Shown: piece by piece, positions 1-64,000 of the stretch
Numbering within the stretch: position 1 is the first letter of the stretch
How the letters are laid out: every line of letters begins with the position of its first letter
Assembly: GCA_021014325.1 (NCBI GenBank)
Contig: CM037472.1
Location: forward strand, 35,488,234-35,552,233
Reading direction: 5' to 3'
DNA: 64,000 nt
From: Plazaster borealis
Taxonomy: Eukaryota; Echinodermata; Asteroidea; Forcipulatida; Labidiasteridae
Translations under genes and position numbers: made by a program
The notes under the pieces: model-generated
Told to the model about the DNA's origin: nothing
The model's database searches: none
The model's input: only the letters and a program-made list of their open reading frames with translations

Positions 1-536
1 CTTTTGAGTGTACGTCCGCCTGCGTTTTACGCATGTCAGCCTGTGTTTCTTTTCTTTATCTTATGAAGCTAAAGTGTTCATGAAGTTTGACAGCATCTGA
101 AATAATGTTTTGTCTGTAAAATGGAGTTGAGGACAAGCGAACACATCTAATGCTTTCATCATAATGGTTGTTAGAAATGAATACAAAATTTGCAACACAA
201 AAAATTTGAACAGTTTTCTTTTTTGATCACCTAGGGTTAAGAGTTCAGGGAAATTTATGGTAATAATTATATTTCAAGCACTTTATTTCAAGTACTAATG
301 TGTATACATTGACACAATGCATAATCTTTATACAGCATCTTTTCTCTACAGGTTACATGCACGGCAAATACTTTGTATCTTGGAGGCAACCAACAGTACT
401 GTTTTGGGACAAGAACCAGACTACTTGGGATTAAATTTAACAAACACCTTTATGAGGTGCATCTATGGCTTTTCCATTGAGCCACTGCCGCAGGAAAAAA
501 TTATTCACTGTATACTGTTCAAAGAGAAACACTATA

Positions 537-677
537 TGACTGTGCAAGTCTTGCGTGTATTCAAACATTGGGACCCGTTAAAGTGGGCAAGTTTGTTTCC
601 TTCACAGGGTAAAGCAATGTAAAGGGGACCAAAGTGGTCCCAAAAATATTTGAACACGTGCGAGACTTGCACCGTCT
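537..677. mobile_element. MITE D, copy 1 (AGACTGTGC family)
   Basis: About 141 bp with roughly 28-bp imperfect terminal inverted repeats (GACTGTGCAAGTCTTGCG against CGAGACTTGCACCGTC). The interior TTGGGACCCGTTAAAG is shared with copy 2 at 33718. Non-autonomous, no coding capacity. Confidence 0.8.
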
Positions 678-864
678 ATTGATTTTGTTCTTACTTTTTG
701 GTGACAAGTTCAGTCCTCCAGAGTGACCTTGCATAAGAAGCCACAGCACCAGTCTCATATGACACCTCACTACAGTCAGAAACATTCATCCAAAAACAAA
801 GATTACTGAAGATGTAGACCAACTGGGCTCAATTTCAAAGCACTGCTTAAGCAGAAAATATTGC

Positions 865-1181
865 TTAAAGGTATTGTACACTTTTGGTAACAGCTCAAAA
901 TCAGTGTCCACATTTTTTGTGATTCAACATATGCATGAACAAATTGGTCATCGAGGTCACGAGAAAATAGTGAAAAGAGACCTTATGTGTTTTCTGTTTT
1001 TTAAAATTATCGCGCGTGATAAAAACTATTGTTTTACTCATTTCTCAAAAACAATAGCATTATAGGCAGAAATATTTTAAGGAACCCTTTCTACCATTAC
1101 TTACTTTAAACCATGTAAGTTATGTGTGAATCTGTGAACATTGTGTTTTTCGATCTTACCAATAGTGTACAGGGCCTTTAA
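865..1181 (+). mobile_element. T2/Kolobok-like MITE, family F, copy 1
   Basis: TTAAAGGTATTGTACACTTT at one end and AGTGTACAGGGCCTTTAA at the other, bounded by TTAA. Interior GGTCATCGAGGTCACGAGAA is shared with the copy at 14010. It abuts the next element through a shared TTAA. Confidence 0.8.
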
Positions 1182-1516
1182 AGGGTGTGTACAACATTGA
1201 AAATATAAAAGTTCACAGATTTGCACATAACTTACATGGTTATAAAGATGGTCATGGTGGAAAACTTCCCTTGAAACAGTTTTGCTTGAAATGCTTTAAT
1301 TTTTAGGAAATGAGTAAAACAATTAGCCTTTATCACTGGTGATAAAATCTGATGTTTGAAAACACTGAAAATATATATGTGGGTTTTTTCACAGTTTTCT
1401 CATGACTCCTAAAACAGATTTAGCTTAAACTTTAACAGGTTTGTTATTTCATGTATGTTTGGTCACATCAAGTGTGGATACTGGCCTTTGACAGTTACCA
1501 ATGTTGTCACAGTTAA
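1178..1516 (-). mobile_element. T2/Kolobok-like MITE, family F, copy 2 (opposite orientation)
   Basis: Starts TTAAAGGGTGTGTACAACAT and ends CCAATGTTGTCACAGTTAA. Interior ACTTACATGGTTATAAAGATGG mirrors copy 1 in reverse. Together with copy 1 it splits a foldback H element at a TTAA. Confidence 0.75.
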
Positions 1517-1746
1517 CATACGTGACATGGTTTTGGGGCTGGTAACCTTATTCCAGTAAGCATAATTCTGTTATGCTTAGCTACTTTTTATAAGCAGCTC
1601 TAAGAAATTGAGCTATGACACACTTAATACTTAACCAATTTATTTTCTAAGAAAAAGTTAGCAGGAAACCTATAGGAAAGAAATGTAAAATACATGGTAT
1701 TTAGACTTCATTAGAGGGGGGGTCATGCGTAACCATGGTAACTAAC

Positions 1747-1846
1747 CTGACACTTTCATCTTCTTTACATCCAGATTGGGGCACACTCAGGAACTCGTCC
1801 AAGTGGCCATGAGAGAATCTTACCACATCCATGCCATTCAGGAAAC
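1747..1846 (-). CDS. RyR: RyR exon, start of domain B (third MIR motif; 32 codons plus split ends)
   Basis: A 100-nt exon after GTCTTGTACAG, entered in phase 1 and leaving in phase 2 (AG) before GTTAGTTACC. It encodes FLNGMDVVRFSHGHLDEFLS then VPQSGCKEDESV. The family has YLIGGDVLRLLHGHMDECLTVP followed by a variable acidic loop, so this is the third MIR motif at the start of N-terminal domain B. Odd points: the usually conserved Cys of DECLTVP is Phe here, and the exon carries an internal GTAAGA that would make a strong cryptic donor. The acceptor lies only about 15 nt from the head of a SINE (1861-2221). The next exon (VHYEGG... in vertebrates) is not in the window. Confidence 0.9.
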
Positions 1847-1860
1847 CTGTACAAGACGTA

Positions 1861-2221
1861 GACCAAGACATGGGAGTTTAGTGCATCGGACTCAAATTCT
1901 GGTGGCCGGGTCATCAGGATGTGGGTTTGAATCCCGATCATGACACTTGTGTCCTTGAGCAAGACACTTAACTATAATTGCGTCTCTTTTCACCCACGGG
2001 TAAATGGGTACATGTGAGGACAGAGATGGTTCTTGTGATTGATTTGGCTTGATGCGCTACATATTTGGCAGCACAGGCTGTATACTCCCAAGGGAGCTGA
2101 GATGGTTTCAGGAATGAAATAAATGGCCCAGTGATCAGGGGTAATAATGTTGGAGTGCCATGAGTGTCACTGATGACTGACAGGATTTGAGCGCTATATA
2201 AGAAGCCACTATTATTATTAT
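1861..2221 (+). mobile_element. SINE S2, copy 1, abutting a RyR splice acceptor
   Basis: tRNA-derived head with B box GTGGGTTTGAATCCCG, body CTGTATACTCCCAAGGGAGC and tail GAGCGCTATATAAGAAGCCA followed by ATT repeats. Its head lies about 15 nt upstream (minus sense) of the acceptor of the exon at 1747-1846. Confidence 0.85.
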
Positions 2222-2739
2222 AGACAAGTGTTACAACTCTGCCCGAAGATAAACTTCTAACTGTGGGAAATGTACACTGAGTTTTGACTTCTAGACGACC
2301 ACACTAACAAAAATTTAAAAATAATTAAATAAATAAAACAGGCAATATTTAATTTCACTTCATCTAAGCAGAGAGTACTGCTCAACATTTTGCTTTTATT
2401 TCAAGCAACAAAATTAGCAGAGCACCAGTCACAACAAGGCTGGTAACCTAGGCTGGGGTCTACCATTCCCACCAATTTTTGGAGTCAATTTCTTTGCGAA
2501 CATTTCTACACCCAAAATGGCAGAGAGGATAGGCCTGTGTAAGTGTGCCGCACATCATGAAATGGGTCAATACCCCCAAACAGGGTCCAAATCTATGAGA
2601 TCAATTACCAGCAACATTGTCCTGTCTACTGTCATGTGTAGCTTTTATGACTGCTTCCTACCGATATCTTTCTTTTTCAGGATGTAGATGAATTTTCCAT
2701 GATTTCCAATAGGTCGCTTAAGAGTCCCCATTCTTTTTT

Positions 2740-3415
2740 CTTTTCTTTTTTTAACTGCCCTTGTTTTTTAGGTGTCCGTGTCCCCGTCCCCCCATTTGTA
2801 TATATTCTTGTCTATTGTTTTTAAGTACTTCACTCTTTGGGCCTAGTTTTAACTCACCTTTCATTTTTTCATTCAATTTATATATTTATTTTTATTATTA
2901 AATCATGGATGCCTCATAAGTGAATTTAATCACTGTAGCTCGCAAGCCTGTGGAAACCTGTAAAGGGTGCTTGCAATGTGAACCAGAAACACCGGGGTTA
3001 TACCCCTACTCTTCCACGATAAGTGTTCTGGGTTATTTTACGTGCACTACCAGTCCTAGTACACGGGACCTACGGCTTAATGTCCCATCCGAAGCACAAA
3101 GCAATTATGGTAAAGAATTTTGCTCAAGGATACAAGTGTCATGACCGGGACTCGAACCCACACTCTGCTGATCAGAAACACCACAGCTTGAGTCCGGTGC
3201 TCTTAACCGTTCGGCCACAACATGCCAAACTATTTGTATTTATTTTTTGTTCTTTTATATCTACGCCCATCTTGTATCTGGATGTTTTCATGCAATTTTT
3301 TGATGTATATTGTAATTCTGTATATTGTGTTTCCACAGTTTTAGTCAATCATGTACAATTCAGCTTTTGGCTGCAATGTATGATAGTAATAAACCATTAT
3401 AAATGAACGAATGAA
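2740..3415 (+). mobile_element. Probable LINE 3' untranslated region interrupted by a SINE
   Basis: T-rich DNA on both sides of the SINE at 2905-3227, ending AATTCAGCTTTTGGCTGCAA and (GAAT)n. A similar ending (ATTCAGCCTTTGGCTGTGAA) occurs at 25368. Confidence 0.5.
2905..3227 (-). mobile_element. SINE S1, antisense, in a LINE-like 3' region
   Basis: Minus-strand head with B box in GTGGGTTCGAGTCCCGGTCA, then GACATTAAGCCGTAGGTCCC and a CCCCGGTGTTTCTGG block. Flanking DNA on both sides resembles one LINE 3' untranslated region ending AATGAACGAATGAATGAA. Confidence 0.85.
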
Positions 3416-3447
3416 TGAAACACTATAATTGCCTATTCAGTAATTCA

Positions 3448-3825
3448 TTAAAGGGGGCACATTGCCTTCAAATCTCTCAAAATGTTGCTGGTTGGAATTG
3501 CTCCTTATCCTTTTCAACATTTGTTCATGCACTAAAACACCTACAGTGTGTTTTAATTAGTGACTAATTATTACAAAACATTTGCCTCTGGAAATACAAT
3601 CAGCGGAACATACCGTCAGCCCTTTTGTGGAGTAGACAAATTTGGTTTTACAAAAACAGCAGACTGTGTTCTATCCAGAAATTACACAAAGACCACACCA
3701 TTTCAAGGGATGTTTTATGTGAATCATTATATTCTACTTTTAAAATATCTTTCCAACCATAATCATTTCATAACAAATGCTTTTTACAGCCCAAAGCGCC
3801 CAATCCGAAGGCAACATGCCCCGCT
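3448..3825 (+). mobile_element. Repeat family G, copy 1 (TTAAAGGGGG end)
   Basis: TTAAAGGGGGCACATTGCCT, then TTTGCCTCTGGAAATACAAT and CCCAAAGCGCCCAATCCGAA. Collinear with the copy at 19029. Only one TTAA end is recognisable. Confidence 0.8.
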
Positions 3826-3952
3826 AGTATCAATGGGGGGGGGGGGTAATGAAACCACGGAATCCTCAAAAGTGACAAGCATTAGTGTAAGGCCTCATAC
3901 ACCGCACAGACATCAAATGTTCGGCTGAAGCATTTGAAACAAAATGGTACCT

Positions 3953-4109
3953 GTGCCCAATTTCATAGAGCTGCTTCAGCAGAAAAATATTGCTTAGAAA
4001 ATTAAGCAGGATACCAGTCACAGATTGGCGGGTAACCTTATTCAGGTAAGCATAGAGCCTGCTTTGAGCTACTCATTGTGCTTAAGCAGCTCCATGAAAC
4101 TGGGCCCAG
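3953..4109. mobile_element. Foldback element H
   Basis: CCCAATTTCATAGAGCTGCT and AAGCAGCTCCATGAAACTGGGCCC-type ends in inverted orientation; interior GGTAACCTTATTCAGGTAAG. Confidence 0.85.
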
Positions 4110-4824
4110 GTCCCGGCAGGTAAATTGTGAGGTATCTTTGAAATCCATCAAATCATTATAATTCGGATGACTTGGGTAAATTAATGCTCTAAAAGCACTT
4201 ATAGGCAGATGTCCCCGCTAGAAAAGCACTTTACATATAAAGCCCAGTGCAAGGATGACAAAACCTAGCTATATTGAGTGCAAATCCTAAGCTCTTGTCT
4301 TATAATGCAACACAGGGCAAGTACACACTACAAAAAAAAAAAGCTATCAGCTGCAAGCGGCACTTTGGTCAAGAGGAAAAAAGGACAGTTGGCTTTCCCC
4401 ATCAGCATCAATATCATATTCTTGAAGTAGATCTCAAAGGCTATTTGGATGAAACCAAAATGAGATTGTCACTGCTCTATGGGGGGATTTAGAAAGCATT
4501 CCAGAGCAATATCTCTCACAGGCTGGAGAGGGGGGGATTTCGTTTATCAGGAAAACCTTGAATTAAAAATTGTGACAAGAACACTGTTGAACTTCAGCGT
4601 TCTTTGAGCCTTCGCAAACACTGATTGTGATCGCTCGAATTGCTCTCAAACCGCTCAAAACACGGCCAGTCAAATCCGTCTGGATGGAGCACAGCATTAT
4701 TTCAGGCATATCTTAATGCTACTAACCCTGCTAATGTACGTTTGCATATCTCCACCTAATTCCTATCGGCACACTTGCATCAAAACTTACTAATGCCTTG
4801 AAAAGGATTTTTTAATTTTTTATT

Positions 4825-4990
4825 TACCATTTTGCAATCTACAATCTAGACTGTTTTGTAGGGGAATATCAAGTCCTACCTTCAGCTCTCCCACAGAGTT
4901 ATTTTCATCTTAATATTTTTCTTCTTCTAGCCCCTCACCAAGAGTGGCATTTAGCCTCGTTTGGGCGAGCTTGTATTACACAAAAATAAT
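4825..4990 (+). mobile_element. LINE 3' end fragment, same family as 19667
   Basis: CTACAATCTAGACTGTTTTG, AGGGGAATATCAAGTCCTAC, then CCTCACCAAGAGTGGCATTT and TGGGCGAGCTTG match 19883-20030. Only the last codons of the reverse transcriptase and the 3' untranslated region remain. Confidence 0.82.
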
Positions 4991-5379
4991 AGTAATGAAA
5001 TGTCACAACGAATTATGTTGTAAGAGTAAGAAACATTAAACAGACGAACTTCTCAAGTAGAAATGAGATTTAAGACTTTAACCTGTCTCCTCTGGATAAC
5101 AAAAAAAATCTAAACTACCTTTACGATGAACCAGTGCTAACCCCGACCATATCAGAGCAAATAATCTCAGGACAATTCCAAAGGGTTCAGGCTAATTGTT
5201 CACTGTGTAAAAAGCCCCAGGAGGGAATCCATCAAAAAATCAACATCAGCGCCTTTTGGTGAAGAAAACAAAACAAATCACCCACAACTCTAGGGGGGAT
5301 TTACATGGCTAAGAAATTAATTTAGTATTTCAGGCAAATTGATCAGTGATGTAGTGGGTGGCGGTGTGTGGGATCTTAC

Positions 5380-5491
5380 CCATGGCTCTTGTCTTGACAC
5401 TTCCCGAGCTGATAGGCGCCACGGTCCATAACGTCTGCTGAAACGACGCTTGCACCCTCGCTGGCTGCTCTTTCTTCTCTGGTGACAGATG
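5380..5491 (-). CDS. RyR: RyR exon, QASFQQTLWTVAPISSGS segment (37 codons plus 1 nt)
   Basis: A 112-nt exon with acceptor CTTCCATCTCCAG and donor ATGG|GTAAGATCC, phase 0 in and phase 1 out. It encodes HLSPEKKEQPARVQASFQQT then LWTVAPISSGSVKTRAM and the first base of Gly. RyR2 has HLSYGNGSLHVDAAFQQTLWSVAPISSGS, so the loop after HLS is diverged and the FQQTLW core is preserved. It closes domain A of the N-terminal cap. There is no long open frame here, so the exon was found by reading the minus strand for the expected continuation of SSERYL. The downstream join (ATG G + GT TTC) restores the GFLNG sequence corresponding to vertebrate GYLIGG. Confidence 0.93.
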
Positions 5492-6223
5492 CTGGAGATG
5501 GAAGTTCAGGGAAAACTGTTAGGTTCTTCAAAACGACTCAGTGGAAAAAACATTTCCAACATCACAAATGTGGGGGGGGGGGGCTGTAAGGATGGGGGTG
5601 TAAGGGGTGGGGGAGGGGGGAGGGTTGAAACCCCCAATAATTATTCTCAGTCTCTATTTTGACCCTCAGCTGGCAAATGAGGCACCAAATCAAGTGAACA
5701 AGAACAACCAGATTTAAAATTCAGTAATTTTGCTGTCCAAACATAATTATTTTCTATAAGCAAACTAATTTGCATCAAAAAGGCTTGTTGCTTCGACATG
5801 GTTGAGAATATTTGGTAGTTGGAAAACTGGCTTCTAAATAACACCCCCCCCCCAGACTGGTCCCCTGTCTTTATCTGCAAGGAAACAGACAGGCAGTGGT
5901 CTTACAGGCCCAATGATTTCATTGGATAAACATGTAGTGATGTAAGCTTTCCATATCTGTGTTATGATTGGTCTGCTCCGAAGTGACGTAGTTTGTCATC
6001 TACCCACTTTCGATCGTCTGCTGCATGCACGTGTGCATAATGTTTATATGTAATGTTGTTTTATTCACTATGTAATGTGTGTACGTGTGTATCACTGATC
6101 TCTATGTATAGAGATCATTGGTGTGTATACACTACGAATCTCCGTCCGTGCTTTGCAAAATGGAAGAAGCAAATACAGGGTTGTAAATCGCCTATTATTG
6201 TCAATCTATGCGGACAAACTTAC
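5492..6223 (-). other. RyR short intron (732 bp)
   Basis: The shortest intron in the window. It contains a run of about 14 G near 5570-5583, a run of C near 5846 and a perfect 9-bp hairpin at 6096-6117. No repeat family from elsewhere in the window was recognised. Confidence 0.8.
6096..6117. repeat. Perfect 9-bp stem hairpin in the short RyR intron
   Basis: TGATCTCTA, loop TGTA, TAGAGATCA. Confidence 0.9.
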
Positions 6224-6336
6224 CAAGTATCGCTCGGAGGACACACTGACCAGGATGAGGTCGTCCCCCACCCTGACCTTCTCTCCTTCTGACCTCTGTT
6301 TTGAAGCTGGGTAGATAGTCCACCAACATGTCTCTC
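6224..6336 (-). CDS. RyR: RyR exon, [20 protein letters not shown] segment (37 codons plus 2 nt)
   Basis: A 113-nt exon entered in phase 1 (GA completes Gly) after AATTAATGTTTCAG and leaving in phase 0 after TTG before GTAAGTTTG. It encodes [20 protein letters not shown], then [18 protein letters not shown]. This is the most conserved stretch of domain A; RyR2 differs at only two positions here (Thr for Ala, Tyr for His). It spans the end of the first and start of the second MIR motif. The following exon continues HLS..., as in vertebrates (SSERYLHLS). The upstream intron is 35.2 kb and the downstream one only 732 bp. Confidence 0.97.
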
Positions 6337-7682
6337 CTGAAACATTAATTTTTAAAAAATCATCTCTGATTATAAACTCACACAACTTTAATATCTTTTT
6401 GTATTTTATAAGTAGGATCTTGAGAACTAAAAACTGGAACGACAACAATTAAATGTTAGTAATATTTGTGAAACGAAAAGATGTGCACTGTTGTTTGCAC
6501 TCTGATGCCTTTATCCATATATTATAATATCAATTCAAATTCACATTCCCACCTCATCCCTCCATCCCTATAAATTAATAATCATAATTGGAACAAATAA
6601 ACCACATCAAATCAAATCTTCAAGAATCATACATGTACAATTGTACCCGCCATATACATCAGATGTACTGCATGATGAAGATGGCATGTACACAATTGCA
6701 TACAGTATGTCCCTTGACAGTACTTCAAATCCAAGATTTTATGCACAATTTTGATACTGAAGTAGAGAGTGTGTGTAGTAAAGGCTTATAACATTGAAGT
6801 CAATATGTCTCAAATAGCTTTGACAGTTGTACACTAGAGACTATACCTGCACTGTAAAAAAAAAGGGGCTCATTCTTTCAATCTCCAAAACAGGAATGGG
6901 AAACTTCCATCTTCTGTGCCTCATACATCAGCCATTTTCTAAATGAGCTTTTTATTAACTCTTTTAATGGCCTGTCTATTTTGTCTGGCCTTGGGGAAAA
7001 GTGACCTTTAATTACCCTACATGTAATTCAGTGGGGGCTAATCGTATCATCAAATTTTATGCCAACAACTCATGATGAACATATTCCTAGAAATGCATGA
7101 CATCACAAAAGTAGATAAACGTTACATGAACGCTGTTGAGTAAACGTGCGTTTGCGCCGTCTTCTTCTTCTTCTTTTTTCAATCATGGTTTAGAATTGAA
7201 GAACGCAATTACGGGCCGATGTAAGTGGGAGAAAGGACTGGGTTATCACAAGGGACCTATCCATCCGAAGATGCGGCAAATTGGCATCCTCTCAAGATGT
7301 GCTAAGTGAGCTGTACTTTGTTGCCTCATTGACGAGACATTAGGATGTACTTGTTGTACATCGTCGGACATCGGGCCGTGTTCGTCCTGACACTTTAACC
7401 ATGTGCCCTCGGGGGGCTTCCCTTCTCATTAGAACATAGGATACTCGCAGTGACAGTCTGAATACGTGTAGAGGATGAGATCTAATAATGAGTCTACGGA
7501 GTGCTCGCTCATTTTCTCTTGTAGCTAAACTCCGTTCTTTTGCCATCAGCTTCTGCATTTATGCTTCCGATCAATAAGAGTCACATTTGTAGTCGGGATA
7601 TTTGCGACATTTTTAAGGGATGAAAACTGGTCAGGGTTCTCTCCAAGTATAAGTTACAATATTTGCCAGATATTCACACAAT

Positions 7683-7716
7683 TGTTTGTTTGTTTGTTTG
7701 TTTGTTTGTTTGTTTG
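7683..7716 (+). repeat. (TTTG)n microsatellite
   Basis: About eight tetranucleotide units. Confidence 0.95.
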
Positions 7717-8530
7717 TACGTTGTTGTTGTTTTGGGGTTTGTTTGGGTTTTTTTTGGGGGGGGCTGGGGTTGGGGGTTGAGGGTTTAAGGATTAAACAAA
7801 AATTCATAAAAGTAATCACCAGATGGCATAAAGGTACATTGAAATAAACATTAAATGAAAGACATGATTAGGACTTCATGTTGATTCTACAGAAGTACTT
7901 TCAATGTTTTTTTGAAATCCCAGGAAGAATGCCGCAAACTACAACATTAATATATTTGATTTGATTTAACTCATATAAGATGGGTAAATTGATTTTCGAT
8001 GCTTAATTCTCAGCGTTGTTCTCCAATAGTTCATGCTCTTTCGTCTAGACAAGGCAAGGTTGTGTCACGGCGGACAAGGTTGGTGTTTACATGGAGTCAT
8101 CCAAGTTATTTAGAAGTTTTCAGAGTGTGGGGTGGACGAGTTTCCGTGTCTATTTTGTGTTTGTTGTTAAAAATTGTCAAATGACATGGATCTACATGTA
8201 TGTGTGAATTATATAAAACAAATATGAAATCATTTCATTTGTGCATTGTCGCAGAATATACTCACTCTGTGAAAACTGTTTTTTCCATTTCACTTGGCTT
8301 TGCTTCGTGAAATGAAATTGGCCAGATTTCACCTCGTGATTATATTCTGCAACAATGCACTCACATGCACTCAATACATGTATATAATGTTTAAACACTG
8401 AAGATGAGTACTGGGTTTTTTAAAACAATATCTAGTCAACAGCCTCTGTGCCCCTGGCCTTCGTCTAGATGCTAGTTTATAAACTTTCCAATGGAAATTC
8501 TTATTTTCCTCAATTCATTTTGTAAGACTT

Positions 8531-8726
8531 ACAGCCCAATTTCTTAGAGCTGGTTAAGCACAAATGCAACACAGCACAACAACAATTTGCTTAACACAAC
8601 CAGAATAAGGTTAGCAGCCAAAATACCATGGCATATGTACCATTTGTGACTGATTTCTTGCATGTTTTTGCTTAGCAGAAAATGTCTAAGCACTATTTTT
8701 TAAGCAGCTCTATGAAATTGTTTCCA
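8531..8726. mobile_element. Foldback element H
   Basis: GCCCAATTTCTTAGAGCTGG at the left and TTAAGCAGCTCTATGAAATTG at the right, about 196 bp. Confidence 0.82.
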
Positions 8727-8934
8727 GAACTCGAACTTGAGACCTACTTTGGGTGTTTCAGAATCAATACTCATCATCGTCTCAGGAATCCTGATAACCT
8801 CTTTAAGATCAATCTTACAATGGCACAAAATGAAATTAATCGTTCACATCCACAACCTCTGTTAGATTAGGCAAACTGTACCACTGATATTTCACCCATA
8901 GAGCCATAGATTTTAGATTTTTTTTTTTCTCCTA

Positions 8935-9205
8935 ACATCACAAGGCCGGACGGCCACTTTAAGGTGAGGGCTACACTTAACCAATTTGGGCTATCGACCA
9001 AAATCAATTTCAGCAGGGGCACGTTGCCACCTACTCCTGGGGCTGAAACAGGGTTACCCCCTTCACAGTCCATAAGGATGTCGGCATTGGTATCATCCAC
9101 TAGGAGCCTGGCTGGTAGAGCAGAATGCACTACCTTCCCAACTTTTTACGAAGATGGTGAAGAGCCTTGCTCTCAAGGGCACAAGTATTATGACCGGGAT
9201 TTGAT
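8935..9205 (-). mobile_element. SINE S3 (S1-related), antisense
   Basis: GCACGTTGCCACCTACTCCT, GGGGCTGAAACAGGGTTACC, GCCTGGCTGGTAGAGCAGAA and CAAGGGCACAAGTATTATGA end in the same block as S1 heads (CACAAGTGTCATGACCGGGA), but the body differs. Confidence 0.65.
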
Positions 9206-9660
9206 AGATGCAATGAAAAGAAAGTCATACATTTTGAACTCGAATGAAAAACACAAAACCAGTTATGGTTTCTTACACTTTGATTGACCTCTGATCTTAA
9301 TTCCTTTTTGCTCTGTATGACCTTACAAATCTAACAAACTCAACAACACTTTGGTTGTTCATCCGAAAGGTAAAAATACCTGCATGACAAAAGCCTTTAA
9401 CTTTCCTTGGAAAACATACTAGCCTTCAACACCATGTAAACAGCAGGACTGATATGGTTGGCAGAACAATTTTGTCACACTTCAGGTGCAAATATTTCCC
9501 TGATAGAATGCAACAATTGTTATCTGAAAAGGTTTCCTTGTTGATGATTTAGTGTAATTGTCTTGTCTTGATGAGTGCTGCACCAACATCCTTCCCAGGG
9601 GTCAAACAGACAACACCCTTTTCAGGGGTCAAACGGGCAGGGTTGGTTGTGCACATGGAA

Positions 9661-10107
9661 TTGCCAACCATGCCAGAAACACCGGGGTGAACCCCTTCTC
9701 TTAACGATAATTGCACTGGGGTTCTTTAATGTGCATGCATTATACACAACACACAAGACGTACGGCTCATCATCCCATCCAAAGGACAACGCAATAATGG
9801 TTAAGTGTCTTGCTTAAGGACACAAGTGTCAAGACCGGGACCCGAACCCACACTCTGCTGATCAGAAACACCAGGACCCAATTTCATAGAGCTGCTTATA
9901 AGCACAGCTATAAGCACAACAAAATTATGCTTACCAGAGCAAGGTTACCAGCCAAAATGCAATGTCACATGTACAATCTCTGACTGGTATCCTGCTTATT
10001 TTTTCTTAGCAGCAAATTTTTAAGCAATTCTGCTTATGAAACAGCTCTATGAAATTGGGCCCTGAACTCTATGAAATTGGGCCCGCTCAGCCACAACACA
10101 CCACTCA
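9661..10107 (-). mobile_element. SINE S1, antisense, interrupted by foldback H
   Basis: CCAGAAACACCGGGGTGAAC, TTAAGTGTCTTGCTTAAGGA and GAACCCACACTCTGCTGATC, then H at 9876-10084, then the end of the head (GCTCAGCCACAACACACC). Confidence 0.85.
9876..10084. mobile_element. Foldback element H inside a SINE
   Basis: CCCAATTTCATAGAGCTGCT to AGCTCTATGAAATTGGGCCC, followed by a second partial end (CTCTATGAAATTGGGCCC). It interrupts an antisense SINE between AAACACCAGG and GCTCAGCCACAACAC. Confidence 0.85.
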
Positions 10108-10238
10108 ATTGACCTTGATCAATCATACTGTTCATTCCACATCACAAGATCCTTCTGAATACCATGCAGACAAGGTGTAAACTGCATTCACAAACTGTTA
10201 TAAATCTGACAGAAAGAAACCCATATAATGCACTAACA

Positions 10239-10427
10239 GGGCTCGAATTTGGCTTAAAATTCTGCAAGACCGCAGGGCTTGTAGCTCAAAATGTTTACTG
10301 GCCAAGAATTTACTTTACAAGACCAGAATCTTCATAAAAAAGAGCTTTCTACAGAGTTTTAACATGTAATTTTTTTATTTTGTTAACAAGCACTAAGAGA
10401 AGATTATCTCATTTGTGTTATGGGTTA
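10239..10427 (-). repeat. Repeat N, copy 1
   Basis: GGGCTCGAATTTGGCTTAAA to AACAAGCACTAAGAGAAGAT; collinear in reverse with copies at 20664 and 42383. Confidence 0.75.
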
Positions 10428-11024
10428 GTATATTTTGACATCCAACGGAATTGAATGTACAGTACAGTAGCAACACCCTTAGCAACAGTTGTAGCCGTAG
10501 CTGTAGCCGCCAATTTGGATACAGCTTAACTACACATGGGGCGCTCCAACACATCAGCAGGTCATCAACATTTACAGTATCCATAGGTTTGGGTGTTGAG
10601 TTTCAAATGATATAGCATACGCTCCTATCATAACCCTTAAACAATCTGAATTTACTACACTACGACTTCCTATCCTCTGAATGGAAACATTTCTCCCTCT
10701 GTAAGTATCATACAACCGGGTTTATCTGAGCAAACACTCTGTAGAGGTGTTTTGTAGATTACTGGTTCTGCTAAACTGAAAGGTCAAATCTTGTGTCAGC
10801 TACATTTGATGCCAGCTGGCAGGAATTCCACTAAAGGTTACGCCGCCGACAGTCTAATGCTACGTAAATGACTCAATGCACAGTTATGTACTGATGATTT
10901 TTCGAATTCACATGAACAAAACAACACTATTTCTTTTTATCAGTTGGTGTGATAATTGTAAATACATTCTTTTAAGGGGGTGAAATTTGTATTCGTTCTG
11001 GAGTTTATGGTTCATCCTCATCTG

Positions 11025-11479
11025 GGCCCAATTTCATAGAGCTGCTAAGCACACGTTTTGTGCTTACTGAGCTAGTTTCCATTTCATAGCGCTGCTAACC
11101 GTACGCACACGAAAAGGCATGCTAACCTTCCGGTGCTTACTGTATGAAAATGAATGACGTGAAAATGCAAATCCATGGTGATTGCGCAAGATGGCCGCCT
11201 AATTTTCGTGCTATACCTGTAAAATAGGCTTAAGAACAAGCAAATTTTTCTGCTACAGTTCGCACCGTACCGTACGCACACGAAAAGGCATGCTAACCTT
11301 CCGGTGCTTACTGTATGAAAATGAATGACGTGAAAATGCAAATCCATGGTGATTGCGCAAGATGGCCGCCTAATTTTCGTGCTATACCTGTGAAATAGGC
11401 TTAAGAACAAGCAAATTTTTCTGCTACAGTTCGCACGAAAATTTGCTTACCGTTAAGCAGCTCTATGAAATTGGGCCCT
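11025..11479. mobile_element. Foldback element H with a 171-bp internal tandem duplication
   Basis: Terminal GGGCCCAATTTCATAGAGCT and AGCTCTATGAAATTGGGCCC. The unit beginning GTACGCACACGAAAAGGCAT occurs at 11101 and 11272 and is nearly identical, so the duplication is recent. The 108-codon minus-strand reading frame here is only this duplication read through. Confidence 0.9.
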
Positions 11480-12449
11480 GGAATCCAGAATTTTAATGTC
11501 AGTGAGTGTTCACTGTGTCTATGGCAACAGGACATAGACTACAACCCTGTAATGTATAAGTACACGTCTTTCTTGTGTACATGTAAATGTACATACACAA
11601 TACACAATGTAAATACAATCGTCCATGAGGTGTGTTACAACATGTTTCGTGGATAGTGTACGGATAAAAGACATACAAAAATTGTCAAACCATATGGTTC
11701 TTAGTGTATTGACCGCCATTGAATTCTGGACCGCATGAATCAGCACGCTTCGATACAACCAATCTTGAATCGGAATTTACATCACTTTCTTTATTTGAAT
11801 TGAGTTTTGCATTTACAACAAATACTTTTGATTCTGATTCTTATGTCCTGCCATCAGGCATGATATTTGGTCCTTGGGGAAAAAAGTAGGAACATTTTAT
11901 TGAGTACAAGGGTTAACCTTCATATACACATGGGCTTTTATAGACTTTTCTGTTCTAATACAAATTTCGCTTGGGTTTTTTTTCCTTTAGGGTAAAACAA
12001 TCGGAAAAAGTAGGAACAATATCATTCCTGCACTGTTGTTATTGACCAAAAACACAATAGTTTTTGAATGACAGGTGTACATAAAATCTCAAATTAAAAA
12101 CGTAGTACACAATTTGTTATTTAAAAAGGGCAAAGAAATTATTAGCTTGGATCTGAAAAATCCATGATTATAGAGTTTATAAGTCTCAAATACAATTCAA
12201 AGATGAGGACATAGCATTTGCAGAATGAGTAAACGAAACCACTGTTGCTCAGTTTGATTGCTTAAATCGTGATCCCGATAGGTACATGCACAAAAACCCT
12301 TTAAAAAGACGAAAGTTTGTTTGTTTGGTTTTTTCTCCCAAATGTGACAAAATTGGGTGAACTATCCACAGTTAAACCAAAACTGTTGACCAAATTTGAT
12401 GACATTTGCACAGTTAACGGCGTGTTTATTGAAAAGAAGCAATGGAAAA

Positions 12450-12810
12450 TAAAAGTAAAGTATACCTTTGGGTTTTTGGAACTGAATCCTATATAACTGT
12501 ATATTTAAACAATAAAACTAACCTGTTAAAATTTCATTTTAAAAGGTGGAAGCGTTCTTGAGATATTGCGGAAAATCTGGAGGGGCTATGTCCACGCAGG
12601 AAGAATAATCCGTAATTGGAATACACAATCTGAGAGAAGTTTCTCAGATTGAAATGTTTTTGAATCCCTCTCTCTTAAACCACATTTCTTAGAAGGGAAC
12701 TGTTTATCAAAATGTTATACATTATCAACAGCTGTAGTGCTTCTTACCAAGTAAGTTTTTAAGGTCATTAATGTTTGGAGTAATTACCAAAGGTATACCC
12801 TCCCTGTAAT
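12450..12810 (+). mobile_element. T2/Kolobok-like MITE, family C, copy 1 (worn ends)
   Basis: AAAGTATACCTTTGGGTTTT at the left and AAAGGTATACCCTCCC at the right; terminal TTAAAGG is mutated. Interior shares TCCACGCAGGAAGAATAATC with families B and C. Confidence 0.82.
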
Positions 12811-12870
12811 TCATTATTTATTTATTTTTTAAACAACAACAACAACAACAACACAAAGGTGTACGTTGTG

Positions 12871-13245
12871 TTAAAGGTATCGCACACGTTTGGTAATGAC
12901 TCAAAACAAATATTAGCATAAAAACTTACTTGGTAACAAGCAACGGAGAGCTGTTGATAGTATAAAACATTGTAGGAAACGACTCCCTCTGAAGTAACGT
13001 ACGTTTTGAGAAAGAGGTAATTTCTCACTGAAATAATAAAAACTTCTCGCAAGAACTTTTTTTGATTCTATCTGAAAGCACACAAATTTGTACAAAAAGG
13101 GTGTTTTTTCTTTCATCATTTTCTTGCAACTTCGATGACCAATTGAGCCCAAATTTTCACAGGCTTGCTATTTTATGCAATTATGGGATACACCAAGTGA
13201 GAACACTGGTCTTTGACAATTTCCAAACGTGTTCAGTGCCTTTAA
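12871..13245 (+). mobile_element. T2/Kolobok-like MITE, family A, copy 1
   Basis: 375 bp, TTAAAGGTATCGCACACGTT to CCAAACGTGTTCAGTGCCTTTAA-type end. Family interior: GGTAATTTCTCACT, CTTTCATCATTTTCTTGCAA. Confidence 0.92.
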
Positions 13246-13416
13246 AGACATGACTAATAAAATGTGATTAATCTGTCAAACTGAAATAATCAAAGTGCGT
13301 ATGAACTTTGTAGGAAGAGAGTGGGCAATTACACACCATCACTCAACACAAGTGCATAATATACAGGTATCAACCATTGGTAAGTTATTACATCACATGT
13401 ACCCATCTGCTTGGTA

Positions 13417-13505
13417 CAATTTCATGGCACTGCTTACTGCAACATTCTACGCTTACGGCCCTTAGAACTACGCACTTTCAATAGCCCCATAAGCGCAGAA
13501 TTCCT
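13417..13505. mobile_element. Foldback element I, one-armed fragment
   Basis: CAATTTCATGGCACTGCTTA then TTAGAACTACGCACTTTCAA and AAGCGCAGAATTCC, matching the copy at 36132; right arm missing. Confidence 0.65.
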
Positions 13506-14009
13506 TGTGACTCAACAGAAATACAAAACTACAGTTTTGGACACAATGTGGAGTCTGCTTCTATCTCCCTTTGGTAACTGCTCATTACTTCTTTCAAGAA
13601 AAATGTAAGTCTCAAGGAGATTATTATATGAGAAAATCCTGAAATCAGGAGAAGAAAAAAACCTGAGAAATTACAACCCTGGTATTTGAACCCAAGATAA
13701 CCATGAGACAACTGTCGAAATAATTACGAAGTCATGTACATTACGCACACCTGAAACAACCCCCACCAAAAGTACAACATAAGAAATGGTGACGGCTGCA
13801 AACTACCCAACTTCTTTTCCCTCTATGTTCATATAACATGTTGCTTTTTTGTGGGTTTTTCTTCTTCTTTGTTGTTGTCCCACAGCAATTTTCATAGATG
13901 TTTTGTCCTCAAGAATAGTCGTTTGAGATTCTCGTTTTAAATCTAATAAGTAGCACACGTGTGAGCCATCGTGGTCTTGGTTTCCTTCGGGCTCAATGAG
14001 TAACTGCAC

Positions 14010-14367
14010 TTAAAGGAACATTACAGAATTGGTTTTTGCTAACAAGACAGTTAAGCACTTTATATAATCCACCATATACATAAACTGACAAACCTGTAGA
14101 AGTTTGAGATCGATCGGCCATCTGGGTCACGAGAAAATAGCGAAAAACCAATTACACATTTGCATGTGTTATACAATGCATGAATAAAACGCTCATGAGC
14201 GATAAACTCCAAATTAGTTTTATTTATTTCTCATCAAATATGGCATTTCAGACAGAAATATTTCTAGGGATGTTTTCTACTATCATCATCATTAGACCGT
14301 GTAAGTTTTATGTAAATCTGTGATCTTAAAGAAAATTTTAATTACCAGTTCTGTAACGTTCCTTTAA
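14010..14367 (+). mobile_element. T2/Kolobok-like MITE, family F, copy 3
   Basis: Ends TTAAAGGAACATTACAGAAT and TTCTGTAACGTTCCTTTAA, perfect inverted repeats of about 18 bp. Interior ATCGGCCATCTGGGTCACGA matches family F. Its last TTAA is also the first TTAA of MITE B1. Confidence 0.88.
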
Positions 14368-14746
14368 AGGGATTGTATACGTTTGGTAATTGGAACCCAC
14401 TGTTTGTTTCGATCCTATATAGTTTTAGACATATACCATAAAAATAACCTGTGAAAATTTCATTTCAAAAGGTGGAAGCGTTTTTGAGATATTGCCAAAA
14501 ATCTGAAGCGGTTTGTTCACGCAGGAAGAATAATCTGCAATTGGAATACACACTCTGAGAAGCGTTTCTTCTCAGATTCTAATTTAGGGGGATAAAAAGT
14601 GACAACTTTTTCCATAACCACAGTTATTCAAAGTGAAAAGTTTCTCAAAATGTATTATACTATCCAAAGCTGCTGTACTTCTTACCAAGTAAGTTTTTAT
14701 TGCCATTAATTTTCAAAGTCATTACCAACGTATACAGACCCTTTAA
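14364..14746 (-). mobile_element. T2/Kolobok-like MITE, family B, copy 1
   Basis: 383 bp from TTAAAGGGATTGTATACGTT to CGTATACAGACCCTTTAA. Interior contains TTCATTTCAAAAGGTGGAAG and CAGGAAGAATAATCTGCAAT. This copy is uninterrupted and serves as the empty site for the nested element in copy 2. Confidence 0.88.
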
Positions 14747-14942
14747 GGCCCATTTTCAGACTTGGTCAGAATCGTTCATTTCGGCATCTTCTCTTTAGTA
14801 AAAAAAAAGACTAGTTAGAAAAAACAAACAAGGTAACTGATGACAAACCAATCCTACAAAGTAGATTCATCACTCTGAAAGGTTTACACTGTATGATACA
14901 GCTCAGCATCTTTCATCCATAGTATGGTATTAAGATAATTGA

Positions 14943-15085
14943 TTAGGATTTGAAACTCTGCACGGTGCAGACAATTTTGTCGGGTTTGCGGTGACACCAT
15001 GAAATCTCTCTTATGAGTTGTGGTGGTCGCTGGTGAAATAACTTGACGTTTCGATCAGTATGCTCTGTCAGGAGAAAGATACATA
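14943..15085 (-). mobile_element. Penelope-like fragment J1 with a hammerhead-like core
   Basis: GGTTTGCGGTGACACCATGA and GACGTTTCGATCAGTATGCT. On the minus strand this reads CATACTGATCGAAACGTC, the right half of a hammerhead ribozyme core; 7 bases are deleted after CTGA. Confidence 0.6.
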
Positions 15086-15898
15086 AATAACTGACTTCAA
15101 CAAATAAAGTATAACTACTAATCGATCCTGTTTTACTGACAAAAACTGATATGATCCTTCTTCTTTTTTTATTGAAGAGAAAGCCCCTTCCTCCCCCTTC
15201 ATATTTTATTTTAGTTATGTATTGTTTCCCCTGTGTGAGAGGGTTTAGATGGAGTTTACTCAATAATTGTTCTCTCATTTTGTTTTACAATCATATGAGA
15301 GCATATGGGGGGAACAACTTGCACATTGCATTCCAGTTTACTTCTCTAAAAATGTAATAATCCTTTTAGTTAAGTAAGAAGAAGATAATGAGGAAAACTT
15401 ACTCGCTGATCAAAAAAGTTAGCACAGACCCAAAATAGTTTGCCTCCTTTTTAACAGATCTGTTAAGCAAGACTTTTTGTGCTGAGTGATTTGTGTGCTA
15501 AACAGTTTAATGACATGGGGGGGCCCTGTAACAGCTGTGTGGTCCGTTGAACCAAATAGAGCAAGGTTGAACTCTTCCAGTATAAAAGCTCACGAGTTCC
15601 AAGATGTCAAGTTACCGGGTTGTTTCTTTTCGTCATGGATTTATGCAGCTATTTTGGGATTATTGCCTGTGGTTAAGCCACGTGAAATATCCAAATCCTT
15701 GGAATGGAGGTTTATATTTGTACAGGATGGAATCCTTGACGTTGCATTTGCCATCCTTCAGCAGTCATCACCTCTACTGATGACGACAAAAGTTGATCAA
15801 TCCAGTTGAACTTGTCCTACATTCTTACATCAAATAAAAAATTCTTCAAACGGTCTTACTGCTCAGTGTGTTGCAATGTATTATAGACCCATTGCATT

Positions 15899-15972
15899 TG
15901 GCCGCCATCATTGATGAAACGTGCACGTGTGCACTTTTCATTTGTTTTTCATCAAAAGATGGCGGTCAATGA
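15899..15972. repeat. Inverted repeat
   Basis: GGCCGCCATCATTGATGAAA and TTTCATCAAAAGATGGCGGTC form an imperfect hairpin of about 20 bp arms; a GTGCACGTGTGCAC palindrome lies in the loop. Confidence 0.7.
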
Positions 15973-16942
15973 CGTCATGTGCAATCCATCTGTTGCACAA
16001 CCTCGATAGTGGTTAATGTTGGAACCCATCCATTGTAGTGGAGGGATGTTCCTTTTGCGATAACTTTAAAAGCACAAAATAAACTCAGAATTTACACATT
16101 TGTCATGGTAAGTTCAATTTACATCAACATATGATCAATTATGCTTTTGAAAATGAGTTCATAGAAAACCAAATTCATCTTCAAAGAAAAAGAAGAAGAA
16201 GAAAAACCAACAACAACACAACGATCACAGCGTCTGCAATTAGCTACGTTGAGAGCAGCAACGCGAACCCTGTTTGGTGCAATGTAGACACCCCCTAAAA
16301 ACTGCCAAAAAGTTCATCTGTTTTGAAAAAACTTATCATTCTACCCTGAATTTGTTTTCCTTTCATGGAAATAATTAAAAAACAGTGTTCTTTGACATCT
16401 GTAACTGAGAATGAACAAAATCTGTTTACTCTCATCAATCGATATTTGTACCTCTCAAAATTAAATGTTTCAATAGAATGGAATTGCCCAACACTAAAGG
16501 GCTGTATTTTGATATGTACACACACAGTGGCAATGCCGTGTTCACACAGAGCACGATGGTCTTGTACAAAATGTATGTGAAGGAGTTCCGCACACTGGTG
16601 CAGCTTGTTCGTGACTGAGAAGGTGCCAACATTGATGACGCATTTAATTTTTGGGGGGTAGGACTTCAGATCAAATTCACAAAAATCATTTAGAAACTAA
16701 TGCCCCAGATTTCACAGTGGGGCTTTTAAAATAACATTTTGAGTGCCTCGTTTTAATTCATGTGCTTAGGCTTAAACTTCCATTTTTTGGTTCAAGAATG
16801 CCCACAGTTTTTAGAAATCCTGGGGAGAACCCTGATTACTTGGTATTCATTACTCAGTGCTCATCACTCGTTACTGTCTTCTGTTGTGCACTGTACTTAT
16901 TATTATTACTATTATTTCATACATATTTGTGGTAATGAAACC

Positions 16943-17190
16943 AAGGATGCCTCATATGTGAACATTTATCACTGTAGCTCGCAGGCCTCGGGGAAACCTG
17001 TAAACAAGGGTGCTTGCTATGAGAACCAGAAACACCGGGGTTAACCCCTACTCTTCCACAATAAGTGTTCTGGGTTCTTTTACGTGCACTACCAGTCCTA
17101 GTACATGAGACAGGACCTACCGCTTGATGTCCCATCCGAAGGACAAAGCAATTATGGTAAAAGCATCTTGCTCAAGGCTACAAGTGCCAC
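16943..17190 (-). mobile_element. SINE S1, antisense, head-truncated
   Basis: GGATGCCTCATATGTGAACA, AGAAACACCGGGGTTAACCC and GATGTCCCATCCGAAGGACA match the copy at 2905; it stops at CAAGTGCCAC before the tRNA-like head. Confidence 0.82.
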
Positions 17191-17346
17191 AAACAGTAAA
17201 TAATTTGAGTTGATTCGTATCTTCATTTATTTAATTTCTTTATAAATCACCCTAAAATTTCCTTAAAAATTGGACGGAAAAAAGTTCCATACTTTTTCCC
17301 AAACAATTTATAATGGAACTTTTGGAGTAATTGAAAAACAAAACAA

Positions 17347-17723
17347 TTAAGGATAGTGTTTACTTTCGGTAATTGTCAAAGACCAGTATTCTCACTTGGT
17401 GTATCCCAACATATGCATAAAATAACAAACCTGTGAAAATTTGTGCTCAATTGGTCATCAAAGTTGCAAGAAAATATGAAAGAAAAAACACCCTTGTTGC
17501 ATAAATGTGTGTGTTTTCAGATGCCTAAAAAGGCTTCAGGCCTGAATTTTTTTCTCAGATTCAAATATTTTAGTGAGAAATTACCTCTTCCTCAAAAACT
17601 ACGTTACTTCACAAGGAGTTGTTTCTCACAATGTTTTATACTATCAACAGCTCTCCGTTGCTCAATACCAAGTAAGTTTTTATGCTAAAATATATTTTTA
17701 GTAATTACCAAACGTGTCTTTAA
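17347..17723 (-). mobile_element. T2/Kolobok-like MITE, family A, copy 2
   Basis: Reverse orientation, with AAATTACCTCTTCCTCAAAA and TTTTATACTATCAACAGCTC. Ends TTAAGGATAGTG and ACGTGTCTTTAA are worn. Confidence 0.88.
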
Positions 17724-17895
17724 GCTATAAGTATCTGTAGGATAAGCGTGCAAGCCTTGTAAACCCTTATAAGGTGCTACATAAATCGGTTTCATAAATC
17801 ATAAAAAAACAAACTTCAAAACATGTCTTAAAAGTATCTCTCTTTGTTTAAGATCCCTTGAGCACCTTCAGTGGATACATGCGCTATATAAGACT

Positions 17896-17927
17896 ACATT
17901 ATTATTATTATTATTATTATTTTATTT
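17896..17927 (+). repeat. (ATT)n microsatellite after a SINE-like tail
   Basis: Preceded by ATGCGCTATATAAGACTACA, the tail signature of the S1/S2 SINEs; the SINE body is not recognisable. Confidence 0.8.
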
Positions 17928-18302
17928 ATTTTATGGTGGTTTCGGGTATTAAAAAAATAATAATTCACAAGCGTTAGAAAAACTGCTAATGTAACGGTAG
18001 AAAGTGGCCCCTTTATGGGGTTTTTTGACCCAGTGTTTTCTCCCCCGAGTGCTGTGGAAAGAAGTCCACAGCTATTATTGCTGTGGTTTTGAAGAGTACC
18101 AACAGTGTCACATTATTAGATGAAATCATCACTCACACCAGGCCTGGTAGGATGTCAGTCTCTGTTACACTAATGGAGAGTGACATCCAGCCAGGGCATA
18201 AGCTCAAATGTACATGGAATACACTTATAACATTTTGTCTGGAGTTCAATACATGTTTATTTATTCCTCCTTTAGTTCATGCATTCTTGCATTGGTCTCA
18301 AC

Positions 18303-18674
18303 TTAAAGGCACTGTACACATTTGGTAATTACTCAAAATATATATTAGCATAAAAACCGACTTGGTAACGAGCAAGGGAAAGCTGTTGATAGTATAAAAC
18401 ATTGTGAGAAACGACTCCCTCTGAAGTAACGTAGTTTTTGAGAAAGAGGTAATTTCTCACTAAAATAATAAAAACTTCTTGCAAGAAGTTTTTATTCGTA
18501 TCTGAAAGCACACAAATTTGTACAGCAAGGGTGTTTTTTCTTTCATCATTTTCTTGCAACTTCGATGACCAATTGAGCCCAAATTTTCACAGGCTTGTTA
18601 TTTTATGCATATGTTGGGATACACCAAGTGACCACTGGTCTGTGACAATTACCAAACGTGTACGATGCCTTTAA
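18303..18674 (+). mobile_element. T2/Kolobok-like MITE, family A, copy 3
   Basis: 372 bp, TTAAAGGCACTGTACACATT to ACCAAACGTGTACGATGCCT plus TTAA; close to the family consensus. Confidence 0.92.
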
Positions 18675-19028
18675 AGAGTATACTGATATGGAAACAAAAA
18701 ATAGTACAAAATTGATAACCAATAGAATTCTGAACGATTCAACCCAAATTCCGTTTTCCATATTGAATCATGTTCTGGCTCACAGCTGTTCCAGGTCATG
18801 GTTATTCGTGTGTATCGAATCGATATTATGCAAATTTATTCAACTGTTCTGATGCAATTCATCTCGACATACTTCAATATCTAGTATTTGTTAAAAACAA
18901 TCAGCTTTAAAGACTCTTTTTTTGGGGGGGGATCAAGTATACATAGCAACAAATACCCATGAATACATATGGTGTTTAAAGAAACAAATATATGTGTACA
19001 TATGTGAGTCTCTCATACTATGAAACTG

Positions 19029-19395
19029 TTAAAGGGGGACATTGCCTTAAAACCTCTCAAAATTTTGCTGTTTGGAATTACTGCTTATCCTTTTTAAAAG
19101 TTCTTCATGCATGAAAACACCCACAGTGTGTTGTAATATGTGTGAGTAGCAATTAAATAAACATAAATTTGCCTCTGGAAATACAACCAGCAGAACATAC
19201 AGTACGCCATTTTGTGGAGTCAAAAATTTGGTTCTACAAAATAGCGGACTGTGTTCTGACGTAAAATTACACAAGAACCACACAATTTCAAGGGATATTT
19301 ATGTGAATCATTATACTCTACTTTTAAAATATCTGTAATATTCATTTCATAACAAATTCTTATTATAGCCCAAAGCGCCCAATCCGAAAAAAACA
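19029..19395 (+). mobile_element. Repeat family G, copy 2
   Basis: TTAAAGGGGGACATTGCCTT, TTTGCCTCTGGAAATACAAC and CCCAAAGCGCCCAATCCGAA, collinear with copy 1 over about 365 bp. Confidence 0.8.
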
Positions 19396-19666
19396 TATCT
19401 CTGTAATATTGTGTATCTTCTATTGTGTATTTTGTGTATGGATTGGAAATAAAGTGAATTGAATTGAAAAATAAAATTGAATTGAGAAGAGCAAATTTTT
19501 CTTGGGAAGGGGTAACATCCCCTTTCCCCAACCACTGCTGCAATTGATGGATAGTAATTTGATTGTCATCCCCTCAAGATCTTCATACTGATTAGCACCC
19601 CCCCCCCCTCCTCACAGGGATCATTACTAAATGGCCACCCCACTTTAGAACACCTTGCTACACGCC

Positions 19667-20040
19667 AGTATTGAATAAATGGAACAGATATTTTCATGGT
19701 AAATGTGCCACCAGTGTGTCCGACCTAGTTCCTCCTATCAGAATGTTTGAGCGGGAAACCAGACTTTCTGCTTCTTCTCACCCATACACTCTTAATTTGC
19801 TGAGATGTAGAACAAGGAGCCATTCCAACAGCTTTATTCCACGTACTGTATCTCTTTGGAACTCCTTGCCCGGTGCATGTTTCCCTCCATCCTACAATCT
19901 AGACTGTTTTAAGAGGAATATCAATTCCTACCTCCAGCTCTCCTGAGTAATTTTAACATTTGATAATTTTCTTCTTGTAGCCCCTTACCAAGAGTGGCTT
20001 TTAGCCTTGTTTGGGGCGAACTTGCATAAAATTAAAATAA
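19667..20040 (+). mobile_element. Truncated LINE, reverse transcriptase C-terminus
   Basis: Open frame 19671-19946 encodes RTRSHSNSFIPRTVSLWNSL then PGACFPPSYNLDCFKRNINS, the typical last residues of CR1/L2/Jockey-type non-LTR reverse transcriptases (FIPRT..LWNSLP motif). A short untranslated tail with CCAAGAGTGGCTTTTAGCCT follows. Clearly 5'-truncated; clade is uncertain. Confidence 0.82.
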
Positions 20041-20239
20041 AAAACCAAACATAGCAGTGGCATGGACGATGAAGCAGGAATCAAATTTTACACTGGACTG
20101 AATGCAGGCCCGAGGCCAGTGATTTTAGCCCTGGGCCAGTAAACTCATGAATGGACAAGTCCGGCGGTCTTGTGTTTTTTTGTTCAAAATGTTTACATTC
20201 AGTCTGATAAATATCTTACTCACTGCTGAGTTGTGAAAA

Positions 20240-20630
20240 ACTTGCCCGATCAAATTGCGTATCATGTGTAAGTTAAATCTCATTCAAAGCTCTTATCAAG
20301 GCCTATCTCCTGTCTATATATCTGATCTTCTACATAAATACATTCCTGTTCGTCCTCTTCGTTCTGTTGGCCAATCCCTACTGACGCAGACTACTTTTTC
20401 CACTAAATTCTATGGTAAAAGACCCGTCCACTTTATTGCACCTTCATTATGGAAGGACTTACCTCTTCAGACTCGCCAAGCTGACTCCCTTCAGATTTTC
20501 AAGGTACTTTTAAAGACTCATTTGTTTGAATCTTTATTTTTGTAACTATTGCTTTATATATTTCATTTCGTTGTTTTATGTTATGTGTTGCGCATAGAGG
20601 CTCCTGCATTATGCGCTATATAAATGTCTC

Positions 20631-20665
<35 letters not shown>
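20240..20665 (+). mobile_element. Truncated L2/CR1-like LINE, reverse transcriptase C-terminus and tail
   Basis: Open frame 20255-20545 encodes GLSPVYISDLLHKYIPVRPL, then RSVGQSLL and KTHLFESLFL. The GL.P.YLSDLL, LW..LP and LKTHLF endings are diagnostic of L2/CR1-clade reverse transcriptases. The 3' end is GCGCTATATAAATGTCTCGT followed by about ten ATT units. 5'-truncated, probably dead. Confidence 0.88.
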
Positions 20666-20843
20666 ACAAATGAGATAAATCTTCTCTTAGTGCTTGTTCA
20701 AATAAAAACAGTTCAAATGTTAAAGTTTGTACCGGTATTTCTTTTTTCTCATTTCAATTCTGGGAGATTGTAAAAATAATTCTGGTCCAGTTAACATTTT
20801 GAGTTTCGGTCTTGTGGATTTTACCCCCAAACTCGAGCCCTGT
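20664..20843 (+). repeat. Repeat N, copy 2, directly after the LINE tail
   Basis: ATACAAATGAGATAAATCTT, CTTAGTGCTTGTTCAAATAA, ACCCCCAAACTCGAGCCCTG. It begins where the ATT tail of the LINE at 20240 ends, so the LINE probably inserted in it. A related stretch (CAGTAAACTCATGAATGGAC) lies at 20130. Confidence 0.72.
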
Positions 20844-21376
20844 GAAGTATGACCTCAAAGGAACAATCATCAGTCTACTCAAGAATCAACATCTTCTTAA
20901 AATCTAAACATACATCAAATTAATTCCCCGAATTTTTTATATTTTTTATAAAACTTGACTGAAGGTTACCACAGGAGAAATGGCATTTAGACAAACATTG
21001 AACAGAGGGGGGTCGACAAAGCTTTGTCCAAGACAAACCTTATTAGGATATTAACAAGGCAAGCCTCGAGGTCTTCCGAGAGAACATACACTTATGCGTT
21101 TCCTCTATTTGTTTTATGACTTGGTCTTTGAAATACTGAGAAATTCATGTTCGTACAGTGTCAGTGAAGTGTATAGTAAATACTCATAATTGATGAATCT
21201 GAAAATGTGCAATGAGACGTCAAATTTACACAAACTTCTTGAACCATGAGCAATGAGAATGTATTCATTCCTAATCCCACAGAGAAGGAGCGGTCATTAC
21301 TCTATGATTATCCCTCACCAGTGATACATTCTTCAATACCTGGATTAGATGAAGTGCGAACAATGAATAAAGACCG

Positions 21377-21412
21377 GGGCCAATTTCATAGCGCTGCTTA
21401 ACGTAAGCAAAT
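21377..21412. mobile_element. Foldback H end fragment
   Basis: GCCAATTTCATAGCGCTGCT followed by TAACGTAAGCAAATTTG; only one arm is present. Confidence 0.6.
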
Positions 21413-22267
21413 TTGATTGATGATTGGTTAATCGTACCTAGTTGCCCTAATACAGAACAGCAAATCATACCCAATGGAGATGACTGTTTCATAACATGTG
21501 TCAAAGGTCAGAATATATATTTATGTTGTCGTGTGTTTGTGTACAACATGCAAACACTGAACAACGGTGGTTTTAAATTTATTCTTCCCGCTATCTATAT
21601 ATGACATGGTTTTAGTTATTACCCGTTACCATACCGATGGTGAAATTAACACCGTATCGTTGTTGTCACATTATACCAAGAGAATCAATTTAACACCATA
21701 GTTTTCGCAGTGCACCCACAGCGCATCATTATTTGAGCGCTTCCCATGCACTATGGTCCACTGTGTTTCTCCAAAACTCATAACGGAACAAAACAAAAAC
21801 TTAATACAGTTTTAAGAAATTTTGCACACAACATCAAACCTAATCACATGGTGGGAACAGAGGGCATTCACCCTGTCCAAGTTCGTCAGCACCCAAGCGT
21901 TAATCTCGAAATCAATTTTGAAAAAAGAAAAGAAAAACAATTCCAATCTTTTCCTGGTAATTTCCTGTTCTTTTCGATGCACTTCCTGGTTTCAATTTCT
22001 CTCTCTCGCACCACCGGCACAAAACCTAATTAAGCAGAGTGAAATAGAGAAAAAGGCCTAAAACTCAAATTTCATTAGCTTCACTTTCCAATAGTGAGGG
22101 CCGCCACAGTCATTTTGTAATTAATAAAATTGCTCACCAGGGCTATTACCGTACACGGCACACAACTTTTTCTGTATTTGGTGAAACTTGAAGACACAGA
22201 ATGTGGTATGGGAATATGTTAATGCAGCCTTCTCCCGTGGTCCGCTGGCCAAATGCCAGTTAAAACG

Positions 22268-22519
22268 GCCCAATTTCATGGCTCTGCTTACTGCCGAATT
22301 CTGCACTTGTGAGCACCATTCTCCGCTTACTATGCAAGCGCTGAATTTCGCGCTAGCTGTGTAAGCGAAGAATGCCTAGTAATGTGGAGTACGCACGCAC
22401 ACAAGTAAAAAATTCCCTGCTAACCCTTGAAATACGCTTGACGTAAGCGCAGAATTCCCTGATTCCATAAGTGCAGATTCTTTGCTTACGGTAAGCAGAG
22501 CCATGAAATTGTGCCCCGA
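22268..22519. mobile_element. Foldback element I (H-related, ATGGCTCTGC ends)
   Basis: GCCCAATTTCATGGCTCTGC and GGTAAGCAGAGCCATGAAATTG in inverted orientation, interior rich in GCTTAC/GTAAGC. A subfamily distinct from H. Confidence 0.82.
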
Positions 22520-22690
22520 TGACCAGTAGTCAAAAGTCTCTCCCAGTGGTCTGGCTGGGCTAGTTCAGTGTTGAAAAGCATCCCTATTTTATTTGAAGTA
22601 TGGACTGGTGAAAAAGCTGGTGGACTAGTGAAATGACAAGCTAACTGGTAATGCTGGCCAGTCACCAGAAATGTTAAGGGCAAATCCTGA
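22518..22690 (+). repeat. Repeat E, copy 1
   Basis: AGTGTTGAAAAGCATCCCTA and GAAGTATGGACTGGTGAAAA are shared with the copy at 25255. No coding or terminal features recognised. Confidence 0.7.
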
Positions 22691-22717
22691 AATGCTGTGT
22701 GGATCAAAACACACTAT

Positions 22718-22877
22718 GGCCCTTTTCGAATCCACGGCTTCGGCTTCGGATTCGGCTCAGGCTAGATAGGCCCCTCAGTTGTTTTGACTATACGCGTGCT
22801 ATGCGTTCAGGGATTCAGACGAGAGAACGGAGCCTGAAGCCAAATCCAAAGCCAAAGCTGTGGATTCGAAAAGGGCC
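22718..22877. mobile_element. Long-hairpin MITE L
   Basis: GGCCCTTTTCGAATCCACGG and its near-complement CTGTGGATTCGAAAAGGGCC bound 160 bp; the arms extend about 45 bp with GGCTTCGG repeats. TA lies outside both ends. Confidence 0.82.
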
Positions 22878-23437
22878 TATATACGGGACAGGCACTTGTT
22901 AACAAGAACAATATCTCAGATGTCCCTTTTTAAAATAAATCCATCCTTACCGCTGTCCGAGTGAGGGGGGGGTCTGTGATACTAATCCCAGTTCTTTGGA
23001 ATTTCTAGTAAACTACCTCTTTTCAAATGGTCAAAAATACACTTTTAGAGGTAAAAGAAATCCTTTGGCTAAGGTTTGTTGAACCACTTCAGCACTATCA
23101 ACTAATTTATATAACTTTTAAAGCAGAAAATATTGTTCAGCTGAAAATAAATTGTGGGGGAAAACGAGCCACAATCGCTATCCAAGGTTTGGCCAATAAT
23201 ATTAAAAGCTTAGCTAGTTTGTATGCTTGGTAGACTTATACACAGCTGCCATATATTAAAACCTATGCATAATCGGGTATGCTGTAAATATCCATGTGAA
23301 AAATCAATTATAAATGTAATTCCTGATGGGTCATCCATACTTGCTAGTTCTACTCACTATCATTGTGTACATGTAGAGAAGCAGTGTACGGTGCTATACT
23401 CATTCATGTGCCTCCGGTACATGCCAAATCTACAAGA

Positions 23438-23762
23438 TGTGGCCAAGTGGTTTAGCGCATCAAAATCGTTCTGATGGTTAAGTCATCGGGGTGTGGGTTC
23501 GAATCCCGGTCATGACACTTGGATATCTTTACTATAATTGCTTCTCTTCACCCAGGGGTATAAATGGGTACCTGCGAGGGTAGAGGTTGATGTTGTGTTT
23601 GAAAAGCCTTTGGAGCGCCATGGCAGCTCGGGGCTGTATACTCCCCAGGGAGCTGAGAAAGATTAAAGGATGTTATTAGCCCAATAACCAGGGCACAAAT
23701 GTAAAGCGCATTAATACGTTATTGTAAAATGCGCTATATAAGAACTAGTTATTGTTATTTTT
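23438..23762 (+). mobile_element. SINE S2, copy 2
   Basis: GTGGCCAAGTGGTTTAGCGC (A-box region), GTGGGTTCGAATCCCG (B box), CTGTATACTCCCCAGGGAGC body and TGCGCTATATAAGAAC tail. Confidence 0.9.
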
Positions 23763-23984
23763 AAGATATCCTAGCGTTTGCACCTATAAAAAAAAATTTA
23801 AAAAATAAAACACTCCATTTGGGGTGAATGAACTCATTAAGAGCAATTGCGCTATAAAGTCATGGAAAAATATGCAGTAGCCGGAAGGCGTCTCCAGGGA
23901 CAATTATTTTAATATAAAAAAGAGTCAATGGTTCTTCAAAAGCAAAATCCCATTTGATTTTTCCCTTTAATCCAAGTCTATCCC

Positions 23985-24535
23985 TACAATCCCTTCCAAA
24001 ACATCCCGCCCACCGTAGTTTTTCCCAATTGGATATCTCTGATAGGTTGTAATGATTTGCACATTAGCCAAGCGTGTTTTACATTTACCTTAAGGGGTAA
24101 AATATTGACTGGCCGCAAACAGCCGACTTATACTACAACAAATGGCTAAAACATCCCTATAATCCCTTCCACAACATCTCGCCCACATTGGATATTTCAG
24201 ATAATTTGAAAAAGGTTTTTGACATTTGCCAATAGTGTTTTACCTCCCCTTCAGGTGTAGTTAAAACAATGACTGGTCGCTATATAAAACATATTTATTT
24301 TCGGGGTAAAGGGGTAAAACTTTGACTGGCCGCAAACAGCCGACTTATACTACAACAAATGGCTAAAACATCCCTATAATCCCTTCCACAACATCTCGCC
24401 CACATTGGATATTTCAGATAATTTGTAAAAGGTTTTTGACATTTGCCAATAGTGTTTCACCTTCACCTTCAGGTGCAGTTAAAACATTGACTGGTTGCTA
24501 TATAAATTCATATTTATTTTCTTTCAGTTTTCTCG
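23985..24535 (+). repeat. 217-bp tandem duplication (two and a half units)
   Basis: GACTGGCCGCAAACAGCCGA occurs at 24107 and 24324; CATCCCTATAATCCCTTCCA and ACATTGGATATTTCAGATAA follow in both. A partial diverged unit precedes (CCCTACAATCCCTTCC at 23983). Confidence 0.88.
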
Positions 24536-24591
24536 TTTACTGCGACATGTGCATCTTTTGTGATGGATATCGGCGCATATGATAAATACTC

Positions 24592-24592
24592 A

Positions 24593-24623
<31 letters not shown>
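24592..24623 (+). repeat. (ATT)n microsatellite
   Basis: About ten units after GATAAATACTCAT; resembles a retroelement tail, but no element body is recognisable upstream. Confidence 0.85.
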
Positions 24624-24626
<3 letters not shown>

Positions 24627-25254
24627 ATTTTTATTAATACAACAAATGGTGTACTACACCTTCTTAAACTTTGCCATGGCACATCTAATAATCGACACTG
24701 TGGTCATGACGTCAACTATCTGCTCACTGCAAACTGTATGTGAATTACATGCAAACCCTGTTTATTATGAGCACAGATACAAGAAATACAGGTAAAGAAA
24801 ATACACATCTTAAACAATTACTGTAATTTCCTGCATACACGACGCAACTTATCTGACTTTCAAAAGGTCAAAAACAACACAAACACAGCGCCTTTTCTAA
24901 CGGTGCAAAAAGGGCCTTGAAGCTATGCTTTGTAGTTCAATTTTTTTCTTCTTCAGAAAACGAAAGCGTACGGCGGGCATTAACTCCCTCCCTCCCAGCG
25001 TAAGGTTTGTAGGCTTGTGAAAATGTTGATAATTGTGAACGGCCCCTAACTAAACTACCATGTAAAAACACGATAGTAGCCTTGAATCATCATCTATGTA
25101 CATGATATTTACATACTAATTAGCATACTCCAGAAAAACTCATTTCTAATGGGCAGACAGTTAAGTCACAGGGACTACAGTTTGCAAAATAATCGTAATA
25201 CTTTCAGATGACTATGCATTGCTCTCCCTTAACAGTGGTCCACTCTGGCCACCA

Positions 25255-25561
25255 AAAACCTGAGGACCTGTACAAATTCTCACCAAGTGGTCTGTTAGGC
25301 TAATTCGGTGTTGAAAAGCATCCCTATTTCTGAATGTTAAATTTTTAACTCATTGTAATTTGACTGCAATTCAGCCTTTGGCTGTGAAGGTCTTGTTTTT
25401 TTGTGCAATAAATCATTTCAAATGTCAAATCTCAAATCTTTAATATGAAGTATGGACAGGTGAAAAAGTTGTTCGACCAGTGCAATGATGAGCTAGTCAC
25501 TAAAAAGGTTTTGGGAAAACCCAGCTACAGCCATTTCAGGAGGTCCACTTTTACAACCTAA
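25255..25561 (+). repeat. Repeat E, copy 2, with LINE tail and adjoining MITE C
   Basis: CGGTGTTGAAAAGCATCCCT and GAAGTATGGACAGGTGAAAA match copy 1. The last part (ACAGCCATTTCAGGAGGTCC) is repeated at 29716, also directly before a MITE C. Confidence 0.7.
25335..25440 (+). mobile_element. LINE-like 3' tail inserted in repeat E
   Basis: ATTCAGCCTTTGGCTGTGAA followed by GTGCAATAAATCATTTCAAA sits between the two halves of repeat E2, relative to the uninterrupted E1 copy at 22518. Confidence 0.6.
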
Positions 25562-25932
25562 TTAAAGGCAAAGTATACCTTAGGTTTTTGGAACTGTTCG
25601 GTTAATGTTTTAATCCTATACAAATGTAGATATATACAATAAAACTAACATGTGAAAATTTCATTTCAAAAGGTGGTACCGTTTTTTAGAAATTGCCGAG
25701 AATCTGGAGCGATTATGTCCACGCAGGAAGAATAATCCATAGTAGGAATACACAATCTAAGAAAGGCTTTATGCAGAAACGTTTCTCAGATTGAAATATT
25801 TTTGAATCCCTCTCTCTAAAACCATGCTTCTTTAAAGGGTATACACAATCAACAACTGCAGTGCTTCTAACCAAGTAAGTCTTTATGGTCATTAATTTTT
25901 GGAGTAATTACCAAAAGTATACCCTCCCTTTA
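25562..25932 (+). mobile_element. T2/Kolobok-like MITE, family C, copy 2
   Basis: 371 bp, TTAAAGGCAAAGTATACCTT to AGTATACCCTCCCTTTAA, with TTAA at both ends. It lies at the end of repeat E2. Confidence 0.88.
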
Positions 25933-26107
25933 AGAGACAAAATATCTCTCTGTGTAATCATCACCAAAATGCGCCCGAACATTTTGCAAATTTGTTTACG
26001 TCATACTCTTCATGCTCTTAAATAAAATGAGTTTCAGAATTATCTTACAAAGGTGTTTTAAAAAACAGTTCGTTTTATTTTAGAACTGTAGATGGAATGT
26101 TGAATTG

Positions 26108-26350
26108 TCAGGTTGGCTGAGTGGTATATATAATCTTGCACAGCATTCCACCTCTGTGGGCCCCAGTTCCAATTCCAGCTCAGCCCAGAGCTCGCATGTG
26201 GATTTGGTTTTCATTTCCAGATTGCATGTTTTTTTTTTATCAATTTAGATTTTCCCTCCCACATCTAATACAACATTTCTCCGTCTTCTCCAAAACCAGT
26301 ATGTTCAGGCCAACAGGTTATTGTGCCAGTTGTTTTTTTAGGATCCCTTG
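26108..26350 (+). mobile_element. SINE S4, copy 1
   Basis: CAGGTTGGCTGAGTGGTATA head, CCACCTCTGTGGGCCCCAGT, CATGTGGATTTGGTTTTCAT. Collinear with the copy at 53527; its B box is decayed. Confidence 0.75.
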
Positions 26351-28329
26351 GTTCAGGTACCAGAAACAATTAAAAATCAATAATTAAACGAACAACTAAT
26401 TAAATGAGTAATATGGAAAATTGTCAATTTAGAACATGCCCTTTAAATTATGATCTTTTGAATGTGCTGCCTGAAAATAGGTCAAATCTATGGGGAGTTT
26501 TGGCCGCTATGGTCTCTAAAAGGGTAAAAAAAAAACATTTTGCCACCTTCACTGAACATGTATTCTAAATGCAAATCATTTCTTGTACCAAAGATTTAGT
26601 ACAGGATCCCTTGGCGTATGTAGCCTTCAGTTCCGATGAATTTCATGGAAGACTAGTGTATGTAAGTCAAGGGGGAACAATCCACTGATTGTTAAGCTTT
26701 TATTGGGAATTCTTTAATGTTTAGCTTCAGAGATTAAGAATAAGCCAAGTTCACTAAACAAACTCACTATAGGAGAGTTTTACTCCTTTTAATTTGCAAA
26801 TTTTATGTTGAATGTCAACAGTAGGGCGCCCTCTCCTAAAGGTCAAGAGAAGGTCGCTCATTGTCCCCATCCTGTAGGCCCTACATTCTCATTGTTTCGT
26901 CATTGTTTTAACCTTTAAGATGGCGCCAGATGACTTTGTTGCATAAGGTCCACTGTTTCTCACTTCATATGCCAGTGCCATCTATGGCCAAGGAATTCCC
27001 ACCGCCCATGCCCATGCGATAGATGCACAACATCTAGATCTACACCAACACTAAGGCGAAGTAAAAACAAAATCATGTTTAGCGTCCCCGCCCGCTTCCT
27101 TTTTAGAGGCCGCATGCTTCTTTTGTTTTGCTCTTCTTCTTTTTTTACGATAAATTTGATCAATCTCATTATTTTTGTCTCAATTTCTGTTGCATCTTGC
27201 CCATAGAAGCCAAAATGTCATTTTCTGAGTCCAAGTGGCGGCCATTTTGAAAAAAGCTGGCAACCATCTTGAAAAATAGCTCGGCCGGTTGTCTTAAAAA
27301 ATGAGTCTGGCGGCCAATTTAAAATATTATTTTTTTTTTAAACCCTCCTCCTTCCTTTTTCCAAAAAGACAGGACGCTAAACTATTTATTTATTTATTTT
27401 TTAACTAAGAGCTTTAATCGTCAATCATTGTAATGGCATGATATGTTTAGTAACAAACCGAGACTCAAGAGTATAAACTTTCACTGCAGCACAGAAAATA
27501 AAAACCAATAATACACACAAAAAATACCCTTTAGGGACGGTCAAGGTTGACAATGCAAACTGAAATTTCATTATTTTGTCAGGGAAAAAACAGTTACCTC
27601 AAAAATGTTTAGCAGCAGAACAAAAATCCATATTTCTCTTCTCAACCCACACTGGGAGAAAGAATCTTTGATGCTCTCATTATTCAACAGGAATGTTGTT
27701 ACTGACATTTTATTGTATTTCAATGGACAACCTTGGAATTATAAGCTGATAAAACTAGTCCCTTATTCAATTACATTTAGAACTTGTTACTATGATGACG
27801 GCTGGCTTAATTACCAGAACGATTACAATTGACTGATGATGGTGTGGCGCTTTCATATACACATCAGCAAAACATCTCTTTAATATCAGACCTAAAGCTT
27901 CGACCGGCATGATATATGGGCCAATTAATGAAACTATTGATTTTGTTTTGACAGTGAATATCTATTGATGTTATTTATATCGCATCAAATTAACAAGGTG
28001 CAGTTGTGACATCACTTTGGAACTTGCTGGAGGATCTCCCCACACGAACAGACTGCCTGGGTGTAATTGCTATTGATATCCTCCATTAATAGATTTTATT
28101 TTTTTTAAGACGAGAATTGATTGACACAACCATCACTGCCATTTCCTCAGATTCCCTTGTTTTAATCTATGCTATTCAAAAACAGGCTTACTTGTCGGAT
28201 ACAACTTGTAGACTTTGAAGTGTACACTTTCAGAGTTGCCTTGCTCTGGCTTTAAAACCACAAACAACTTTGCTTGTTTTGTTCTTGTTTTCCTTTTTTT
28301 TTGGGGGGGGGGGTGTCAGTACCCAAAGC

Positions 28330-28875
28330 ACCTTTTCTTCTCTGTCCAACTCCGCTGACTCACGATGACTTCAGGTGGCCAAATTGAGACCAGTAGCAGT
28401 TGGCAGACGTCTGTCGCGGATGACAATGTCAAGTTTAGACCTCTCCATCACGGACATCTTCCTCTCCTCATCTTGTTGTCAGTTTGTTGGTGATCATGTC
28501 TCATCCCATCATACAGCATAGACCTCCAGCTGGATCGGTTGCAAGCCAACAGTGGCCATGACCTGGTGGGGATTTTGAAGTCTACCAAATCTCTCTTCAA
28601 AACATCTTTGAAACGCAGTTTGGGACGTCCAACTGGTCGGTCTCCATTTTCGAGGACTCCATAAAGTATGGAGCGGGGGATTCGGTGTGATTCCATACGG
28701 GTCACATGACCTGCCCAGCGAAGACGGATGAACTTGAGCCTTGATGACAATGGCTGAGACTTGGTTATCCTGAACAGTTCCTCAAGAACGGAGACATCTT
28801 GTGTGGAACGTACTCAGTCTGCTTTCTTGTCTTCTGTATGTCGGCCAGGTTTCAGCACCGTAAAGCAGTACACTC
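28330..28875 (-). mobile_element. Truncated LINE, C-terminal reverse transcriptase remnant, frameshifted
   Basis: Frame 28448-28750 encodes LRWAGHVTRMESHRIPRSIL and GDRPVGRPKLRFKDVLKRDL, a motif common at the end of non-LTR reverse transcriptases (LRW.GHV.RM, GRP.LR.KD). Upstream codons GAETWPTYRRQESRL and STFHTRCLR occur in another frame, so the copy is frameshifted and inactive. Confidence 0.85.
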
Positions 28876-29139
28876 GGGTATACTACTCAGAATTAAAAGG
28901 TTCCTTTTATTTAATGTTTCATGTGTTCATGTCTCACAGGCTGGTTTAAGAGAGGAGGCGCTTGACTTTGGATGTATATTTTCTCCAATAAGCTATTTTT
29001 AAGACACATATATTTTCCTAAAATTTTACAGTAAAGTAAAAGGCGTACAAAATAGTTAAGAACTTTAAGGATTTGTGAAGAAATAAAAAATCTGAAACCA
29101 GTGTTTGACTAGCTCCATCTATTATTATTATTACTATTT

Positions 29140-29515
29140 ACTTCAGTCTCCTGACGATGACAAGAGCAAGCTAGTCGAATTGTTGAGACCAACGAAGAAC
29201 TCACTCCACGACAGTGAAGTTAATAACGAGAAGTCCCCTTGATCCACTGAACGAAAGTAGTAGTCCCGGCCGATTTCCTACCTTCCGCCCAGGTAGTATT
29301 AAATAAGCAGGACAGTTCTTCTCAGAACTTGGTAGTCTCCTGAATTCCGAAATCTACTCCGCGGCAGTAGAATATCTCCCGGATTCCGAAATCTACTCTT
29401 CGGCAGTAGAATAAACAGCAAGACAAATTCTCAAGGAAACAAAATCTACACAGCAAAGTAGATGGTGTTACTGCAAACCGAAAATGTGATAATCACCATG
29501 CAATGCCTTAAATCC
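29140..29515 (+). mobile_element. Penelope-like fragment J2 with a hammerhead-like core and inverted repeats
   Basis: CTGACGATGAC at 29151 followed by CTAGTCGAATTGTTGAGACC gives a CUGANGA box, a 4-bp stem and a one-base-off GAAA box. The element ends CAAAGTAGATGGTGTTACTG and CACCATGCAATGCCTTAAA, as other J copies do. Confidence 0.6.
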
Positions 29516-29752
29516 TATCTTTCTGATAACAAAACCAAGGAGCCAAAAGATGGATGTGTAAAGATGAGGATGAAGAAATGTTCAGTTTTTGGATGTGGAA
29601 GGAAAACCCCAAATAGGGAAAAACCTACGCAATCCAGTCAGGACTGCGAACCCAATCCACGCAACAGAGTCAAAGAGGTGCACAAAGTCACTGAAAAAGT
29701 TATGGACAAACCCTGCTACAGCCATTTCTGGAGGTCCACTTTTACAACCTAA

Positions 29753-30235
29753 TTAAAGGCAAAGTACCTTTGGTTTTTGTAACCGTTCGGTTATTTTAAT
29801 CCTATATAAATAAATAATAATTATAATAGGCAGTTCTTATATAGCGCTTTATACCCCCGATGGGTTCTCAAAGGTAAGTGGAGTTACGTGTTGCAGTATG
29901 AGACCTATTCCTTTACATAGCACCATGTAATGGTTTACAAGGTGCTGTGGCGCAATATGCAGCCAATCAAACCAGGAACACCGGGGCGAACCCCATCTCT
30001 TTACAATAAGTGCACTGGGTTCTTTTGTGACACACAGGACCTACGGCTTAACGTCCCATCCGAAGGATGAAGCATGTGGTTAAGTGTCTTGCTTAAGGAC
30101 ACAAGTGTCAAGACTGGGATTCGAACCCACACTCTGCTGATCAGAAACACCAGAGCTTGAGTTCGGTGTTCTTATTCGCTCGACCACGACACGCCATTAA
30201 TGTAGATATATACAATAAAATCTTGTCAAAGGCAT
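29753..30235 (+). mobile_element. T2/Kolobok-like MITE, family C, truncated copy split by a SINE
   Basis: TTAAAGGCAAAGTACCTTTG runs to about 29820, where an antisense SINE intervenes. The element resumes at AATGTAGATATATACAATAA (30198) and is truncated near 30225. Confidence 0.75.
29827..30195 (-). mobile_element. SINE S1, antisense, full length, in a MITE C copy
   Basis: Minus-strand order: head GTGTCGTGGTCGAGCGAATA, B box GTGGGTTCGAATCCCAG, body with CCCCGGTGTTCCTGG, tail AGCGCTATATAAGAACTGCC. Confidence 0.92.
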
Positions 30236-30283
30236 GAAACACTTATGTCTGCATCAGGCCTGGAATTACATGGAAGCCACAGG

Positions 30284-30417
30284 GGCCATAAGCCTTTTTG
30301 AGGTATGGCGGACGTGATAGGAGTGCACTGTTTGGTTTGGGTGTATACACACAAATTTACCCAAACCTTATAGTGTTGTAGCATTGTGTCCGCCATATCT
30401 CAAAAAGGCTTATGGCC
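30284..30417. mobile_element. Long-hairpin MITE K
   Basis: GGCCATAAGCCTTTTTGAGG and CTCAAAAAGGCTTATGGCC bound 134 bp; the arms (with TATGGCGGAC/GTCCGCCATA) pair for about 30 bp and a second inner pair is GGTTTGGGT/ACCCAAACC. Confidence 0.85.
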
Positions 30418-31213
30418 TCTGTTGCAATCTGTTTCCAATCTCTATTGGAAAAAACCCATTAAGCCAACCTGAATGTAGGAAATAAACCTGCATGTGTTAC
30501 ATAATCATGCTGGAAGCAACAAATCTATTTTAGTAACTTGATGAGATGAGTTTGTAATAAAATGATGGGTGATGATTTAGTTAACATAAATTAAGGTGTC
30601 TGCAACTTGATGATGATGTACATACATGTGTACATGTTCGATCAACACAATGAATGAACTGCAGCTACCGGTACACTATTATACCCAACAATTTTCTCAG
30701 ATCTCTTTTTGGTGGGCTGTTCTTCCTCTGTTTAAGATGTAGGATCTGAGTCTAGCTACCATCAAATATCTATTAAAAACTACTCTATAAATTGTAGGCA
30801 CTTAACGCATATCACTCTACAAAGACCAAATCTCATAGTACTTTCTCATTTTATATTTTGTAAATTTCATTCTGGTTACACCAGTCTATGTGTAAAGGTT
30901 GCACACTTCAATGCAAATTCTTTGTCAGAATTATTTCACCCGCTGACAAGCCCTGAATTAATAGCAGTTGAACATCTCCGAATCAACCGGCAAGCATGAC
31001 ACCTTTCACCAGTTGTGAGGGGAAAACTCGTGCAATGCTAGATTTATGGGTGAAATTAATTTCCTAAAGTGAGTGGAGCAGTGCGATGCACTCACAGCGA
31101 GACCAGAGGCAGCTCCCACTTGGTCAATTTAAGGAGGGGAAACATAGCTTAGCGTAGATATGGATCTCTAGTTTGTAAGATTCTTGGTTAAAGCATCACC
31201 GACAAACAAAGAC

Positions 31214-31505
31214 AAAGACGTGGTCACCGTGGTCCAGTGGTTAGACTGCAGGACTTGCAATCACAAGGTTGTGGGTTTGAATCCTCCAAAGCTAGCCACT
31301 GATTTCACAATGACTTGAATAAGTATTGTCATCTAGTCTGAATCACAATGTATTGATTTGTGCAATTCATAATCATAGACTTTAAACCAATGTTTGTATG
31401 AGAGAGATTGGCTGTTGCCAGCTTGGTGTTTATATCCCCTTGTGGGAGTTTGCCGAATTCCCTCGACAGGAAGATCATCTACACAAACAAACAATCAAAC
31501 AAACG
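31214..31505 (+). mobile_element. SINE S5, copy 1
   Basis: CACCGTGGTCCAGTGGTTAG (A box), TTGTGGGTTTGAATCCTCC (B box), and a CAAA-rich tail near 31483-31504. Confidence 0.75.
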
Positions 31506-32149
31506 GTGCTAGTTCAGACCCCCCATATTATTTTAAAGGGAAGTTTACAAGATATGATTTCACTCAAGCATATTATGTTCCTGATAGATGCCATCTCTGC
31601 GGGCAACTTGGGTCTGGGCTTGAAGCTGGCCCAAACGTTCAAATTTTTGCTAAGTGTTCACTGACCAATCATGCATGGAATTTGATAAAGATGGTCGACT
31701 TCACACATTTGACCTTAAGTGGGAACAATATCTGTACAAACGTTAACTTATAGTTGTGTTAGTGCATTACAAATTGTTTTCAGAGTGATTATAATGTCAG
31801 TATTGAGTTTGGTCAAATCTACCTTTGTTTACCCTCCCCAAGTCAGGTAATTAAAAAATACATAATAACTGTCCACACTCGGACAAACCATCACAAATAG
31901 ATTTAACCCCTATTTAAACAGAAGCTAAAAATACCCCCTTTACAGCCAATTAAGTATTAAGGTAAAACAAAACAAAAAGTCATGCCATCAATCCACAGAG
32001 ATGATGACAGCGGCAGCAAATAACCAAGATATTTGTTTTGACAAAGAGAACACCTCGCTGATCCCCGGAGAAAACTTCCCGTATATTTTGACTGAGTAGA
32101 TGTGGCAACAGTGATATTGTATGACAGGGGATGGGATCATTCCCTTTGC

Positions 32150-32525
32150 TTAAAGGCACTGTACACGTTTGGTAATTACTCAAAATATATATTAACATAA
32201 AAACTGACTTGGTAACGAGCAACGGAGAGCTGCTGATAGTATAAAACATTGTGAGAAACGACTCCCTCTGAAGTAACGTAGTTTTTGAGAAAGAGGTAAT
32301 TTCTCACTAAAATAATAAAAGACTTCTTGCAAGAAGCCACTTATTCCTATCTGAAAGCACACAAATTTGTGCAACAAGGGTGTTTTTTCTTTCATCATTT
32401 TCTTGCAACTTTGATGACCAATTGAGCCCAAATTTTCACAGGCTTGTTATTTTATGCATATGTTGGGATACACCAAGTGAGAACACTGGTCTTTGACAAT
32501 TACCAAACGTGTTCAGTGCCTTTAA
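32150..32525 (+). mobile_element. T2/Kolobok-like MITE, family A, copy 4
   Basis: TTAAAGGCACTGTACACGTT to CGTGTTCAGTGCCTTTAA; full length, both TTAA ends present. Confidence 0.92.
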
Positions 32526-32592
32526 AGGGGATATTTCTCACTGTGTTTTCCCTGTCAATTATTTTCCCTGTCAATTCAATGCTCTGAATAAC

Positions 32593-33060
32593 AGGGCCCA
32601 ATTTCATAGAGCTGCTTAACGCCCAATTTTGTGCTTATTGTTTGAGTTTCCATTTCATAGCACTGCTAACTGTAAGCACACGAAAAGGCATGCTAACCTT
32701 CTAGTGCTTACTGTATGAAAATGAATGACGTAACAACGACGTAACAACGCGCAAGCTGACCACCTAATTTTCTTGCTAACCTGTGAAATACTATATATAT
32801 TTGGTTTGCCTGTGTATATCTACTTGCTAGGTAGATTTTGTTCTTTGAGAACATGAGTTGCTTTTTATTCTAATGCTGCGGAGTAGAATATTCAGAATCC
32901 AGGAGACTTCAAAATCTACCTAGCAAGATACACATGTTGTTACCGCAAACCAAATATTTATTGATACCTCACCATGCAATGCCTCAAATCCCATATACTG
33001 TGAAATACTCTTACACTTAAGCAAATTTGTCTGCTATAGTTAGCACGAAAATTTGTAGAG
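32593..33060. mobile_element. Foldback element H split by hairpin element J3
   Basis: GGGCCCAATTTCATAGAGCT start and GCACGAAAATTTG near the end, related to the copy at 11025. Interrupted at 32803-32998 by element J3. Confidence 0.8.
32803..32998. mobile_element. Hairpin element J3 inside foldback H, 10-bp target duplication
   Basis: ATTTGGTTTGCCTGTGTATA and ACCGCAAACCAAATATTTAT form inverted ends, with GGTAGATTTTGTTC and AAAATCTACC inside. TGTGAAATAC is present on both sides (about 32793 and 33000). Confidence 0.78.
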
Positions 33061-33488
33061 TTGTACAAAGGTTAAAGGTAAGATTTTCATGCATCAAATT
33101 GTTTATTGACAATGTTGAGACAGCCCCTTTAAAGACAAATTCCAGTAATTATTGGGAAAAAATTATTACAATCTGAAAGCTCACTGATGATTATAAAAGT
33201 CATACCAGTATTAATACCCCAAAGAAGAAAAAAATGTCCACCTGAAAAACTTGTCAATGTTGAGAAAAATAGCATTTGAAAATCCAAAAATCACCATTGC
33301 TTATTTCAACTGCTGCAATCGAAACAAGCTTAGTAAGAACGCGCACAAAAGCCCTGACAAAACTTAAATGTGACCAGTGAATTTGATGAGGGTAGTTATA
33401 TGGTGAAGGTATTGAAACCTAGAGGAAAGGAATTAATAAAAAAAATATAAAAAACAAACAAACAAACAAACAATGATGTACTTTCCCT

Positions 33489-34015
33489 TTAAAGGGTCTG
33501 TATATGTTTGGTAATGAGTCCGCAAATTAATGGCAATAAAAACTTACTTGGTAAGAAGTACAGCAGCTTTGGATAGTATAATGCATTTTGAGAAAATTTT
33601 CACTTCGAAGTACTGCAGATACGGAAAAAGAAATCACTTTTTATCCCCCAAAATTTGAATCTGAGAAGCGTTACTGCAGTAACATTTTTCAGATTGTGTA
33701 TTCCAATAGACTGTGCGTATTCGAACATTGGGACCCGTTAAAGCACGTGAGTTTGTTTCCTTCACGCGTTAAAGCATCGTACATTGGACCAAAGTGGTCC
33801 CAAAAACGTTTGAATGCGCGCGAGACTTGCACGGTCTATTGCAGATTATTCTTCCTGCAGGGACATAACCGCTCAAGATTTTCATCAATATCTCAAAAAC
33901 GCTACCCCATTTGAAATGAAATTTTCAAAGGTTAGTTTTATGGTATACATCTACAACTATATAGGATTGAAACAGACAGTGGGTTCCAATTACCAAACGT
34001 ATACAATCTCTTTAA
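33489..34015 (+). mobile_element. T2/Kolobok-like MITE, family B, copy 2 (carries nested MITE D)
   Basis: TTAAAGGGTCTGTATATGTT to CGTATACAATCTCTTTAA, opposite orientation to copy 1, enlarged by the 120-bp MITE D at 33718-33837. Confidence 0.88.
33718..33837. mobile_element. MITE D, copy 2, nested in MITE B
   Basis: 120-bp element AGACTGTGCG...GCACGGTCT inserted inside MITE B2. Comparison with the uninterrupted B1 copy (CCAATTGCAG) shows a duplicated AT at the insertion, giving a 2-bp target duplication. It shares the interior GGGACCCGTTAAAG with copy 1. Confidence 0.88.
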
Positions 34016-34549
34016 CTCAAATCTGATGCACGCATTATTGCAAAGTGTCACTATGCACATGGGATTGACTAATAAGCCATCCCAAAATAAGTTTTGCATT
34101 TCAAAGAAAAAATCTCATATCACTTTTAAACAAAAGTATGAAATGATTCAGTTCAAGACAAAATAGATTGGTATCTATGTAAAGACAAACTTGGTGTAGA
34201 CCTAAATTCACAAATCCTAAGCAGCGCTCTGAATGAGAGCTCAACGATTCATTGCAGTCAGTCAGCAAACTATTTCATTCAATTTCTCAGAAATATTACT
34301 TTGCCCCTATGAACATAATTTCGGGGGGGGGGGGATGTACCACTGAGGCCAAATGGTGTGATGACAAATGCATTGATCAGTTTTATTGTCCATCAACTTG
34401 CCGAGTAACCATGGTAACTGTGAATACAAGATTTGCTTTAAAGATAAATAAAGGTCAAACAAATTCACCAGGGCTATGCAGGGATATACCACCCCTCAAA
34501 AATCAATACTCACACACTCAAAAACTGTTCTTTTAAAACTGTTTTCCTC

Positions 34550-34568
34550 GGGGGGGGGGGGGGGGGGG
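34550..34568 (+). repeat. Run of 19 G
   Basis: Longest homopolymer G run in the window; several others of 9-14 G occur (3838, 5573, 34323, 51471). Confidence 0.85.
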
Positions 34569-36131
34569 ATCCATATTAGAATCTCAACCTCTCTAAATCG
34601 CTCTTATCTTTGATCTTGCCTTTCTGCTATTTGTTCCCTCTTTGCATTATTCAAAGGGACAAAGTAGAAACGGAGCAAACCGTGACAGCGCTACATGAAC
34701 CACGTCCCCGAGGGCCCACAGGGAAGCGCACCACGGCAGTGAAATGTATCTATCCGTTGGTCTGGCAACACGTGTCAACTTGATAGCCCGCATAGATTTC
34801 ATCATCGGCCCTGGGAGATAGACGGGTGCTTCTCCACAATAGAAATGCAATACAGTCACCTGGATGCGAAAATTTGTGTTTTCGCACGCTCATCAACATT
34901 GGTTGGCATCTGTTTCATCTTCCTTTTTGTTTTGGGTTTTTTTCATTTTCTTTCTTTTTTGTTCCCTTCTTTTTTAAGATTGAGGTTTTGGTGAAGAGTT
35001 TTACAACTGGATCAATGGTAGAGGAAGACCTAAAGGGATGAAGCAAAATTCATAGGTTGTTTTTTTTTACACATTTGTCGATTGCATAAATCAGTAACAC
35101 TCTAACCTGCAGACTAGACAGTGTATCCACCATTTGTAAAGTATTCTATTATTAACTTGTCAAGTATTAAACCACAAGGGAAACTGACTGGGTAATTTTT
35201 TTTAATTATAATCCGGGGTTGAACAAAAAGAATTATATACTAATTTGTTTACACAAGTTGATTGTAAATGAAAGCAGATTTTTCCTCTAATTTTCTGACA
35301 AGTCTGGTTTTTTTGTAAGCCAGAATGACACCAGCGAAAGAAGTGAGACTATTTATATTTCTACCAGCATGTCTCATTTTACATGTTAGAGTCCCAAAAA
35401 TCTACATTCGCGCATATTGTTTTGTGGATTTGGATAAATGTTACATAAACGTAACATTTCTTATTGACACGCGAATGTGATTACAGTGTGACACCCAATG
35501 TGCACTGATTATAAACTAACAACAGCATCTCCAGTTGAGCAAACCAAAACAATAACATTTCATTTACATTTCAATGTTTATTTGCACAAGTGGTACCAAT
35601 GTAATCCAAAATCCACAATGTAATTTTTACCTTCAAAGAATTTTTTTTTTTAAATGGTGCTAAAACTTTCGCAAAATGATGTCAATAAGCGACAGGATCT
35701 CGTCCTATGATAGCGATGTATATCCATTTCCTTCTGATAACTCATTCTTGTCAGTCTTTATTTCCATGAAAACCTCCTTAGGCTGATTTCAATTTCCGAG
35801 GCCATCGCTGGAGCAATACTTGCAGCATCATCAGGCGAGCTGCAAATATGCTTCTACGAACACAATTGCTCCTATTATACTGAACACGGGGGAGTCTTGT
35901 TCTCCAGTGGTGAGACGTATTGTCCGAGGGCTCTCTAAGGAATGGTTCTGATGGGGGGATTAGGGTGCAAACCTGCCACTGATAAATTCCCTCCTTCAAG
36001 GGACGCATTTGTATTGCGATATGGACAACTTCTTTACTAACGAGCATAATGTATTCAGAATTTGTTTCTTCTTTTGGCAGACTGGGTTTCATATTCATGC
36101 ATGCCTCATAGGGACACACACACACCGGCCT

Positions 36132-36255
36132 GGGCCCAATTTCATGCCTCTGCTTAGGGCGGAATTCTGCGCTTATGGCCCCTAGAATTATGTGCTTTAA
36201 ACAGGGCACCCTAAGCGCAGAATTCCACGGTAAGCAGAGCCATGAAATTGGATCC
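36132..36255. mobile_element. Foldback element I, short copy
   Basis: GGGCCCAATTTCATGCCTCT and GGTAAGCAGAGCCATGAAATTG, 124 bp; GCGGAATTCTGCGCTTATGG is repeated inverted within. Confidence 0.83.
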
Positions 36256-37828
36256 TTGTTGTCTGTTTTTTCTATTGGGTAATGATATACTATTTGTGTA
36301 TACATGTAGTGCGAATAATGCATAAACAGTTGTGTTTGGGTTGGTTGGTTTTTATTTTAAAAAATTATATTTTACTATTCACAGACATTAAATAGTAAAC
36401 GAAAATATCAGTCTTTTTTAGAACAACAATTTTAGATAGATTTGTTAATATTCATACATCAAGCATGATATTTTTGGCCCTTGGAAAAAACGTAGGAAAA
36501 CTTTATTGAGTACAAGGGCTGACCAATAAATACATATGGTGTAGGCTTTAATAGACTTTTCAGGCTATTTAATAACCACTTTGCTAATTTATCTGAGGGC
36601 CAAACGAATTCGGAAATCAGACTGAAGTAGGAAGAATATCATGCCGGATACATGAAGTAAGATTTAACTTGATCCAAACCATACTCAGAAGTGGCTGCTG
36701 CTTTACCATGGACTTCAATAAGGTCACAAATCGGGACCATTTCAGCCATCATAATACAACAAGAGGGGTTAATCACACATGAGCCGCACACCCGCGCACA
36801 CCCACACGCCCCCACAGGGACAACTTGGATGCTATGTTGACTTTAGTAGTGTTGTGATTGCCAACCACTTTTCAGGGGGGTATATTTTAAAGAGGGTTCA
36901 GTGTGCAATCACGCCTGCATTCTATCATGTATGTGTTCTATGTACAAAGTCTAATGCATGTGATAAATAGATGAGTTGCTGTTTGCACATGTACTATTGC
37001 ATCTACACCGACTTTTTAATTAAATTGCGAACAATATCAGGGAAGGAACGCAGGTACTGTGGGTTTGTAATTGTAGTCATCATGTACAGTAACGCTCGCT
37101 ATGTACTGTCAGAGTTTTCTCCCCCGTCATTATACAAAAAAACCACTGTAGAAGACAGGACTAACATTTCTGGCCAGCAGTGTTGGTACACTGGCAATCT
37201 ACTGGGAAATAATTTCAAAAAGTAATGACAACATACAGAGTGTGTACTACAGTTTAGGACGCAGGAGTTTCAAAATAAGCTGGTAGCCCTCAAATGTGAC
37301 CTGCTTCTACTGACTTATTGCACCGGTTGCTTTATTGCGACCATTAAAAACAAATGTAGCATAGGAATTGCTTCTATTACCGTAAATCTATAAGTGCATA
37401 CATTGTAAGGTAGCTCTTAAACTTCTGCTGGAAAAAATCTACAATCTTGGTCATAACTCGTTGGGCCCCCCGGCCCCCCGATCAATGTTGACTCTCATTG
37501 CGAGGTCTGCGCTCAAGCTGGGGTGGTTTCTATAATAATTATTTTTATACTCATCATTATGATTTTTTGGGCCAAGATTTCAACTAACATGCAACAATAC
37601 AAGAAAGTGATATTTGTTACTGTTCTGTTACTAATGATGTAATGGAACAGTAACAGAAAGGCAATAACAACTATTGAAATCAGATGACAAGAGAAAACTC
37701 ATTCTAGAATGGCCAAGATTAATAAAAGTAAACCAAACCACTCAAAAGCTTATTAATCCAATCTTAAAATGGGAAAAGAATCCTAAACAGAAAAATCTAA
37801 AATGATAACAACATGGGGTGGGAGACAA

Positions 37829-37903
37829 ACACAGGGGAGGGGGTCACGCACCGGGGAGGGGGGGACACACACCGGGGAGGGGGGGACACACTCAGGGGAG
37901 GGT
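37829..37903 (+). repeat. G-rich 21-bp tandem repeat
   Basis: CACCGGGGAGGGGGGGACAC units at 21-bp spacing (CCGGGG at 37851 and 37872) with degenerate flanking units. On the plus strand this could form G-quadruplexes. Confidence 0.85.
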
Positions 37904-38949
37904 ATGTTTATTGTCAGGTGGCCCAAGCAAGTTTTACAATGGTAAATGGAAGCTGTGTGTCAGTTCGTAAGATCAAAAATTTTAAATTTCGTGCAAAGGT
38001 TTCAATTCATAATTATCATAGTTAAAGCTTTTTCATGAAATTATAGGCCTTGACGAATATTGTTTAAACATGTAAAAAGCTAAACACTTTTTTAAAAAGT
38101 GGTTTCTGTACACAATGCGTCAGTTCATGGCGTCATCAGTGATGAATTATTGACCTCGATACACAGCTGAGATTATTAACAAAACCAGTTCCTTAAAAGA
38201 AATAGCCATGAAGATGACCACTACAGGCCTGCAATGGCCTCTGTTGCCCCTGGTCATGGCCTTGGTGCCCCTTCAAAAGTTTCCCATAGACTTCAAGATT
38301 TTCCAATGGAAGTGCCCTTTGCAAAATGAAAATGGCCTTGCCCTCTCAAAGATTTGCCTTTGAATGTGGACCCGTCACATTAATCTCCAGGAAGCCCTTC
38401 AGTCTTCGAGATCGCCTGCCCCCACATTCAACAAACGTCCCAGTGATGCTTGCACAGCCTGCTATCGAATTCTACAGTAATTGGCAAGCGAACTCCATCT
38501 CCATGGACTTATAGATTCAATTACAGTTGAGGGGTGGGGGTTTATGCCTCAAATTCCCCCATCATCCTGATGCCCCGTAGCTCCCTTCAATCGCTACAGC
38601 ACAACTACTTTTTAAAGGGGGGTGAGGACTCACCCTTTGCTCTTACAAGATCAACCGACAAATAGATCTGGTGATCACCCAGGAGCAACCACAGGTCAAA
38701 ATCAAACAGACGAGAGCCTTTTACGCTTCTAATCAAACTTGACATTAAAGGAATCCTCAACCAGTCCAACATTATGCTGGGTTATACTGCGGCCAAACAG
38801 ACTGTCGGCAAAACTACAAATATCTGCATATGAAAGGCCTGATGGATAATATCCAAACAAAACCTAGTCAAAATTATAAAATCTCAAATAATTACTTGAT
38901 ATTTGAAATAGAACGTTGCATCCCCTTAAGGTGATCCCTCTGCTGCCGC

Positions 38950-39137
38950 TTCCCAGGTTGTTACATACACTTGGAATATACGGCAGTCACAGGTTTAATG
39001 GCTTCTGACTGGCACCCCGAACGAAGATATTGACAATATATGGAGACCGCCAACATAGGGTTAGATAGCTCAGTTGGTAGAGCACCAGCACTTTAATCAG
39101 GAGGTAGCAGGTTCAAGTCCCGATCTAATCAATTTGT
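38950..39137 (+). mobile_element. Lys-tRNA-like SINE T, copy 1
   Basis: A conserved 5' block (AATGGCTTCTGACTGGCACC) precedes a tRNA-like domain at 39061-39130: GTTAGATAGCTCAGTTGGTA, a CTTTAA anticodon loop with TTT, B box CAGGTTCAAGTCCCG, and a 3' ATCTAAT that pairs with the 5' GTTAGAT. The anticodon stem is imperfect and position 33 is C, so it is not a functional tRNA gene. Confidence 0.8.
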
Positions 39138-40346
39138 CTTTGTCCGACCCAAATTTTTAAATCTGTTAAAAAGCAGACAATATTATTTGATCTCCATGCC
39201 ATTATTTTAAGCAAAGGTTGGTACAGAGCCAGTTGATAAACACTACACCAAGGTAAATTTTCTAGGGAATGCATATTTGTTTTCTGGGGGGGGGGCACTT
39301 CTAGCCAAATAAAAGTGCAGTTGCTGTTTGCATTTTACTTAAACAAGCCCAACTGTTTTAATGGCAGAAAAGGAAGATAAACCATGAAAGTCTCCTTACA
39401 AATGATGTCACAAGCTCAATTAGCGCCCTCACTGGGCTAAAAGGAAGACCTATCATTGGTTGTGTGTGGCGAGTACACACAAGTGCACATCCAATTGTTT
39501 GAGCTCACCGATGGCGGCCAATGCAAGGGGTCCATTGACAGCTCTGTGAATGTAATGTTCAGCCTTATTCTGCGGGAACCTTTCGGCTGATAATTCTATC
39601 TCGTCTAGTAAATGTCACGGAAGACACATGAGATACAAGTGTACACAATCCTGGAGCCCAAGATGCCAGACTGTCACCTTTCAACATACAGTTTTCCTGG
39701 TTTACCCGTTGACACTGATTATCCATTCCGATGCCATCCACGCCGAAGACCGATTTTAAGAAGTGAGCGACTGAGAGTCAATTATGAAGAGAGAGTGCGG
39801 AAGGTGAACACAAGGCACGTCGCTCCCCGGTACTTGCACTGTTAGCTGGTAACAATAGCCACAAGCCAAATCATTTAAATTACGAATGGGGAATCAGAGG
39901 AGGAATTGTCAACCTCGAAAAATCCAACTGAATAAATCTCAGAATAAACGGGGGGGAAAAAAAACCATCTGTATTTTCAATCCAATGGAATACTCAGTGA
40001 GTATTTCCTTAAACCACCGTGACTTCTCCAGATATGAAAAAGAGACAAAGTAATAAGAAGAAAGAGAAGATAACTAGTTTCCTCTTCAAGTATCTTCAGT
40101 GCAATCTAATTCAAAGAACTAGGGGGGGACACCACCTGGACACTGAAATGAACATTTTGAATGGCTGACATTTTCGGCTGACTAGCAGACAATTTCAGGG
40201 CCCTGCAAATTTATGTTCCGGAGTGCTGTGGAATGAGGGACATTTGAGGAGCTACTGGGTGTCAGCAGCACTCTTGAAATTGTTCGCTCCATGCTCGGAA
40301 ACATTTCCCCTTGTTTAAAATGCCACCAAATCTCACAGTCCCCCAT

Positions 40347-40425
40347 AGACTGTGCAAGTAATGTACATCATGTGCGACCAAACATGAACCAGCAATCTGA
40401 ATTTGCATGAGACTTGCACGAGTCT
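40347..40425. mobile_element. MITE D, copy 3 (short derivative)
   Basis: 79 bp with ends AGACTGTGCAAGT and GAGACTTGCACGAGTCT, flanked by AT on both sides. The interior differs from copies 1 and 2, so it is a deletion or swapped-interior derivative. Confidence 0.75.
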
Positions 40426-40591
40426 ATTCCCCAATTCATCTGCAGAGAGATGATTTCTCTATTATTGTTTTTGACTTCCTGACCAATCATATTGTCTTTA
40501 CTCTAACCATGAGATCCCTGAGTGAATCACGACATCGAGCGCCCTTTCAGTCCAATTTTCGAGATCAAATTTTCATTATTATTATTTAAAG

Positions 40592-40960
40592 CCAGACTCC
40601 AAGGTCAAGTTCCATTTTGTGATCCACTCATTTTCCAATACATAGAGTCCTTAAGAAAATGGGGGGAAATTGAAAGTCTCCAACCTCGGGTTAAAACGGC
40701 GTAAAGTGCCATTGTATTTGAAGTGCAATTGTTGTAAAAATTTAAAAAAACGTTCGATGCCGACACATTTCAAATGTAAGGTCTATACATTTTTGTACAG
40801 AGAATTTTTAGTGCATTCCTGAATTATGATGATATTCAAACAAAACAGCATTGAATTTGACCTTTTTGACTGGCGCACAAATTCCCAATTGGAATGTATA
40901 GACCCATTGTTTTTGACATCCGATGACGTCATGTTTCAAATCTCGCTCTAAAAAAGTAAC
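40592..40960. mobile_element. Element M, copy 2 (diverged)
   Basis: CCATTTTGTGATCCACTCAT, ATTTTTGTACAGAGAATTTT and TAGACCCATTGTTTTTGACA with ATGACGTCATGTTTCAA match segments of the copy at 47440 in altered order. Boundaries approximate. Confidence 0.5.
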
Positions 40961-41005
40961 AAATAAAATGGCATTTTGTACTATTTTAACATCAGGTTGG
41001 TGGAC

Positions 41006-41110
41006 TTCAATTCAATTCAATATTTATTAGTCATGTTAAAAAGTACATGACATTCCTTTTCCTGGTGTGAAAAGTATTTATAGAAGTACATAAAAATACA
41101 TAAAACCACA
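41006..41110 (-). mobile_element. Possible antisense retroelement tail
   Basis: TTCAATTCAATTCAATATTT then ATTAGTCATGTTAAAAAGTA, the reverse of a common AATAAA(TTGAA)n retroelement ending. No further support. Confidence 0.4.
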
Positions 41111-41329
41111 TTATGACACACCAATCTGTGTGTGGATACTTTTGGCACTGGTACTTTTAGCATCTTCTAATTTTTTCCCCACTTTATGAGGACTCTATCT
41201 ATTGAAAAATGAATGGATCACAAAACTGAATTAAACCTTGGAGCACCTCTTTACATAGACATAATAACTGCATCGGAGATAAAGAATATTATTTTCGCTC
41301 TTACCCTACACCGATGTGAGATAACCACT

Positions 41330-41440
41330 GTACACTCAGAATGGCAAGGGTTGTGGGTTCGAATCCAACCAGAGGAGAACCCCTATCCACAAGACTCTGG
41401 AAAGCACCGAGCTTAACACACATCGAGGTATATAGGTAAG
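41330..41440 (+). mobile_element. SINE S5-like fragment
   Basis: AAGGGTTGTGGGTTCGAATC preserves a B box and its flank as in S5; the A box is not recognisable. Confidence 0.5.
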
Positions 41441-41492
41441 AGTGAAAATAATGACAGCATCAAGAAGTAGCTAGAGCAGAGAATAAACTTAC

Positions 41493-41568
41493 CTTGTAAG
41501 GATTCCTGTAGACCGACATCAAAGGCTAGCTTGTCTGAAGAGGAGACTGTCGAAAGACATGCAAGGTA
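41493..41568 (-). CDS. RyR: RyR exon, SDKLAFDVGLQE segment (25 codons plus 1 nt)
   Basis: A 76-nt exon that starts in phase 0 after TTTGCCTTGCAG and ends in phase 1 before GTAAGTTT. It encodes YLACLSTVSSSDKLAFDVGL then QESLQ and the first base of Gly. Family members have MYL(S/C)CLSTS...DKLAFDVGLQE at this point of the first MIR motif; the arthropod form YLACLSTSSSNDKLAFDVGL is even closer. The split Gly codon (G|GA) is completed by the exon at 6224-6336, 35 kb away. Just upstream of the acceptor are three 20-bp tandem units (41589-41641) that supply much of the pyrimidine-rich 3' splice region. Identity and boundaries are well supported. Confidence 0.95.
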
Positions 41569-41588
41569 CTGCAAGGCAAAGGACACAA

Positions 41589-41641
41589 AGGTCAAAGGTG
41601 AGAAACACAGGTCAAAGGTGAAAAACACAGGTCAAAGGTGA
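41589..41641. repeat. Three 20-bp tandem units with DR1-type half-sites at a RyR splice acceptor
   Basis: AGGTCAAAGGTGA occurs at 41589, 41609 and 41629 (plus strand), spaced exactly 20 bp. Read on the minus strand the units are pyrimidine-rich (CACCTTTGACC) and lie 20-73 nt upstream of the acceptor of the exon at 41493-41568, where branch point and polypyrimidine tract belong. AGGTCA-N-AGGTCA is the known DR1 site of RXR/HNF4-type nuclear receptors; the match has one change in the second half-site. Either role is inference. Confidence 0.75.
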
Positions 41642-41644
41642 GAA

Positions 41645-42032
41645 ACATAAGGGCAAGGTCATAATGCGCGGGATGCACGACATCAACATGTTACATTGCT
41701 GTCTAAAAAATTTACAACGTACTCTTATTTTGGTTTATTCCAATATTATGTATTTCTTTATTTTACTAAGGTCATTCTGTTTTGTTATACTACTTGTATT
41801 TAATAACTTTTTCCCAATGCTTTTTTTTTTAGATAAGTTGTTTACTTCTTACTTTTTAATCTACTTTTAGTTTGGTTTGCTTCCATGTTTAATTGCTTGG
41901 CTGCTTGCTTTCTGTACACTTAAGTATTTTAGATTTAAATTTTGTTTATTTTTAAGTATTTTATTGCCTAGGTTTGATAGTTTTATTGTAAGGCGCTTTG
42001 GGGTATTTTACATAAGGCGCCATATAAATGCA

Positions 42033-42065
<33 letters not shown>
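41645..42065 (+). mobile_element. LINE 3' untranslated region with ATT tail
   Basis: T-rich sequence ends in TAAGGCGCTTTGGGGTATTT, ACATAAGGCGCCATATAAAT and an (ATT)n run at 42036-42064, the same type of 3' end as the LINE at 20240. No coding part found. Confidence 0.6.
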
Positions 42066-42382
42066 CCGAGACCCATATCCAACTCAGCATTCGGCTTCGT
42101 TGGATATGAGACGAAGAAGCTCTGTATTTTTTTGTATTCCACTCACGCTTGCGTGATAACTACATTACAATACTCACATGAGCAACAAATGTACTATATT
42201 TTTGTTCTGATCACCTGCTACATAAAGACAGTTTTGTAAGGCAGTCTTTCTGCCACAGGGCTTCAATGACTAAAAGTACCTCATTGTGTAATTAAAAAAA
42301 TACTAATAATAATGATTTTGAATCTGTTAAATATCTTTCAATTTTGTTGGATCAAAGCAAACTTAATTCTTGAAGACAAAAT

Positions 42383-42567
42383 TAATGAGATATTCTTTTA
42401 GTGCTTGTTCAAATAAAAATAGTTTACATGTACATTTTAAACTGTGTAGAAAGTTCTCTCTCATTACATTCTGGTCTTGTAAAATAAATGCTGGTCCAGT
42501 AAATACCGTAACCTGTACAAGTCCTGCGGTCTTCTGGACTTTTCCTCTAAATTCGAGTCCTGTGCCA
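42383..42567 (+). repeat. Repeat N, copy 3
   Basis: AATGAGATATTCTTTTAGTG, CTTGTTCAAATAAAAATAGT and CTAAATTCGAGTCCTGTG match copy 2. Confidence 0.75.
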
Positions 42568-44209
42568 TCATGTTACAAAGATTTCTTATTTATTCAAAAT
42601 ATTACAAGGATTTTTCCTGCGTTTGGACAAGTTTGTTTTGTGTGTTTGTTTTCTCCTTTTTTGGTATTCCTTAAGATATCGTACAGCTGTCTGTTTGTCC
42701 ATGTTTGGATTAATGAACTTTTGTAGAATTAATACAAAATCTTCCCTCAATAAAAACAAAGAAGACAAACAAACAAACATCTTCTCATCCATTGTCATCT
42801 ATTCCTTTCATGTTTGAAAAGAATTATTCCCAGTAGTGTCTAACATCTATAAGCTGTATCCTTCTCGACTGACAGTCTCCACCTAAAGTCAACTCAATAT
42901 TAATGGAAATACCTCAGTCTTTCAGCCTGTCAGTTGTTATCAGCCTTTTCATTAGCTATTTAGTGGCTTTCACTGGTGAAATTACACGTAAACTAAATAC
43001 CAGCTCCAGACACTCTTGTCTGATCGCCGCCGTCGTCGTCGTACTACGCACGTTGCTTACAAAAGCTGCTTACATCCAGGTCTGCTTTGTGCATTAATGC
43101 ATGAACGCCATAATCAACACCGTGTAATTGCTGTTGTGGAAGGCAGCTTGGCCAACAGGCGTTCAAATACTCTCCTGACAGTGGAAAATAGAGTGGTGCG
43201 TCTCACCGCGCCAGACGTGACTTAAATTGGAAGTAGCTTGTTAAGACCTGATTGAGCATGAGATGCTTTGAAAAACAATGGCTTCTAAATGGTCCATAAG
43301 AACAAGAGTTCCCCTCTTGACATTTGTTCAGAAGACATGTCTTAATTTGCATATAGCATTGCTAATGGCGTAATACCATGCATGTGTGAAGCAAAATAGG
43401 TCATATAAATCTGGAGAAAAAAAGGTTTACAGTGGATTACGAAAAATCAACTGGTTTTTGTTCGTCAAGCAAATAGATTTCCCGCTATGGTCAGAGTCCG
43501 TCATGGAAGTGCATATGAACAAATCAGTCCTAGATTGAGTGACTCTATGGACAATATTAACCACAGATTCCGGGAGTAAAATAGGGCAATTTAATTACCA
43601 GCAACGCTAAACAAATATCAATTTGTCTGCCATATATCTCAATTCTGCCACAGTTTCTACTGTGGTATGAATGAGGCATGCTCAATATAAATGAAGGTTG
43701 TGATAATTTCATGGACGGATGCCAAAACGATGAGCATGTTGAACTGCGTCACGTACGCCTGGTGAGATCCGACTATGAGAGCTTACTTAATACAGGGTGA
43801 GTGTAATTCTAGTAGAGACACTTATTAATGTACAAACCACTGATATTAAATTTTTCATATACAACAGGAACCTTGTGTAAAGTGCCTGAAAGCAATCTAG
43901 ACACAATATTTCTGGCAATTGTGAATTTTCTGGATGCTTTCTAGGTTCTTTCAGTTCAGTACAATTAGTATCTTCAGTTTTTTGCTAGACAACTTCAAAC
44001 AGCGTGGTTCTGTTTCAAGAGAAATCCTGGGAATTTTCTTTTGACGCAGGCAGTATGCAAATTTACCTTAAAGGAGCTTACTGGATTTCAGGACTTCACG
44101 GTTGGATTCAATTACCAAACACTAATACAATTAAATTTGTTTGCATTATAAATATAGACCGGAGATAATTAGTTCCATGGTTGATCCTTCAAATGTCCGT
44201 CAACAAAAT

Positions 44210-44437
44210 AATAATTTGGGGTTGAACAAAGAAAAATTGATTAGAGCAGGATTTGAAACAACAACCTCCGGTTTACTGTACCGCACCCTTCCAACTGAGC
44301 TTTCTAGCCCTATGTTGGCAATATCTTTGTTCAGGGTTGCCAGTCAGAAGCCATACAACCCTTAGCTGCTGTGTAGACAGGGATCACACCCAAGTTTACA
44401 GTACAACCTGGGAAGCGGCAGCCAGGGGATCACTTTA
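44210..44437 (-). mobile_element. Lys-tRNA-like SINE T, copy 2
   Basis: Minus strand: GGGATCACACCCAAG-type leader in reverse (TGTAGACAGGGATCACACCC on plus), GAAAGCTCAGTTGGAAGGGT head, and GGGGTTGAACAAAG tail flank. Diverged. Confidence 0.75.
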
Positions 44438-44951
44438 AAGTGATGCGATTTTGTTTTTAAAAAAAAATTAATTACACCGTTTTAAAAGATTACACCGTTT
44501 TAAAGACACATTTTTAAAAGTTTAAATTAACAAGGAGTGTCTATTTAACCTCGGGACTTGTAGTTCCTTTAAAGACAACAACTTACAGGTCTCTTGAGTG
44601 GCAATGGATGGGAGTCCCTTGGGCGAAGCATGAAGAGTGTTACGCCTCTCCCGTGTAAATTTACATGCACGCTGTTTATTTTTCACTCCCAAAATCTCAA
44701 TCTAGGGGTAACTCAATCTCCGTGGAGATAGATTCTAGAAAGATCCTTGTTTGTACATATGGGTAAATGCAACTTGCTCCTTCATGATGTAAAAACCTGG
44801 CATGTGATTAATGCAAGAGAATTAAGAGTGGGGATTATAAAACGGTGCAGCAACGATGTCTCCATGGAAATGCTACAATGAAAGTTAAAGGTTGACACTC
44901 TATGAAACAGAGTCGTTGTAATGTACATCTCAAGCCCCTCTACATAGTTCA

Positions 44952-45130
44952 TATTAAAGGTAGGGTCATTGTTTGGTAATGACCCCCCGAAAAACAAATT
45001 GTGTAATTTCTATGGTAATAATGGTAGAAAGCATCCTGAGAAATTACTTTGTGTGAAATACCCTGTTTATTAGAAATCAATAAAAAAAAACGTTTGAATC
45101 TGAGAAACGATTCATGCATGAACCGTTTCC
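44952..45130. mobile_element. Degraded TTAA-type MITE
   Basis: ATTAAAGGTAGGGTCATTGT and TTTGGTAATGACC at the left end, then TGAATCTGAGAAACGATTC, features seen in the TTAAAGG families. The right end was not found. Confidence 0.5.
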
Positions 45131-46339
45131 CATATATGCACAAGCGCCATCATAAAAATATACTGCAATGCATATTGGGAAACCGAGTACAGTTAACAAA
45201 ATAAATCAAGCTGCCAATATGGATGCCATGCCGTAGTTTACATGTAACTATACGCCAGGTTTTTATAGTTGCCGGTGTTACTTGGACTTGGAATTTGCCT
45301 AAAAATCCTTTGCGCACCAGTCATGCGCTTTGATACATGCTTACGGGCTATATAATTTATGTAATTGTCTGGGGTGGGTTTTTTTTTTGCGTTTTTTGTT
45401 TTTTTGTTGGGTTTTTTTTTTGGGGGGGGGTGTGAATACTTTGGCTCTTCTCGGAGCAAACACTTCTCCCAATAGACTTTCATACATGGGTTGTACCCGC
45501 AAGTTTACTTGTTAAAGTTTTACCTATGATCCATACCATGCAAAGCTTCAAATATTTTAATACGTGACAACTGCATCTGGGCTAAAGAATAAAATTTTGT
45601 TTTACCCTTACATCGATAAGTGATAAGCTCTGAATATTTTTGTAAAAATTGTTAAACAGTGTTAACTATAAAAGTAAAAAAGTCAAGTCAAAACAAAAAG
45701 AGAAGAAATCTAACGTCCATTTTATAACTACTCTGCACTCATGCAGATATTCAAATACAAAAATCTACTGCATGTGAAATAAACCAAAGCCTCATGTTTG
45801 GATACTATTAAGAAGTTAAACAAAGACCTATGGAATGTCTGACTTGAGATAGAAGTTCATTAGGAGCAGAATCTAGTGATCTGATGTCAAAAGGACTTGT
45901 TAATAAATCAATAGATAACAGCACTGCTCTTTCCACAAGGGTTGTGTATACAATGAACCGATGGCGGTTGTTCACAGCACTGGAACAAATAAAAGAGCAT
46001 TTTGGCCGAGTAGAAATATTCTCCAGTTGATCGTCTTGGTTTGAGGGGGATGACGGCCTTTTTATTTGTTTGTCTTCATTAATTTTTGTCACGGAGGAAA
46101 GAGCCAGACTTAAAAATTGCTGGCTTTGTAAAACTTAGAAGCCTAAAATATGGGTAAATTAAATCAATTGTCAAAAGAATGGTGCCAAGAGAAATATTTG
46201 AAAAATTTATTCTTTTGGGGACACATTATTTTTTTTAAAGGATGCGGCTTCAAAAAAGGTTGAGGATGGGGACGATCAACTTTTCTTTTCTTTTTTTACT
46301 TGGCCTTATAAGCTACATGAAGAGCTGTTTAGCTGTCGA

Positions 46340-46440
46340 AATGAATCTCTCCGCTAAGCAAGAATTAGCAGGGAGCCAGTCAAAAACCTCACAAGGCATT
46401 TTGGCTGGTAACTATATCTGCTAAGCACCAGACATCTTTG
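46340..46440. mobile_element. Degraded foldback H-like segment
   Basis: CTAAGCAAGAATTAGCAGGG, TTTTGGCTGGTAACTA and GTGCTTACTAGC recall the H interior. It overlaps the start of the 200-bp tandem duplication. Confidence 0.5.
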
Positions 46441-46779
46441 TGCTTACTAGCTGCGGCTAGGTCACCGTGTTAACAAGGCATTGAATTGAAGGCTTCCCTA
46501 AACAAGAGCCACAGTCACAAACAGCCACCTCTTCGCACACGGTCAATCTCTTTACTGTGTGACAGACTCATAACTACTTGTAAAAAACTCACAAGGCATT
46601 TTGGCTGGTGACTATATCTGCTAAGCACCAAGCATGTTTGTGCTTACTAGCTGCGGCTACATCACCGTGTTAACAAGGCATTGAATCGTAGGCTTCCCTA
46701 AACAAGAGCCACAGCCAGAGAAACAGCCACCACTTAGCATACGGTCTATCTCTGGACAGACTCATAACTACTTGTAAAG
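46384..46779 (+). repeat. 200-bp tandem duplication (two units)
   Basis: CTCACAAGGCATTTTGGCTG at 46388 and 46588; both contain AAGGCATTGAAT, TAAACAAGAGCCACAG and end CATAACTACTTGTAAA. Confidence 0.9.
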
Positions 46780-46854
46780 ATGAACAAGCAATATAGGTGT
46801 TGCAATCTGCTTACCAACCAAAATGAACTGTGGTATAAATGCAATAAGTAGAAA

Positions 46855-47325
46855 TGGTCTTGATGTTTCAAACATAGCAGCATCTTTCGGAAAAAAAACT
46901 CTGCCAGTGTCATAACTTGAGGTCATTACCATTGATTTGCAATTACTTGAGGTGTATAACATAATGAAGATGACTGTCCAAAATCTCAAACCATAAATGA
47001 TAGACATGAAAATTGATAAAAGAAAAAAGCTTTTAAAAGACTCTGAGTGCTAGTGGTCAAACATTGAGGCTGTATTAACTTTATCGCAATTACTTAAGAT
47101 GAATTTAACGAACTGAAAATGAGAGTTCAACATTTTAAACCATAAAAGACAGACATGACAACTATATTTAACGTGTTTTAACCCTAGCAGAGTCTTTCGA
47201 AGCACTCTACTATAAGGGTCAAACTTTGAGGCTGTTTCAACTTGTTCACAATTACTTAAGATATATTTCACATACTGCAAAATATTTTACCATAAAAGCA
47301 AGACATGACAATAAAATATTAAACA
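46855..47325 (-). repeat. Three degenerate repeats of about 160 bp
   Basis: GCAATTACTTGAGGT, GCAATTACTTAAGATGAATT and ACAATTACTTAAGATATATT recur, each followed by CCATAAA..AGACATGA. The CTAGCAGAGTCTTTCGAA motif links them to the hairpin at 50385. Confidence 0.65.
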
Positions 47326-47439
47326 ATTGTCCATTGCATGTTGCTTCCCGATAATAAATAAGAAAAAACACCTGCCATAAGTGCCACTATAAGATCATAT
47401 GCAAGTTTATTGAACTCATGTCTAAACTTTAAACTATTA

Positions 47440-47748
47440 AGGAGGAAGGGAAATGTCAAATTCAATTTTGTGATGTACTCATTTTCCAAAAGAAAGAGTC
47501 CTCATGTGAGTGGGGAAGTTTTATGAGTGTATATTTTTGTACGGGGATGTTTTAGTTCATTCTTGACTTTTTCAGAGCGAAAAATTGAAACATGACTTCA
47601 TTGGATTTCAACAACTGATGGGTCTTTATATTCCAAGGAAGGAATATTTCATCAGATAAAATGTCAAATTCAGGACCGCTTTGATTGAATATCATTGAAA
47701 GTCAGGAAAATGAGTACATCACAAAGTTGAATTGACATTTGCCTTGGT
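47440..47748. mobile_element. Long-TIR element M, copy 1
   Basis: AATGTCAAATTCAATTTTGT with GATGTACTCATTTTCC at the left and GGAAAATGAGTACATCACAA with GTTGAATTGACATTTGCC at the right: inverted arms of about 38 bp. Confidence 0.8.
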
Positions 47749-47977
47749 CTTTAAATATAAAAGAGCCAGGGCTGCATTCCACAAATGTGAACATATGACA
47801 AACATTGTAGGCAAGCGTTTACGCTCAGTGGAACCACAGTCATGCCATTTTCTTTAAATGACCAAGTTTTTTTTTTTTTATTATTATATATTTTTGTTTG
47901 CTTAGTAGGGCCTACCTTGTTACTTAGAAAGATTGCAATAGTAAATATATCCCCTGTTTAAGCAAGACTTGATATTC

Positions 47978-48405
47978 ATCGTGGCCGAGCGAATAAGAAC
48001 ACCGAACTCAAGCTCTGGTGTTTCTGATCAGCAGAGTGTGGGTTCGAATCCCAGTCGTGACACTTGTGTCCTTAAGCAAGACACTTAACCACATGCTTCG
48101 TCCTTCGGATGGGACGTTAAGCCGAGGTCCCGTGTGTTGTGTAATGCACGTAAAAGAACCCAGTGCACTTATCGAAAAGAGAAGGGGTTTGCCCCGGTGT
48201 TCCTGGTTTGATCGGCAGCATATTGCGCCACAGCACCTTATAAACCATTACATGGTGCTATGTAAAGGACTTGGTCTCATACTTCAAAAACGTAGCTCCA
48301 CAATACCTTGCAGGAAAATAATGAACGTTAACAGCGCCTTGAGCGTCAAAGAGTGACAGATATGTGTGCTATATAAGAAGCCACTATTATTATTATATTA
48401 TTATC
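47978..48405 (+). mobile_element. SINE S1, sense, full length
   Basis: GTGGCCGAGCGAATAAGAAC head of Leu/Ser-tRNA style with a long variable arm, B box GTGGGTTCGAATCCCAG, CACTTGTGTCCTTAAGCAAG, and tail TGCTATATAAGAAGCCACTA with ATT repeats. RNA polymerase III boxes are intact. Confidence 0.93.
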
Positions 48406-48748
48406 TGAGGCATTGGAATCTCCCGTTTTTAACAAATTTTGACAAATATTTATCAGGGGTGAGAGTCATTGCTGACAGGAAAGTCTGAAACTAAGATTCA
48501 AATTTAAGAAGGTTATGTTGAAATGATGGCATTTCCACCTTTTGGTAAACCTCTGGGTTTTAGATTCCAAGGAGCTTTTAGGAACAGTGTCCTCAGTGCT
48601 AGAGAAGTAGATCAAAGAGCAGGAGTTCTGTATATGTGGGAAAAATAACAGCTGATTTTCTTCACCGGGCTGACTATAAAAGTCTGAATTCAGATAAAAG
48701 TCTGAAATTTCTCACCCCTTGTTTGAAACACAGAATTTGTTTGCTTAC

Positions 48749-48817
48749 CATGTTACTGAGGCAGTGTCGTAGTAAGATTGCATGACCATAAAGCAGTGTG
48801 CGATGCCCGGCTTGACC
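48749..48817 (-). CDS. RyR: RyR exon, GHRTLLYGHAILLRH segment (23 codons)
   Basis: A 69-nt exon, phase 0 at both ends, with acceptor TTATCTTTGCAG and donor ATG|GTAAGC. It encodes GQAGHRTLLYGHAILLRHCL then SNM. GHRTLLYGHAILLRH is identical to the first strands of the first MIR motif in vertebrate RyR1 and RyR2, which begins near residue 98 in those proteins. The join to the previous exon (DTVEV then GQAGHR) is compact like RyR1 (a few residues between NTVE and GGGHR). Because the exon is short and otherwise buried in a 309-nt chance reading frame, it would be easy to miss with ORF methods. A tiny additional exon between 48817 and 51678 cannot be ruled out but is not needed. Confidence 0.95.
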
Positions 48818-49120
48818 CTGCAAAGATAACATTAATAAAAAAACGTTATTGGTCTTCCATTTAAGATATACTGACATGATTGAGTTTTGGGGAACAGAGC
48901 TGTTCCAGCTTGTTATAGTTTTCAATGGAAACAACACAAAAAGCTTATTAGACTGTTCATGAAGGTTCTTCCTTTTTGGCAAAGTAAAATAGGGCGATAA
49001 TATTTATCAAGGAAACTGGTTCTATTAGCAACATTATATATAGTCAGACATTCTCTAAATCATCACATCAATTATGACAAAAACATTTCCAAAAAACAAT
49101 CGTAAAGCAAGCAGATAGCA

Positions 49121-49290
49121 TTGGTTGATGTCAAAGATCAGTATCCACACTGGATGTGAACCAACATATAATACATGAAATAACAAACCTGCGAAAGTTT
49201 AAGCTCGATCGGTCATCAGAGTCACAAGGAAATAGTGAACAAAAACCATCATATGTTTTCACTGTTTTCTTATAGCATATGAGCTGACCA
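49121..49290 (-). mobile_element. T2/Kolobok-like MITE, family F, truncated copy
   Basis: TGTCAAAGATCAGTATCCAC and CTCGATCGGTCATCAGAGTC match the interior of family F; both ends are lost. Confidence 0.6.
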
Positions 49291-49518
49291 GTGTGTGTAC
49301 GATGTGGTTAAGACAATGGAAATATTAAAATATATCATCATGTGCTGAAAACGTGCCTCATTTGAGGGTTTTAAAAGACAAAGGGACCAATCAGAATGAT
49401 CTATAAATCCTTATAGTTAAAATTCCACAAAAACGACCGAAACCACTTGAGACTTTTTGCAAACAAAACCTCAAGTGGGAACTGGATTCCTGAGCTAGAC
49501 ATCAATACTAGATTATGA

Positions 49519-49581
49519 ATGCACTGTACATTATAACTTGTATAGGATGAATGCACTTTACATTATAACTTGTATAGGAAG
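49519..49581 (+). repeat. 35-bp tandem duplication
   Basis: TACATTATAACTTGTATAGG occurs twice, preceded each time by GAATGCACT. Confidence 0.85.
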
Positions 49582-49713
49582 AATCTTACAAAAACATAGG
49601 CTGGGTTACCAGGCCTGATGCTTCATTTTTGTGAAGGGAATTTCTCTCCTTGGCAAAGGGAACCTCTATCAGGAAATTGTAAAATTGCTAATGGAACATT
49701 TCAATGGGCACCA

Positions 49714-49778
49714 AGGCAATGACCAGGGACAACGGAGGCAATGACCAGGGGCAATGGAGGCAATGACCAGGGGCAACG
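49714..49778 (+). repeat. 22-bp tandem repeat, three units
   Basis: GGCAATGACCAGGGGCAACG and close variants. Confidence 0.85.
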
Positions 49779-50384
49779 TAGGGAATTGCGTCCGTGAAGT
49801 TTCAGGCCTAGGTTAGTCTCTTCAGTGTGATGAAATTGTGCACACTGTATATGCTTCCATGGCAGACTTGGAACCAGATTTTGGGAGGTTTTTTCAGAGA
49901 AGGGGCTCTCAAATATCAACTGAACGGTAAAGGGTGTTACAATATAAGTTATCGCAAGTGGAATACGGAAAAGTATAGCGATTAGAACTGCCTCTCATAT
50001 CCAACAAGGCCGAATGCCGATTTGGATACGGGACGCAGACGCGCTATATTTTTCCGTATTCAACGAGAGCACGTGTGATAACGAATTTATCTTCAAGCAA
50101 ATGCGCCACTTTTGAATTTACATTAACTTCTTATAAGCTGTACTTTGCGTATAGCTTATAAAAGCGCAATACGCGAAGTTAGAACACACAAGACGCTGGG
50201 TGTGATATGGGCCGTGCGATATAAGTGGGCCGTGCGATATAAGTTTATATCACACTCCTTGTTGCTATGGATCGAACATGGATCGAAAAATCAGAATCGA
50301 GGATCCAAGCCTGCTTGAAGATAGTATTAAATATTCTATTACAAAATTATATAAAATATTATATGAGAAAATAGAATTAGCTGT

Positions 50385-50475
50385 TGCAAACTGCTTACCA
50401 ACCTAGCAGAGTCTTTCTCGAAAGGCTAAAACCAGGAGAAAGACTTTGCTAGGGTCGAAATGTCAGGCCACTAAC
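50385..50475 (+). mobile_element. Penelope-like terminal hairpin
   Basis: CCTAGCAGAGTCTTTCTC and GAGAAAGACTTTGCTAGG are inverted repeats, followed by GTCGAAATGTCAGG. The AGAC..GTCGAAATGTC arrangement recalls hammerhead motifs of Penelope-like elements. Confidence 0.45.
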
Positions 50476-50649
50476 TATTTTTTGTAAAATATTATAAATC
50501 AAATTCAAGTCTTTCTGGTCCAGTGTAATAAAAGCCGTGAGTCATAAGCCCTATGGTTTGTGGGATGTTTGTTTCTTGGTCTTGTGTTTACCAAGCTCAG
50601 CTCAGCTTGCCCACTGTGCATATGTTTTTTAAGAAAAAGAAAAAGCCTT

Positions 50650-50805
50650 TATTCGCTTCTGGCTGGTGCAGGTGTGGAGACCTGCGAGGGCCGAGACGAT
50701 TAGTGTGATTGATTGGATTGATTAACCCCTCGGCGCTCATTAGTCGCTTCAGGATGCAGACAATGCTACCCCGGGGAGCTGAGAAAGTCCAACAACTTAT
50801 TTAAA
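50650..50805 (+). mobile_element. SINE S2-like fragment
   Basis: CCTGCGAGGGC and TACCCCGGGGAGCTGAGAAA correspond to the S2 body; the head and tail are missing and MITE A follows. Confidence 0.55.
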
Positions 50806-50810
50806 GGCAC

Positions 50811-50896
50811 TGGAACACGTTTGGTAATTGTCAAAGACCAGTGTTCTCACTTGGTGTATCCCAACATATGCATAAAATAACAAGCCTGTGAAAAGT
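50811..50896 (-). mobile_element. T2/Kolobok-like MITE, family A, left-end fragment
   Basis: TTAAAGGCACTGGAACACGT followed by about 75 bp of family A, then truncated at GTGAAAAG. It sits inside a SINE S2-like fragment. Confidence 0.8.
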
Positions 50897-50936
50897 CAGA
50901 ATTCAGATATAAGTCAGAAATTTCTCATCCTTGGTT

Positions 50937-51130
50937 TTAAAGGTACTGGACATGTTTGGTAATTGTCAAAGACCAGTGTTCTCACTTGGTGTATCCCAAG
51001 ATATTACATCAGAGGGAGTCGTTTCTCACAATGTTTTATACTATCAACAGCTCTCTGTTGCTCGTTACCAAGTCAGTTTTTATGTTAATATATGTTTTGA
51101 GTAATTACCAAACGTGTACAGTGCCTTTAA
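50937..51130 (-). mobile_element. T2/Kolobok-like MITE, family A, internally deleted copy
   Basis: Both ends present (TTAAAGGTACTGGACATG and CGTGTACAGTGCCTTTAA) but the middle about 180 bp are missing between GTATCCCAAGATA and TTACATCAGAGGGAG. Confidence 0.85.
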
Positions 51131-51324
51131 GTTACCTTGGGATTTGTATATTTTTACAACACATCTTCACAAATTCGTATTCATCCTGTTATTGATGCTA
51201 AATAATAATAATAAAGATACGAGGCATTTTGAAAATCGCTCAATTAATTATTTTTTTAAAGCACCTCACAAAAGAAGGGCGCATGAACAAGCAATGCTTG
51301 GGCTGTATGACGTGTAATCAAACA

Positions 51325-51545
51325 AAATATAATTTTGGGTTGAACGAAGGAACAATTTACTAGAGCGGTATTTCAACCTATGACCTCCGGAGTAATGTGC
51401 CGGCGCTCTACCAACTGAGCTATCTAGTACTAATGTTGGCAGTCTCCCTATTTCGTCAATATCTTTGTTTGGGGGGGGGGGGTGCCAGTAAGAAGCCATT
51501 GCACCTGTAACTGCTGTGTAGCCAGGGATCACACCCAAGTTTATT
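51325..51545 (-). mobile_element. Lys-tRNA-like SINE T, copy 3
   Basis: Minus strand: CTTGGGTGTGATCCCTGGCT leader, CTAGATAGCTCAGTTGGTAG, AGCGCCGGCACATTACTCCG, then CTCTAGT pairing with ACTAGAT, and a TTCGTTCAACCC tail. Confidence 0.82.
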
Positions 51546-51677
51546 CCAAATAATATATAATCAAATGAAATAAATAAATGCATTTTTTGTAATTCAAAAG
51601 CTCAATGTAGTTGTACGAGAATTAAACAGATGACGGGTTAAAAATATTAAGAGGAAAAAGGATAAATGTATTCTTAC

Positions 51678-51776
51678 CACTTCCACGGTGTCAGCCATGA
51701 CCATTTCTTGAAGCGCTCGTACCGATAGAGCATGCTCAAGAACAAACGTGCAGATGGACAAATCTGGAGTAACACT
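51678..51776 (-). CDS. RyR: RyR exon equivalent to vertebrate exon 3 (33 codons)
   Basis: The exon is 99 nt, phase 0 at both ends, with acceptor GGTTTTTTTTACAG and donor GTG|GTAAGAA. It encodes [20 protein letters not shown] followed by ALQEMVMADTVEV. The match to RyR2 [28 protein letters not shown] is almost residue for residue, making this one of the best-conserved exons of the gene. It contributes a helix and neighbouring strand of domain A. The equivalent human RYR2 exon is the one deleted in some patients with catecholaminergic tachycardia, which shows the importance of the segment (established knowledge). It joins in frame to the exons at 59294 and 48749. The vertebrate RyR2-specific segment between this and the next exon is absent, as also in RyR1. 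Confidence 0.95.
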
Positions 51777-51899
51777 CTGTAAAAAAAACCAAATATCACA
51801 TCAGTCACTCGAAACACATTCAATTATAAATCATTCTCCAGTGGTAAAATTGGTCTGGAATGATTGCAGTTCATTGATAAACTGTCTTAGCAATCTACC

Positions 51900-52093
51900 T
51901 GGGCCCAATTTCATAAAGCTGTTTAGCAGAAAATTCTGCTCAGCAAGTTTCTTTGCTGAGCAAGAAGTGAGTGGGGCACCAGTCACAACAATTGTAACTG
52001 TATGGTATTTTGGCTGGTAAACTATTTTTCTTAAGCAGGAATTTTCTGTGCTTAGCAAGTTTTTGTGCTTACATGCTATATGAAATTGGGCCT
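51900..52093. mobile_element. Foldback element H
   Basis: GGGCCCAATTTCATAAAGCT to GCTATATGAAATTGGGCC; interior TATGGTATTTTGGCTGGTAA. Confidence 0.85.
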
Positions 52094-52179
52094 TGGCTCT
52101 TGCTAGTTTTGATCGTTGTTTGTTTAATCATTTGTCCGATTTCCTTTTGCTTTTGTGTATTTCTCCACCACGTTTGACT

Positions 52180-52301
52180 TGGCAAACTACAACATTGTAA
52201 ATGAGGCAAATCTTACATGAGGAGGCATAAATCCCAGAGCTGGCAAACTACAACATTGTAAATGAGGCAAATCTTACATGAGGAGGCATAAATCCCAGAG
52301 C
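52180..52301 (+). repeat. Perfect 61-bp tandem duplication
   Basis: TGGCAAACTACAACATTGTA through AAATCCCAGAGC occurs twice without a difference (units start at 52180 and 52241). Confidence 0.95.
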
Positions 52302-52569
52302 TTCATTTTGTGTCAATTGGATGGGAACGTTGCTGCGAATCAATGAACTTTAAATCATAGCTCTTCCACATGTCACTAAAACTAAAACGATTTGGAAGGG
52401 CTGAATCTGCCATTGCCAAGAGTAACTGTCCAGTAAAGCAATTTCATCATCAATGCATATGCTAGCATCAGAAAAATATTGCCTTAAATAAAAAAATGGA
52501 TGTAGAGAGTCAAAATCGCTCATTTCTAATATGCAGTAAATGGCTGATAAAATAAAAGGCAGTATACTT

Positions 52570-53365
52570 ATAGAGCTTTATCACACCCGAACTGGCGCGT
52601 CAAAGTGCTCATTATTTTTACAGCAGGTAAGCTGATCTGTGTTTGTGTTATGAGACCCATTTATAGCACCTTGTAAGGGTTTGCAAGGTGATGCGGCGGC
52701 GCAAATCTGCAGCCAACCATGCCAGAAACCCCACGGCGAACCCCCCCCCCCTTTCTCTTCGTGTTAAGAATATCTGGTTCTTTAACATGTAATACACAAC
52801 ACGTGGGACTTAGGGGCTTTACACTAACATCCTATCCGAAGGATAAAGAAATTATAGTTAAGTGTCTTGCTTAAAGGGATTGAATACGTTTGGTAATTGA
52901 AACCCACTGTTTGTTTCAATCATACATAGTTGTAGATATATACCATAAAACTAAACTGTAAAAATTTCATTCCAAAAGGTGGTAGCGTTTTTGAAATATT
53001 GCCCAAAATCTGCAGCAGTTGTCAAACAGGAAGAATAGTTTGCAATTGAAATACACAATCTGAGAAACGTTACTGCAGTAACGCTCCTCAGATTCAAATT
53101 TTTTTGGGGAAAAAATGATTTCTTTTTCCGTAACCGCAATACTTTGAAGTAAAAATATTCTCAAAATGCATTAAACTTTCCAAAGCTGCTGTACTTCTTA
53201 CCAAGTAAGTTTTTTATTGCCATCAATTTTCAGAGTCATTACCAAACGTATACAGACCCTTTAAGGATGTAAGTGCCATAATGGGGACCGAACTCGCACC
53301 CTGACACTGAACACCAGAACTTTTAAGTCCAGTGGACAGGCTTGGTTACAACACTCCCCATAGGA
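52570..53365 (-). mobile_element. SINE S1, antisense, split by MITE B3
   Basis: GGCGCAAATCTGCAGCCAAC, CATCCTATCCGAAGGATAAA and AGTGTCTTGCTTAA before the MITE; GGATGTAAGTGCCATAATGG and CCGAACTCGCACCC after it. Confidence 0.85.
52871..53264 (-). mobile_element. T2/Kolobok-like MITE, family B, copy 3, inside a SINE
   Basis: 394 bp from TTAAAGGGATTGAATACGTT to CGTATACAGACCCTTTAA. It interrupts a SINE whose normal sequence is CTTGCTTAAGGACACAAGTG, and TTAA is present on both sides, proving a TTAA target duplication. Confidence 0.92.
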
Positions 53366-53526
53366 GTAGCCAGAATACAAAATTGGGCATCTAATAAAAG
53401 AAACACAAACACTTCTCTCGCTATCAATTTTCCTTATCTAGTCTGACATCCCCCGTTGAGTCGTATTGAAACCATCTGTGGTCAATCTTTGTTAACAATT
53501 TTCAGGCCTGGAATTTCAATTTCATT

Positions 53527-53775
53527 CTTGGGGGGATCCGGTTGGTTCAATGGTTTCTATTGCCTGCCTTTCACCTCTGTGGACCCCCGGTTCGAATCCC
53601 ACCTCAGACCAGAGCCTTGCGTGTGGATTGGGTTTTCAGTCCCTACCTGATTGAGTGGGCTTTCCCCCATTTGAGGTTTTCCTCCCTGATCTAAAACTTA
53701 ACATTTCTTCTCGTTTCCTATTCATTTATTGGCGCTAATTGTGCTGATGGTTGTGGATAAATAAATAAAGGGACA
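53527..53775 (+). mobile_element. SINE S4, copy 2
   Basis: GGATCCGGTTGGTTCAATGG head, CGGTTCGAATCCCACC B box, CGTGTGGATTGGGTTTTCAG body, ending GATAAATAAATAAAG. Confidence 0.82.
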
Positions 53776-53867
53776 ATGCCACTCTGTGACATAAGAGCAC
53801 TGTCTTTGGAAACTCAGGAATTCTATGAAAACAGTTTTAAGGACAACCAAGGGCAAGACCAGGGTCC

Positions 53868-54063
53868 TACTTCATAGAGCTGCTTAAGCATAAAAAGTAG
53901 CTAAGCACAACAAAATTATGCTTACCAGAACAAGGTTACCAACAAAAATACCCTATCACATTTACCATCTACATGTATGAATGGTGTCCTGCGCTTTTTT
54001 TGCTTAGAAGAAATTGTTTAAGCAATATTTTCTGCTGAAGCAGCTCTATAAAATTGGGCCCAG
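53868..54063. mobile_element. Foldback element H
   Basis: CTACTTCATAGAGCTGCTTA to AAGCAGCTCTATAAAATTGGGCCC-type end; interior TACCAGAACAAGGTTACC. Confidence 0.83.
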
Positions 54064-54124
54064 GGAAAAAATTGGAGGCAGTGGTCTCTAAACAAGAATT
54101 CTGATAAATTTCATGACCTGAGTT

Positions 54125-54437
54125 TTGAAGCATTGCATGGTGAGATATCGATGTATATTTGGTTTGCGGTAACACAACACCATGACATGTGTATATCTAC
54201 TTTGCTGTGTATATTTTGTTCTTAGAGAACTTGTCTTGCTATTTAATCAACTGCCGAGGAGTAGATTTCGGAATTCGGGAGACTACTTAGTTCTGAAAGG
54301 AGTAGATTTCAGAATTCGGGAGACTAATTAGTTCTGAAAACAGTTCTTTCAGCACTAAGTAGTCTCCCGAAGTTCTCAGAGAACAAAATCTACACAGCAA
54401 AGTAGATATACACATGGTGTTACCGCAAACCGAATAA
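54125..54437. mobile_element. Hairpin element J4
   Basis: GTTTGCGGTAACACAACACC...GTGTATATCTACTTTGCTGT and the mirror ACAGCAAAGTAGATATACAC...GTTACCGCAAACC. Inner copies of GGAGACTA and TTCAGAATTCGGGAGACTA are repeated and inverted. Confidence 0.82.
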
Positions 54438-55023
54438 ACACTGAATTTAGAAGCTGAAAAAACCTTTTATATTATTGCAGCAGAGGGAATCTAAAATGAT
54501 TAGAATTGTCCATATAGAAGGACCCATCTATCCTGAAACTTAAATGGGCAAAGCACTCACGACCCAAGCTTTTACTAAGAATTTCTCAGGTGTTTTTTTT
54601 TTTGGGGGGGGTGAGTTTGCTTGGTCATGTTTCAACATCTAAAACTCAGTTTGGACAAGCAATCTGAAACCCTGCACCACGCCGAAGAGAAATTCAATGG
54701 CAAGTGTAAAGTCATACTAATAGATTCATCACGCCGTCCCTAATTATTCTATAGGCTCTGAAAGGATTGAGGGTCTGAACACCGCAATCAACTCAGGTTG
54801 GCGACTCGGGGTGCCCTCGAGGGGCAAAGTAAATTCCCAGGTCTTCCCACGCCACACTTGAGCTTTTGACTTCTAATCATCATCCGTTGCAAGATGACTT
54901 TGTGCAACAAGGAGCGGATTTAGAAAAGAGAACAGCTACAGTAACTTTGGTTACTTTATTGATATTAAGTGGATTATTTTTTTTTGGCAAATAGAATTAG
55001 CAGCTGCAAGCTGCTTACCAACC

Positions 55024-55117
55024 AAAAGGACCTACGCAAAAAGGACCTACGCAAAAAGGACCTACGCAAAAAGGACCTATGCAAAAAGGACCTACGCAAA
55101 AAGGACCTATGCAAAAA
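55024..55117 (+). repeat. 15-bp tandem repeat, six units
   Basis: GGACCTACGCAAAAA repeated six times, with C/T variation at one position. Confidence 0.93.
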
Positions 55118-55875
55118 TTAGTTAATGGCCTAAAGGCTACATGACAACACAACACACATAAACAGGTACACTAGTTTAAACAGAAGCAGTCAAGTGGAAA
55201 GAAATGAAAAGAGAAAGAGGCAAGAAACCACACAGAAAAAGCAAGGGATGAACAAATATTTGGTATGAGAACATTAAAAGATACATGATACTGTTTCCTG
55301 GCTGTTGTAAATCTGAAATGACTTGCAATATTTGGCTGCTTACACTTACATGTATTTTTAACCATTCTCAGCATTTTAGGTTAGGTACAGGTTTTCCATG
55401 TTGCATAGCAACACGTTCGTGTGTGCATGCATAAAACAAGGCTTCAGAGAACGATTTTGTCGTAGTTAAACTGATCATGTTTAGCGAACACTGAATGTTA
55501 TTTTTCAGTAAAAACTGATGCATTTTGTGTAGCATTTTGCTACGCTGTACAAGGGAAACCGTTCACTGCAAGACAAAAATGTGTTGAGCTAAATTTGCAC
55601 GGGCCAAATTTCCTTGCTTACAATGAAACAATATATTTGAAACACAAGAATGGAGATTTCTGCTAATGTATAAGCGCCAACTCTTTGCTTCTCAAGCAGT
55701 GGCAGAAAACTGATCCTTGTAGACTTGGTGTTCACATTCAGGGTACTTTTAAAGTGGCCGTATCGATATTCTGACGCCCATAAGTCCGACGGGCCCATTC
55801 ATCTGAACAAATCTGATGAATAGGTCATCGGACTACAGAACCACCGGAATAACGGTTATAAGGCACATTTTTGTT

Positions 55876-56146
55876 CAATTATTTGACTGCCCAATATTCC
55901 CGACAGCTCGTTTCTTCAACGTCAGAATCTGAGTTGTTGGAGTAACGAACCACTAGACTAATGGGTCGTCGTAATTATAGGGGTTTTGGGAATAATAGAA
56001 GAAAAAACCCTTTTTTTTTTCAATTATTTGACTGCCCAATATTCCCGACAGCTCATTTCTTTGACGTCAGTATCTGAGTTGTTGGAGTAATGAACCGTTG
56101 GACTAATGGGTCGTCGTAATTATGGGGGTTTTGGGAATAATGGAAC
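55876..56146 (+). repeat. 145-bp tandem duplication
   Basis: CAATTATTTGACTGCCCAAT at 55876 and 56021; both units carry TCTGAGTTGTTGGAGTAA and AATGGGTCGTCGTAATTAT. The preceding 55770-55840 holds a related hairpin (GTCCGACGGGCCCATTCATC against GATGAATAGGTCATCGGAC). Confidence 0.9.
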
Positions 56147-56362
56147 CCCCCCCCCCCCACCGACTTGTAAACCCAATTTTAAGAAAACAAAATCAAAAAT
56201 CCGTCAGATTTAAGGAATACAGGAATACTGAGAAGACCCTTTTTCAATTCAGCAGAGATTTCAACAAATTGTGCACGTTTGTCCTACTGTGCACAGTACA
56301 TCTTTCAATTGCTTTTAATCTGTAGGTCTTGATCCTAAGCTTATTGTTTGCACAGTTAATTA

Positions 56363-56552
56363 CAGGGGCGGATCCAGGATTTTCCAAACGGGGGGGCGTG
56401 AAAATATTCCAAGCAGCAAAATGATAAATGAAGTTTGTTGCCCCATTTCTCCCCCCCTTCTCTCTCTCTCCCTCTTTTTTCTTTTCTCCCTTTTTAAAAT
56501 TTTTTTTTATATGAAAAAGGGGGGGCGTGCGCCCCCCCTGGATCCGCGCCTG
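56363..56552. mobile_element. 190-bp TIR element with 5-bp AATTA duplication
   Basis: Ends CAGGGGCGGATCCAGGATTT and CCCCTGGATCCGCGCCTG. AATTA is duplicated at 56358-56362 and 56553-56557. Terminal CAGG(G/C)GCGGATCCAGG is a known type of DNA-transposon end found in many animals; superfamily not assigned. Confidence 0.88.
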
Positions 56553-57972
56553 AATTACATATTTGATAACAAGATTGTCAGTCTGATAAAAAGCGTCTTT
56601 GTTTGATTATTTGCTTCCATGCTTGTCTGATTACGCTTGACCTTGCATATTGTTTGCCTTTTCTGCTCCTTTCCATACTATTTCTTGTTTGATTTCCTGT
56701 TTGCTGTATTCCCTTTATAGTGTAATATTTCTGGGGGATTTTCTATTAAAGGGGAAGGTTTGTTTTTTCTCAGCTTGCTTGTAGACAACTTATACTTAGT
56801 AGTTGACTGCCTAAGTACATTGCACATAACAAGCAGTTCTGTTTATGACTGTTTGCCTGATATACACTACTGGTACTTTTTAATTTGTTTGTATTGCACA
56901 GTTGTGGTGAGCTGAACTGGTTGTTACACGCATTTTGCAAATACAGTATATATTAGTCTTCACGAGTAACATCTATTGTGCCCCCCCCCCCAATAGATGT
57001 CCATTTCTTCCCCCCCCCCCCATTTGAAATCTGGACTTTTGAAGTTAAAAATCACCAGAATAAAATGTTACATTCAAAAAGAATTCTTTAGTAATTTCAA
57101 TGTTTTTAATACTATTTTTCTATTTACAGGCAGACATTGTATTTGTATTGTTATCTCCACATCAGAGTCTCTAATAAAAAATAGTAAATGACATAATTGA
57201 GAGCGCTGAAAAAGGGCTTGTTGACGAAAAAAAGCCAAAGGAGACAAGACAGAATGGTGCACCCCCTTGTAGGGGCCATCTACCCCCTAAAATTGTACAA
57301 TACGGTTTTGTCGCTGCGAGTAACTGAGGAAAAATACTCAAAGAATGTTAAGACCTTTAACAAAAACGACAGAGTCTTATCAATATGGATTTTGATGAAT
57401 ATTTGTGCGATTGAAATCAATCTTGATCCTCTTTATACACTAATTACTGAGTCAGGATTGAGCTCCTAGGATGTCTCCAACCTCAGTCCCATCCGTCCTT
57501 GTCCCCAGGGGGCATCTTACATGCAGCCAACCACCTCTCAAGTGGCGCTTACTCAAACAGAAAACTGATGTTAATTTGAAGAAAGGCATTTGTATTAGAG
57601 GGGAATTCACTTTGAGGACACAAATGACAAATTACCCAAGACGGTTTGACCGTTAGACTGAGGCCTTTTGAAGAACAAACATAGGTCTCCCCCCTTGTGA
57701 TTACCAAATTAATTACATTCGGTGATAAAGGGGTACTTTGGATATGTGGTAATGTTATTCCTTTGGATTCAGTTCCTTTTGTGCACTTATCCCCCCCCAA
57801 AAAAAAAAAAAAAAAAAAACGGAATGAGGCAAAATGTATGATTTGGGGGAAAATTCAAAATCAGAAATAGCTGTTAAGTCCTATATTGATCAATGAATAA
57901 GATTAACAATACATAATGCACAATACTCTTCAAAAGAAGTTTTACATCTTCCTAGCTCATCTAATACACCTT

Positions 57973-58346
57973 TTAAAGGTATCGTAAACGTTTGGTAATG
58001 ACTCAAAACAAATATTAGCATAAAAACTTACTTGGTAACAAGCAACGGAGAGCTGTGGATAGTATAAAACATTGTAGGAAACGACTCCCTCTGAAGTAAC
58101 GTAGTTTTTGAGAAAGAGGTAATTTCTCACTAAAATAATAAAAACTTCTTGCAAGAAGTTTTTATTCCTATCTGAAAGCACACAAATTTGTACAACAAGG
58201 GTGTTTTTTCTTTCATCATTTTCTTGCAACTTCGATGACCAATTGAGCCCAAATTTTAACAGGCTTGTTATTTTATGCATATGTTGGGATACACCAAGTG
58301 AGAACACTGGTCTTTGACAATTTCCAAACGTGTTCAGTGCCTTTAA
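57973..58346 (+). mobile_element. T2/Kolobok-like MITE, family A, copy next to the 53-bp array
   Basis: TTAAAGGTATCGTAAACGTT to CGTGTTCAGTGCCTTTAA, full length; it ends 17 bp before the first recognisable unit of the exon-derived array. Confidence 0.92.
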
Positions 58347-58362
58347 GAACTACAACTATGCA

Positions 58363-59330
58363 AACATTTCCTAAAAAGGAAACCTTTTACAAAAAAATAA
58401 GTTTCATCCAGGAAACACTTCCTAAAATATCAAGGAAACATACCGGATTACAAGTGTCTTCCAGGAAACACTTCCTAAAATATTAAGAAAACCTTTCACC
58501 AAAATATAAGCTTCATCCAGGAAAAACTTCCTAAAACATCAAGGAAACTTATTGGATTACAAGTGTTTTTCGGGAAACACTTCCTAGAATATCAAGGAAA
58601 CTTACCGGATTACTAGTGTCTTCCAGGAAACTCTTCCTAGAATATCAAGGAAACTTACTGGATTACAAGTGTCTTCCAGGAAACACATCCTAGAATATCA
58701 AGGAAACTTTCCGAATTACAAGTGTCTTCCGGGAAATACTTCCTAGAATATCAAGGAAACTCACTGGATTACAAGTGTCTTCCGGGAAACACTTACTAAA
58801 ATATCAAGGAAACTTGCTGGATTACAAGTGTCTTCCGGGAAACAACCGCCCAGAATACAAGTGTCTTCCGGGAAACACTTCCTAGAATATCAAGGAAACT
58901 TACTGCATTACTAGTGTCTTCCAGGAAACTCTTCGTAGAATATCAAGGAAACTTACTGGATTACAAGTGTCTTCCAGGAAACACTTCCTAGAATATCAAG
59001 GAAACTTACCGGATTACAAGTGTCTTCCGGGAAACACTTCCTAGAATATCAAGGAAACTTACTGGATTACAAGTGTCTTCCTAAGTAAGATTTGAAACTT
59101 TGCATGGTGGGAATACGATATGGAAAGGTTTGCGGTGACACCATGTACATGTAATAATCTCTCTATATGAGTTGGGGGGGTGGTTCTGAAAAGAACCGTT
59201 GGTTTCAACTTGGTTGTTCGATCAGTATGCTCTGATCGTCTTCTGGAGAAGTGTCTTCCTGTAAACACTTTCTAGAATATCAAGGAAACTTACCGGATTA
59301 CTAGTGTCTTCCAGGAAACACTTCCTACTT
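58363..59330 (-). repeat. 53-bp minisatellite derived from the RyR exon 2/intron junction
   Basis: About 11 recognisable units plus divergent edge units, period exactly 53 bp (for example ACTTCCTA at 58983 and 59036). On the minus strand the unit is the last 32 nt of the exon at 59294-59419, then its donor GTAAGTTTCC and 11 further intron bases ending TTCTA. Donor-position sequences going downstream include CCA|GTAAGT, CCG|GTAAGT, GCA|GTAAGT, CCA|GTGAGT, CCA|GCAAGT, a dead GAAAGT and CCG|GTATGT. One unit near 58835-58868 is internally shortened. The array is broken by a J-type insertion at 59090-59245 between the exon-proximal unit and the rest. The exon is the source because it encodes residues conserved across RyRs (KCFLEDTSN). 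Confidence 0.9.
59090..59245 (-). mobile_element. Penelope-like fragment J5 inside the 53-bp array
   Basis: GGTTTGCGGTGACACCATGT, GGTTCTGAAAAGAACCGTTG and CGATCAGTATGCTCTGATCG. On the minus strand: CCAGAAGA, a perfect 7-bp stem CGATCAG/CTGATCG, then CGAA. It lies between array units and separates the authentic exon end from the bulk of the array. Confidence 0.72.
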
Positions 59331-59419
59331 CCGAATCCCTCGCCAGCAAGAAGAACATGAGAAGAGGTGCCATCTTTGCTTTTACTCTGCGTGGAACACA
59401 CAAGGCACAACTGGTCACC
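59294..59419 (-). CDS. RyR: RyR exon equivalent to vertebrate exon 2 (42 codons)
   Basis: The exon is 126 nt, phase 0 at both ends, preceded by TATCCATTTCAG and followed by GTAAGTTTCC, a near-perfect donor. It encodes GDQLCLVCSTQSKSKDG, a short insert-like TSSHV, then LLAGEGFGSRKCFLEDTSNP. Human RyR2 has DDEVVLQC... and [20 protein letters not shown] at the same place, so this is the first strands of the N-terminal domain A beta-trefoil. The first family residues (an acidic leader ending FLRT) belong to the missing upstream exon. The last 32 nt of this exon, with 21 nt of intron, are the source of the 53-bp tandem array immediately downstream (58363-59330). Family identity is firm; the exact acceptor is supported by phase and by the matching position of the vertebrate boundary. 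Confidence 0.93.
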
Positions 59420-59574
59420 CTGAAATGGATAGAATACAGACGTCAATCCAATGAAGAATACATCAGAAACAAGTTGACATTTTTCCGGGCTTGACTTTCA
59501 AGAAAATGTCCACTTTACCACAGGTTTTTTCATAAGACCTAAAAGATGTTTGGCTTTTTTTAATCATAATAATA

Positions 59575-59983
59575 TGAAGTCTTATATAGTGCATGTACCT
59601 ACCAATAAGGTACTCAAGGCGCTTGAACAAACAGAAACAATTTAAGACAGGTTCTTGTTTTTAAACTTTTTTTATTGTGAGACCAATTTATGTAGCACCT
59701 TGTGAGGAATTACCAGGTGCTGCGGTGCATCTAGCAGCCACTGCCAGAAACACCGAGGCAAACCCCTTCTCTTGGTGATAATTGTAACTTGGTTCTTTTA
59801 TGTGCATTACACAACACATGGGACCTACAGCTTTGCGTCCCATCAGAAGGACGAAGCAATAATGGTTAAGTGTCTTGCTTAAGAACACAAGTGTCAAGAC
59901 CAAGAATCGAACCCACACTCTGATGATAAGAAACACCAGAGCTTGAGTTCGGTGCTCTTAACCACCCAGCCAAAACACGCCAT
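59575..59983 (-). mobile_element. SINE S1, antisense
   Basis: TCTTATATAGTGCATGTACC tail, GGTACTCAAGGCGCTTGAAC, GTGCTGCGGTGCATCTAGCA, GAACCCACACTCTGATGATA head; full length but diverged. Confidence 0.88.
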
Positions 59984-60127
59984 AATCATTTGCTAAACTT
60001 TTACGGAGGAAGTTTGGAAGTGGAAAGCTTTTAAGCATCTTTAGTAAAATCTTCAAAAGTAGGCCTATGTGTTTGGAAAAACATTAGACTGCAGGACTTA
60101 TTCAGTTGTGAGGCTACCTGGCCTAAA

Positions 60128-60552
60128 TAATAATAAATAATAGTGGCTTCTTATATCGCGCACATATCCGCCACTCAGTGACGCTCAAGGCGCTTTTAAC
60201 GTTCATTATTTTCCTGCAAGGTATTGCGGAGCTACATTTTTTGAGTATGAGACCAAGTCCATTGCATAGCACCATGTAATGGTTTACAAGGTGCAGTGGC
60301 GCAATATGCTGCCGATCAAACCAGGAACACCGGGGCGAACCCCTTCTCTTTTCGATAAGTGCACTGGGTTCTTTTACGTGCATTACACAATACACGGGAC
60401 CTACGGCTTAACGTCCCATCCGAAGGACGAAGCATGTGGTTAAGTGTCTTGCTTAAGGACACAAGTGTCACGACTGGGATTCGAACCCACACTCTGCTGA
60501 TCAGAAACACCAGAGCTTGAGTTCGGTGTTATCCGCTCGGCCACAACACGCC
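60128..60552 (-). mobile_element. SINE S1, antisense, full length
   Basis: AATAGTGGCTTCTTATATCG tail, GACGCTCAAGGCGCTTTTAA, CACCGGGGCGAACCCCTTCT, GATTCGAACCCACACTCTGC and CGCTCGGCCACAACACGCCA. Nearly collinear with the sense copy at 47978. Confidence 0.93.
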
Positions 60553-62432
60553 ACAGTGCCCAGTGCTAAAATTACTGAACTCTGGCCAGCGGTCCAGTGG
60601 TAAATTTTGAGCACTGCTTTTTCCTGTCAGTGCCACTCTTGCATAGTCTATCAAAAGGAGTACAATTCCGACAGTCAATTCTATCACACACTGCATAATG
60701 CGCCTGTCAAACAAAATGATAAAAAACCCAAGTGGAATACAGAAAATTATCGCTTCAGTGTCTCATATGCAAGAGCAGATCTGCAAACAAATAATTTACT
60801 GTAGGGAAGATATATCACCAATAATAAACTCAATAGCACTCTGCACTAATGACGTCACTTTTGCTCAAAGTACCCGTTTGTCAGACAAACATTCCACCAC
60901 CTAACTCTCACACGATCACCGCATCAGACCGCAATAGTACAGTCAGTACACGGGAGTAATCATAAAGCTTGGACACAACACGCGTCCACAATAGTGAATT
61001 TTTACACATTGTCAGCTGAGATCCCGCTACTGAGCTTCTATTTTTAGCATGAATGTGGAGTCCTGTTTACCAGGCACATCAAAACATGCTAAAAGAATTT
61101 TTTTTAAATCATACAAATTGTATTATGGATCTTGTAGTACTGAACCAATGATACTTTGTTTCCGTCATTCTTTGAGCTTCCACAGAGTCATGAACTGTGA
61201 TTTTGCAATTCTTTTAACGCCCTGCATTCAAAAGGCAGTGTACGGTACACAGCAGCAACATTCAGTTTGATGTCATCGCAAACACAAAAAATGTAGCCAG
61301 TGTAAAGTGCCTTTGTACACTACGTATGTTTTTAAAAAGGAACTTGCACTTTATAGATGAATAAATTATGAATGAATAAATGAATTGACAAAAATAGCAG
61401 TGAGGATTCACGTCTGCTGTCAGAGGACGATACGAAGAGCTGCAAACATGCATCCACAAAACAGTCAGAACGAAGGAGTTAAACTATCGAGACATCCCAT
61501 AACACAGGTACTTTATATTTTACGTTTGAAATCATTTTCCACCACTCCTCCCGGAGGTTACGTTTTCAAGTGCTGCCCAATCACCACGTGGAAACATTTT
61601 TATGATAACATTTCTACAAAGGAGCAGTTTCTAACAAGTTGAATTTTGATATTGCCAATTGTTTATTGAACCACCCAAAGAAAATTGTATTGGAAAAAAA
61701 TAACAAATGATGTCCACAAACTAACGCCCCCCACCCCCCCCCCCCCCGAAATTTTGCTTTTTGGGGGAAATTAACAATCCAATCCCGAACTACCAGATGT
61801 ATCCATGAATCCCATCCAACTTATGCTTGGGGGGGGGGGGGAAATTAACGCTCTAACCCCCAAACTACCCAATTTTAAAGCAAGAAGAACACAGATCAAT
61901 TCTTCTTTTTCGTTTCTCTTCCCCAAAAATATGATCACCATTCCATAAAATCTGTCGGTTTACCCAGTGCTGAAACACTGCCCTTCCTAACAAAACGTGA
62001 CATTAATGCATCATGACAGTGGCCTACGCTGCCAAAATGCTCTCACAGCCCGTCACAACATCCCCAAAGTGCATTTTTAGTGTTACGACATCTCTCTTTA
62101 ATCTGCGTTCGTCCTTTCTCTCATGGAAAATATCAGCTCATTACAGATTCTGCCTTGCAACAGCGCCTAATCACAACTAATAATGATGGAGAACCATTGG
62201 AGTACAGTGTCTGCCCATTCACTGTGAATCCCTATCTCGATGCACTAGATCAATAGCAAACAATACCTGTATAAATTATGTCCTTCATTAGAGATATTAA
62301 CCGTCTGCTTGTACAATGGTGTGCTGCACATGCAAAGGGGAGAAACATTTTACTCAAATCCTCCACTTTTTGAAAAATTGAATTTCATCCAAATAATCTA
62401 AACCGGGTTTCAAAAAAAACCTGTCCAGAACA

Positions 62433-62805
62433 TTAAAGGTATCGTACACGTTTGGTAATGACTCAAAACAACTATTAGCATAAAAACTTACTTGATAACA
62501 AGCAACGGAGAGCTGTTGATAGTATAAAACATTGTAGGAAATGACTCCCTCTGAAGTAACGTAGTTTTTGAGAAAGAGGTAATTTTTCACTAAAATAATA
62601 AATCTTCTTGCAAGAAGTTTTTATTCCTATCTGAAAGCACACAAATTTTTACAACAAGGGTGTTTTTTCTTTCATCATTTTCTTGCAACTTCGATGACCA
62701 ATTGAGCCCAAATTTTCACAGGCTTGTTATTTTATGCACATGTTGGGATATACCAAGTGAGAACACTGGTCTTTGACCATTTCCAAACGTGTTCAGTGCC
62801 TTTAA
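62433..62805 (+). mobile_element. T2/Kolobok-like MITE, family A, copy in the first intron
   Basis: TTAAAGGTATCGTACACGTT to CGTGTTCAGTGCCTTTAA, full length, closely related to the copies at 12871 and 57973. Confidence 0.92.
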
Positions 62806-63565
62806 GGACCCAAATTCTGCAAATTTGGCCGAAGCTTGTGATGTGAAACGAGGTCCTCGGAACATGTTTTTAACTTGATGTTTATGTTTGGTTTTGAAAA
62901 AGCTCTCACTGTGCAATCTGGAGCATTTAAAATAAAATAAAAAATTGTTTGAGTACGTATCGTCCCCCAAATTGCGTATGTCAGCCCTGTACGCTATAGC
63001 TTGAGCTACAGGGGAACCCTGTAGTGAAGATTTCATACCTGGATCCCATGCAAATGAGGTTATAAAATATTGCTCTGCTTTATTTTGGGTGTCAATATTG
63101 CTGTGTTATTTAATCACTCATCCACATTAACAGGCATTCTCCCAGCAGCACTAGTGTGGCAGGAAAGATTTATGCAACCCATAACTTTCAAGAGGTTAAC
63201 ATACAAAAAGTGGTATACATGTACGTAGCTGTGTACATAAGACTAAGAGCCACTGCGATGATTGTGTTTTTGCTGTTAAAGATTACCTTGCACTTAAGTG
63301 CTTGTATCATTAAGTTGTTTTATTTGGTGCAGTATGATCAGTCAGTTTTAGGGGGTTTTTTTTATCAAAGAGGAGAGAAGCAAGATGAGGCATTTCTTGA
63401 AGTTATTATACAGGATTGGTAGAGCTAACAAAATAGTCGCAGACAGTGTTCATGTTTTGTGTGATCCAGAAATGGTCTTCAGAGTGGGAAAATGACGATA
63501 ACATCCTAAAGATCTCCGGTCACCTTCTGAAGAACCAGCTGCCTTCAACCTTCCCAGAAAGAGCA

Positions 63566-64000
63566 GGGGTGGATTGCAATAAAACGGTCTTAGCCAGCAG
63601 TCTAAGACCAGTCAGTTATTGCTAGCTACCTGCCTTAAACGGTCTTAGCTTAGTCAGTCGTTAAGCCTGTTGCAATAAGCCGGTCTTAGATAAGTAAGTG
63701 AGCAGTAGTGAAATACATGTACGAACAAGCATTCCTAAGCTTGGTTAGTTACGATGGCCGCCATTATCCACAGCACACTGAGACAGTGACGATGGCTTTG
63801 AAAGGTAAACAAAGATCAAACATTAGGCGACAATGGAGGGAAAACAAAAAGCCTAGGACAAAATTACAGACCGAGTAAAAGCTATCAATAAACGGTCTTG
63901 TCATAGGGCTCTTTGCATGAAATCATCAATAACTAACAGACGTAGCGCCATGTTTAAAAACAAAACAAAGACCGATCATAGCCAGCTCAGCACAGGCTTA
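63566..64000. repeat. Inverted-repeat element running off the window end
   Basis: GCAATAAAACGGTCTTAGCC, AGTCTAAGACC, AAACGGTCTTAGCTTAGTC, GCAATAAGCCGGTCTTAG and, further on, AATAAACGGTCTTGTCATAG recur in both orientations. Full limits not visible. Confidence 0.5.

What the first reader, a model, noticed from the sequence alone, without database searches (positions are those of the whole stretch)
58363..59419. A minisatellite made from the RyR exon-intron junction, leaving about a dozen spare splice donors
Seen: the 53-bp unit equals the last 32 nt of the exon at 59294-59419 plus its first 21 intron nt, and repeats for about 900 bp downstream. Most units keep a donor (CCG|GTAAGT, CCA|GTAAGT, CCA|GTGAGT); a few have decayed (GAAAGT) or become GC donors (GCAAGT). 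The exon must be the source because it encodes residues conserved across RyRs. Inference: the array could compete with, buffer or back up the authentic donor, or produce alternative N-terminal transcripts. 53 is not a multiple of 3, and each unit ends in TTCTAG|GAAG, so inclusion of a unit as a 31-nt mini-exon would shift the frame. I know of no described case of a Ca2+-channel exon junction amplified like this.
Basis: partly seen in the sequence, partly recalled or inferred. Interest (0 to 1): 0.9.

Follow-up and report, generated by a model that had tools for sequence, protein, structure and literature searches.

The report
Starfish RyR exon-edge 'mirage' repeat
In what is almost certainly a starfish genome, the end of one exon of the calcium-release channel gene, with its splice signal, has been copied about 14 times into the next intron; this is a known kind of repeat ('mirage' minisatellite) and is most likely spliced out without effect.

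Summary
On the minus strand, the last 31 nt of RyR exon 2 (59419-59294) plus 22 nt of intron form a 53-bp unit, followed by 14 further units (10 full) to about 58366. The genome search found it only here. In-register spare donors number 8 GT and 1 GC, not about a dozen; two equal the authentic 9-mer. All 10 array donors tested run exon 2 into a stop, and all 10 full-unit mini-exons carry an in-frame stop. Donor hexamers are not better conserved than the rest of the unit. The genome is almost certainly Plazaster borealis, a starfish: 22 large contigs and an N50 identical to the published one. The class is described: amphioxus 'mirages' are tandem repeats spanning exon-intron boundaries that do not seem to disturb splicing, and the human IFI6 (6-16) minisatellite supplies several donors. 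Best reading: a mirage minisatellite, effectively neutral, removed with intron 2. It is a new member of a known kind; an echinoderm host and a RyR gene did not appear in my paper listings. No RNA data could be read.

The parts
59294..59419 (-). RyR exon 2, 42 codons, phase 0 at both ends (GDQLCLVCSTQSKSKDGTSSHVLLAGEGFGSRKCFLEDTSNP)
   Evidence: translation; PDB RyR1/RyR2 N-terminal domain matches; flanked by cag| and |gtaagt
59288..59293 (-). authentic exon 2 donor CCG|GTAAGT
   Evidence: within about one residue of the human RYR2 exon 2/3 boundary
59272..59324 (-). source copy of the 53-bp unit: last 31 nt of exon 2 + first 22 nt of intron 2
   Evidence: 52/53 to unit consensus
59041..59271 (-). 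unit 2, split by an insertion; 53 bp and 49/53 to consensus when the insertion and one duplicate are left out
59083..59248 (-). 166-bp high-copy interspersed element inserted in unit 2, flanked by 12-bp target-site duplication AGGAAGACACTT (59260-59249 and 59082-59071); holds the stop codon 59224-59222 met by read-through from exon 2
58366..59040 (-). rest of the mirage array: 10 full 53-bp units, one 33-bp truncated unit (58881-58849), two diverged units (58530-58475, 58421-58366)
58438..59062 (-). span of the spare in-register GT donors: 59062, 59009, 58956, 58903, 58764, 58658, 58605, 58443 (first base of each); GC donor 58817
51678..51776 (-). RyR exon 3 (SVTPDLSICTFVLEHALSVRALQEMVMADTVEV), next authentic acceptor 7.5 kb downstream
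   Evidence: 3' end read by eye before gtaaga

Best explanation
This is a 'mirage' minisatellite. A local tandem duplication caught the last 31 nt of RyR exon 2 and the first 22 nt of intron 2, and slippage or unequal exchange amplified the 53-bp unit inside the intron. A mobile element later landed in unit 2. In the pre-mRNA the authentic donor is the first and one of the three strongest, and the whole array is removed with the 7.5-kb intron 2. The spare sites are decaying without selection. Rare use of them would give a premature stop and loss of the message. Shown: anatomy, single locus in the search made, insertion, stops, no preferential donor conservation. Inferred: amplification mechanism, neutrality, normal splicing.
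For: Unit found only at this locus (8 matches, all C18:35546632-35547559). Exon copy differs from the 10 full units at 1-9 of 53 positions. Exon intact and in frame with exon 3; candidate exon 1 MASAAADGEDEVSFLRI|gtaagt upstream. Only RyR gene found: all 4 PF02026 matches lie on C18, 30-93 kb beyond the window's start on the same strand. Donor hexamers not preferentially conserved (5/60 against 31/470, p = 0.59; 10 full units only). 14 of 15 distinct changes in the exonic part are non-synonymous against 75 of 93 possible, so the copies are not kept as coding sequence. All 10 array donors tested give a stop at residue 66 of the exon 2 reading; all 10 full-unit mini-exons carry a stop. Amphioxus mirages with AG/GT-bearing units appear not to disturb regular splicing (PMC3087553, section 16 read; PMC3902484, passage).
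Against: No RNA data could be read, so normal splicing is not shown. Two spare donors (59009, 58605) equal the authentic 9-mer, and some use is plausible; 6 of 10 full units have both an AG and a GT in place. The 14-nt intronic tail (unit positions 38-51) varies less than the rest (4/140 against 32/390, p = 0.03, uncorrected), which neutrality does not predict by itself; shared descent among units makes that p optimistic. Exonic against intronic part as a whole: 26/310 against 10/220, p = 0.11.
Confidence: 0.85

Rival explanations
1. Poison-splice regulator: array donors or 31-nt mini-exons are used at a regulated rate, always giving a premature stop, so the array lowers RyR mRNA by nonsense-mediated decay, perhaps in proportion to copy number.
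For: 6 of 10 full units have both an AG acceptor and a GT donor around the 31 nt, and all 10 mini-exons carry an in-frame stop; all 10 array donors tested lead to a stop. Two spare donors equal the authentic one.
Against: Donor hexamers are not better conserved than the rest. Several donors and acceptors have decayed. The stops follow from the unit sequence itself and need no selection. Published mirages appear not to disturb splicing.
Confidence: 0.06
2. Back-up or buffer donors: the array rescues splicing if the authentic donor is lost or slow, or gives alternative N-terminal isoforms.
For: 8 GT and 1 GC spare donors in register.
Against: Each of the 10 array donors tested includes a stop at residue 66 of the exon 2 reading, in the insertion; without the insertion a stop comes at the donor of unit 2. 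So none of them can rescue an open RyR frame from exon 2. A start codon further on was not looked for.
Confidence: 0.03
3. Unrelated satellite or mobile repeat that happens to resemble, or invaded, the exon.
For: Interspersed elements are common here; one sits inside the array.
Against: The unit had no match elsewhere in the genome (that search skips very common words). The exon copy encodes conserved RyR residues CFLE-TSN.
Confidence: 0.03
4. Assembly artefact of a Nanopore assembly.
For: If the genome is P. borealis, it was assembled from Nanopore reads (abstract and section 5).
Against: About 1 kb, well within usual long-read length; units differ from each other, and an element with its own target-site duplication interrupts the array.
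Confidence: 0.02

Closest known systems
Amphioxus 'mirage' minisatellites (Adh3; globins BflGb6/BflGb9; also TnC and PGBD5)
   Same: [quoted passage not shown] Adh3 units are 10-72 bp (53 here). Many but not all units carry AG/GT signals. They occur at 5' and 3' boundaries (PMC3087553, passages and section 16; PMC3902484, passage).
   Different: Host here is a starfish and a RyR gene, with 14 units plus an inserted mobile element. Splicing and length variation were not tested here.
Human IFI6 (6-16) minisatellite giving multiple splice donors (Turri 1995)
   Same: A minisatellite whose units are spare donors. A later paper says two downstream repeat units are used as donors, giving three mRNA species (passage in PMC4526556; title in reference lists; the original was not held).
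   Different: Here each of 10 array donors tested gives a stop, so open-frame isoforms cannot arise that way.
Tandem repeats at exon-intron boundaries of human segmental-duplication genes
   Same: Repeats at a junction supply splice sites; units of about 30 bp on average (PMC2812944, passages).
   Different: Those have transcripts showing novel introns; none is shown here.
[quoted passage not shown] ATP2A1; potato RdRp)
   Same: A duplicated segment supplies donor and acceptor; in the potato gene it crosses an intron-exon boundary (PMC4974935, abstract and introduction).
   Different: No new intron is shown here. Within one unit the 'intron' is only 22 nt, and array splicing would break the frame.

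Membership tests
mirage minisatellite | tandem repeat unit spans an exon-intron boundary of a gene | tested here: met
   unit = last 31 nt of exon 2 + first 22 nt of intron
mirage minisatellite | locus-specific, derived from that gene | tested here: met
   all 8 genome matches at this locus (search skips very common words)
mirage minisatellite | unit length in the published range (10-72 bp Adh3, 150-160 bp globins) | tested here: met
   53 bp; published range
mirage minisatellite | many but not all units carry AG/GT splice signals | tested here: met
   6 of 10 full units have both AG and GT around the 31 nt
mirage minisatellite | boundary units excluded from homogenisation | tested here: inconclusive
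   the two diverged units are near the distal end, but with a good unit between them (58474), and the exon-side copy is close to the array
mirage minisatellite | length polymorphism, also somatic | not testable with these tools
   one assembly, no reads
mirage minisatellite | regular splicing undisturbed | not testable with these tools
   no RNA data; exon 2-exon 3 frame intact
functional multi-donor minisatellite (IFI6 type) | transcripts use repeat-unit donors | not testable with these tools
   no RNA data
functional multi-donor minisatellite (IFI6 type) | array donors can give open-frame isoforms (my criterion; that IFI6 isoforms are in frame is recalled) | tested here: not met
   10 of 10 array donors tested lead to a stop
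intron gain by tandem duplication | a new intron is spliced between copies | not testable with these tools
   no RNA data
ryanodine receptor gene | N-terminal and RyR domains in one gene | tested here: met
   35 minus-strand tblastn segments over about 120 kb with a recalled N-terminal query; PF02026 matches on the same strand downstream

The most novel reading that the evidence does not exclude
The array is a copy-number-tunable poison-splice element. Pre-mRNA of the only RyR gene found is diverted into stop-bearing splice forms at a rate set by the number and strength of array donors and mini-exons, so length polymorphism would tune calcium-release channel dosage between individuals.
Probability: 0.05. 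Interest if true: 0.75.

Novelty: new member of a known kind. Interest (0 to 1): 0.33.

Why it matters
It suggests that mirage minisatellites, reported in amphioxus, also occur in an echinoderm, and in a conserved ion-channel gene. It gives a clean natural test of how the spliceosome picks one donor among several near-identical ones close by. RNA Nanopore reads reported for the species (7.28 Gb; PMC9270726, section 5 read) could answer this at once.

Tried and rejected
Functional spare donors: rejected as main reading, because the 10 array donors and 10 mini-exons tested all give stops and donors are not preferentially conserved. The conservation count used the 10 full units; the split, truncated and two diverged units were left out. 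In one search the exon 3 piece had two intronic bases too many at its far end; all stops come before it.

An RNA structure hiding the authentic donor: the 80 nt round it fold no better than shuffles (z 0.53), nor does one 53-nt unit (z -0.51). The 31-nt exonic part alone folds somewhat better (z -1.88, 8 of 200 shuffles as good), which may have helped slippage but is weak (all). Rfam: no family reached its cut-off in 57000-61000. Protein homologues of the 42-residue exon: none, uninformative since the tool needs relatives of similar length. Mitochondrial cox1 to name the taxon: no match in the assembly; the taxon came from assembly statistics instead.

Other junction arrays in this gene: a joined region of 203,966 bases was searched with TRF and with about the first third of RyR as a recalled query. 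The 35 minus-strand matches leave out exon 2, which fell below the E-value cut-off, and include some cross-matches between repeated domains. None of the 35 overlaps an array (period 10 or more, 2 copies or more). The nearest array, 2 bp from a match that runs into intron, ends 16 nt before the exon at 41568 and lies wholly in intron.

Paper searches: all 10 used. Those bearing on an echinoderm or RyR mirage are 32, 54, 59 and 76; none appeared in the listings, but three were partial (12 of 14, 15 of 27 and 15 of 40 listed) and most subscription papers are not held.

Full report
Observation. On the minus strand of the window a RyR exon lies at 59419-59294 (42 codons), followed by gtaagt. Its last 31 nt and the first 22 nt of the intron form a 53-bp unit, found again downstream as 14 units: 10 full ones at 45-52 of 53 identity to the unit consensus, one split by an insertion, one cut to 33 bp and two strongly diverged. 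The best ungapped matches outside the array in the window reach 29 of 53. TRF reports the array independently.

The gene. The exon matches RyR1 and RyR2 N-terminal domains among solved structures. The next exon, SVTPDLSICTFVLEHALSVRALQEM, begins at 51776. A candidate exon 1, MASAAADGEDEVSFLRI followed by gtaagt, lies about 17 kb upstream; the match itself is short (E 0.12), but start codon, frame and donor fit (read by eye). Human RYR2 exon 3 deletion is written N57_G91del35 (passage in PMC4482545), so intron 2 here lies within about one residue of the human place (alignment). All 4 matches to the RyR domain PF02026 in the genome lie on the same contig and strand, 30-93 kb beyond the window's start. 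Of 6 matches to the N-terminal domain PF08709, one is in this gene and 5 lie on contig C20 at two places; one of these, L010, reads to my eye as an IP3 receptor (recalled). So this is the only RyR gene found. With a recalled human query of about the first third of RyR, 35 minus-strand segments were found in a joined stretch of 203,966 bases; exon 2 itself fell below that cut-off.

The genome. G000 has 560,608,030 bases in 717 contigs. I saw the lengths of 27 of them: C1-C22 are 13.6-40.4 Mb, C23-C26 are 25-178 kb, C185 is 25 kb. The 22 sum to 518,877,062 and the N50, taken on them, is 24,975,817. The paper on Plazaster borealis gives 22 chromosome-scale scaffolds, 518,884,334 bases in them, and a scaffold N50 of 24,975,817 (PMC9270726, section 5 read). 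Totals differ slightly (561,050,340 in 801 scaffolds), presumably another release. I take the window to be P. borealis (Echinodermata, Asteroidea, Forcipulatida).

Origin. The unit matches only this locus (8 matches; that search skips very common words). The exon copy keeps Ser where most array units have Cys (position 23); RyR structures have TSN there, so the exon state is likely ancestral, and two array units (58934, 58636) still carry it. The nearest array unit differs from the exon copy at 1 of 53. Exon sequence before the unit ends in GTAG and most units end in CTAG, so the first duplication could have used a short TAG homology (inference). The two strongly diverged units lie near the distal end, one good unit between them.

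A later insertion. Unit 2 is split by 166 bp flanked by a 12-bp duplication, AGGAAGACACTT. Leaving it and one duplicate out restores a 53-bp unit with 49 of 53 matches. The element is common: 1770 first-look candidates, of which 40 were scored and gave 56 matches, including this one. So the array was already there when the element arrived.

Could the spare sites work? In register, 8 GT and 1 GC donors remain in 14 units, besides two weak GT sites in the diverged units; one more GTAAGT occurs at a unit junction (58796). Two, 59009 and 58605, equal the authentic 9-mer; the others score lower (recalled matrix, and U1 pairing energy). The rest of the intron holds 3 GTRAGT and no donor as strong as the authentic one. 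All 10 array donors tested lengthen exon 2 into a stop at 59224-59222. Without the insertion a stop comes at the donor of unit 2. All 10 full-unit mini-exons carry an in-frame stop, and 6 of 10 have both splice signals. Array splicing of these kinds can therefore only break the message read from exon 2. In the 10 full units donor hexamers differ from consensus at 5 of 60 positions against 31 of 470 elsewhere (p = 0.59). Against simple neutrality, the 14-nt intronic tail varies less (4 of 140 against 32 of 390, p = 0.03, uncorrected and not independent); exonic against intronic part as a whole gives 26 of 310 against 10 of 220, p = 0.11. Of 15 distinct changes in the exonic part, 14 are non-synonymous, near what chance gives (75 of 93).

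What is known. In amphioxus, tandem repeats spanning exon-intron boundaries were described in Adh3 (units 10-72 bp) and globins and called mirages. Many units carry AG/GT signals, yet Adh3 data and globin RT-PCR suggest regular splicing; clusters vary in length, even somatically at Adh3; the authors propose them as a source of new introns (PMC3087553, section 16 read). PMC3902484 adds TnC and PGBD5 (passage). The IFI6 minisatellite supplies several donors (original not held). Boundary repeats make new introns in human duplicated genes (PMC2812944, passages) and a duplication across a boundary made one in potato (PMC4974935, abstract and introduction). A 2007 paper on human introns from tandem arrays is known to me only through reference lists and one citing passage. 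My listings showed no echinoderm or RyR case (partly listed).

Verdict. A real feature, correctly traced to its exon, but a new member of a known kind and probably neutral. Splicing was not tested; reported RNA long reads could settle it.

Noticed in passing
window 41585-41647: A 20-bp x 3.2 pyrimidine-rich tandem repeat ends 16 nt before the RyR exon that begins at 41568 (-), so a second minisatellite sits beside a splice site of this gene, but wholly inside the intron.
   Followed up: partly
window 59083-59248 (-): The inserted high-copy element carries GGTTCTTTTCAGAACC, resembling a histone mRNA 3' stem-loop (resemblance recalled; no Rfam family reached its cut-off in 57000-61000). 16 of the 40 scored genomic copies have a reverse-oriented partial copy next to them.
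   Followed up: partly
G000:C18:35469862 and 35425695: Large minisatellites in the RyR region: 45 bp x 54.5 and 16 bp x 79.5.
   Followed up: no
G000:C18:35474007: A 64-bp x 5.9 array whose unit holds a GTRAGT on the RyR strand; the nearest RyR match found is about 900 bp away.
   Followed up: partly
window 57957-58349: The array ends beside what looks like an interspersed repeat; I recall similar repeats from echinoderm genomes, not checked by any search.
   Followed up: no
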